Source: Candidatus Microgenomates bacterium (GTDB lineage: Bacteria > Patescibacteriota > Microgenomatia > UBA1400 > UBA12108). Taken from it: DNA of 35,277 nt. Location: assembly GCA_003576945.1 (NCBI GenBank), contig QEVC01000010.1, positions 1 to 35,277 on the forward strand. The letters are read 5' to 3'. The position numbers and the translations under genes were made by a program. Positions 1 to 35,277 of the stretch are shown piece after piece. Within the stretch, counting starts at the first letter, position 1. Each line of letters begins with the position of its first letter. The notes under the pieces were generated by a model, which ran no database searches, was not told where the DNA came from, and saw nothing but the letters and a program-made list of their open reading frames with translations.

Positions 1-85
1 TCAAACAAGTACCGCCGTCTAGATTTTTCTGGCTGGACACGCATATTTTCCTTTCGATGGAAACCCATCAAAAGTCCAATATGTA

Positions 86-247
86 TCACAAGTTATTCAT
101 CTCATATTCAGGTATCGAATGTTGTTCACCTTGAGAGTTCCAAATTAATTCGATACCATGAGGTGGTACATTAAATTTTGCAATGATACAAGCTATGTTA
201 TCTGGGTATCCGAGTGTTTTCGCTGTTTCGAAAGTTAAGAATGACAT
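86..247 (-). CDS. Small hypothetical protein (53 aa) downstream of gyrA
   Basis: I do not recognise this protein. It is a 53-aa ORF from an ATG at 247 to a TGA at 86-88, beginning MSFLTFETAKTLGYPDNIAC and ending EYEMNNL, with no membrane segment. It lies 11 nt beyond the gyrA stop on the same strand, so it could be the last cistron of the gyrase operon. No clear Shine-Dalgarno precedes it. A partial plus-strand frame is also open from base 1 to 174 and overlaps it, so the choice of strand is not certain. Nothing else is supported in bases 1-85. Confidence 0.4.
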   Translation of the reverse strand: MSFLTFETAKTLGYPDNIACIIAKFNVPPHGIELIWNSQGEQHSIPEYEMNNL

Positions 248-255
248 AATAATTT

Positions 256-273
256 GAGCTAATTAATTAGCTC
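256..273. repeat. Perfect 18-bp palindrome across the gyrA stop codon
   Basis: GAGCTAATTAATTAGCTC is its own reverse complement and includes the gyrA TAG codon. It has no loop and no T-run, so it is not a normal intrinsic terminator. It could be a protein-binding site or chance. Confidence 0.4.
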
Positions 274-2985
274 TTCTTCTTCTGATTCCTGAAGAGTAGT
301 GACACTGGTGACGACGTCGCCTTTGGCGGGGCGCATTAAGATGACACCCTGGGTCGAGCGACCGAGGACCTTAATATTCTTGATCGGGAGCTTGATAACC
401 TGGGCGGCCTTGGTCGTGATCACGGCTTGCTCGTCGGCTTCGGTAATGAGGCGTGCGGAGGCGATGTTGCCGGTCTTGTCCGAGAGTTCGGCGACCTTAA
501 CTCCTTGACCTCCCCTACCCTGCTCGGGATACTCGTCCACATCGGTCCGCTTGCCGAGGCCATTTTCGGCAACAACCAAAATCTCGCGGAAGAATTTTTT
601 GCGTTTATCATCAGGACGAATCGGGTTGATCTCAAAAGTCTCGGCGCTGATTACACTATCGTTATTTTTGAGGGTGATGCCCTTGACGCCTTGGCTCGCG
701 CGGCCGGTTGGGTTGACGTCGGCTTCTTTAAACTTGATGGATTTGCCTTGGTGAGTGACCAGGAGGATGTAGTTACTCCCGTCGGTAACCTGGGCTTTGA
801 TGAGACTATCGTTATCTTTTAGAACGATACCGATCTTGCCTGAGTTCCTGATATTACTATACTCGGCGATTGAAGTCTTTTTCACTAATCCATTACGGGT
901 TGCACAGAAGATAAAGTGTTTATCGCTTTCGAGCATCTCCTTAGGAACGGTTAAGAGTGTGAGAACTTTTTCGTCGCTGGTGATGCTGATCAAGTTGATG
1001 ATCGCTTGTCCCTTAGCGGTGCGGCTACCCTCTGGTAGTTCGAATACTCTGCTGGCATAGACCTTGCCAGCATCGGTAAAGAACATGACAACGTCATGGG
1101 TGTTGCCGACACTCATGTGGAGGATTTCGTCTTCTTCTTTGGTGGTCATACCGACTACCCCTTTGCCCCCGCGCCTTTGCGTACGATAGGTGGAGAGTGG
1201 CATACGCTTAACGTAACCATCACGAGTAATAGCAATTAAATTATCTTCTTTGGCAACTAGATCTTCTTCGCTAAACTCTCCAAGTTTAGCTTTGATAACT
1301 TTGGTCTTTCGTGGGTCCCCATAAATCCCATCTAGTTCTTTGAGTTCGGAGAGAATGGTTTTAAGTACAGCTTGAGGACTCCTGAGCAAACCAAGGAGGA
1401 AGGTAATGCGCTTCATGAGCTCGTCGTATTCATCCTGAATCTTTTGGCGTTCGAGCGCACTGAGTTTACGTAGTTGCATATCGAGGATGGCGATGGCTTG
1501 AATTTCGCTAAAGCCAAATTTGGTGATAAGGTTCTTTTTGGCATCATCAGTGTCTTTACTACTTCTAATAGTCTTAATTACTTCGTCGAGATGGTCGAGC
1601 GCCTTGAGGTATCCTTCTAAAATATGGATACGGGCTCGACTCTCTTTGAGTTCGAACTGGGACCTTCGAACGATTACACCTTGTCTATGCTTAAGGTAGT
1701 GGGTAAGGATAGTTTTGAGGTTCATGAGGTGAGGAGTGCCTGTTTCGTCGAGTGCCACCATGTTGGCGGGGAAGCTGCTCTGGAGCTCGGTGTGCTTATA
1801 TAGGTTGTTTAAGACGCTCTTGGGTTTACTGGCTTTTTTTAGTTCGATCACTATCCGCATACCCTCGCGATCTGACTCATCCCTGAGGTCACTAATCCCT
1901 TCGATCTTTTTGTCGCGGACGAGGTCGGCGATCTTTTGGATAAGCTTGGATTTGTTGACTTGATAGGGGATCTCGGTGACGATAATTTGGAATTTGCCAC
2001 TCTTGGTTTCTTCGATCTCGGCAACGGCGCGAGTTACAACTTTACCTTTGCCTGTCGCGTAAACTTCGCGGATGGCGTCGGCGTCGTAGATCACGCCCCC
2101 AGTTGGGAAGTCTGGTCCTTGGATGCTTTCCATCAAATCATCGATGGTGGCATCACTACTAAATTCGCCGATTAGCTTTTGGTATGGAGTCGTGGAAATA
2201 GTATCATCATCAAGACTTGAATTATCCTCGGTTTTAACGTCTCCTTTAGCAACTAATGTGTTAATCGCTGCAACAATTTCGCTTAGATTGTGAGTCGGGA
2301 TCTTGGTCGCCATACCCACGGCAATACCATCGCTACCCATGAGGAGTAAGTTGGGGAGTTTGGCAGGGAGAACGGTTGGCTCTTGGAAGGTCCCATCAAA
2401 GTTGTCGATCCAGTCGACAGTATCGTGATCGAGGTCGACCAGGAGCTCGCCTGTAATCTTAGCTAATCTAGCTTCGGTATAACGCATGGCAGCTGGACTG
2501 TCACCATCGACACTACCAAAGTTTCCTTGCCCGTCGACGAGCAGGTAGCGCATAGAGAAATCTTGGGCGAGACGCGCGAGGGCGTCGTAGACAGCGGTGT
2601 CACCGTGGGGGTGATACTTGCCCAAGACCTCACCGACGATACGAGCACACTTCTTATATTTAGCAGGAGGAAGAAGTGAGAGTTCTTTCATGCCATAGAG
2701 GATGCGACGATGGACTGGCTTCAAACCATCGCGCACATCAGGAAGTGCACGAGAGACGATCACGCTCATAGCGTAGTCGAGATAGCTCTTTTTCATCTCT
2801 TCAACTACCGGAACTTTGGCAATTTTACCGAATTTTGTCTCTTCTATTTCCCAAACCTGGTTGTGGTTAACTGACATGTTGGTCGGTTTGAGCAGCGATT
2901 CGGCTGAGCCAGAATTATCAGCTAAGTCAGATGATTCGGCTGAGTCAGATAGGTCGAGTGATTTTAAGATAGAGTCGTCGGACAC
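259..2985 (-). CDS. gyrA: DNA gyrase subunit A
   Basis: Breakage-reunion subunit of DNA gyrase, which with GyrB introduces negative supercoils. The catalytic tyrosine is in [10 protein letters not shown] (Tyr169), and the quinolone-region motif [10 protein letters not shown] (residues 126-134) has Thr130 where E. coli has Ser83. The C-terminal domain carries the GyrA box QRRGGKG (603-609), which separates it from ParC. Relative to E. coli there is an acidic, Ser-rich N-terminal extension of about 47 residues and an insertion of roughly 30 residues around 245-280 before the conserved PDFPTGG; the protein ends in an acidic tail. The start is a GTG directly after the ppa TAA, with AGAGGAG about 8 nt upstream inside ppa, so the two are probably translationally coupled. 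The alternative ATG (Met37) has no comparable ribosome site. Length (908 aa) is normal for the family. Confidence 0.97.
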
Positions 2986-3489
2986 TTAGTTTTCTCCTCT
3001 TTTCATATCTTCTTCTAATATGGCGGCAGCTTCTTTGGCGCTTAAGAATTTGCCAGTTTTGACAAATTTGCCGGGCTCCAAATCTTTGTAGTGGTCAAAG
3101 AAGTGTTTAATTTTGTTTTTGGTGTGTTCGGGGATGTCGGTGACGTCACTCCAGACTCCAAATAAAGGATCGACTTTTTTGACGGGAACGGCAATTAGCT
3201 TGGTATCAATCCCCTCCTCGTCCTCCATTTCGAGCATGCCAATTAGTTGTGCTTTGATGCCAACACCGGGCGCGAATTGTTCTGAAGCGAGTAAGACAAT
3301 GTCGGTGGGGTCGCCGTCTTGACCCTTGCTACCTAGGACAAAGCCATAATTAAAGGGAAAGTTCATGGGGGTGTGAAGAATGCGGTCTGCCATGAGCAGA
3401 CCAGTTTCTTCATCCCGCTCGTACTTAACGCGAGAGTTTTCGGGGATTTCGATAAAAACCTTGATTTGCATTGGGTTTTGATCTGACAT
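2986..3489 (-). CDS. ppa: Inorganic pyrophosphatase (family I)
   Basis: Soluble family I pyrophosphatase that hydrolyses PPi to two phosphates and pulls biosynthetic reactions forward. The signature DGDPTDIVLL with the metal-binding aspartates is present, followed by EDEEGIDTKLIAVP, which holds the third catalytic acidic cluster; NYGF precedes the signature. At 167 aa it has the usual bacterial size. The ATG at 3489 has AAGGAG six bases upstream. It lies between gyrB (58 nt away) and gyrA (adjacent), so a housekeeping hydrolase is embedded in the gyrase operon. Nothing is missing from the active site. Confidence 0.95.
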   Translation of the reverse strand: MSDQNPMQIKVFIEIPENSRVKYERDEETGLLMADRILHTPMNFPFNYGFVLGSKGQDGDPTDIVLLASEQFAPGVGIKAQLIGMLEMEDEEGIDTKLIAVPVKKVDPLFGVWSDVTDIPEHTKNKIKHFFDHYKDLEPGKFVKTGKFLSAKEAAAILEEDMKRGEN

Positions 3490-3547
3490 AGGTCTCCTTG
3501 TTTAGTGATCAGTACGCAGTGCGCAATGATCAGGTAAATATTTTATA

Positions 3548-5506
<1,959 letters not shown>

Positions 5507-5508
5507 TC

Positions 5509-5537
5509 ATTCTAGCAGTATGGCACTGAGTCGTAAA
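5509..5537 (-). promoter_or_regulatory. Predicted sigma70-type promoter of gyrB
   Basis: Reading the minus strand, TTTACG (5537-5532), a 17-nt spacer and TAGAAT (5514-5509) lie 8 nt before the gyrB ATG. The start site would fall at or next to the ATG, giving a leaderless transcript. The -35 box is part of a word-like intergenic repeat. Confidence 0.5.
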
Positions 5538-5563
5538 TCCGTACATCCGTATAGCAGTATATC
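5532..5563. repeat. Word-like intergenic repeat, copy 1
   Basis: The spacer between gyrB and the delta-prime gene is made of tccgtata-type words: cgtaaatccgta, then tccgtatagcagtatatc. The same two blocks recur at 27726-27760 upstream of pheT (12/12 and 17/18 matches). Function unknown. Confidence 0.6.
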
Positions 5564-5569
5564 ACTTGA

Positions 5570-6214
5570 TTACTTTGTCTTAGGGAGGTGGAGGAGGAAG
5601 TGAGATAGAGCTAAGTTCTGGTTTATGTTACTTTTTAAATCTTGGTGAGTTGATAAGGTGAGTCTAGCGAGACTGCTGAGTAGTTTTAGGCCGGCGGGAC
5701 TCTTGGTTTTTTTGATAGTACCGCTTATCTCTCTAGCCAAATCCGATAGATATGACAGGAGCTCCCCTTTGTCACTCGGAAAATCGGCGAGGCGTTGGAG
5801 ACGGTCGCCGGGAGAGAGAACAAAGAGGGGTTTGAGGGCAGGAAGATATGAGGTTAAAGGTGAAAGGTTAAAATTATTTAACTTAATCACCTGGCAGCGG
5901 CTGCGGAGCGTTGGGAGCAGCGATCCGGCACTCGGGCACGTGAGATAGAGCGTAGTATTGTCAGGTGGCTCTTCGAGTATTTTGAGCAAGGCGTTACTGG
6001 CGTCAGGAGTGAGGGCTTGGGCATCTTCGACCCAGACTAGGCGGGGGGAAGCAGAGGTAAGTGCGAGGTCGAGAACGAGAGATTTGATCTCTGCGATCCC
6101 GATACTAGAGGGGTTGGGAGTTAGATGGACTAGATTGGTTAAAGGTGTAAGAAGTGTGCGGACGTACTCGGCACGACTGTTTAGATCTGCGCCAGCAATA
6201 ATAGTAGACAACAT
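5570..6214 (-). CDS. holB: DNA polymerase III delta-prime-like clamp-loader subunit (short)
   Basis: AAA+ clamp-loader subunit of the delta-prime/gamma type. The diagnostic block is ASNALLKILEEPPDNT, followed by LYLTCP and LLPTLRSRCQ, the SRC sensor/arginine-finger motif of the family. No P-loop is visible, as in E. coli delta-prime, which does not hydrolyse ATP, and no zinc-binding cysteine cluster is seen. At 214 aa it is much shorter than the usual 300 or more residues, lacking part of the N-terminal domain and probably the C-terminal collar domain. The ATG at 6214 lies 22 nt from the divergent pilB start. The family call is firm; assignment to delta-prime rather than another DnaX-like subunit is inferred. 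Confidence 0.8.
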   Translation of the reverse strand: MLSTIIAGADLNSRAEYVRTLLTPLTNLVHLTPNPSSIGIAEIKSLVLDLALTSASPRLVWVEDAQALTPDASNALLKILEEPPDNTTLYLTCPSAGSLLPTLRSRCQVIKLNNFNLSPLTSYLPALKPLFVLSPGDRLQRLADFPSDKGELLSYLSDLAREISGTIKKTKSPAGLKLLSSLARLTLSTHQDLKSNINQNLALSHFLLHLPKTK

Positions 6215-6236
6215 AAAGATATGTTAGCATGGAGTT

Positions 6237-7952
6237 ATGCAAGATCTTGCCCTCATCCTTAAACAGGATGGTCTCTTGACGGACAATCAGTATGCGCAGT
6301 TGCAACAGCAATCGCTAACGACGGGTGTATCGATCGACGCCTTACTTGAAAAATCGAGCGCAGTATCCCCAATTGATCTGACAAAAGCAAAAGCTAAGCT
6401 CTATAACGTCGGCTATGTGGAGATGAAAAATCTCGCAGCATCGCCCGAAGCACTAGCCAAAATCCCCGAATCGGTAGCCGAACACTACAAGGTTATGCCC
6501 TTTGCCTACGACGCAAAAAACCGCGAGTTGTCAGTGGCGATGGCAAACCCATTGGATCTACAAACGATTGCATTTTTGGAAGCAAAATCAGGTTTGAGGG
6601 TTAAGCCATTTTTGGCTCTTGCCGCAGAGCTGATCGAAGAAATTCCCAGACGCTACGCGCAGAGTTTGTCGGCCGAAGTAACTCAGGTGCTTAAAGAGGC
6701 GGGTGATTCGGATATTAATAAGCGCATAGTCGACGTTGAGCGGATCGGTGACGTGATACGAGAAGCACCAATTGCTAAGATCGTGGCGACTGTGCTTGAG
6801 TTTGCAGTTAAATCACGAGCATCGGATATTCATATTGAACCACTAGAAGATCATACTAGAGTACGCTACCGGATTGATGGTATTTTGCAAGAAAAATTGG
6901 TACTTCCAAAAAAGACGCATGATGCGGTAGTCTCACGCGTGAAGATCCTGGCTGAGCTAAAGATTGATGAGCGACGGGTCCCACAGGATGGTCGTTTTAC
7001 TTTTAAAGTTGAGGATCAGGAGGTTGATCTACGTGTCTCTACCCTGCCGACTGTTGACGGCGAAAAGATCGTGATGCGGTTACTACGTAAGAGTAGTAAT
7101 GTGCCGACGCTAGCTGAACTTGGTTTTCGGGGAATGGCGCTAAAAAATATCGAAGATTCGATTAAGGTACCACATGGAATTGTTTTGATTACTGGACCTA
7201 CGGGTAGTGGTAAGACAACTACACTTTACTCAATACTCCACGCTCTAAATACTCCTAAAGTAAATATTGTGACACTTGAGGATCCGGTGGAGTATCAAAT
7301 TGATGGTGTTAATCAGGTGCAGATTAACCCAAAAGCTGGGTTAACCTTCGCCACTGGTCTTAGATCATTTTTGCGGCAAGACCCAAACATAATCATGGTG
7401 GGTGAAATCCGCGACAATGAGACAGCTGACCTAGCGATTCAGGCATCACTAACGGGCCATTTAGTTTTTGCCACACTGCATACCAACTCGGCAGCAGGTG
7501 CCCTGCCCCGTTTGCTTGATATGCAAGCTGAGCCATTTTTGCTTGCTTCATCGATGACATGTGTGCTTGCGCAACGCGTTCTTCGGCAAGTATGTTCAAA
7601 CTGTAAGGAGGCCTACACTCCAGATGCTGCAACGGTTACTGAGCTAAAGCGGGTCCTGGGACCAATTTACGAGACTTATGTGCAAAAGAATAATGGTCAA
7701 GTCCCAAAGCTGTATCGTGGAAGAAAATGTGAGGTTTGTGGATATAGTGGGTATAAGGGTCGTCTTGGTATTTTTGAAGTGCTAAAGATCAATGAGAAGA
7801 TTGGAAAATTAATTTTGGGAAGGTCCCCTGCCTCAGAAATTGAGAATCTAGCTGTTACGGAAGGCATGCTCTTAATGGAACAAGATGGCTATGTTAAGGC
7901 TTTAGATGGTTTAACAACACTAGAAGAAGTTATGCGGGTAGCAAAGACATAA
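6237..7952 (+). CDS. pilB: Type IV pilus assembly ATPase PilB
   Basis: Cytoplasmic hexameric ATPase that powers pilus extension. Residues 1-140 form an MshEN-type N-terminal domain. The motor domain has Walker A GPTGSGKTT (320-328), the Asp box VTLEDPVEY (345-353), Walker B IIMVGEIRD (385-393, catalytic Glu390) and the His box HLVFATLHTN. A tetracysteine zinc site, Cys453/Cys456 and Cys498/Cys501, separates PilB/GspE from PilT. At 571 aa it is full length. GGAG lies only 2 nt before the ATG, so ribosome-site spacing is poor. It is the first gene of the plus-strand block pilB-pilT-pilC-pilin-pilD. Confidence 0.95.
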   Translation: MQDLALILKQDGLLTDNQYAQLQQQSLTTGVSIDALLEKSSAVSPIDLTKAKAKLYNVGYVEMKNLAASPEALAKIPESVAEHYKVMPFAYDAKNRELSVAMANPLDLQTIAFLEAKSGLRVKPFLALAAELIEEIPRRYAQSLSAEVTQVLKEAGDSDINKRIVDVERIGDVIREAPIAKIVATVLEFAVKSRASDIHIEPLEDHTRVRYRIDGILQEKLVLPKKTHDAVVSRVKILAELKIDERRVPQDGRFTFKVEDQEVDLRVSTLPTVDGEKIVMRLLRKSSNVPTLAELGFRGMALKNIEDSIKVPHGIVLITGPTGSGKTTTLYSILHALNTPKVNIVTLEDPVEYQIDGVNQVQINPKAGLTFATGLRSFLRQDPNIIMVGEIRDNETADLAIQASLTGHLVFATLHTNSAAGALPRLLDMQAEPFLLASSMTCVLAQRVLRQVCSNCKEAYTPDAATVTELKRVLGPIYETYVQKNNGQVPKLYRGRKCEVCGYSGYKGRLGIFEVLKINEKIGKLILGRSPASEIENLAVTEGMLLMEQDGYVKALDGLTTLEEVMRVAKT

Positions 7953-8005
7953 ATTATGTATGATGTATTTAGTATTATGAATTTTGTATTGAGGATGGAG
8001 CTGTT

Positions 8006-9067
8006 ATGGATATAAAACAAATTCTTGAGATGTGCGTTCAATATGCGGCTTCAGATGTGCACATAATTGTTGGTATCCCGCCAATGTATCGATTGCACGG
8101 CAATTTGGTCAAGGTCCCAGAGATGGGAGTAGTTACACCGGAAATGGCACAGAACTTGATTTATCCCCTACTCTCAGAGACTCAGCGTGAACTCGTAAAT
8201 GTGGACCGAGAGCTAGATTTTTCGCACGCGCTACCTTCGGGTGCAAGGTTTCGTGTCAACGTTTATCACGAAAAAGGAAATATCGCTGCTGCGATGCGCT
8301 ATATCCCTAACACCATTAGATCACTTGAGGAGTTGGGACTCCCGCCGATAGTGGGAAAGCTCACCGAGCTTAAACAAGGATTAGTTTTAGTTACTGGTCC
8401 GACAGGACATGGTAAATCAACATCACTGGCAGCAATGATCGAGCGTATTAATGAGACTCGGAGCGAACACATTGTGACGATTGAGGATCCGGTCGAATTT
8501 GTTTACACTCCCAAGAAGAGTTTGATCTCGCAACGTGAGCTACATGCAGATACACATAGTTGGAATGTGGCCTTAAAATCGGTTTTGCGTGAAGATCCTA
8601 ATGTGGTACTAATCGGCGAAATGCGTGATTACGAGACGATAGAGAGCGCACTAACGATTGCTGAGACTGGCCACTTAGTTTTTGCGACACTGCACACCAA
8701 CTCAGCGGCACAGACGATAGACCGTATAGTCGACGTGTTCCCTGAAGCCCAACAAACACAGATTAGATCACAACTGTCCCTCTCTTTGGAGGCGGTTTTG
8801 GCACAGAGACTGCTCCCTTCAGTAGATGGACGACGTACGGCTGTAATGGAAGTCTTAATTGCGAGCTCGGCAGTCCGGTCACTAATTCGTGACGGAAAAT
8901 CGCATATGTTGTCTTCGACTATTCAAACATCGAGTGATATGGGGATGAGGACGCTCGAGGTGGCGCTTGCTGAGTCATATCGGCTAGGTAAGATTAGTTT
9001 GCCAGTGGCACGTGAGTATGCACTAAATCTAGATGAATTAAATCGCTTGGTCGGAGGAGCAAGATAA
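8006..9067 (+). CDS. pilT: Type IV pilus retraction ATPase PilT
   Basis: Retraction ATPase giving twitching and DNA-uptake pulling force. It has a short PAS-like N-terminal domain (1-110), Walker A GPTGHGKST (131-139, with His where Ser is usual), the Asp box VTIEDPVEF, Walker B VLIGEMRD (201-208, Glu205), and the PilT-specific AIRNLIRE-like motif as AVRSLIRD (289-296). The tetracysteine site of PilB is absent, as expected. At 353 aa it is normal. GGAG sits 7 nt before the ATG at 8006, 53 nt after pilB. Presence of both motors implies dynamic pili. Confidence 0.95.
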   Translation: MDIKQILEMCVQYAASDVHIIVGIPPMYRLHGNLVKVPEMGVVTPEMAQNLIYPLLSETQRELVNVDRELDFSHALPSGARFRVNVYHEKGNIAAAMRYIPNTIRSLEELGLPPIVGKLTELKQGLVLVTGPTGHGKSTSLAAMIERINETRSEHIVTIEDPVEFVYTPKKSLISQRELHADTHSWNVALKSVLREDPNVVLIGEMRDYETIESALTIAETGHLVFATLHTNSAAQTIDRIVDVFPEAQQTQIRSQLSLSLEAVLAQRLLPSVDGRRTAVMEVLIASSAVRSLIRDGKSHMLSSTIQTSSDMGMRTLEVALAESYRLGKISLPVAREYALNLDELNRLVGGAR

Positions 9068-9080
9068 GAGAGATTAAAAT

Positions 9081-10277
9081 ATGATTAGATTTAGATTTAA
9101 GGCGAAATCAAAAGAAGGATTAACCAGGAAGGGTATTGTCGAGGCCCAGTCACTGGCATCAGCAGCGAACGTACTTAGAGAGCAAGGATTAGTCATTGTT
9201 GAACTCCATGAATTATCTGCCTCTGGATCAATGTTTACGATGAGCAATAAAGTAAAGTTTGAGGATATCGTTAACTTTACGAGACAGCTATCTACGATGA
9301 TTGGAGCAGGGCTACCACTAACTGATGCACTATCTATTTTACAAGTTCAGGCTTCGCCAATACTACAAAGTAAGATTTCACAAATTTTGCGAAATATTGA
9401 GGGTGGGAGTACTTTTGCTAATGCGCTCGAAGCACACCCAGATGCGTTTAGCAAAGTTTATGTCGCATTAATTAGAGCCGGAGAAAGTGCAGGTGTGTTG
9501 GACACTATTTTGGTCCGCCTTGCGGACAACTTGGAGTCCGAGCGAGAGTTTCGGAGTAAAACTAAGGGTGCATTGATCTATCCAGTAATTGTGTTAATTG
9601 GGATGACGGTAGTTGGAATAGTTATGATGGTGTTTGTGTTGCCTAAACTGACTTCGATGTATCAAGATTTTAACGCGGAGCTACCAGCGATTACCAAGGC
9701 GCTTATCAACTTTTCAAACTTCTTAAATAGATTTTGGTACATCATGATTGTCGGAATATTTGGTTTGTTGTACGGCCTCCGTATGTGGAAGAGGACTAAG
9801 AGCGGCGCTGTGGCAATAGATCAACTAACGTTGAAAATACCGATTTATGGGAAGATTAGGCTGATGGTGATGATGGCTGAGTTTTCGCGTACCCTCGCTC
9901 TACTCGCGTCGGCTGGTGTATCACTGGTTGAGTCACTCGGGATTGTGAAAGACGTGGTTGATTCTGTAATTTTGTCACAATCACTAGTGGTTATTGCTAA
10001 GGATGTAGAAAAAGGAAATCCCTTAGCGACCTCGTTAGCTAAGCATCCAGCCTTCCCCATGATAATCTCGCAAATGGTTGCGGTTGGTGAGCAGACAGGT
10101 AAGCTGGATGAGATCTTAAACCGAGTCGCGGTTTATTTTGAAGTTGAATCTGAACACGCAATTAAGAATTTATCGACAGCGATGGAGCCGTTAATCATGA
10201 TTCTACTTGGTGTTGGAGTAGGGTTTTTGATTGTGGCGATTATCGTCCCGATTTATAATTTGACAAGCGCGTTTTAA
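9081..10277 (+). CDS. pilC: Type IV pilus inner-membrane platform protein PilC
   Basis: Polytopic platform protein on which PilB and PilT act. Two T2SSF domains are visible, about residues 64-190 and 265-395, each with the GLPLTDAL / GVSLVESL pattern and a GE(S/Q)(A/T)G turn. Membrane segments lie at about 165-188, 218-236 and 369-392. The 398-aa length matches PilC/GspF. It begins 13 nt after pilT with only a weak purine-rich site, so coupling to pilT translation is likely. Confidence 0.95.
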   Translation: MIRFRFKAKSKEGLTRKGIVEAQSLASAANVLREQGLVIVELHELSASGSMFTMSNKVKFEDIVNFTRQLSTMIGAGLPLTDALSILQVQASPILQSKISQILRNIEGGSTFANALEAHPDAFSKVYVALIRAGESAGVLDTILVRLADNLESEREFRSKTKGALIYPVIVLIGMTVVGIVMMVFVLPKLTSMYQDFNAELPAITKALINFSNFLNRFWYIMIVGIFGLLYGLRMWKRTKSGAVAIDQLTLKIPIYGKIRLMVMMAEFSRTLALLASAGVSLVESLGIVKDVVDSVILSQSLVVIAKDVEKGNPLATSLAKHPAFPMIISQMVAVGEQTGKLDEILNRVAVYFEVESEHAIKNLSTAMEPLIMILLGVGVGFLIVAIIVPIYNLTSAF

Positions 10278-10311
10278 TATGGTCATAATAGGGTATAAGT
10301 AGGAGGAAAAG

Positions 10312-10938
10312 ATGTTGTCTATTCGCAGATTAGGTTTTACCATGATTGAGCTTTTGATCGTGATTGCGGTTTTGGGTATTTTGGCGGTGGCAGTCCTCGC
10401 TGCTATCAACCCCATCGAGCAGATTAACAGAGGTCGAGATACTGGGAGTCGTAGTGATGCAGAACAACTCCTCTCGGCGATTGACCGTTACTATGCTGGC
10501 AAGGGTTATTATCCTTGGTCTGATGGGGCATCTAGCTTGAATACTAGCACCTTTGGTTCAGGGACTGATGCGCTAATACCGCTTGATGACGCTGCGATTA
10601 CAATTGGTGATGATGCCCTTCCACTACTTGCCAACGTGTCATCGGGAGGCTCAGCAGAAGTTAAAGAGTCATTTATTACAAGAATAACTGATCCTGGCTA
10701 TAACTTCTTGGGAATTTATAATAACGGAGTTACTTCTTCGAGTACTTACGTTTGTTTCCTGCCAAAATCTGCTTCTTTTAGAGAGGAAGCGTGGAATCGC
10801 TGTTCAAACGATGATCATACTGGGCTCGATGCCTCGATACCATCGGATTTTCCAACGGATGCATGTCCAGCTGATGGATCTTGTGCAACGGCAGCATCTG
10901 CTGATGATGCTATTGCCTGTCAAATCTGCTTGCCTTAA
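10312..10938 (+). CDS. Type IV prepilin, probable major pilin
   Basis: Class III-signal prepilin. Leader MLSIRRLG is followed by the cleavage site G|FTMIELLIVIAVLGILAV with Glu at +5 and a hydrophobic alpha-1 helix to about residue 32. The C-terminal globular domain (about 170 aa) carries six cysteines near the end (CFLP, RCSN, ACPADGSC, ACQICLP), suggesting disulphide closure of the D-region. It has the strongest ribosome site of the cluster, AGGAGG at 10301-10306, 5 nt before the ATG, and 34 nt of free upstream sequence. High translation is expected for a major subunit, hence the call, which is an inference. It overlaps pilD by one base. Confidence 0.85.
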   Translation: MLSIRRLGFTMIELLIVIAVLGILAVAVLAAINPIEQINRGRDTGSRSDAEQLLSAIDRYYAGKGYYPWSDGASSLNTSTFGSGTDALIPLDDAAITIGDDALPLLANVSSGGSAEVKESFITRITDPGYNFLGIYNNGVTSSSTYVCFLPKSASFREEAWNRCSNDDHTGLDASIPSDFPTDACPADGSCATAASADDAIACQICLP

Positions 10939-11714
10939 TGAACATATTTCTTGTGATTGTGATATTTTTTCTAGGAGCCTCGGTTGGGAGTTTTGTAAAT
11001 GTGCTAGTCTCAAGAAGTATTGCGGGTAGCGACTGGCTTAGGGGCCGTTCGCAGTGTGAGAGGTGTGGAAAGCCACTTGCTTGGTATGACATGATCCCCC
11101 TACTATCTTTTGCAATATATAGAGGCAAGAGTAGATGTTGTAAGAGAAGTTTATCAATGGCACACCCAATTGTAGAAGGACTGTTTGGAATGTTATTTGT
11201 TTGGTGGTTATTAGTTGGATTTATTTTTTTTCAACTGGCGACTGCACCCTGGACGATTGTTCAGCCTATTTTTTGGCTGGGTATTGGGATACTCTTGTTG
11301 ATGATTATGGTTGCTGACGCTACTTATGGTGTGATTCTGATGCCATTTATTTATATCTCTATAATATGGATCTACGGATACCGATTCGCACTCGCGATAT
11401 CTGGGACTTATCAGTGGACTGACTTAGGAATCACGCTGCTTTCTGGTGTTTTGAGTTTTGGATTTTTGCAAGCGCTACACGTGATTACAAAAGGGAGAGG
11501 CATGGGTGATGGAGACCCATATCTGGCCTTTGTGACAGGCTCGCTTCTTTCAGGTATTGCGGCGTTTTGGGGGATGCTCTCGGCATTTATACTTGGTGCG
11601 GTATGGGGTATAGGACTGATATTATTATCACTCAAAAAAATGAGTCAAACGATACCCTTTGGACCATTCTTGGTGATAGGGTGTTTGATTACGCTTTTAG
11701 TTATTCGTTTCTAG
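10938..11714 (+). CDS. pilD: Prepilin peptidase (leader peptidase/N-methylase)
   Basis: Polytopic aspartic protease that cleaves prepilins after the leader Gly and usually N-methylates the new N-terminus. Residues 1-90 form the N-terminal domain with GSFVNV, CERCGKPLAWYDMIPLLSF and HPIVE. The catalytic Asp pair is predicted at Asp127 (VADATYGVI) and Asp191 in GRGMGDGD. About seven to eight membrane segments are apparent. The zinc-type double CXXC is incomplete: Cys40/Cys43 are present, but the second pair reads SRCC (Cys67, Cys68) instead of CXXC. The start ATG overlaps the pilin stop (TAATG), and the 3' end overlaps the convergent pilin operon by 14 bp. Confidence 0.93.
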   Translation: MNIFLVIVIFFLGASVGSFVNVLVSRSIAGSDWLRGRSQCERCGKPLAWYDMIPLLSFAIYRGKSRCCKRSLSMAHPIVEGLFGMLFVWWLLVGFIFFQLATAPWTIVQPIFWLGIGILLLMIMVADATYGVILMPFIYISIIWIYGYRFALAISGTYQWTDLGITLLSGVLSFGFLQALHVITKGRGMGDGDPYLAFVTGSLLSGIAAFWGMLSAFILGAVWGIGLILLSLKKMSQTIPFGPFLVIGCLITLLVIRF

Positions 11715-12195
11715 TCCCGACAGTTGTTTCGAAATGGAGGTTGGGGTTTTCGCGTGCATTACCGCTTGAAATGGTGTGTGCCATGTCAAAACTAATTTTA
11801 AAGAGTACAGGATTGGTTTCATCGGGTTCACAGGTAATACTAAACCTCGAAACTTCGAGCGTGTTGGGAGTCATGTAGATTCCTGAGTTGCTTGCAATAC
11901 GAGTTGCTGTCCCATCATCTTCAACCATAATGTCGGTTGTATCCCCGTCTGGGTTTACTGTGATAAGAACGTCCAAGTCTGCATCACAGGACTCGACATG
12001 GCGAGAGTTTCTAATTAATGTTTGGATTTGATTGAGTGCGATCTCGCCTGATTGTTTAATTTGGGTGAGTCTTCTAACCCGGTTACTACTTACGATGGTT
12101 GTGAGCATGATGGCTGACATAGCTAGCGCGAGGAGGCTAATTAAGCCAATAACGACTACCAATTCGATGATTGAGGTTCCTTTTCTTATTTCCAT
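11701..12195 (-). CDS. PilW-like minor prepilin
   Basis: Prepilin-like protein with leader MEIRKG, site G|TSIIELVVVIGLISLLAL, and a membrane/alpha-1 helix to about residue 30. Two cysteines (SCDAD and ITCEP) may form a disulphide. The combination of position last in the run, size (164 aa) and a long alpha-1 region with RVRRLTQIKQSGEIALNQI resembles PilW/PulJ-type minor pilins; this subtype is inferred. It overlaps the preceding gene by 10 nt and the convergent pilD by 14 nt. Confidence 0.75.
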   Translation of the reverse strand: MEIRKGTSIIELVVVIGLISLLALAMSAIMLTTIVSSNRVRRLTQIKQSGEIALNQIQTLIRNSRHVESCDADLDVLITVNPDGDTTDIMVEDDGTATRIASNSGIYMTPNTLEVSRFSITCEPDETNPVLFKISFDMAHTISSGNARENPNLHFETTVGTRNE

Positions 12196-12668
12196 TGAGA
12201 AAGCTCCATGTTAAGTACAGCTCGCCTAGTAGACGAATCTTCCCAGGAAGTTGTAATTGTAATTGGAATAATTCCAGCACTTATATTACTTACATCCACT
12301 ACTAGATCTCGCAAGAAGGCGGTTCCTTGAATTACATCTGTATCGCTACAAGCGCCAGAATTAAGTGCCAAAAAGGAGGTCGAATCAGGGGGTAGAACAG
12401 CAAGGCAGTAATTTGCGACTCCCCCACTGCTATCATTTGCGAACATTTCAGCAAGGGTTGCATAGCCTAGTTGATTTTTCTGATTACGAAGGTAGTCTGC
12501 TGCTTGGTTGTTGTAGGCAGTTGCTGTGTCTAGTTTTTTGGCATAATTACTACTCTTTTGAGATTGGTTGGTGAGAGAGAGGGCGGCAATAACACCCATA
12601 CTAATTAGGGTAGTTGCGATAACGACTTCGAGGATGCTTTGACCTGAGCGAATACTATTCTTTTTCAT
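12186..12668 (-). CDS. PilV-like minor prepilin
   Basis: Prepilin-like protein (160 aa) with an N-terminal segment MKKNSIRSG|QSILEVVIATTLISMGVIA, matching the PilV/PulI pattern of a variable residue at +1 and Glu at +5. The remaining domain is short, with Cys at NYCLA and GACSD. It is an inner member of the seven-gene run and overlaps both neighbours (4 nt upstream, 10 nt downstream), so translation is probably coupled. The subtype is inferred from the N-terminus only. Confidence 0.75.
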   Translation of the reverse strand: MKKNSIRSGQSILEVVIATTLISMGVIAALSLTNQSQKSSNYAKKLDTATAYNNQAADYLRNQKNQLGYATLAEMFANDSSGGVANYCLAVLPPDSTSFLALNSGACSDTDVIQGTAFLRDLVVDVSNISAGIIPITITTSWEDSSTRRAVLNMELSQWK

Positions 12669-13147
12669 AGAGAGATCTTTCCCAGAGATTTTAAAGTCCC
12701 GCTGCGTTCTATTTCGATGCGATAAGTGGCATTGCCATTGGTGAAATCCAGATTTTGAGTGCTAGTTGCCCCCGTGTTTATCCCCTGGTTTAGGGGACGA
12801 AAAATAATGGTGTTAGCTGTGGCAAACGTAAAGCTGTTTAGATCGTAATTGTGTGTTTCGCCATTGCCATTTTGGCAAGTGGAAGTGACTGTGATTGACC
12901 TACTACCGATACTAGTAGTAAGTCTTTCACCGAGGTAGGGGCCAAAAGTTTCGGTACAGTCTACCTTGCCACTAGTTGCAGTCTTTTGAGCACGGGTTAT
13001 AACCTCTATAATTTTTTCTGTATCTGACTTGATGGCTTGAATTTCGGCGGCACGTCCATAAGCCGTTACCCCGGTCGTGACCAAAATAGTCAAGATAGTT
13101 ACTGTGATCAGTAGTTCGATTAAGGTATAACCAGATTTTAAGAGCAT
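12665..13147 (-). CDS. GspH/FimT-like minor prepilin
   Basis: Prepilin-like protein (160 aa): leader MLLKSG, site G|YTLIELLITVTILTILVTT. The pattern after the helix (TEKIIEVITRAQKTATSGK and a beta-rich C-terminus with TIIFRP and a late YRIEIERSG strand) resembles GspH/FimT pseudopilins. Two cysteines (KVDCTE, STCQN) could bridge. Its stop overlaps the next start by 4 nt. Confidence 0.78.
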   Translation of the reverse strand: MLLKSGYTLIELLITVTILTILVTTGVTAYGRAAEIQAIKSDTEKIIEVITRAQKTATSGKVDCTETFGPYLGERLTTSIGSRSITVTSTCQNGNGETHNYDLNSFTFATANTIIFRPLNQGINTGATSTQNLDFTNGNATYRIEIERSGTLKSLGKISL

Positions 13148-13166
13148 TGATATCAGTATAACTTAC

Positions 13167-13583
13167 TTAGGGATTAGCAACACAATAGGTGGGGTCAGAT
13201 GCTGCGTTCTCTAGCTCAGCACATAAAGTATAGGTTGTAGCGCTAGTTCGAGTGTAGGTGTAAGTATAGCCAGCAGTTCCCTCCTTGGGGTCTGTGGGGA
13301 TAGTCGTAATATAGTCTGGTGAGAGACCGCTAAGTCCACCAGTTGCGGGGTAGCTGGCAGTCTCTGAGCGATAAGTTTCGAGGGCTTGTCTGAGTTGTTC
13401 GAGATCAGTCTTACGGCGACTGTCGCGTGAGAGCTGTAACGTACGGGTGTAACTAATACTGCCAACAGCGATTAAGATGCTGATGATGGCAATAACGACG
13501 AGGAGCTCGATTAAGGTAAAGCCGCGTCGAGTGTGCAAGGTATAAGTTGAAAGTTGGAAGTTAAGATGATTATTTATCCTCAT
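13167..13583 (-). CDS. Type IV prepilin/GspG-like pseudopilin, paralogue 4
   Basis: Prepilin with G|FTLIELLVVIAIISILIAVG. I chose the ATG at 13583, which lies 2 nt after the upstream stop; a longer frame to 13631 would overlap that gene by 46 nt. The leader is then about 20 residues, unusually long. The mature part has the GspG-like run SRDSRRKTDLEQLRQALETY, ASYPATGG, and the C-terminal YTYTRTSATTYTLCAELENA shared with its upstream paralogues, ending in a Cys pair around DPTYC. Four genes of this subtype stand in tandem. Confidence 0.82.
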   Translation of the reverse strand: MRINNHLNFQLSTYTLHTRRGFTLIELLVVIAIISILIAVGSISYTRTLQLSRDSRRKTDLEQLRQALETYRSETASYPATGGLSGLSPDYITTIPTDPKEGTAGYTYTYTRTSATTYTLCAELENAASDPTYCVANP

Positions 13584-13585
13584 GT

Positions 13586-14017
13586 TTATTGTTTGTTTTG
13601 GACGCAGTAATAATCTCCTGCCTCGTCCCAATCACAAGAGGTCCCGGCGGGACCATTGGCGTTACCACCACCACCTTCTAGTGTAGCACAGACGCAGTAG
13701 GCAGAAGTCGAAATATTGTCATAGTTGATTGGAGTGGAGTCGCGTGGGTCTTTGGGGAGAGCCTCATTGTCAAAAGCGAGCGCGGGAGTGGTCGGGTAAC
13801 TATTAGTGGTGGCATAGTATTGCTCGAAGGCGGTCTGGACGTTGTGCAGGATCTGCTTGCGGCTGGCGTCTCGCGCCTGTTTTTGGGCAGTAATAAAGTT
13901 GGCAATGCCGATACTCATCACAATCCCGATTATCGCGATGACGACAAGGAGTTCGATAAGAGTAAAGCCGAGATGTGGTTTTGCCATAGATTTTGGTTTT
14001 TTATTCACAAACGACAT
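13586..14017 (-). CDS. Type IV prepilin/GspG-like pseudopilin, paralogue 3
   Basis: Prepilin with LG|FTLIELLVVIAIIGIVMSIG. The longest start (14017) overlaps the previous gene by 17 nt and gives a 17-residue leader; the internal Met11 (13987) gives a 7-residue leader MAKPHLG more typical of the class. Neither has a clear Shine-Dalgarno. The mature part keeps QARDASRKQILHNVQTAFEQYY and NSYPTTPA but its C-terminus differs from the paralogues, with a Gly/Asn-rich stretch (GGGGNANGPAG) and four cysteines. Confidence 0.8.
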   Translation of the reverse strand: MSFVNKKPKSMAKPHLGFTLIELLVVIAIIGIVMSIGIANFITAQKQARDASRKQILHNVQTAFEQYYATTNSYPTTPALAFDNEALPKDPRDSTPINYDNISTSAYCVCATLEGGGGNANGPAGTSCDWDEAGDYYCVQNKQ

Positions 14018-14462
14018 AGTCTGTTCCCGATCCTACCCCACAACGAGCCTGCGAGTCAGCGGCATCAGGGTCGGAGGCATTTTCGAGCTCGGCAGTTAAG
14101 GTGTAGGTATCGGCACTCGTCTGGGTGTAGGTATAGTAGCGGGGATTAGAGGTTGTTGAACTGGGGTCGAGTGGGAGCGAGTTCATGTAGGTGTTGGTGC
14201 TGGCAAAGGCAGAGCCCCAGGTGCAAGCAGTTGTACCGTCGCTACAACCTTCGATGATACCATTAGTTGAGGTAGGGTAACTGCCAAAGTCGTTGTAATA
14301 GAGTCTGAGGGCGGTTTTGATGGCGTTGAGATCAGATTTGCGGCGAGCATCACGAGCACGTTCCCTAACTCCCTGGACATTGGTTAAAACAAGAGCAGAA
14401 AGAATGCCAATAATGGTGATTACGATTAAGAGTTCGATTAAGGTAAAGCCACGTTTAATCAT
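14001..14462 (-). CDS. Type IV prepilin/GspG-like pseudopilin, paralogue 2
   Basis: Prepilin with leader MIKRG and site G|FTLIELLIVITIIGILSALV. The mature region has RERARDARRKSDLNAIKTAL, GSYPTSTNGII, a CSDGTTACTWG loop and the block YTYTQTSADTYTLTAELENA shared with paralogue 4, then a C-terminal Cys pair. Length is 153 aa. Start and stop overlap neighbours (4 nt with the upstream gene), consistent with one polycistronic message. Confidence 0.85.
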   Translation of the reverse strand: MIKRGFTLIELLIVITIIGILSALVLTNVQGVRERARDARRKSDLNAIKTALRLYYNDFGSYPTSTNGIIEGCSDGTTACTWGSAFASTNTYMNSLPLDPSSTTSNPRYYTYTQTSADTYTLTAELENASDPDAADSQARCGVGSGTDYVVCE

Positions 14463-14908
14463 TGGATGTTACTACTAGTTATTTTGTAATTACAGTCGGC
14501 GCCGGCGCAAGTAACTGCAGGCTCGATAGTCATAATCGCGGGATCTTGTGCGTTTTCTAGTCTGGTGTAAAGTGTATAGCTGGTGCCATCGCTGACATAA
14601 ATATAGGCAGTGGTTGCTTCGGGGAGTGTTGCGGCATAAGTTGTTGTGCCATCTGTAAATGGCTCGCCCCAGTCACAAATTGTATTGGGTGGATTGCAGA
14701 CAATGTGGCCATTGCTACTGGTGGGATAACTGCGGTGATCATTGACGTAAGCTTCGAGGCTTTTGGCGATGGTGGTGAGATCTGATTTCTTCTTAGCGTC
14801 TGCCGCCTTTAGTCTGGCACTCTGAAAGTTGCCAAAACCAATTGTGGCTAGTATCCCCAGGATTGCCATGCTAATTAATAGTTCAATTAAGGTGAAGCCC
14901 TTCTTCAT
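14459..14908 (-). CDS. Type IV prepilin/GspG-like pseudopilin, paralogue 1
   Basis: First gene of the seven-gene minus-strand prepilin operon. Leader MKKG, site G|FTLIELLISMAILGILATIG. The mature part has LKAADAKKKSDLTTIAKSLE, RSYPTSSNGHIVC, CDWGEPF and the family block YIYVSDGTSYTLYTRLENAQ, then two cysteines. The ATG is 9 nt from a predicted -10 box and lacks a leader, so the operon is probably transcribed leaderless from 14918-14946. Confidence 0.85.
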   Translation of the reverse strand: MKKGFTLIELLISMAILGILATIGFGNFQSARLKAADAKKKSDLTTIAKSLEAYVNDHRSYPTSSNGHIVCNPPNTICDWGEPFTDGTTTYAATLPEATTAYIYVSDGTSYTLYTRLENAQDPAIMTIEPAVTCAGADCNYKITSSNIQ

Positions 14909-14917
14909 ACACTTTGG

Positions 14918-14946
14918 AGTATGACTAGTTTGACACTCCCGGTCAA
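14918..14946 (-). promoter_or_regulatory. Predicted promoter of the prepilin operon
   Basis: On the minus strand TTGACC (14946-14941), a 17-nt spacer and CATACT (14923-14918), 9 nt before the ATG at 14908. It interleaves with the divergent plus-strand promoter. Confidence 0.55.
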
Positions 14947-14958
14947 GTTTGCAATGAT
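14930..14958 (+). promoter_or_regulatory. Predicted promoter of the pilX-like/pilMNO operon
   Basis: TTGACA (14930-14935), a 17-nt spacer and AATGAT (14953-14958), 9 nt before the ATG at 14968. The -35 box is consensus. Its -35 lies inside the spacer of the opposing promoter, so the two polymerases could not bind together. Confidence 0.55.
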
Positions 14959-14967
14959 GGATGGTAT

Positions 14968-15744
14968 ATGAAACGACGTTCTGGTCAAGTTGGATTGTTG
15001 TTGCTTGTTGTCATGGGGTTGGTTGTCGGGATCGCGCTGTCACTCGCCTCACGTAGTCTGGGAGATACGGTCTTATCTCGCCAAGAATCGGAGAGTGCCA
15101 AGGCTTTCCGTCTGGCTGAGACCGGGGTGGAGCAAGCTCTCAATGCCCTACGACTAGACACATCAACGACCGAGACCTTGAGTCTAAGCGGTGAAGGTGA
15201 TTTTAGTGGAACAACCTCAATAGGAAGATCGACCTCTTTTGGTTTGTACGTGAAAGAAGGTGAACAGGCACACTTGGATGTGGGTAGTTTTGCGCCAGGC
15301 AATTTAACAGTGCTGTGGACCAAAACCAGTGACACAAGGGAGAATCCATCTAGTTGTAGTGCTGGAAGTGGTAATTCACCAGCAGCAATTGAGATTGTTG
15401 CACACAAGTCTGATGGAACGGCGAGCTTCGCTTACTTAAATCCATATAACTGTACTCCAGAAACAAATGGGTTTGGAGGCACGGCTGTTGCTGGGGATGA
15501 TGGCTACCGTAGTCGTGTCACGTATAGTGTGGCAGCTGGGACTGTTGCGATTAGGATTAGACCACTTTATTCTGATTCGACGATTGCTGTTTCGGGATCT
15601 GGTTTGTCTACCCAGCTATACCTTATTCAATCTAAGGCTGTTGGTGGAGATGCGCAAAAGGAAATAGAAGTCAAAAGAGGATTAGACGCACCTGCGTCGG
15701 TGTTTGACTACGCTCTATTCTCTGGAAGTTCGATTGAAAAATAA
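14968..15744 (+). CDS. PilX-like pilus assembly protein
   Basis: A 258-aa protein with a single N-terminal hydrophobic segment (about 8-28, GLLLLVVMGLVVGIALSLAS) after MKRRSGQ, then ESAKAFRLAETGVEQALNALR, the alpha-helical signature seen in PilX N-terminal-domain proteins. The G|xxxxE prepilin site is not well formed, so processing by PilD is uncertain. The rest is a beta-rich, Ser/Thr/Gly-rich exported domain with two cysteines (PSSCSAG, PYNCTPE). It opens the plus-strand run continuing into pilM, pilN and pilO, 56 nt upstream of pilM. Confidence 0.7.
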   Translation: MKRRSGQVGLLLLVVMGLVVGIALSLASRSLGDTVLSRQESESAKAFRLAETGVEQALNALRLDTSTTETLSLSGEGDFSGTTSIGRSTSFGLYVKEGEQAHLDVGSFAPGNLTVLWTKTSDTRENPSSCSAGSGNSPAAIEIVAHKSDGTASFAYLNPYNCTPETNGFGGTAVAGDDGYRSRVTYSVAAGTVAIRIRPLYSDSTIAVSGSGLSTQLYLIQSKAVGGDAQKEIEVKRGLDAPASVFDYALFSGSSIEK

Positions 15745-15800
15745 TAGCAGAATGTAGTATATAGTAGATGGTATACAAGCAATAAAGGATAAAACTGCCC

Positions 15801-16826
15801 ATGTCATCACAGTATTTTGGCCTAGAATTTGGCTCATCTAGTATTAAGGTAGCTCAAGTAACAGTGACAGGTCCCAAAGCTTTTGTAGTTACTGCGCTTG
15901 GGAGTGGACCCAATTCGGCTGGATCACTAGATTTTGCTGATCCGGTGATCTCGCAAAAAATAGCCGCGTCACTTAAAAAAGTGCTTTCGGAGAGTGGGAT
16001 CAAAGAAAAAAGAGTAGTCGTGGCGATCCCTGAATCACATGTTTTTAGTCGAATAATTGAGATGCCACCAATGAGTGAAGCTGAGCTTACTTCAGCGATA
16101 TCATGGGAGGCAGAGCAGTTTGTGCCGATTCCGATTGCAGATGTGGAGCTGGATTATTCGATTGTTGATTCTGGTAATAACAACAAAGATAAAAAGATGT
16201 TGGTGTATATGGTTGCGGCACCAAAAAAGAAACTCCAGGCTATGGTGGATTTTTTGATCAATGTTGGGCTCGACCCCATTGCAGTTGAATCAGAAATGGT
16301 CGCGATCGCACGCAGTTTGTCATATCTGCCTTCGGCGGGGCCAACCTTGATTTTAAGTTTGGGAGCCTTGTCATCACTAATTGGGATATTAAAAGAATCA
16401 TCACTCCTATTTTCCTATGTTACTCAAGTAGGCGGTGTTGCATTGACGCGAAGTTTGTCGCAGGGCTTAGCACTTCCTCTGCCCCAAGCAGAGCAGTATA
16501 AGAAAACTTATGGAGTAGATCCTAATCAGCTAGAGGGTAAGGTGAGACGAGGACTCCTTATTGGCTTATCACAAATCGTAGATGAGATGCGTAAGGCAAT
16601 GGAGTATTATGCCACCACTCACAATGAGCGCGTAGGCAGAATACTACTCACTTCGGGGGGGGCATATTTACCAGGATTAGTGACCTATTTAACAGAAGAA
16701 TTTGGTGGAATTGAAGTTGTGGTTGCTGACCCATTATCTGTTGGCAAAGCGGCTAGAGGAGTAGTACTACCAAAAGAAAGAGCTCATTTGGCAGTAGCGC
16801 TCGGGCTCGCCCAGCGTACATTTTAA
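15801..16826 (+). CDS. pilM: Type IV pilus assembly protein PilM (actin-like)
   Basis: Cytoplasmic actin-fold protein that binds the PilN N-terminus and links motor and platform. The phosphate-1 loop reads GLEFGSSSIKV (usually D in place of E), the conserved ISWEAEQFVPIP block is intact, and the phosphate-2 loop reads LILSLGALSS where family members usually have DxGxxxT. The adenosine motif region LLTSGGAYLPGL is present. Both acidic nucleotide-site positions are thus changed, so ATP binding may be altered. AAAGGAT lies about 10 nt before the ATG. 341 aa, normal length. Confidence 0.92.
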   Translation: MSSQYFGLEFGSSSIKVAQVTVTGPKAFVVTALGSGPNSAGSLDFADPVISQKIAASLKKVLSESGIKEKRVVVAIPESHVFSRIIEMPPMSEAELTSAISWEAEQFVPIPIADVELDYSIVDSGNNNKDKKMLVYMVAAPKKKLQAMVDFLINVGLDPIAVESEMVAIARSLSYLPSAGPTLILSLGALSSLIGILKESSLLFSYVTQVGGVALTRSLSQGLALPLPQAEQYKKTYGVDPNQLEGKVRRGLLIGLSQIVDEMRKAMEYYATTHNERVGRILLTSGGAYLPGLVTYLTEEFGGIEVVVADPLSVGKAARGVVLPKERAHLAVALGLAQRTF

Positions 16827-16842
16827 GGAAGAAATTGAGTAT

Positions 16843-17403
16843 ATGGCTAGTTCGGGAATGCGGGTAAACTTACTAAAGAATCATCGAGTCCTGTCAGAAA
16901 AAGACTATTTGCGTGAGAAAAAATTCTTACAAGCGGCTGTAGTTGGGTTGGTATTGGTGGTATTTGTCACAGTTGCCATGGCCCTTTGGAACTTTGTGCT
17001 TTCACAGAAACTAAGGGGAATAGAAGAAGAGATTGCAAAAGCGAGCTCTCAGATGCAAGGATTAACGGAGGCTAATGCAGGACAAGTGTATGTAAAGAAT
17101 AGGCTAGGCCTGATTGGGAATTTCTTGGATGACCAGGCTATCGCGAGAGAGAGTTTGCAAGAAGTACTTACTTTGTCTCTCCCAGGGGTCACGATTGGCG
17201 GGATGTCATTTGAGAGTGCGAGCGAAATCTCTGTCACTGTTAGCGCCGAATCGCAACCTGCACTAAAAGAAGCGCTGGCATATTATCGGCGAACAGATGG
17301 GTTTTTTCCGCAGGTAGTGAGTAACGGCATATCACGCAGTAAGGAAGGAAGATATGAGATGAAGTTGGTATTAACACTTCCTTTGAAAGATGAAAAATCA
17401 TGA
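16843..17403 (+). CDS. pilN: Type IV pilus assembly protein PilN
   Basis: Bitopic inner-membrane protein. The cytoplasmic N-terminus has MRVNLLKN, the PilN motif that docks on PilM (usually INLLP). A membrane helix at about 29-51 is followed by a periplasmic coiled coil (GIEEEIAKASSQMQGL) and a ferredoxin-like C-terminal domain. 186 aa. AAGGAAG precedes the ATG. The TGA overlaps the pilO ATG (ATGA), so PilN and PilO, which heterodimerise, are translationally coupled. Confidence 0.88.
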   Translation: MASSGMRVNLLKNHRVLSEKDYLREKKFLQAAVVGLVLVVFVTVAMALWNFVLSQKLRGIEEEIAKASSQMQGLTEANAGQVYVKNRLGLIGNFLDDQAIARESLQEVLTLSLPGVTIGGMSFESASEISVTVSAESQPALKEALAYYRRTDGFFPQVVSNGISRSKEGRYEMKLVLTLPLKDEKS

Positions 17404-18155
17404 GTGAAGAAAACGTATCACTTAGACAACAACTGATTAGACATCAAATAGCAGTTAAAGCTCTAGGAGTAGTTGCGGCTACTTTAGTCGTACTACTAGT
17501 GGGGCTATGGCCACTTTTTAAATCGGCGGGAACGCTTTTGAGAAAGATAGAAACTCGAGGTAAAGAGGAAGAGTCACTATCGAAGAAGGTGACGATACTT
17601 TCGCAGATTGATCAACAAGTACTCAAGGAAAGAACTAAAGTAATTAAAGCAGCCTTACCCGAAACTAAAGATGTTATTGCCTATCTTGGGGCAGTTGACG
17701 GATTGTCAAAAGAACTAGGTTTATCATTTGGCGGGATAACGATCGCGCCAGGTGATGTGAGTGGCGAGAGTCATAAATCTGGCTTGGGTCGTAGCAAAAA
17801 TACACGTAAGGTCGCACTCCTGAATGTTTTGGATACTGACATAAAAATTACTGGTACTCGTGACGGGATTTATGCATTTCTAAGGCAGGTGGAGCAGACA
17901 CTGCCACTCATGCAGGTATCTGACGTCGTGGTGACTAAGATCGAAGAAGATTTGTATTCGATGAGCCTATCTCTGGGTATGCTCTGGTCACCGACCCAAA
18001 CAGTTGATCTTAAGGGTGCAATTAGCTTGTTTACAGAAAAAGAAGAGGATTACTTCCAGAAATTAAATGTTTTCAAGACATATAGTGGCAGTACCGTTGC
18101 TAAATCACCCACAGAAAATAATGGTAGAGTAGATCTCTTTAGGCAAGACCTTTAA
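17400..18155 (+). CDS. pilO: Type IV pilus assembly protein PilO
   Basis: Bitopic partner of PilN: short cytoplasmic tail, membrane helix about 19-40, coiled coil at about 45-80 (KIETRGKEEESLSKKV) and the ferredoxin-like domain ending in MSLSLGMLW. At 251 aa it is somewhat longer than typical PilO, with a 45-residue C-terminal tail. No pilP or pilQ follows, which fits a cell without a conventional outer membrane. Its stop overlaps the convergent khpA stop by 4 nt (TTTAAA). Confidence 0.85.
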   Translation: MSEENVSLRQQLIRHQIAVKALGVVAATLVVLLVGLWPLFKSAGTLLRKIETRGKEEESLSKKVTILSQIDQQVLKERTKVIKAALPETKDVIAYLGAVDGLSKELGLSFGGITIAPGDVSGESHKSGLGRSKNTRKVALLNVLDTDIKITGTRDGIYAFLRQVEQTLPLMQVSDVVVTKIEEDLYSMSLSLGMLWSPTQTVDLKGAISLFTEKEEDYFQKLNVFKTYSGSTVAKSPTENNGRVDLFRQDL

Positions 18156-18466
18156 ACTTCGACGTTGAGACTATCTTCGGTCTCGACAGCTACTTGTTCT
18201 TCGACTGGGGTTGAGTTTTGGTTATCCTCTGATTCTGAGACTACAGAGACTCGGACGTGTACACCCTTTTGGATAGCTATGACTCGCATGATGGTGCGGA
18301 TTGCTTTGATAACTTTGCCTTCTTTGCCAATGATACGACCAACATCACTAGGATTAACTGTGACTAGGTAAGTAGTAGTCCCAGTTTCATCGATAACTTC
18401 TTCGATTTTAACGTCGGCTGGAGTTGTGACAATATTTTTGATAACGTAACTTAGAATGTCTTGCAT
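18152..18466 (-). CDS. khpA: KH-domain RNA-binding protein KhpA
   Basis: Small single-KH RNA-binding protein of the KhpA family. The GXXG loop is in VGRIIGKEGKVIKAIR (43-57), and the N-terminal MQDILSYVIKNIV and the VRVSVV strand follow the family pattern. A 25-residue acidic, Gln/Glu-rich tail extends beyond the KH fold. 104 aa, slightly longer than usual. AAGGAG lies 8 nt before the ATG. It follows rpsP, the common arrangement (rpsP-khpA). Confidence 0.9.
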   Translation of the reverse strand: MQDILSYVIKNIVTTPADVKIEEVIDETGTTTYLVTVNPSDVGRIIGKEGKVIKAIRTIMRVIAIQKGVHVRVSVVSESEDNQNSTPVEEQVAVETEDSLNVEV

Positions 18467-18507
18467 GTGGATCTCCTTTTCTTGTTAGTAATGGGTATTT
18501 TATGTGT

Positions 18508-18744
18508 TTATTTAGATTTTGGGGTAGCTAACTTGCGAATAGTATCTGTAGGACGCGCGCCTTTGCTCATCCATTCGGCGTAGGCCTTTTTGTCTATATT
18601 GAAAGTTCCTGGATTGGTTAAGGGGTTGTAATAGCCGATTTCAGCTACGCTTTTTCCACCCTGTTTGACTCGGTCTTCGCGGACGACGATACGATACTGA
18701 GGTTGTCCCTTTTTGCCGATACGTTGTAGTTTGATTTTTAGCAT
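18508..18744 (-). CDS. rpsP: 30S ribosomal protein S16
   Basis: Small-subunit assembly protein. The sequence MLKIKLQRIGKKGQPQYRIV, then GYYNPLTNPGTFNID and KAYAEWMSKGARPTDTIRKL, is diagnostic. 78 aa, normal. The start is 14 nt from the rnc stop, and a promoter with its -10 box 8 nt before the ATG lies in the rnc 3' end, so it may be made from a leaderless transcript as well as by readthrough. Confidence 0.97.
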   Translation of the reverse strand: MLKIKLQRIGKKGQPQYRIVVREDRVKQGGKSVAEIGYYNPLTNPGTFNIDKKAYAEWMSKGARPTDTIRKLATPKSK

Positions 18745-18752
18745 ACTTTTGT

Positions 18753-18781
18753 ATTTTATCAGGAATGAAGGATTTGCTCAA
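18753..18781 (-). promoter_or_regulatory. Predicted internal promoter of rpsP-khpA
   Basis: On the minus strand TTGAGC (18781-18776), a 17-nt spacer and TAAAAT (18758-18753), 8 nt before the rpsP ATG. It lies within the rnc C-terminal coding end. Confidence 0.5.
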
Positions 18782-19454
18782 GAGTGTTTTTGGCGGCATC
18801 CTCTTGAGCAGCTTGTTTACTCTTACCAGTACCCTTGTTATATGATTGATTGTTGATAACTACTTGCATGACAAATTCCTTATCGTGATCTGGTCCTGCT
18901 TCGGAGATAAGGTTGTATTGAGGTGTTGCCTTGAATCTTGCCTGAGAGACTTCTTGGAGGAAGGACTTATTGTCCTTATATAGACCACCAGTGATAACCT
19001 TCTCAGCTTTTGGAAAAAGCTCTGATTTTAAGATCTCTGCTACACTCTCTAGACCTAGGTCTAGGTAAATTGCACCCAGAAAGGCTTCAAAGGCGTCAGC
19101 AAGGATTGATTTGTTCGTTTGGCCACCTGTGGCTGCCTCGCCCTTACTCATCAGAATGATCTTGGGGAAATTAAGGGTCTCAGCAATCTCGGCAAGCGAT
19201 TCGGTTCTAACGAGCGCGGCGCGAATGTTGGTCAGCATCCCTTCCTGATAATCGGGGTAAGATTTGTAGAGGTAATCACTCGTAATTAGCTCAAGGACTG
19301 CGTCTCCTAGATACTCAAGTCGTTCATTACTTTCTTTAAAATTTGTACTTTCATTTAAGTAGCTGCGATGAACAAAGGCATTCTCGATGAGATGATGATT
19401 TTTTGGGCTAAGATTTAGTGTTGTTAATAGCGCTGTGAGACTAGAGTTAGTCAT
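18759..19454 (-). CDS. rnc: Ribonuclease III
   Basis: Double-strand-specific endoribonuclease for rRNA processing and RNA decay. The signature NERLEYLGDAVLEL contains catalytic Glu47 and Asp51; the second metal pair is Asp120/Glu123 in LADAFEAFLGAIYLD. A C-terminal dsRBD (about 160-231) ends with GTGKSKQAAQEDAAKNTL. I chose the ATG at 19454 (231 aa), which has AAAGGAA about 8 nt upstream and overlaps nusB by 8 nt; a longer in-frame start at 19517 would lie deep inside nusB. Confidence 0.95.
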   Translation of the reverse strand: MTNSSLTALLTTLNLSPKNHHLIENAFVHRSYLNESTNFKESNERLEYLGDAVLELITSDYLYKSYPDYQEGMLTNIRAALVRTESLAEIAETLNFPKIILMSKGEAATGGQTNKSILADAFEAFLGAIYLDLGLESVAEILKSELFPKAEKVITGGLYKDNKSFLQEVSQARFKATPQYNLISEAGPDHDKEFVMQVVINNQSYNKGTGKSKQAAQEDAAKNTLEQILHS

Positions 19455-19806
19455 TTTTGGTATTCCTTTCAAGAATTGTGCCGAGTACACCGTTGACAAA
19501 ACTCCCACTGTTATCACTACCGTAGGTCTTGGCGATTTCGACTGCTTCGTCGATTACCACTTTACTGGGGGTATCAGTAAAAAGGAGTTCGAAACCAGCT
19601 TGTCTGAGAACGGCTAGATCGAGTTTATTAATCTTGTTGAGAGGCCATTCGGGCGCAGCGCTCGAAATTGCTTCATCAATAATTGACAGCTTACTAAGAA
19701 TATCGCTAATTTGCACATTATCTTGGTTGTCTTGAAAAGTATGGGCAAAGAGTGATTGAACTCGAGTAACTCGAGTTTTATGCCTAGGATCGTTTACTGT
19801 TTTCAT
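19447..19806 (-). CDS. nusB: Transcription antitermination factor NusB
   Basis: NusB fold protein that with NusE (S10) binds boxA in rRNA operons. The C-terminal half is well conserved: PLNKINKLDLAVLRQAGFELLF, PSKVVIDEAVEIAKTYG and SGSFVNGVLGTI. At 119 aa it is on the short side (E. coli 139). It lies between rpmF (6 nt away) and rnc (8-nt overlap), a small translation/RNA-processing operon. Confidence 0.92.
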   Translation of the reverse strand: MKTVNDPRHKTRVTRVQSLFAHTFQDNQDNVQISDILSKLSIIDEAISSAAPEWPLNKINKLDLAVLRQAGFELLFTDTPSKVVIDEAVEIAKTYGSDNSGSFVNGVLGTILERNTKND

Positions 19807-19812
19807 GGAGTA

Positions 19813-19962
19813 TTAGGTGTTGCAGTTAGAGCAGACTGTGTGAGATTGTTTCATCTGACCGCAGTTTTTGCATTTGATCAATTTAGGGAGAGCGAGGCTG
19901 ATGCTGGCACGACGCTTGCCTTGACGAGCAGTGGACCAACGGCGTTTAGGTAATGGTGTCAT
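19813..19962 (-). CDS. rpmF: 50S ribosomal protein L32
   Basis: A 49-aa protein too short for many ORF callers. It begins MTPLPKRRWSTARQGKRRA and has a zinc ribbon with Cys31/Cys34 and Cys44/Cys47, as in the C+ form of L32. ATG at 19962, TAA at 19813-19815. AAGGAG precedes the start but lies in the 3' arm of a small hairpin. It heads rpmF-nusB-rnc. Confidence 0.93.
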   Translation of the reverse strand: MTPLPKRRWSTARQGKRRASISLALPKLIKCKNCGQMKQSHTVCSNCNT

Positions 19963-19969
19963 ATATGTA

Positions 19970-19984
19970 CTCTCCTTCGGAGAG
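19970..19984 (-). promoter_or_regulatory. Hairpin containing the rpmF Shine-Dalgarno
   Basis: CTCTCC-GAA-GGAGAG forms a 6-bp stem with a GAA loop, and the GGAG of the ribosome site is the 3' arm, ending 7 nt before the ATG. The stem would compete with ribosome binding. Confidence 0.5.
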
Positions 19985-20024
19985 AAATCTCAAATTACAA
20001 ATAACAAATCCCAAATATTGGGAA

Positions 20025-21962
20025 CTAGCTTGTATTGTATTTGATCTCTGGAGTTTCTGCAAGGGTTACAGCAACGTGTTTGGTTTTTTCGAGCAACGTG
20101 GGGTCACTCAGGTTCGCAAAACGTAAGCCGAGTGAGCCACTTTGGAGCGTACCAAAAACATCACCGGGACCTCTTGTTGCGAGGTCATATTCGGCGAGTT
20201 GAAGACCACTTTTTTCTCTGACGAACACTCCCAAGCGTTCAGTGGTTTTAGGATCTGTTTTTGCTGTTACAAGCAAGCAATGACCTTGTCCACCACCTCT
20301 CCCCACCCTACCCCTGAGTTGGTGAAGAGTGGAGAGTCCAAAGAGCTCGGCATTTTCGATCAAGATAATGTTGGCTTTTGGAATGTCGATACCGACTTCG
20401 ATCATGCTGGTTGCCACGAGGATATCGGACTCCCCGCTTCGAAACTTTTCGAGATGGTTAGTTTTTTCTGAGTCTTTCATTTTTCCGTGGACATAATCTA
20501 CTTTGAGGTTGGGGAAATTATTTTTAAGTTCCTTCTCAAGGGTAGTTAGCGCGATTTTGGGTGATTCTTCTTCGTTTTCGGCTAGCTCGATTAAAGGGGT
20601 AACGATAAAGGCTTGTTGACCTTTATCCTGAATCTCATTTTTGATCCATTCATAGGCATCTGGTCTTTTGTCCTTTGTGATAACGTAGCTTTTGGTCGGG
20701 AGGCGACCTCCTGGCATATCTGGCATGAGACTGAGATCTAGGTGTGAGAGTGTGGTCATGGCGAGAGTGCGAGGGATTGGGGTGGCAAAGAGCATGAGTA
20801 AGTGAGGGGTAGGGTTTATCCCTCGTAGTTTTTCGCGATCTTTGACGCCAAAGCGATGCTGTTCATCGATGATAACTAAGCCAACATTGTCAAAATTATG
20901 TTTTTTACTGAGTATTGCATGAGTTCCCACAACTACATCTGCTTTGGCGTTACCTTTTTGAGTGCGTGTAATTAGGCTGGTTGTAATTTTTGGAGCGAGA
21001 TACTTATTAAGGCTCGCGTAGAGCTGTTCGGCGAGGATAAGGGTCGGAGCAAGCACAAGTACCCGGTGACCACTAGTTACCGCCCAGAGCGTACTGGCTG
21101 CGGCAACTAAGGTTTTGCCACTGCCTACGTCGCCTGTAATTAGACGGTGCATGGCCCGCGGCTGAGACAAGTCTGAAATTACTGCATTAATGGCATTAGT
21201 TTGGCTAGGTGTAGGGGTAAATGGTAGGTTTTTTAGCCAAGAGCTAAGTAGCTCTGGATTACCATCGAGGGGGGTTGTGGGAGGAGACATACTTTCTTTT
21301 AGCAACAAGCTTTCGGTTTGGAGTGCAACTAGTTCGTCAAAGCCGAGGCGATGGATGGCGGACTCTAGATCTTCCTTGGTATCTGGAAAGTGGATGTTGT
21401 CGAGTGCTTTTTTGAGTGGGTAGAGGTGATTTTCGGCGAGAGTCTCGGCGCGGAGTGGGTCCTCGAGCTTAATTACCTCAAGAGTAGATTTAATGATATT
21501 TCTTAAGTGACCTGACTTAAGAGTCGAAATTGGAGTGTAAATAGGAAGAATTAAAGTTTCTTTAACGCTCGTGTTTTCTTTGAGAACTTTTAGTTGTGGA
21601 TTGATGAGCTGTTTTTTGCCTGCAAATATTTCGATTTTGCCCATTACCTCGTAGGCGACGTCAGTTTTGATGGTGCGGACGATGAAAGGACTGTTAAACC
21701 ACCTAAGTGTGAGAACTCCAGTGTTGTCTGAAAGAGTAGCATTTTGCAAGCTTACTCGGCCCGTGTGTTTACTAAAAGGCTTAGTGATAGTACCAGTCAA
21801 GATGGACCATTCTCCCACCCTGCTCGCGACAATGTTTCGCTTGTGATAATAGCGATGGGTGCGGGGATAGTACTGTAGAAGTTCTTCTGGTGTAGTGATG
21901 TTGGCGCGATTTAAGATCTCGATTGTTTTGTCGCCAATTCCGGGGATGTCTATGAGTTGCAT
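20025..21962 (-). CDS. recG: ATP-dependent DNA helicase RecG
   Basis: Branch-migration helicase for stalled forks and recombination intermediates. The N-terminal wedge/OB domain (about 50-130) is followed by helicase motifs: TPSQTNAI (251-258), Walker A GDVGSGKT (277-284), DEQHRFG (366-372, DEQH box), FATPIPRTLAMT (motif III, with Phe in place of the usual Thr), and QLRGRVGRGGGQGHC (motif VI). The N-terminal IPGIGDKT helix-hairpin-helix remnant is visible. 645 aa, slightly shorter than the usual 690. The ATG at 21962 is 15 nt from the stop of a 33-aa ORF. Confidence 0.95.
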   Translation of the reverse strand: MQLIDIPGIGDKTIEILNRANITTPEELLQYYPRTHRYYHKRNIVASRVGEWSILTGTITKPFSKHTGRVSLQNATLSDNTGVLTLRWFNSPFIVRTIKTDVAYEVMGKIEIFAGKKQLINPQLKVLKENTSVKETLILPIYTPISTLKSGHLRNIIKSTLEVIKLEDPLRAETLAENHLYPLKKALDNIHFPDTKEDLESAIHRLGFDELVALQTESLLLKESMSPPTTPLDGNPELLSSWLKNLPFTPTPSQTNAINAVISDLSQPRAMHRLITGDVGSGKTLVAAASTLWAVTSGHRVLVLAPTLILAEQLYASLNKYLAPKITTSLITRTQKGNAKADVVVGTHAILSKKHNFDNVGLVIIDEQHRFGVKDREKLRGINPTPHLLMLFATPIPRTLAMTTLSHLDLSLMPDMPGGRLPTKSYVITKDKRPDAYEWIKNEIQDKGQQAFIVTPLIELAENEEESPKIALTTLEKELKNNFPNLKVDYVHGKMKDSEKTNHLEKFRSGESDILVATSMIEVGIDIPKANIILIENAELFGLSTLHQLRGRVGRGGGQGHCLLVTAKTDPKTTERLGVFVREKSGLQLAEYDLATRGPGDVFGTLQSGSLGLRFANLSDPTLLEKTKHVAVTLAETPEIKYNTS

Positions 21963-21977
21963 GAGCCAATTATAGCT

Positions 21978-22079
21978 TTAGCGGATGAAGAATGGGGCAA
22001 AACTACTGGCAATGAGTGCGATTGTTGAGATGGCAGTGATGATGACCCAGATTTTGCGCTGCTTTCTAGTTAAACTCAT
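21978..22079 (-). CDS. 33-aa single-span membrane peptide coupled to tyrS
   Basis: Not recognised. The peptide begins MSLTRKQRKIWV: a basic N-terminus, then a hydrophobic helix (about residues 10-31) ending FAPFFIR, a membrane anchor with cytoplasmic N-terminus by the positive-inside rule. Its ATG overlaps the tyrS TGA (ATGA, 22076-22079), the typical arrangement for termination-reinitiation, and it ends 15 nt before recG, filling the gap exactly. That context, not homology, supports it as real. Confidence 0.6.
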   Translation of the reverse strand: MSLTRKQRKIWVIITAISTIALIASSFAPFFIR

Positions 22080-23251
22080 ATGGTTTTTATTTTTTTAATT
22101 TTTCTTTTACCAAATTTAAGGACCATATTATCTACAACATCCACATTTTCATTGATGTTGGTAATTTTTTTGTCGTTGATGTGTGCTCCACCTTGTTCGA
22201 TTATACGCTTTGATTCTGATTTAGAAACATTAAATACCTGACTAAATAGCATCGCTGAAGCACTTATACCAGAGGCTATTTCCACGGTTTCAATTTCCTG
22301 TGGTAGTTCTTTGTTTTGTACAGTTTTTTGGAAGTATTCTGCAGCAGCATTGGCTGCATTTTCGTCATGTAACTCTAAGACAATTTGATGTGCTAGTGCT
22401 TTCTTTAAATCCATTGGATTGGCTCCATCCTTGAGAGATGCTTCATAGTCGGCAATTTGTTCTCGACTGACGCTGGTTGCAAGAGTAAAGTAGTTAATTA
22501 TTAGCTCATCCTTGAGCGACATTACTTTGCCATACATCTCGTTGGGTTCGTCATCGAGCCAAATCGCGTTTCCCCAACTCTTGCTCATTTTGCGGCCATC
22601 AGTCCCCTCCAGAAAACCATTTGCGATAATAAAGCTTTCTTTACCCCTTAAATCTTTTTGAAGGATGCGACCTGCTTGCATATTAAAGGTCTGGTCTGTA
22701 CCGCCGAGCTGAATATCAGTGTCGAGATGGTAGCTGTCGTACCCTTGCATTACAGGATAAAGGAGTTCGTGTAGTCCGACATGTTTGCCGGCATTTAGTC
22801 TTTTTTTGATAAGTTCGCGGCCGACAAAATCACCTGCGGAGAAGTGTTGTGACAGTTTGACGATGTCAGTAAAGGTTAATTTGCTGAGCCATTCGGAGTT
22901 ATAGACGACTTTTACTTTATTAAAGTCCAAAACTTTCTCTGCCAGTTTTTTATAGGAGACAAAATTAGCTTTAATTTCTTCACTAGTTAAAATGGGACGC
23001 TCGGTATCTTTGTCTGATGTATCACCAATGAGAGCTGTAAAATCACCGATTAGAAAAGTGACGTTATGACCAAGACTCGCAAATTCGTTGAGCTTACGAA
23101 GAGGGACTGCGTGACCGATGTGGATCCGAGTGGCGGTTGGGTCGATACCAATATAAATATTCAGTTTACGGCCAGAATCTAAGAGTGCTTGTAGTTTGGC
23201 CTGGTTTGGGATAATATTTTCTACGCCGCGTGTAAGTAAGTCGTTGGTCAT
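22076..23251 (-). CDS. tyrS: Tyrosyl-tRNA synthetase
   Basis: Class I aminoacyl-tRNA synthetase charging tRNA-Tyr. Motifs HIGH (44-47, in TRIHIGHAVP), YDSYHLDTDIQLGGTDQ and KMSKS (221-225) are intact; a C-terminal S4 domain (about 325-391) contains VSKSESKRIIEQGGAHIND. I take the ATG at 23251 (391 aa) rather than an in-frame ATG at 23293, because the latter would overlap the divergent pbp gene start and a predicted -10 box lies 7 nt before 23251. No T-box or leader peptide is present. Confidence 0.95.
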   Translation of the reverse strand: MTNDLLTRGVENIIPNQAKLQALLDSGRKLNIYIGIDPTATRIHIGHAVPLRKLNEFASLGHNVTFLIGDFTALIGDTSDKDTERPILTSEEIKANFVSYKKLAEKVLDFNKVKVVYNSEWLSKLTFTDIVKLSQHFSAGDFVGRELIKKRLNAGKHVGLHELLYPVMQGYDSYHLDTDIQLGGTDQTFNMQAGRILQKDLRGKESFIIANGFLEGTDGRKMSKSWGNAIWLDDEPNEMYGKVMSLKDELIINYFTLATSVSREQIADYEASLKDGANPMDLKKALAHQIVLELHDENAANAAAEYFQKTVQNKELPQEIETVEIASGISASAMLFSQVFNVSKSESKRIIEQGGAHINDKKITNINENVDVVDNMVLKFGKRKIKKIKTI

Positions 23252-23258
23252 AGCAGTA

Positions 23259-23264
23259 ATTGTA
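23259..23264 (-). promoter_or_regulatory. Predicted -10 box of tyrS
   Basis: TACAAT on the minus strand, 7 nt before the tyrS ATG, implying a leaderless mRNA. No good -35 box is seen. Confidence 0.35.
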
Positions 23265-23271
23265 CACCAGG

Positions 23272-23280
23272 TGTTATACT
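23272..23280 (+). promoter_or_regulatory. Extended -10 promoter of the pbp gene
   Basis: TGTTATACT (TGn plus TATACT at 23275-23280) lies 7 nt before the ATG at 23288. Between it and the tyrS -10 box is the inverted repeat ACACC-A-GGTGT (23264-23274), a possible operator. Confidence 0.5.
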
Positions 23281-23287
23281 CTTTACT

Positions 23288-25873
23288 ATGCAAGAATGGT
23301 TATCGACTTGGCGGGTCAGAAATAGCGGAAGAAGGATGCGGGTTAATTATAGAAGGTTTGATAAGGCGACGATTCTTAAATATCTAGGAATATTGTCTTT
23401 GATTGGCGTTGTTGTTGGGATAATCTTGCTATTGATAGTTTTGGCATGGACGGCGCGGAGCCTACCGGACCCTAATACGGTTATCAGAAGAGATGGATTT
23501 AGTACTAAAATTGTTGATCGTGATGGAGAGACTTTGTACGATCTATACACTGATTACAATCGCCTACCAGTTCAATTTGAAGAGATATCTCCACTTCTGA
23601 GACAAGCGACTGTAGCGGTCGAAGATAAAGAATTTTATACCCATGAAGGATTTAGTATATGGGGGATGATCCGTGGTGGCTCGAGGCTCTTTACCAGGGG
23701 TAGGGCTCAAGGTGGATCGACACTCACCCAGCAATTAGTTAAGAACGTCCTACTTACCTCTGATCGTAGCTTGGTCCGGAAGATCAAAGAGCTAGTACTG
23801 GCTATTCAGATAGAGCGGAAGTTTAGTAAAGACGAAATCTTGACGATGTACCTTAACGAAGCACCATATGGAGGGACTGCGGTAGGTATTGCCGCGGCGG
23901 CTGAGCGTTATTTTGGCAAGTTACCATCTGACTTAACACTTACCCAAGCGGCAATCTTGGCGGGAATGCCCCAAGCACCATCTAGATATTCGCCATATGG
24001 TAATGATCCTACCGCCTACATAGGCAGAACTACGGCGGTTTTACGTCGGATGAGAGAAGATGGCTATATTGATAAGACGGCAGAGGAAGCGTCACTGGCT
24101 GAGTTACCCAATGTCGAGTTTAAAGACCAGAGTGTCGAAATACGGGCCCCCCACTTTGTGTTTTATGTAAAAGATCAGCTAGTAGACCTACTAGGTGAAG
24201 CGGTGGTTGAGCAGGGTGGCTATACCGTAACAACTACTCTCGACTCTGAACTCCAAGAGCTAGCGCAAACGACAGTTGCAGAAGAAATAGGTAAGTTAGA
24301 AAAAGCTGGGATTGGCAACGGGGCGGCAATGGTGATGAATCCCCAAAATGGTGAAATTCTCTCGATGGTGGGATCGAAGGATTATTTTGCCACTGACTAC
24401 GACGGTGAAGTGAATGTGGTCATGTCACTAAGACAGCCTGGGAGTACGATCAAACCAGTGACATACGCGGCGGCATTTGCGAAGGGCTACTCCCCTGCTA
24501 CCATGCTTTTAGATGTCCCCACTAAGTTCCCGGGGGGTAAAGAAGGTGAGTTTTATGAGCCGAAGAACTATGATGGCAAGTTTCATGGACCAACCCAACT
24601 ACGTTTTGCGCTCGGGTCTTCGCTAAATATCCCTGCGGTCAAGCTCTTGTCACTTGTTGGCTTAAAAGACATGTTGTCGCTTGCTTACAACATGGGTTTT
24701 GAGTCGCTAGAGCCTACAACTGAGAATATGAAGCGCTTTGGGTTGTCAGTGACTCTAGGTGGCGGTGAGGTGCGTCTATATGACCTGGTACGCGCATATA
24801 GTGCGTTTGCGAATGGGGGGGAGCGAATCGAACCAGTTTCGATCCTTAAAGTAGAGCGTGACGGTCAGGTAATCTACGAAGCCAAGCAAGCAAAAAAGCA
24901 AAGAGTCATATCGGAAGAAGTGGCATTCTTAATCAATCATGTGTTGTATGACAATAACGCGCGACTCCTTACTTTTGGGGCTAATAGCTATCTAAATATG
25001 AATGGTCGGTCAATTGCGGTTAAGACTGGAACAACTAATGATAAGCGAGATAACTGGACGATCGGCTGGAGTACCAACGCGGTGGTAGGGGTATGGGTGG
25101 GGAATAACGATAACTCGCCGATGAAGGACGTGGCCTCGGGGGTAACTGGAGCGTCTCCCATCTGGCGAAAAATCATGCTTAAGGCCTGGGAGAAGTATAG
25201 GGGCGAAGATTTTGTGCCACCGAGTAATGTCGAAGCGAGACAAGTTGATACAGTATCAGGGTATCCTGAACACGATGGTTACCCTGCTCGTGCGGATTAT
25301 TTTGTCAAAGGAACTGCGCCAACTGAGCCTGATCCAATTCATACAAAAGTCAAGGTTTGTCGTAGTGATGAAAATAAATTAGCACCCGAAGTAGATGTGG
25401 CGCGTGGTGAGTATAACGAAAAAGTATTCTATGTTCTTAAACCAGAGAGTAACAACTGGATTGATGATATCCAAAATTGGATTGATTCACAGGGTGATCC
25501 TGCCTACAAAGTGCCACGCGAATATTGTAGTGCCGACACAGATCTAGTGATCGGATTTGAGAAACCGGGAAATGAGAGTCGGATTAACTCGAATAGTTTT
25601 AATGTTCGAGTTAAGGTAACTACCGCAAAAGATATTGAATGGGTTAGGCTTTATAGTAATGGGAGTGAGATCGAGAGCTTTGGGAGTGAAAAGTCCATTT
25701 CGACTAACATTACCTTGCCTGATGGCACATATGAGCTGATGGCTAAGGTTAAAACTAAAGATGGAAGTGAGAAAGATACGAGGATAAAAATCGGAGTAAA
25801 TATGGACTGGAACGCGAGTCCATCACCCTCGCTTAGTCCTAGTCCTTCCCTTACTCCTTCTTCTACTCCTTAG
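23288..25873 (+). CDS. Class A penicillin-binding protein (PBP1A-type, bifunctional)
   Basis: Peptidoglycan glycosyltransferase and transpeptidase. Signal anchor at about 29-54. The GT51 domain has VEDKEFYTHEG (catalytic Glu112), GGSTLTQQ (142-149), QIERKFSKDEIL and YLNEAPYGG. The transpeptidase domain has SxxK at Ser386-Lys389 (PGSTIKP), SxN at Ser445-Asn447 and KTG at 579-581 (KTGTTND). After residue about 750 an Ig-like domain and a Ser/Pro/Thr-rich tail (SPSLSPSPSL) extend outside. 861 aa. The start is supported by an extended -10 box 7 nt upstream; an internal ATG at 23336 is an alternative. The stop overlaps the convergent pheT stop (TTAG). Confidence 0.93.
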   Translation: MQEWLSTWRVRNSGRRMRVNYRRFDKATILKYLGILSLIGVVVGIILLLIVLAWTARSLPDPNTVIRRDGFSTKIVDRDGETLYDLYTDYNRLPVQFEEISPLLRQATVAVEDKEFYTHEGFSIWGMIRGGSRLFTRGRAQGGSTLTQQLVKNVLLTSDRSLVRKIKELVLAIQIERKFSKDEILTMYLNEAPYGGTAVGIAAAAERYFGKLPSDLTLTQAAILAGMPQAPSRYSPYGNDPTAYIGRTTAVLRRMREDGYIDKTAEEASLAELPNVEFKDQSVEIRAPHFVFYVKDQLVDLLGEAVVEQGGYTVTTTLDSELQELAQTTVAEEIGKLEKAGIGNGAAMVMNPQNGEILSMVGSKDYFATDYDGEVNVVMSLRQPGSTIKPVTYAAAFAKGYSPATMLLDVPTKFPGGKEGEFYEPKNYDGKFHGPTQLRFALGSSLNIPAVKLLSLVGLKDMLSLAYNMGFESLEPTTENMKRFGLSVTLGGGEVRLYDLVRAYSAFANGGERIEPVSILKVERDGQVIYEAKQAKKQRVISEEVAFLINHVLYDNNARLLTFGANSYLNMNGRSIAVKTGTTNDKRDNWTIGWSTNAVVGVWVGNNDNSPMKDVASGVTGASPIWRKIMLKAWEKYRGEDFVPPSNVEARQVDTVSGYPEHDGYPARADYFVKGTAPTEPDPIHTKVKVCRSDENKLAPEVDVARGEYNEKVFYVLKPESNNWIDDIQNWIDSQGDPAYKVPREYCSADTDLVIGFEKPGNESRINSNSFNVRVKVTTAKDIEWVRLYSNGSEIESFGSEKSISTNITLPDGTYELMAKVKTKDGSEKDTRIKIGVNMDWNASPSPSLSPSPSLTPSSTP

Positions 25874-27720
25874 GTTTTTGATTTGATATTGAGTTTTTTG
25901 GTTACTTTGGCAATAACTTCTGACAACTCTGTATCAATCGATTTTTCATTATGCGACCAAGTGAGGGTGAGAACGTAGTTAATGTCTTGGCCTACCTTAT
26001 CGATCGACTTGCAGGTGTAACTGAAATTGGGTTTTGTAATTTCGATTACTGAAGCGATATCAAAATAGGTAACATGCTTTGGAGCGATAAGCGAAATATC
26101 TCGCTTTATGACATGGGTAAAATCACTAATTATGCCTGTGTATTTTTGTTGATATTGCATAAGTAGTGCAGTATCTAGAGTTACTGCCCCACCTTCGAGT
26201 TGGCCTACAGTAGTATTAGAAATAATGACTTCACCTGTGTTGGAAACCAGGTACTTGATGCCTAGTAGGTGCATCAGGGTTGCGAGTGAATGTCCTACTT
26301 CAGGTCCGACGATAGCCAGCTCTCTAATTTCTTGATATTTGCCATTTGATTGTTTGAATGATTTGCCAATCTCAAAAATGATCGGAACACCTACTTGATG
26401 TTTATGGTAGTTAGTACGGACCTCCATCAACATAGGCTTTGCGCTTGTTCTTAACGCATTCTGGTCGGCGCTAAGCGCGTTACTCAGGAGAATTTCGCCA
26501 CTATCACCACTTTCTTTAACGAGACTCGCGGTAATGTGTTCGTGGGCACCAAATGAAACTAGCAAGTCTCGTAGGTGGTCTTCAAAAGTAAGAATAGCTG
26601 GAGTAATATCCTTTGGTACAGGAGTATCTAGCGGGGAGGTGGGAATAGAGCTATAGTCGTTAATCCGGAGAATATCGGCAACAATATCATCCTCTACCTC
26701 AACGTCAGTGCGGAAATAAGGAACTTTTAGCGTTAAACCATCTTTGGTACTACTGAGGATCTGATATTCGAGGGCAGTCAAAATACGTTTGACGACCGAA
26801 ATAGGTAAATCCATCCCACTCAAAATCTTGAGGCGAGCAAAGGTTAATTTTTGGATCAGTGGAGCTGGTGGAGCTGGGTAATAATCGGAGTTTTGGTACA
26901 CGATTGCACCAGAAATAGTCTCGAGGAGATAGGTCGCTCGATCGAGAGCGATCTCGCACAAGTCGGGGTGGAGGAACTTGTCATAACGACTCACGGTTTC
27001 GTTGATAATTTTGAGTTTGCGGCTGTTTTTTCTGATTACACTTTGATCGTAGTTGCCGGCATCCAATATGATTTCGGTAGTGTCATGTGTTACGCTTGTT
27101 TCGACCCCACCGACTATACCGCCAATTACGATTGCTACTCCCCCACTACTGAGGACAAAGATATCTTTATCTAGGGTGACGGTAGTCCCGAGGATAGTCC
27201 TGACTGTTTCGCCAGCTTTTGCGGGTCTGAGGGTTATCTCGCTCTTTTTTAATTTAGCGAGATCTTGGGCGTGCATGGGCTGACCGAGCTCGACCATGAC
27301 GTAGTTGGTAATGTCGACGACATTGTTGATACTTTTAATACCATAGGCGGTGAGTCTTTCTTTGAGCCAATCTGGCGACTCCCCCACTTTGACATTTTTA
27401 ACCACTCTGGTATTGAAACGACGAACGGCAGGAGTGCTTACTGTAATTTCGACCATCTCGGAAGGTGAGACGAGGGGCAGCTTTTTCGTATTGGATTTTG
27501 GATAATTTAACTTTAGCTTATTAAAGGCGGCATAATCACGCGCGCATCCTATGATACTTAGCCAGTCCGAACGGTCCATACGGTGTTCGAGATCGAGGAC
27601 TCCTGAGTTATCTAATGGCTTGTCGAGCATGAGGCCAAGTTGGGTAAAGCTCGCGGCAATCTCCCGGGGAGATTTGTCGGTACTTACGTAGTCTTTTAGC
27701 CAGTTAAGTGGGATCTTCAT
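25870..27720 (-). CDS. pheT: Phenylalanyl-tRNA synthetase beta subunit, OB domain absent
   Basis: Non-catalytic partner of PheS in the (alpha-beta)2 enzyme; hosts the editing site and tRNA contacts. The B1 start MKIPLNWLKDYV and EHRMDRSDWLSIIGCARDYA (equivalent to E. coli VTPNRADCLGIIGVARD) are only about 40 residues apart, whereas E. coli has about 150 between them, so the EMAP-type OB tRNA-binding domain (B2) is missing. The B3/B4 block (VVDITNYVMVELGQPMHAQD), B5 and a C-terminal FDX-ACB domain (FTHVIKRDISLIAP to the end) remain. 616 aa versus about 800 in E. coli. It follows pheS after a 63-nt spacer built of repeats. Confidence 0.92.
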   Translation of the reverse strand: MKIPLNWLKDYVSTDKSPREIAASFTQLGLMLDKPLDNSGVLDLEHRMDRSDWLSIIGCARDYAAFNKLKLNYPKSNTKKLPLVSPSEMVEITVSTPAVRRFNTRVVKNVKVGESPDWLKERLTAYGIKSINNVVDITNYVMVELGQPMHAQDLAKLKKSEITLRPAKAGETVRTILGTTVTLDKDIFVLSSGGVAIVIGGIVGGVETSVTHDTTEIILDAGNYDQSVIRKNSRKLKIINETVSRYDKFLHPDLCEIALDRATYLLETISGAIVYQNSDYYPAPPAPLIQKLTFARLKILSGMDLPISVVKRILTALEYQILSSTKDGLTLKVPYFRTDVEVEDDIVADILRINDYSSIPTSPLDTPVPKDITPAILTFEDHLRDLLVSFGAHEHITASLVKESGDSGEILLSNALSADQNALRTSAKPMLMEVRTNYHKHQVGVPIIFEIGKSFKQSNGKYQEIRELAIVGPEVGHSLATLMHLLGIKYLVSNTGEVIISNTTVGQLEGGAVTLDTALLMQYQQKYTGIISDFTHVIKRDISLIAPKHVTYFDIASVIEITKPNFSYTCKSIDKVGQDINYVLTLTWSHNEKSIDTELSEVIAKVTKKLNIKSKT

Positions 27721-27725
27721 AATTT

Positions 27726-27760
27726 CGTAAATCCGTATAGCTGTATATCCGTATATCCGT
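27726..27760. repeat. Word-like intergenic repeat, copy 2
   Basis: The pheS-pheT spacer contains cgtaaatccgta and tccgtatagctgtatatc, then a further tccgtatatccgt. It matches the gyrB upstream copy at 5532-5563 and includes extra tandem tatccgta units. Confidence 0.6.
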
Positions 27761-27783
27761 GTAGATATATAGCATTATATTTG

Positions 27784-28803
27784 TTAGACATAGACAAGTT
27801 CGCCTCCGTAGAGTTTTCTGATGTCCTTGATTCCGTATTTACTCATGACTAGCCGGTCCAATCCCATCCCAAAGGCATATCCGGTGTAGGTCTCAGGATC
27901 GATGTCACACGCTTTCATGGTATTGTAATGAATCATGCCGCTGCCGAGTACTTCGATAAAGCCACGATATTTGCAGACTGAGCAACCACTCCCTTTGCAA
28001 AATCTACATTGCATATCGACACCCATACCTGGACTAACTTCGGGGTAGTACTTGTAACGGAAACGTAGCTTTACATCATCACCGAATAAAAACTGATGGA
28101 ACTTAGTTAGCGTGTCTTTTAGGTGCTGAATGGTGATCCCCCTGTCTACGACAAATCCCTGATATTGGTAGAAGAAGCTAGTGTTCGTGGCACTATTGGT
28201 TTCGTTTCTATAACATTTTCCAGGCACGACGACACGGAGTGGGAGTTTATCATGGTATTCGGAGAGGATCCTAGTCTCGACACTGCTAGTATGAGTCCGC
28301 ATGAGGTACTGTGGTTCTTTGACAAAGAGAGAGTCTTGGAGATCGGTGGCGGGGTGACCCTCGGGGAGGTTGAGACGACGGAAATTATACTCAACATCCT
28401 CTAGCTCCGGACCTTCGCCGATACTAAAACCAAGATAGCGGAAGAACTCATTCATTTCTCTAATAATTGTGGTTGTAGGGTGAAGGTGGCCGGTGGGGAG
28501 GATTGCACCTGGGATTGTTAGATCGATATCTATATTTCCCTGTGTTTGATTTAATTCCTCTCGCTTAGAATTAATTATTTCTTCTTGGTTAGTTCTTAAC
28601 TTGTTGAATATCGGGCCATATTGTTTTTTGTCTTCAGGTAACATCTCCTTAATTAGTTTAAGTAAGTTAGTGGTGGTGCCTTTCCTGCCAAGATATTCTA
28701 AGTAGAATTCATCTAGATCTGAAATGGAGATGATGCTATCGATTCTTTCAAGAAACGACTCTCTACACAATTTATATTGCGAATCTATTTGATCTGATGT
28801 CAT
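27784..28803 (-). CDS. pheS: Phenylalanyl-tRNA synthetase alpha subunit
   Basis: Catalytic subunit of PheRS, class II. The N-terminal coiled coil (1-90) that binds tRNA-Phe is followed by motif blocks PTTTIIREMNEFFRYLGF, LMRTHTSS (167-174), CYRNETNS and FYQYQGFVVD, and motif 3 GYAFGMGLDRL. A zinc-knuckle-like loop with Cys266, Cys269, Cys274, Cys277 precedes GFIEVLGSGM; this occurs in a subset of bacterial PheS. 339 aa, normal. ATG at 28803; TAAAAT lies 10 nt upstream. Confidence 0.96.
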   Translation of the reverse strand: MTSDQIDSQYKLCRESFLERIDSIISISDLDEFYLEYLGRKGTTTNLLKLIKEMLPEDKKQYGPIFNKLRTNQEEIINSKREELNQTQGNIDIDLTIPGAILPTGHLHPTTTIIREMNEFFRYLGFSIGEGPELEDVEYNFRRLNLPEGHPATDLQDSLFVKEPQYLMRTHTSSVETRILSEYHDKLPLRVVVPGKCYRNETNSATNTSFFYQYQGFVVDRGITIQHLKDTLTKFHQFLFGDDVKLRFRYKYYPEVSPGMGVDMQCRFCKGSGCSVCKYRGFIEVLGSGMIHYNTMKACDIDPETYTGYAFGMGLDRLVMSKYGIKDIRKLYGGELVYV

Positions 28804-28833
28804 ATGTCTTTCTATTTTAGCGTATTTGCCATT

Positions 28834-28863
28834 AAAAAACCCCGCTTGGTTGTTTGCGGGGTT
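28834..28863 (-). terminator. Intrinsic terminator between the coiled-coil gene and pheS
   Basis: On the minus strand AACCCCGC (28863-28856), a 10-nt loop, GCGGGGTT (28845-28838), then a run of T. It would end transcription of the coiled-coil gene before pheS. Confidence 0.8.
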
Positions 28864-28886
28864 GGTTTGGGCTATTTTGTTAAAAA

Positions 28887-29303
28887 TTACGCCGCAAACG
28901 CCCCGCTGGTAAAGGGGGTAAATGATTTCTTAGTTGTTTCGTCTTTTTGATCAAGTCGATCTTTTGATTGGGCCGCCATCATTAGAGCATCAGGAACTAC
29001 AGTAACGAGGGCATGAACTTCTTTTTTAATAGTTGAAATGTCAGACTTCATTGAAACGATATCAACCATAATAGTTGAAATGTCTGACCTCATTGAAACG
29101 ATATCACCCTGCATTGAAACGATATCACCCTGCATTGAAACGATATCACCCTGCATTGAAACGATATCACCCTGCATATTTGCTTGGTTTTTTTCAAGTT
29201 TATGCTGATTTTTTGCGAGTGATTTTTGATTTAACTCGAGACTCGTAACCTTGTTAAGAATTAGATCTAATTTTTGGTTAGTTGTAAGGTTTTTGGATGT
29301 CAT
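28887..29303 (-). CDS. Heptad-repeat coiled-coil protein, unknown function
   Basis: Not recognised. After MTSKNLTTNQKLDLILNKV comes a long predicted coiled coil: QKSLAKNQHKLEKNQANMQGD, four exact MQGDIVS heptads, then MRSDIST/IMVDIVS/MKSDIST variants, and a C-terminus VPDALMMAAQSKDRL followed by SFTPFTSGAFAA. The start chosen is the ATG at 29303 (138 aa); an in-frame ATG at 29354 would add 17 basic residues. A TATATT box lies 6 nt before 29303 and a stronger promoter lies further up. Isoleucine and methionine occupy the a/d positions, so the protein probably oligomerises. It ends at a clear terminator, so it is a monocistronic unit. Confidence 0.7.
   Translation of the reverse strand: MTSKNLTTNQKLDLILNKVTSLELNQKSLAKNQHKLEKNQANMQGDIVSMQGDIVSMQGDIVSMQGDIVSMRSDISTIMVDIVSMKSDISTIKKEVHALVTVVPDALMMAAQSKDRLDQKDETTKKSFTPFTSGAFAA
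29091..29174. repeat. Four tandem 21-bp repeats encoding heptads
   Basis: cattgaaacgatatcaccct plus g, four exact copies in a row, each coding one MQGDIVS heptad. Two diverged 42-bp copies lie just downstream in the gene (29026-29109). Confidence 0.9.
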
Positions 29304-29398
29304 AATTGCAATATAGCGCTTATATACGCCAAAAGCAACCTTCCTGCCAGACATCCCGTATTAGTGGGAAACTGCGGATGGTTGCTTCTCGCAAGAAG
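29304..29398 (-). promoter_or_regulatory. Structured leader of the coiled-coil gene
   Basis: About 92 nt of leader between the promoter and the ATG at 29303. AAGCAACC (29387-29380) can pair with GGTTGCTT (29340-29333), while CTTCT-TGCG-AGAAG (29398-29385) uses three of the same bases, so the two stems are mutually exclusive. A second promoter (TTGCTT, 17 nt, TATATT) ends 6 nt before the ATG. Confidence 0.4.
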
Positions 29399-29401
29399 TG
29401 C

Positions 29402-29431
29402 ATAATACACTATGGGACTGAAAAGTGTCAA
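29402..29431 (-). promoter_or_regulatory. Strong predicted sigma70 promoter
   Basis: On the minus strand consensus TTGACA (29431-29426), an 18-nt spacer and TATTAT (29407-29402). It is the best -35/-10 pair in the window and reads into the coiled-coil gene. Confidence 0.65.
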
Positions 29432-29465
29432 CCCCCAAATTAACTAGTTGGGAGGAATGAAAGAA

Positions 29466-29816
29466 CTATTTGATTTTATCGACAATCTTTTTGAAGGTGT
29501 CTGGATCTTGAACAGCAATACCTGCTAAGACTTTACGATCTAGCTCGACTTTTTTGGCACTCATCATGGCGATAAAGCGAGAGTAGGTCAGCTTTTCATC
29601 AATTGCACGAAGAGCGGCATTGATACGAACAATCCAGAGTGAACGGAAATCGCTTTTGCGGTCTTTGCGACCTTGGAAGCTATAATCTAGGGCGTGAAGA
29701 TAGGCTTCGTGCGCGACCTTCCAGAGGCGGTTCTTGGTCATGCGGAAACCGCTAGTCCGCTTGAGAACTTTATTATGGCGAGCGCGTTTTGTTGGTCCAC
29801 CTTTTACTCTTGTCAT
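29466..29816 (-). CDS. rplT: 50S ribosomal protein L20
   Basis: Large-subunit assembly protein. MTRVKGGPTKRARHNKVLKR, GFRMTKNRLWKVAHEAYLHA, YSFQGRKDRKSDFRSLWIVR and YSRFIAMMSAKKVELDRKVL match L20 throughout. 116 aa. Last gene of infC-rpmI-rplT, 4 nt after rpmI. No L20-binding leader pseudoknot could be identified near infC or rpmI. Confidence 0.97.
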   Translation of the reverse strand: MTRVKGGPTKRARHNKVLKRTSGFRMTKNRLWKVAHEAYLHALDYSFQGRKDRKSDFRSLWIVRINAALRAIDEKLTYSRFIAMMSAKKVELDRKVLAGIAVQDPDTFKKIVDKIK

Positions 29817-29820
29817 AGAC

Positions 29821-30012
29821 TTAGATTCCTAGTGCTTTTTTAATACGGCGACCAGTCCCACCAGTCAAGAACTTAACGGTCTTCATGCGGCGTACCTGGG
29901 CGGCGCCTTTGTGACTCCTGTGGTGTCGCATGTTTTGAGTACGGTGAATCATTTTGCCGGTTTTGGTTACCTTAATTCGTCTGACTAGTGATTTACGAGT
30001 TTTGCGCTTCAT
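29821..30012 (-). CDS. rpmI: 50S ribosomal protein L35
   Basis: Small basic ribosomal protein, 63 aa: MKRKTRKSLVRRIKVTKTGK, then HHRSHKGAAQVRR and GRRIKKALGI. The family block normally read as RR.R has the expected spacing. It is 3 nt after infC and 4 nt before rplT, the conserved operon order. Confidence 0.93.
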   Translation of the reverse strand: MKRKTRKSLVRRIKVTKTGKMIHRTQNMRHHRSHKGAAQVRRMKTVKFLTGGTGRRIKKALGI

Positions 30013-30015
30013 AGT

Positions 30016-30528
30016 TTATTTCTTTTTGACTGGATTTAGGATGAGGAAGAGCTGTTTCCCCTGGAGTTTGGTTACTCCATCTGGAGTGGCTGCACCTTCT
30101 AGCCCAGTAAGGACTTTTTTGATAAGTTCGTGACCAAATTCTACACGAGTGATTTGGCGACCGGTAAATTTTACCACAATTTTAACTCTGTTGCCATCGC
30201 TTAGATAAGCTTTTATTTTGGCGAGACGAGAATCCATGTCCCCCTGGGCGATAAAGGGGGTAAAGCGGATTTCTTTGAGTTCCACTTTTCCACTACCCCC
30301 TTTACTGTCACGCTCTTTCTTGGCTTCGATATACTTAAACTTTTTGAAGTCGATGAGCTTGGCAACGGGTGGCTGGGCCATGGGAGCTATTTCTACAAGA
30401 TCTACCTCGAGATTGCGGGCTTTTTCGAGCGCCTCTTCACGCGAGAGTAGACCAACCTGTTTGCCGGTTTCATCCACGACGCGAAGCTCTGGGGCTTTAA
30501 TAAAACTATTGATTGCGTAGTATTTCAG
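30016..30528 (-). CDS. infC: Translation initiation factor IF-3, CTG start
   Basis: Binds the 30S subunit and discriminates against non-canonical start codons. The conventional GTG/ATG start at 30477 would drop conserved N-terminal sequence; reading further up in frame gives LKYYAINSFIKAPELRVVDE, the normal IF-3 start (INxxIRAxEVRVID). No ATG, GTG or TTG exists there; the best start is CTG at 30528, with GGAG 7 nt upstream, giving 170 aa. E. coli infC likewise uses a rare codon (AUU) for autoregulation. The body has LSREEALEKARNLEVDLVEI, KLIDFKKFKYIEAKKE, KEIRFTPFI and the C-terminal domain VKIVVKFTGRQITR. The Shine-Dalgarno is displayed in a hairpin loop. Confidence 0.9.
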   Translation of the reverse strand: MKYYAINSFIKAPELRVVDETGKQVGLLSREEALEKARNLEVDLVEIAPMAQPPVAKLIDFKKFKYIEAKKERDSKGGSGKVELKEIRFTPFIAQGDMDSRLAKIKAYLSDGNRVKIVVKFTGRQITRVEFGHELIKKVLTGLEGAATPDGVTKLQGKQLFLILNPVKKK

Positions 30529-30547
30529 ACAAAATCTCCGATTTTGT
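30529..30547 (-). promoter_or_regulatory. Hairpin presenting the infC Shine-Dalgarno
   Basis: ACAAAATC-GGA-GATTTTGT: a perfect 8-bp stem with a GGA loop; the GGAG ribosome site occupies the loop and the first stem base. The stem ends directly at the CTG start codon. Confidence 0.6.
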
Positions 30548-30592
30548 GGTACACATAGTACTTAGTACATGGTACATAGTAATGATGGGTAC

Positions 30593-30601
30593 ATTATACC
30601 A
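30593..30601 (-). promoter_or_regulatory. Extended -10 promoter of infC-rpmI-rplT
   Basis: TGGTATAAT on the minus strand (TGn plus perfect TATAAT at 30598-30593). The predicted start near 30586 gives a 58-nt leader containing GTAC-rich words (acatagtac, ttagtacat, ggtacatag) and then the ribosome-site hairpin. Confidence 0.55.
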
Positions 30602-30612
30602 GATGTCATGAC

Positions 30613-32319
30613 TTATGCCTTACTGTTATTCTCCTGAGTTAATTTGGCGAGGACCTCTTCGAGATTGAGCGTGAGCTGGTCTCCAGCGCGGTTTTTGAGG
30701 GTTAAAGTCTGGTTTTTCACTTCGTTCTTGCCGATTACCACGGTGTAGGGCACCTTGAGTTCCCTTGCTTTAACCAGCTTTTTACCCAGTGTCGCATTGG
30801 ACTCATCTAGTTCGACGCGAAAACCGGCAGTCGTTAAATTGCGAACTAACGCTCGACTATACTCTAGCTCTCCCTTGGAGATCGGAAGAAGTAAGAGCTG
30901 AACTGGTGCAAGCCAGAGGGGGAAAGCACCGGCATAATGCTCGAGTAGTACCATGAGGGCGCGCTCAGAGGAACCAAGAATGGCACGGTGGATCATAACA
31001 GGACGTTTCCGCGTCCCATCTTCGGCGGTATATTCGAGCTCAAAGCGCTCAGGTTGGACCATGTCGATCTGGACTGTCGAGAGCTGCCATTCACGGCCTA
31101 GTGCATCCGTGGCCATGAGATCCATTTTGGGTCCGTAGAAAGCGGCTTCGCCGGGGCCATCGTAGTATGGGATATTATTGCGCTCCATAATGGTAACGGC
31201 CCATTTTTCGAGCTTGTCCCAGACTTTGGGATCTCCTAGATATTTCTCTGGGTGTTCTGGGTCACGAGTAGAGAGGCGGTAGCGATATTTAAAGCCAAAA
31301 GTATCCATGATTTCTTTGGTCATGGCTAGTGCCATATCGACCTCGGCGTCGACCTGATCCTCGCGCGCCAAGCCGTTTAGCTCCCCTGGCTTTTCATCGC
31401 GGTAGAGCATAGCAAAGTCAGTGATACGAAATGGAAGGTCACGGTAGCTGCGGGGCTGGCTCGTATAAATCTGGGTATGTTGGGGGCAGTTCATGGGCTT
31501 TAAGAAAAACTCTTCATCGCTGTAGTTACTAACTACCCGAAACATATCTTCTTTATATTTGTCATAATGACCACTTCTTTTGAAAAGTTCGGCCTTGGCG
31601 ATTTGGGGAGTGTGGACCTGGAGATAACCCTGGCGACTCTGTAGTTCTTCGACGTAGCCATTTAAGAGACGGCGAACAAGAGCTCCCTTGGGACTATAGA
31701 GGGGCATACCTGAGCCTACATATTCAGAAAAACTAAAGAGGTCTAGCTCTCGGCCTAGTTTGCGATGATCTCTTTTTTTGGCCTCTTCTTGGAGCCAGAG
31801 ATAGTGATCTAGTTCCTCCTGAGTCGCAAAAGCAGTGCCGTAAATACGAGTCAACATTTTATTTTTTTCATCCCCGCGCCAATAGGCGCCGGCGAGTTTG
31901 GTTAGTTTGAAAATTTTGAGTACTTTGTTGGGTTCTTCGACGTGTCCACCACGACAGAGGTCGCGGAAATCACCAGATTGATAGACCGTGAGAGTTTGGC
32001 CTTCGCTACTAAATTCATTAATCAATTCAAGCTTGTATTCATTATCGCTAAATTCAGACTTAACCTCTTCTACGCTATGTTCATGTCGTTCGAAACTTTT
32101 CCAGGTAGGAATAAGTTGTCGCATTTTCTTTTCTATCTTTAAGAGATCGGCATCAGTTATTTTGATATCGCCAAAATCAAAGTCGTAGTAGAAGCCATTA
32201 TCGATTGCAGGGCCAATGGTGCGTTTGGCATTAGGATATAGCTCCATGACGGCAGCGGCGAGGAGGTGTGCGGCAGAATGGCGTAACTGATTTAAATGAT
32301 CTTGTGGTAAATCTGACAT
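30613..32319 (-). CDS. thrS: Threonyl-tRNA synthetase, TGS-less, with motif 2 deletion
   Basis: Charges tRNA-Thr. There is no TGS domain; the protein starts in the editing domain (HSAAH 14-18, zinc-type CRGGH 122-126). The catalytic core has zinc ligand Cys278 (MNCPQH), motif 2 start YRDE (Arg307-Glu309), motif 3 region IHRAILGS (His444), and a C-terminal anticodon domain (about 460-568). Between Arg319 (GLAR) and Glu320 (EDQVDAEV) exactly 14 residues are absent compared with E. coli, where VRGFTQDDAHIFCT stands; this removes the second strand of motif 2 and the third zinc ligand (E. coli His385). The frame is kept. Such an enzyme should not adenylate threonine, so this is either a real lesion, an enzyme with a replacement elsewhere, or an assembly error. 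AAGGA lies 5 nt before the ATG. Confidence 0.93.
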   Translation of the reverse strand: MSDLPQDHLNQLRHSAAHLLAAAVMELYPNAKRTIGPAIDNGFYYDFDFGDIKITDADLLKIEKKMRQLIPTWKSFERHEHSVEEVKSEFSDNEYKLELINEFSSEGQTLTVYQSGDFRDLCRGGHVEEPNKVLKIFKLTKLAGAYWRGDEKNKMLTRIYGTAFATQEELDHYLWLQEEAKKRDHRKLGRELDLFSFSEYVGSGMPLYSPKGALVRRLLNGYVEELQSRQGYLQVHTPQIAKAELFKRSGHYDKYKEDMFRVVSNYSDEEFFLKPMNCPQHTQIYTSQPRSYRDLPFRITDFAMLYRDEKPGELNGLAREDQVDAEVDMALAMTKEIMDTFGFKYRYRLSTRDPEHPEKYLGDPKVWDKLEKWAVTIMERNNIPYYDGPGEAAFYGPKMDLMATDALGREWQLSTVQIDMVQPERFELEYTAEDGTRKRPVMIHRAILGSSERALMVLLEHYAGAFPLWLAPVQLLLLPISKGELEYSRALVRNLTTAGFRVELDESNATLGKKLVKARELKVPYTVVIGKNEVKNQTLTLKNRAGDQLTLNLEEVLAKLTQENNSKA

Positions 32320-32345
32320 AGCATTCCTTAAATTTATATGTGTTT

Positions 32346-32354
32346 AGTATAGCA
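32346..32354 (-). promoter_or_regulatory. Possible attenuator-independent thrS promoter
   Basis: TGCTATACT on the minus strand, an extended -10 box downstream of the terminator and 26 nt before the thrS ATG. It could supply basal ThrRS without passing the attenuator. Confidence 0.4.
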
Positions 32355-32360
32355 GGACCT

Positions 32361-32386
32361 ATTAAAAATCCCCTCTTCGGGGACTT
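32361..32386 (-). terminator. thrS attenuator terminator
   Basis: On the minus strand AAGTCCCC-GAAGA-GGGGATTT, an 8-bp stem with one G-T wobble, continuing into TTTTTAAT. It stands between the Thr-rich leader peptide and thrS. Its 5' arm is shared with the antiterminator, so the two cannot coexist. Confidence 0.85.
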
Positions 32387-32415
32387 GTGGAGTCGGCACT
32401 AATACTCCAGTCCCC
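32379..32415 (-). promoter_or_regulatory. thrS antiterminator stem
   Basis: On the minus strand GGGGACT (32415-32409) and GGAGT (32408-32404) pair with ACTCC (32393-32389) and AGTCCCC (32385-32379): 12 bp with a 3-nt bulge and 10-nt loop. The first G is the last base of the leader-peptide stop codon, so a ribosome at that stop would mask the 5' arm and let the terminator form. Confidence 0.8.
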
Positions 32416-32468
32416 TAGGGGTTAGTAGTAGTAGTAGTTGTGGTGGTGAGTATGATTTGATTTAACAT
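32415..32468 (-). CDS. thrS leader peptide with eight consecutive Thr codons
   Basis: A 17-aa ORF MLNQIILTTTTTTTTNP, ATG at 32468 and TAG at 32415-32417. The Thr codons (ACC ACC ACA and five ACT) occupy 32424-32447. The peptide itself probably has no function; its translation senses charged tRNA-Thr. Ribosomes stalled on the Thr codons leave the antiterminator free; ribosomes reaching the stop cover its 5' arm. This is the logic of the thr and pheST attenuators of enteric bacteria, here placed before thrS. The ATG is 11 nt after a TATAAT box, so the transcript has only about five untranslated bases and no Shine-Dalgarno. Confidence 0.85.
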   Translation of the reverse strand: MLNQIILTTTTTTTTNP

Positions 32469-32479
32469 AAATGAGTGCC

Positions 32480-32485
32480 ATTATA
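32480..32485 (-). promoter_or_regulatory. -10 box of the thrS leader promoter
   Basis: Perfect TATAAT on the minus strand, 11 nt before the leader-peptide ATG. The -35 region (around 32503-32508) is weak. Confidence 0.55.
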
Positions 32486-32568
32486 TAACAAAGTCAGAAC
32501 TCATTTCATCACCAAATTTTCCTGATTGCTGGCGACAAATCTCAAAATCTTCCAAAATTGTATGAACA

Positions 32569-32850
32569 CTCTGCAAATGGTGCCCGCCGTCGCACCGATA
32601 GAATCGGTGATCCCGCCTGTTTGGGGTCGCGCCTTCGGCGCGAGTCTCTCCCGCACGCAAATTTTTTGTGATCGCCCGCCAGATGAAAATGAAAAATCCA
32701 TATTGTCGCGAGGCGGGAGAGACATGACCTCACGTTGCCTGACGGCAACAAACAGGCGGTATAGGTCGTTTCACGACCTCGACGGCGGGGTATTTGTACC
32801 CTCTGCATGACGGATTCCCTCCCCCCACCCCTTCCTTCCGCCATGCAGAG
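32569..32850. ncRNA. Large multibranched structured element, candidate novel RNA
   Basis: No protein here is convincing; overlapping frames are low complexity. Perfect stems (plus coordinates): S1 32583-32592/32780-32789 (10 bp); H1 32593-32599/32603-32609 (7 bp, AGA loop); S2 32613-32622/32750-32759 (10 bp); H2 32627-32633/32637-32643 (7 bp, TTC loop); S3 32645-32654/32713-32722 (10 bp); H4 32734-32739/32744-32749 (6 bp); H5 32763-32769/32773-32779 (7 bp); H6 32788-32792/32797-32801; S7 32801-32809/32842-32850 (9 bp). All nest without crossing: S1 encloses H1, S2 and H5; S2 encloses H2, S3 and H4. CTCTGCA at 32569 and TGCAGAG at 32844 bound the whole. GC content is clearly above the flanks. 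The transcribed strand is not decided: GAA loops (minus) slightly favour the minus strand. It does not match RNase P, tmRNA, SRP or 6S RNA landmarks. Confidence 0.75.
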
Positions 32851-32889
32851 CAGGGGAGCATGAAAGAATGAAAAATGGAGGGATTTTGT

Positions 32890-32898
32890 TGCTATACT
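32890..32898 (+). promoter_or_regulatory. Extended -10 promoter of the kinase-like gene
   Basis: TGCTATACT (TATACT at 32893-32898), 6 nt before the ATG at 32905, predicting a leaderless mRNA. No -35 box. Confidence 0.45.
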
Positions 32899-32904
32899 TT
32901 ATTT

Positions 32905-33258
32905 ATGTTTGATAGAGTTGTTGATTTTGTAACAGATAAGATGGGAATGAAATTCCCAGATGTTCCGAACAAAATTACAGATACTTATCTTGTTGACTCT
33001 ACAAAACAAACTGAAAGACCAAAGGATTGGTTATGGCCTACTCAAACTCCTGATCAAGTTTTAGATAGATTAACTACTCGGTTGAAAGAAAATGGTGAAT
33101 ACCCCCAACCTGGTCAAGAATTTAGAGGGTATTCATGGGATGATAGAGATTTTTTGTTTGGCGAAAAGTTAACCCGTGGGGCTCATAATGAGATTTTTAT
33201 TGATCGGGACAAAGGTCGAGTAACGCATCTATGGCTATTCACTCGTGACGAGGAGTAA
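32905..33258 (+). CDS. Kinase-like protein, N-terminal part, ended by in-frame TAA
   Basis: A 117-aa ORF starting MFDRVVDFVTDKMGMKFPDV. Its last third, FLFGEKLTRGAHNEIFIDRD followed by RVTHLWLFTRDEE, looks like the first strands and glycine loop of a protein-kinase-like N-lobe. The frame continues past the TAA at 33256-33258 for seven codons (LAQNQHQ) straight into the next ORF, which carries the catalytic loop, so these are most simply two parts of one gene with a nonsense codon. Chosen start: the ATG 6 nt after an extended -10 box, rather than 32875. Base use is more AT-rich than the conserved genes of the window. Function unknown. Confidence 0.6.
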   Translation: MFDRVVDFVTDKMGMKFPDVPNKITDTYLVDSTKQTERPKDWLWPTQTPDQVLDRLTTRLKENGEYPQPGQEFRGYSWDDRDFLFGEKLTRGAHNEIFIDRDKGRVTHLWLFTRDEE

Positions 33259-33279
33259 CTAGCACAAAACCAACATCAA

Positions 33280-33762
33280 ATGGAAGTTTATCGTGACAAT
33301 GCGGGCAAGTCGCCACAATTTAAGTTTACCAGAGAAGTACCCGGTGGGTGGGTTGAGCCCGAAATTATACATCAAGGAAACTTAAAGGAATATCTAGATG
33401 GGGGGGGTAAATTGACGGCATCTCAAGTTGAAAAGGCAATAGCTGACCTAGCGGAGATGCACAAACTTACAGGTGAGGCACATGGAGATATTGTGAAAAA
33501 CCCAGCTTACATTCCAGATTTTAATCGAGAATTAATGCGCAAAGATCTCGAAGCTGTTAAACCTTATGGATTCCTCAACTTCCAAAATATTCTTGTTTCA
33601 CCAGAGGGGGATTTAATACTCCATGATTATGCTGGTAATGCTGACCCCATACCGACTGGTGGATGGCAAGAACCTGCTAGCCATGATGTATATAGCGAAC
33701 AATTTAGGCAGAACGAATTGCAATTCTTTTCAGATGGTCTACGATCTTTAATCTCCATTTAA
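33280..33762 (+). CDS. Kinase-like protein, C-terminal part (catalytic loop)
   Basis: Same frame as the preceding ORF, separated by one TAA and seven sense codons; 160 aa from an internal ATG that has no Shine-Dalgarno. ADLAEMHKLTGEAHGD (55-70), FLNFQNILVSPEGDL (98-112) and HDYAG (115-119) resemble the HGD catalytic loop, Asn and DFG-type metal loop of aminoglycoside phosphotransferase/protein-kinase-like folds, but about 28 residues are inserted between HGD70 and Asn103. The resemblance is by motif only. The stop is immediately adjacent to the convergent stop of the next gene. Confidence 0.55.
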   Translation: MEVYRDNAGKSPQFKFTREVPGGWVEPEIIHQGNLKEYLDGGGKLTASQVEKAIADLAEMHKLTGEAHGDIVKNPAYIPDFNRELMRKDLEAVKPYGFLNFQNILVSPEGDLILHDYAGNADPIPTGGWQEPASHDVYSEQFRQNELQFFSDGLRSLISI

Positions 33763-35163
33763 TCACCTGCGGCGACTTGAAGCACTCGGCAAGTTTTGTC
33801 TGTTGATTAGAGACCGTAAATACTCATACTTCTCAATATCTTTTGCCTGAATTTCTGCCCAATATTCAGGCTTAATGGCCTTAGCTACTTGCAAGAATAA
33901 TGCTAAGGATTCTGGACTATCTTCGATAACGTGTTTGAGTCCCCAATAATTCGTAACCCAAGAGACAAAATATGGACCATAATCAAAGTTTGGCTGTTGT
34001 GATATGAGGTATGGCACGAGGTAATAACTTTCGTATGGTACATTTTCCATGTCAAACATTCCTAGTTGACCAATCAACTCTGCAACTAAATCTTGCTCTA
34101 GCTGTGGGCTATATCCAGGAATGGTGACAAAGTAATCGTGGTTGAAGACTTTAGCTACATCTGCGGGAATGTACATGTCAAAATAACTTCTTTCCTCTGT
34201 CACAAATTTAAAAATATCCACAAACTCGATAAACGTTAAATTATCTCTGACAAAATCGTTACTACTTGACTCGAAAATATAATATCGCTCCGAAGTATAT
34301 TCTCCATACACTTCCTCCATAAATTTATTATGGTCAAAAACATACTTTGGTGGATGAAAGTGGTGGTCTTGCATGTTTTTAACCAGCTCATATCTACTTC
34401 GCTCCGATATATCTTGGACTGTTTCTTGGTATAACTTCTGCGCGTTTGCTTCAGTCAAATGGTCAGCGTACGCATAATAGGTGCTAATCAATCCTCCCTC
34501 ACCACCTAAGTGAGGTCTGATTGCATCATTTGCAATTAAGTCATTGAGGAGATCTTGCTCGGCAGTGGTATTTGGGACAGGGATCTCATCATAGTACGAA
34601 GCATATTGCCCAAAACGTTCGTAAAATAGTTGGCCAGCTAAGTATAGTGAACTCTCAGCGTTATCTGTTGCCAAGTATTCCATGATGTCTGTAAATTGAG
34701 TAGGACTAGCGTAGCAACCATATATTGTCTGCACGCCAGACGTTGAGTAAATATCAGAGCTATGTGCGCGAATTAACTTACTAGCCTCAGATACTAAACG
34801 CTCTCCTAGTTCTGGTGATGGCTGATATCCCAGCTCCTGTAGGCGATACAGCGTAGAAGTACTAGTGAGGGTGATGAAGTTATGGTTATCGAGAGCTTGG
34901 ACGATAAATTCATCTATTTTTACCTGGTCATCTTCCAAATTCCAGACTTTAGATGATAGAAGTGCGGGCGAAAAGTGTAATGTGAGGATGGGATCACCTC
35001 CAATCACTTGAGCAATTCTGGAGACTGATTCGGAAATGTTTTGATATCTTTCAGTTGATCCATATACAATGCTTCCTGGATCAAAAAGTGAGATTAGATC
35101 TGTATTTGTGAGACGATTGTTTTCCAGCAAACTCTTAAGTTGGTCAGTGTCTAGGTACGGCAA
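33763..35163 (-). CDS. Large hypothetical, probably exported protein
   Basis: Not recognised. 466 aa from a TTG at 35163, rich in Tyr, Asp and Glu, mostly helical in appearance, with repeated YY/FxxxY motifs (YASYYDEIP, YYAYADHL, YESYYLVPYL) and a basic C-terminus SASSRRR. Upstream of the TTG the frame stays open to 35229 and encodes NKHKSLNFSNLFALLILNFL, a typical signal or membrane segment, but without ATG, GTG or TTG; CTG at 35229 follows a stop directly. The true start is therefore uncertain, or a small frameshift separates it from the ATG near 35260. It converges with the kinase-like gene with no spacer. Bases 35230-35277 hold nothing else that I can support. Confidence 0.65.
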   Translation of the reverse strand: MPYLDTDQLKSLLENNRLTNTDLISLFDPGSIVYGSTERYQNISESVSRIAQVIGGDPILTLHFSPALLSSKVWNLEDDQVKIDEFIVQALDNHNFITLTSTSTLYRLQELGYQPSPELGERLVSEASKLIRAHSSDIYSTSGVQTIYGCYASPTQFTDIMEYLATDNAESSLYLAGQLFYERFGQYASYYDEIPVPNTTAEQDLLNDLIANDAIRPHLGGEGGLISTYYAYADHLTEANAQKLYQETVQDISERSRYELVKNMQDHHFHPPKYVFDHNKFMEEVYGEYTSERYYIFESSSNDFVRDNLTFIEFVDIFKFVTEERSYFDMYIPADVAKVFNHDYFVTIPGYSPQLEQDLVAELIGQLGMFDMENVPYESYYLVPYLISQQPNFDYGPYFVSWVTNYWGLKHVIEDSPESLALFLQVAKAIKPEYWAEIQAKDIEKYEYLRSLINRQNLPSASSRRR

Positions 35164-35277
35164 TAAGAAATTGAGTATAAGTAAAGCAAACAGGTTGCTG
35201 AAATTGAGGCTTTTGTGCTTGTTATCCAGCTATTTGTGTGATATTTTCCCTAGAATGCATTAAATCGGGCTCGTAGA

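Follow-up and report, generated by a model that had tools for sequence, protein, structure and literature searches.

Patescibacteria make up a large share of bacterial diversity, are mostly uncultivated and probably host-dependent, and have tiny genomes whose gene regulation is little known. How does such a cell control its threonyl-tRNA synthetase? In E. coli, thrS is governed by a translational operator, in which tRNA-like stem-loops over the ribosome-binding site are bound by ThrRS, and in Firmicutes by a T-box, which reads the tRNA directly, without translation, and causes antitermination at low tRNA-Thr charging. Leader peptides offer a further principle: that of E. coli pheST (pheM) is rich in the cognate amino acid and is combined with antiterminator and terminator stems, and the E. 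coli thrABC attenuator (thrL), whose leader has Thr and Ile codons, senses the Thr codons via regions 1 to 4. The locus studied here lies in a window of 35,277 nucleotides (the whole stretch of DNA that was analysed, contig QEVC01000010.1) from a Candidatus Microgenomates bacterium with a genome of 825 kb in 33 contigs and a completeness of 98%. A first-pass annotation of this DNA had proposed a complete threonine-sensing transcription attenuator upstream of thrS. Given the anatomy of the leader, its conservation, the covariation of three pairings and the energetics of the switch, I estimate at roughly 93% the probability that a ribosome-mediated (leader-peptide) transcription attenuator sets thrS, and probably infC, rpmI and rplT too, by the supply of charged tRNA-Thr.

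Anatomy of the thrS leader

The thrS gene is followed on the minus strand by infC, rpmI and rplT. It starts at 32319, and the putative attenuator, which contains a terminator, ends about 45 nt upstream of this start. The features, all given in window coordinates, are:

29466..29816, minus strand: rplT (L20), probably in the thrS operon (TIGR01032, 129.1 bits)
29821..30012, minus strand: rpmI (L35), probably in the thrS operon (TIGR00001, 32.3 bits, below the cut-off of 51.2; sits between infC and rplT)
30016..30516, minus strand: infC (IF-3), probably co-operonic with thrS (TIGR00168, 159.9 bits)
30613..32319, minus strand: thrS, threonyl-tRNA synthetase, the regulated gene (TIGR00418, 610 bits, cut-off 383.65)
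32364..32386, minus strand: intrinsic terminator, pairing 3:4, AAGTCCCC-GAAGA-GGGGATTTTT (-11.3 kcal/mol)
32379..32393, minus strand: region 3, the 3' arm of the antiterminator, ACTCCacaAGTCCCC; its AGTCCCC doubles as the 5' arm of the terminator
32404..32415, minus strand: region 2, the 5' arm of the antiterminator, GGGGACTGGAGT; its first base is the G of the leader TAG
32397..32436, minus strand: pairing 1:2 (protector), Thr codons with the segment past the stop codon, from the minimum free energy structure and the swap tests
32415..32468, minus strand: leader peptide ORF MLNQIILTTTTTTTTNP, 17 sense codons and TAG, with a predicted 5' UTR of only about 4-5 nt
32424..32447, minus strand: control codons, eight Thr in a row (ACC ACC ACA ACT ACT ACT ACT ACT), belonging to region 1
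32480..32485, minus strand: -10 box TATAAT of a putative leader promoter, seen in the sequence, with similar boxes in relatives
32504..32509, minus strand: weak -35-like hexamer ATGAAA, 18 nt from the -10 box (10/12 matches over both hexamers in a consensus scan), by itself no evidence of function

The leader ATG at 32468 is located 11 nt past TATAAT. Regions 2 and 3 form an antiterminator of 12 bp with a 3-nt bulge (-17.1 kcal/mol), and the U-run of the terminator is short, with 5 T. The locus combines a leader ORF with cognate codons, an intrinsic terminator and a mutually exclusive antiterminator, which are the core features of an attenuator that can be judged from sequence. The TATAAT box, the 17-codon frame with eight Thr codons, the antiterminator that starts in the stop codon and the exclusive terminator had all been described in the first-pass annotation, and each is found base-exact and in order on the minus strand. 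Its account of the pairings was right for 2:3 and 3:4, but it overlooked the 1:2 pairing, in which the Thr codons themselves take part. A His-rich overlapping frame, MALIYVKSNHTHHHNYYYY, was rejected on two grounds: its ATG shares bases with the -10 box (TATAATG), so that the RNA would not contain it, and His is not the cognate amino acid of thrS. Farther upstream, beyond the putative thrS promoter, the intergenic stretch at 32560-32860 is G+C-rich and holds several hairpin-like inverted segments.

Within the window, a run of six ACN codons occurs at this site only, and it was not seen in any of 100 shuffles. The fold of the leader as a single sequence is not significant (z-score -1.18), and a simple terminator scan leaves the leader terminator unflagged. 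As single-sequence folding is insignificant, it is the comparative tests that carry weight. I also scanned essentially the whole source genome (about 824 kb) for places outside long ORFs at which a short ORF with a single-amino-acid run precedes a terminator, and this gave no second convincing leader with terminator, just a few chance-like matches. Rfam searches of the window and of the DNA upstream of thrS in relatives, with or without the attenuator, returned tRNAs as the sole matches; a gathering-score match to the Rfam thr leader model is absent in the window. For the T-box, there was no cmscan match, and the motif GGUGGNACCRCG is absent from the window and from the fetched remainder of the genome.

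Conservation and covariation among relatives

The upstream regions of thrS from the same order and class were scanned for at least 4 Thr within 7 codons plus a terminator. The order was represented by 88 genomes, 81 of which had thrS at the threshold used, and the class by 70 thrS regions, nearly all from outside the order. A Thr-run leader with terminator precedes thrS in 50 of the 144 upstream regions, and runs of any other amino acid in at most 5 of the 144 (the runner-up is Leu, 5/144). One of the 50 matches (G213), which has the wrong layout, was not used in the structure tests. The same scan and threshold were applied to 80 named thrS loci, the majority of them from different phyla or from other Patescibacteria, and no such leader was found. 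The 28 thrS regions from other classes of the phylum yielded one candidate (G338), which I do not count as firm: its Thr run and terminator are present, but the ribosome-masking model described below shows no switch.

Within the family of the source genome, one relative (G002) has the leader MIQSKLISTTTTYP and stems nearly identical to those of the window, and another (G003) has the leader MKLVIRITTTTTIR in an identical layout, with stem letters that are all different (CGCGGGGGAGTG / CTCACTCCCGCG / CTCCCGCG-CCA-CGCGGGAGTTTT). Besides the source genome, four members of the family have intact DNA upstream of thrS, and two of these, G001 and G004, lack the attenuator; in a further member, G005, this DNA is cut by the contig end. 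Elsewhere in the order, it is found in the majority of genomes of the large family f10 and in members of f1, f4 and f14, and the scan gave none in f3, f5, f7, f9, f12 and f15. In the rest of the class, it occurs in f16, f19 (most members), f26, f29, f42 and f45. The absence from G001, G004 and several families of the order implies that the attenuator is dispensable or has been replaced there. The element upstream of thrS was thus correctly proposed for this genome, but it is not peculiar to it, being spread across the class.

It had also been anticipated that relatives would retain the Thr run while the flanking sequence diverged, and this is what is observed, among others in the leaders MIQSKLISTTTTYP, MKLVIRITTTTTIR, MKKFLNLITTTTTNP and MIRRYQTTTTTTTP. 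The choice of Thr codons differs from genome to genome, start and stop are in frame each time, and leader peptides of different genera share little apart from the Thr run.

For the pairings, I used a swap test, in which the pairing of each sequence with its own partner is compared with pairings to partners from other genomes, over 20,000 permutations, using one sequence per genus (n=32) and, separately, 37 sequences of the order alone. In the 32 genera, the own partners of 2:3 pair at -8.87 kcal/mol against -7.14 kcal/mol after permutation, and those of 3:4 at -11.95 against -7.54 kcal/mol; not one of the 20,000 permutations equalled this in either case, nor did any for the order alone. The 1:2 pairing gives -15.43 against -13.86 kcal/mol (22/20,000; 6/20,000 for the order alone). 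The control pairs 1:3, 2:4 and 1:4 were not significant in the 32 genera. Kinship biases this test against detection, as close relatives make good foreign partners. The stems 2:3 and 3:4 hence covary, as had been expected if the attenuator were real, and the comparison indicates that each of the pairings 1:2, 2:3 and 3:4 is maintained by sequence-specific partners across the 32 genera.

Predicted switching and competing explanations

The proposed sequence of events would begin with RNA polymerase initiating a few nucleotides upstream of the leader ATG, and with the first ribosome translating the leader close behind the polymerase, a coupling that attenuation requires and that I infer for these bacteria. 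When Thr-tRNA is plentiful, the ribosome would reach the stop codon and, as region 2 begins in that codon, would cover region 2, so that 3:4 could form and transcription would end. When charged tRNA-Thr is scarce, the ribosome would stall in the Thr run, 2:3 would pair, the terminator would be blocked and the polymerase would read through into thrS. In most relatives, an untranslated leader would also lead to termination, with the Thr codons of region 1 pairing with region 2.

These states were examined in 51 leaders with a model in which the ribosome is an unpairable footprint, its stall position being defined by the A site on the given codon; the model yields equilibrium folds, and is not a kinetic simulation. 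The median probability of the terminator is 0.99 without a ribosome. With the ribosome at the first, middle and last Thr codon it is 0.22, 0.04 and 0.81, respectively, and at the stop codon it is 1.00. At both tested stalls, the first and the middle Thr codon, 13 of the 51 leaders remain at or above 0.5. When the spacer that separates the stop codon from the terminator is dinucleotide-shuffled, the mean of the stalled minimum is 0.70, compared with 0.27 for the real sequences (Wilcoxon p = 1e-8), and in the model, shuffling the spacer abolishes the switch. For the leader of the window, the corresponding probabilities are 0.03 without a ribosome, 0.01 at the first Thr codon, 0.00 at the middle one, 0.99 at the last one, where termination is predicted, and 1.00 at the stop codon. 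As modelled, it thus obeys the rule of read-through upon starvation and termination upon plenty. Unlike the leaders of most relatives, it is predicted to be antiterminated when no ribosome translates it, which means that this state would not be shut off.

Could the arrangement be fortuitous, a low-complexity ACT repeat and an unused short ORF that happen to lie beside a common intergenic terminator or the place where a transcript from upstream ends? The unremarkable single-sequence fold and the unflagged terminator would fit this, and slippage could create ACT repeats. However, slippage would not be expected to leave Thr codons that vary between genomes, start and stop are in frame each time, the stems covary, and the contrast between Thr runs in 50 of 144 relatives and runs of any other amino acid in no more than 5 is difficult to ascribe to chance; the swap test and the conservation in distant genera make this reading very unlikely. 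Nor does it seem credible that a functional Thr-rich peptide is made from the small ORF and that the hairpins do no more than end the transcript of that ORF, even though the ORF looks translatable and has a promoter-like box and a terminator of its own: the peptides share little across genera beyond the Thr run, conservation lies in the pairing instead of the peptide, and the ORF is always located directly before thrS.

Another explanation is feedback by ThrRS, which would bind the leader RNA as it binds the operator in E. coli, where thrS is known to be controlled in this way. Region 2 is GGUGGUCGUGG-like in many relatives, and its GGU/CGU/UGU triplets resemble tRNA-Thr anticodons. Any segment that pairs with Thr codons is bound to contain such triplets, however, and the element lies upstream of the terminator, off the ribosome-binding site of thrS. 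Feedback of this kind also leaves the in-frame Thr codons, the position of the stop codon and the exclusive 2:3 and 3:4 stems unexplained, and the same layout recurs with Phe or His codons before pheS and hisS (see below), which renders it distinctly unlikely. Leader-peptide attenuation remains the preferred reading; use of the promoter and a response to threonine are what it predicts.

Leader 5' ends, known systems and other synthetases

The leader start codon of most relatives lies 6-11 nt past the end of a TATAAT-like box, so that the predicted transcript would start at this codon or within a few nucleotides of it. The leader had been called nearly leaderless in the first-pass annotation, and judged by these boxes, nearly leaderless starts are predicted to recur across relatives. 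A second form is seen in G002, G264 and G219, in which the leader starts directly at, or a few nucleotides past, the 3' end of a tRNA-Val(GAC) gene; in these tRNA-linked forms, processing of the tRNA may make the 5' end of the leader. The same tRNA gene also directly precedes thrS in relatives without the attenuator, e.g. G001. Directly or shortly before thrS or its Thr leader ORF, tRNA-Val(GAC) was noted at L007:3371-3447 (minus strand), at L009:1388-1462 (plus strand) and in L236, L247, L253, L254 and L271; in L247, the leader ATG is overlapped by a CCA-like tRNA end (CCACCATG). Among the traits of the thrS leaders, none is as unusual as the near-leaderless starts and the tRNA-linked forms.

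Compared by layout, one close likeness is to E. coli pheST, a synthetase gene under a cognate-codon leader peptide with alternative stems, from which the present case differs in its gene (thrS), its Thr codons, its nearly leaderless leader and its reduced patescibacterial genome. With E. coli thrABC it shares the sensing of Thr codons and the regions 1 to 4, but the thrABC attenuator controls biosynthesis and here a synthetase is concerned; the window is without an Rfam match. With the T-box of Firmicutes it would share antitermination of thrS when tRNA-Thr charging is low, a prediction here, whereas it depends on translation in the proposed model and has no T-box match or motif. By analogy, then, the thrS attenuator would work like those of E. 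coli pheST and thrABC, and it is the lineage and the gene setting that are new. If so, thrS gains a third type of control, in addition to the T-box and the operator of E. coli, and this points to more than one independent invention. The conserved attenuator would likewise be sequence evidence for transcription-translation coupling, for the sensing of individual amino acids and for the use of intrinsic terminators in Patescibacteria.

The combination had been announced as new, which holds for the setting but is slightly too strong, as a leaderless leader peptide with Thr codons, thrL, has already been proposed, if on weak grounds, before thrS of Streptomyces lividans (PMC8079986). As far as the available text of that article goes, thrL has two Thr codons only (MKRVRPFLETTPGFVPAR) and one hairpin without a U-run, its authors call termination "not clear", and comparative support, such as is presented here, is not given for it (PMC8079986). 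Outside Proteobacteria, His leader peptides in which a terminator follows a series of cognate codons are described for hisS/hisZ of bacilli (PMC2965389); these concern His and Firmicutes, whereas Thr is concerned here. In the literature on Patescibacteria and Microgenomates outside subscription journals, I found no report of leader-peptide attenuation.

Other synthetase genes in the class show comparable arrangements. Candidates with a Phe-run leader and terminator before pheS are present in four genomes, G003 (MSHKENLFFFFTTS), G043 (MTGKLALTSFFFFSHC), G072 and G073 (loci L312, L317, L327 and L331), and a His-run leader with terminator precedes hisS in about five, G055, G060, G063, G073 and, weaker, G189 (loci L361, L365, L367, L370 and L377). 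The masking model predicts the expected switch in most of these leaders, and fails in pheS of G043 and in hisS of G073 and G189. At a threshold of 3 Trp, no Trp-codon attenuator was detected before trpS, and the few genes fetched for synthetases of the tRNA-synt_1 family gave no clear attenuator upstream. A scan of G073 (800 kb) for further attenuators gave mostly noise, except for the hisS leader and a T-box-like motif. The latter, located in L476 near plus-strand position 19297 and read on the minus strand, consists of GGTGGTACCACG and then a T-run before an AlaRS-like ORF, and resembles a T-box; both control systems may therefore coexist in the lineage. The odds seem about even that leader-peptide attenuation on nearly leaderless ORFs is old and widely used in Microgenomatia in the broad sense to match individual synthetases to amino acid supply, many families using it for thrS and some for pheS and hisS, with 3' processing of tRNA-Val making some of the leader 5' ends.

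Two further observations concern the window itself. Its PheS and PheT (27787-28803 and 25873-27720, minus strand) score below the NCBIfam cut-offs. With 616 aa, PheT is a short protein whose match begins at profile position 156 of 798, so that the N-terminal part seems to be absent. At 11701-14908 on the minus strand, six or seven ORFs, each about 150 aa long, are clustered, and four of them carry the N-terminal methylation motif of type IV pilins, which marks this as a putative pilin or pseudopilin cluster.

Follow-up and report, generated by a model that had tools for sequence, protein, structure and literature searches.

Integrative elements and prophages of the phiC31/Bxb1 type resemble the elements described here in the domains of the recombinase, in hybrid attL and attR sites with a short common core, and in the expected restoration of attP upon excision (PMC4111918). 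According to the same source, serine-integrase attP sites do not recombine with themselves. In contrast to this type, inverted half-sites were found here on both modules, the inferred circle would have two inverted attP sites instead of one, tRNA 3′ ends serve as the target, and long folded arms lie beside the P′ half-site. Engineered RMCE with inverted attP sites is likewise similar in that a payload lies between two inverted attP (listed as PMC4382291; for RMCE in general, PMC4111918). The present system, however, is natural, and the recombinase (Rec) itself lies between the other pair of half-sites.

The yeast 2-micron plasmid has long inverted repeats with recombination sites that split the circle into two unique halves, a division also expected of the inferred circle here, but its recombinase FLP is of the tyrosine type and inverts between its sites, whereas that of the present elements is of the serine type. 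The terminal repeats of parvoviruses and AAV are multibranched palindromic DNA ends that occur in flip orientations and are alike in both respects; here, however, inner loops flip singly and not the whole end, and integration would be carried out by a serine recombinase. In integron cassettes, folded attC DNA lies beside the recombination site and the cargo genes are mobile, as in the present elements, but the integron recombinase is a tyrosine recombinase, and here the half-site itself lies outside the fold. A search of the open-access literature returned no description of such an element, which appears to belong to the serine-recombinase integrative elements and has an unusual mirror-image layout, seen across the phylum, that would give two inverted attP sites in the circle.

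The locus under study lies in a window of 35,277 nt, contig QEVC01000010.1 of a Candidatus Microgenomates bacterium assembly (G000). At positions 32569-32850 of this window, a first-pass annotation had described a large multibranched RNA-like element of unknown class. From the half-sites and ends observed, together with the inverted arrangement of the modules, the tRNA targets, the empty sites and the structure, we are fairly confident that an integrative element moved by a large serine recombinase is represented here, and that the feature forms the left terminal arm of its cargo module.

The folded arm and its left junction

The region 32569-32850 contains eight nested stems and folds far better than expected by chance (Table 1). 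Compared with dinucleotide shuffles, the RNA fold of 32560-32850 had z scores of −8.51 for the + strand (−134.5 kcal/mol) and −6.82 for the − strand (−135 kcal/mol), and 0 of 200 shuffles folded as well in either case. These values bear out the earlier claim that such pairing is very unlikely to arise by chance. All the stems named at that time were found in the sequence, and the perfection ascribed to them holds for seven, while the terminal stem has a single A.C mismatch. A hairpin similar to the terminal one is present in distant genomes. Likewise, the region had been called gene-free and outside the known RNA classes, and both descriptions stand: an ORF survey of the window found no convincing gene there, a tRNA/tmRNA search of the fold region found neither, and Rfam gave no match in the whole window at gathering score and, at E values up to 5 over 601 bases, two sub-threshold, chance-like matches, none of them credible. 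The coordinates proposed for the element suit the fold, but the conserved unit starts farther left, at the half-site of 32475-32510, and the fold is the inner part of an approximately 370-bp end (32480-32851).

Table 1. Features of the window around the proposed left end of the element
Feature	Position	Strand	Remarks
thrS (host gene, left flank of insertion)	30613..32319	−	ORF; 86% identical orthologue in G001
thrS leader	32320..32437	−	32437 is the limit of similarity to the G001 empty site
Left junction attL	32475..32510	+	Core GTGCC at 32475-32479, then half-site P′
Structured terminal arm of cargo module (assignment fairly confident)	32480-32851	+	From P′ to terminal hairpin; multi-copy
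Stem S1	5′ arm 32583-32592, 3′ arm 32780-32789	+	10 bp; perfect
Hairpin H1	32593-32609	+	Perfect; 7 distinct self-complementary versions among 8 copies
Stem S2	5′ arm 32613-32622, 3′ arm 32750-32759	+	10 bp; perfect
Hairpin H2	32627-32643	+	Perfect
Stem S3	32644-32654 with 32713-32723	+	11 bp; perfect; flippable loop 32655-32712 inside
Hairpin H4	32734-32749	+	Perfect
Hairpin H5	32763-32779	+	Perfect
Terminal hairpin T	32801-32814 with 32837-32850	+	One A.C mismatch
Terminal-hairpin loop	32815-32836		Flippable; C-rich on +, G-rich on the other strand
Probable cargo ORF	32875..33258	+	127 aa from first ATG (117 aa from 32905); no Pfam match
Probable cargo ORF	33280..33762	+	160 aa; kinase-like by eye; no Pfam match
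Probable cargo ORF	33763..35163	−	466 aa; no significant Pfam match; contig ends at 35277

To the left of the arm, positions 32201-32437 of the window, which include the start of thrS, matched the sister genome G001 with 76.8% identity over 237 bases. At the orthologous site of G001, the thrS leader runs directly into the 3′ end of tRNA-Val(gac) and the element is absent. The junction sequence of the window reads GTGCC|ATTATATAACAAAGTCAGAACTCATTTCATC (32475-32510). The P′ motif was found in the window with one mismatch and gave 0 control matches (nine genomes searched), and this half-site recurs at the ends of cargo modules in other loci. The window contig stops at 35277, short of the right end of the element, and neither a Rec side nor tRNA-Val was seen on it. 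A search for tRNA-Val(gac) in the G000 assembly itself returned other tRNAs only, which agrees with an assembly break beside the element without proving it.

Two observations concern thrS itself. Its leader contains a GC-rich hairpin set at 32340-32437 that is conserved in G001 and has no Rfam match. Compared with G001, the ThrRS of the window lacks 14 residues (VRSFSQDDCHVFCR-like) directly after ELNGLAR (31362-31363, − strand), in the part of the protein that we take for class II motif 2. If real, such a deletion would probably inactivate the enzyme, and the gap is therefore likely an assembly error or the mark of a peculiar thrS.

Layout, attachment sites and copies of the element

Complete elements are arranged in the order tRNA 3′ end (B′), P-Rec-P, P′-cargo-P′ and host (B). 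The Rec gene is flanked on both sides by copies of its 3′ end, which are inverted to each other and have inverted P half-sites, and the cargo lies between inverted P′ half-sites plus arms, which are nearly identical within one element. Resolvase, Recombinase and Zn ribbon domains were identified in two Rec of G001, and the window contig itself is without a Rec gene. At E ≤ 1e-90, Rec was found in 81 of 379 genomes of the phylum. An inverted repeat spanning Rec was present in 11/17 close homologues (39-100% identity), with three of the six misses cut by contig ends, compared with 0/13 distant serine recombinases (27-37% identity) used as a control. A phylum-wide search found it in 18/30 loci, five of the misses being truncated by a contig end less than 200 bases away. 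In a non-random set of 34 loci, picked for length or interest, 31 of 38 recombinases had the spanning repeat and seven were without it; among these 31, a cargo repeat abutted in 20, and in 26 a tRNA was located no more than 120 bases from the 3′ end of Rec. Because the loci with this layout include complete or near-complete single contigs (G009, G015, G138, G697 and G723), the layout is not an assembly artefact. Separately, two IMG/VR viral contigs (L218 and L219) encode, near one end of the stretch examined, a recombinase of 64% identity, of which the first ~120 residues are present, together with frames that by eye are GroEL-like and terminase-like.

By exact matching, P was common to the internal attP and attR, and P′ to the internal attP and attL, in 13 of 18 elements, and in the same 13 P and P′ overlapped in a 3-8-bp core; the remaining five had mismatched repeats (L185, L190 and L282) or truncated ends (L183 and L192). 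On the B′ side, most elements show the sequence of a tRNA acceptor and T arm, and the P′ halves of different families are alike (TTCGAAC..ATTTT) and also resemble that of the window. Integrated elements keep an internal P|P′ and so depart from the rule of one attP per element; a circle formed from them would therefore have two attP. Since both modules are flanked by inverted repeats, the two sites of the inferred circle would be in inverted orientation.

As expected of integrative elements, presence and absence at the same site were observed, both for the window locus compared with G001 and for G138 compared with G123 and G103. At the empty sites of these sister genomes, the tRNA-Ala-thrS distance taken from the match coordinates is 52 bases (G123) and 141 bases (G103). 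In the same comparison, G138 has an extra 1.4 kb beyond attL, where a methyltransferase and an HNH gene are located.

Copies were sought with the window query, which matched four places in G000 and 5/89 genomes searched, own genome included, several of the matches lying at contig ends, as is usual for repeats. A joined query of six copies matched 9/11 chosen genomes and found more places in G000 than the window query. A pattern scan of contigs returned 80 stretches, mostly chance occurrences in GC-rich genomes, which were then filtered by BLAST with the copies; the records kept were JAGOVG010000010, LCPA01000016, CAIQPO010000064 and PFDW01000001, with carriers in Candidatus Woesebacteria, Microgenomates bacterium, Candidatus Collierbacteria and Candidatus Portnoybacteria. 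L038, L046, L070 and L089 were dropped as carriers, having matches of only 21-23 bp. The corresponding scan of viral sequences gave five stretches, 0 of which had a BLAST match to the copies.

Inverted pairs around genes were found in G001 C5 (354 bp, 97.5%) and G000 C2 (99 bp, 100%) and, in worn form, in G000 C29. The same half-site lies outside every complete copy, and in G001 it directly abuts a gene for a large serine recombinase at the 3′ end of that gene. These arrangements bear on the idea of a REP-like or MITE-like repeat that is unrelated to the recombinase and was inserted near thrS by chance. Multiple copies, palindromic structure and internal deletion (as in copy C20) are features of such repeats, but the shared half-site at the outer edge, the inverted pairs with cargo and an intact attP that joins Rec and arm leave this origin scarcely credible. 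As a separate observation, a P′-like site with three mismatches lies at 33358-33383 of G181 C12 (L143), and the adjoining stretch as read is without a folded arm.

Pairing, strand and loop orientation in the arms

In the eight copies, the eight helices comprised 442 Watson-Crick, 3 GU and 9 mismatched pairs of 454, compared with 1058, 73 and 301 of 1432 when arms were swapped between copies; both counts were made by named helix arms chosen by eye, which favours pairing, because a MAFFT alignment of the eight copies misaligns the flipped loops. The helices are hence kept by Watson-Crick changes, and the compensatory changes that had been proposed as a check on the fold are present. With the window copy as reference, C29, G5 and L102 have the S3 loop in the opposite orientation, and C2, G5, G328 and L102 the terminal loop; the two flips are independent, since they occur in different sets of copies. 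Over 15 arms, GU pairs amounted to 95/1178 on the + strand and 85/1146 on the − strand, without overall strand preference, while three distant arms (L224, L225 and L226) fold better on the + strand and have more GU there. The few GU pairs, the flipped loops and the lack of an overall strand preference seem to point to a DNA palindrome more than to an RNA.

The mean z was −3.1 for 17 cargo arms and −1.4 for 17 Rec arms (p 0.039), a modest difference between sets of unmatched lengths. Near-chance folding was seen in four of the 17 cargo arms (L192, L271, L274 and L282), and G676, G638 and G629 again have large folds, formed by different sequence. In the hairpins of several distant cargo arms (L224, L225, L226 and L227), a motif CTATTTT(T)CTGGGG was noticed in common, beside a G-rich terminal loop that is conserved.

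A structured ncRNA gene, present in one copy at each end of the cargo module and belonging to a family not yet in Rfam, would be in keeping with the strong fold, the compensatory changes, the empty Rfam search and the one-strand preference of some distant arms. With GU at only 3/454 pairs, flipped loops, no preferred strand overall, strong folding that is not universal among arms, and a tie to the recombinase half-site wherever the start is complete, such a gene is nevertheless quite improbable; of the signs of a structured RNA, neither a match to a curated model nor a strand-specific signal was obtained, individual arms differing in the latter. The RNA reading of the first-pass annotation, which had named a transposon end as an outcome that would speak against it, is accordingly supported only as to the structure, and an RNA role keeps a small probability: the region is better read as a mobile-element end, being multi-copy and lying just inward of a recombinase half-site, and further evidence comes from the inverted pairs around cargo and its absence at the G001 site.

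The arms, which lie at either inner end of the cargo and have strong hairpins on each strand, might instead form a bidirectional transcription insulator, in which stacked hairpins block read-through into or out of the cargo module. Termination needs no nested multibranch, however, and in the sequence read the hairpins are not followed by a T-run, which makes this function improbable. Template switching typically yields loop flips and replaced hairpins, and the arms may accordingly be functionless palindromes that have grown by this process at inverted repeats and are tolerated. Both kinds of product were observed, the latter in the two arms of one G001 element, which are otherwise 97% identical and have wholly different H1 hairpins. 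We regard this explanation as unlikely, though worth keeping in mind, given that near-perfect stems persist and that large folds recur with different sequence in unrelated arms of other families.

Proposed movement of the element and its cargo

For the terminal arm of a serine-recombinase element, the following course may be envisaged. The circle would be integrated by Rec at the 3′ ends of tRNA genes. Its excision (attL × attR) would, by the standard logic of serine integrases (PMC4111918), regenerate a circle with two attP in inverted orientation. The long inverted repeat, composed of Rec end, P, P′ and structured arm, could be kept identical by conversion between arms and would permit the two halves, that of Rec and that of the cargo, to be inverted or to come apart. 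The multibranched arm would act, or arise, as DNA, its palindromes folding when single-stranded or as cruciforms and being renewed by template switching within arms. We infer that the arm probably has a part in replicating, establishing or stabilising the element. An internal attP left over after integration could recombine with a further tRNA, whereby cargo and Rec would be separated; G000 C29, a solo module beside tRNA-Arg, agrees with such splitting, and the window copy may be another solo cargo module. As a broader reading, offered tentatively and as a possibility more than an expectation, these elements could constitute a phylum-wide class in Patescibacteria that performs natural cassette exchange, in which a circle with two inverted attP puts cargo, with or without the recombinase, into tRNA genes, and the cargo is flanked by self-folding arms; on this reading, the folded single strand might be what naturally competent cells take up or what initiates replication.

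Patescibacteria have tiny genomes and their routes of gene gain are little known, and an element of this kind is recognisable with exact ends. Its double inverted attP layout would be the natural equivalent of a tool so far known from engineering, and leads to testable predictions. The case further illustrates that compensatory changes in nested and almost perfect stems can be the mark of a palindrome in DNA rather than of an RNA.

The cargo is varied. In the window, G000 and G001 it includes proteins that had no Pfam match, and neither a Rep nor a transposase was identified in a Pfam scan of ten cargo or probable cargo proteins. Defence genes are among the cargo of other elements: that of G138 (L266 10599-15434) consists of a type II restriction-modification set and an OLD-like ATPase. 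Methyltransferases are encoded in the G638 cargo. The G328 cargo includes a Tat-signal protein with a 29% identical relative in a Portnoybacteria contig. The two frames, L102 366-1613 and L111 1886-3130, are homologous (29% identity), with the Tat signal matched in L111, and each is the cargo gene that comes first in its element, the two elements being of different classes.
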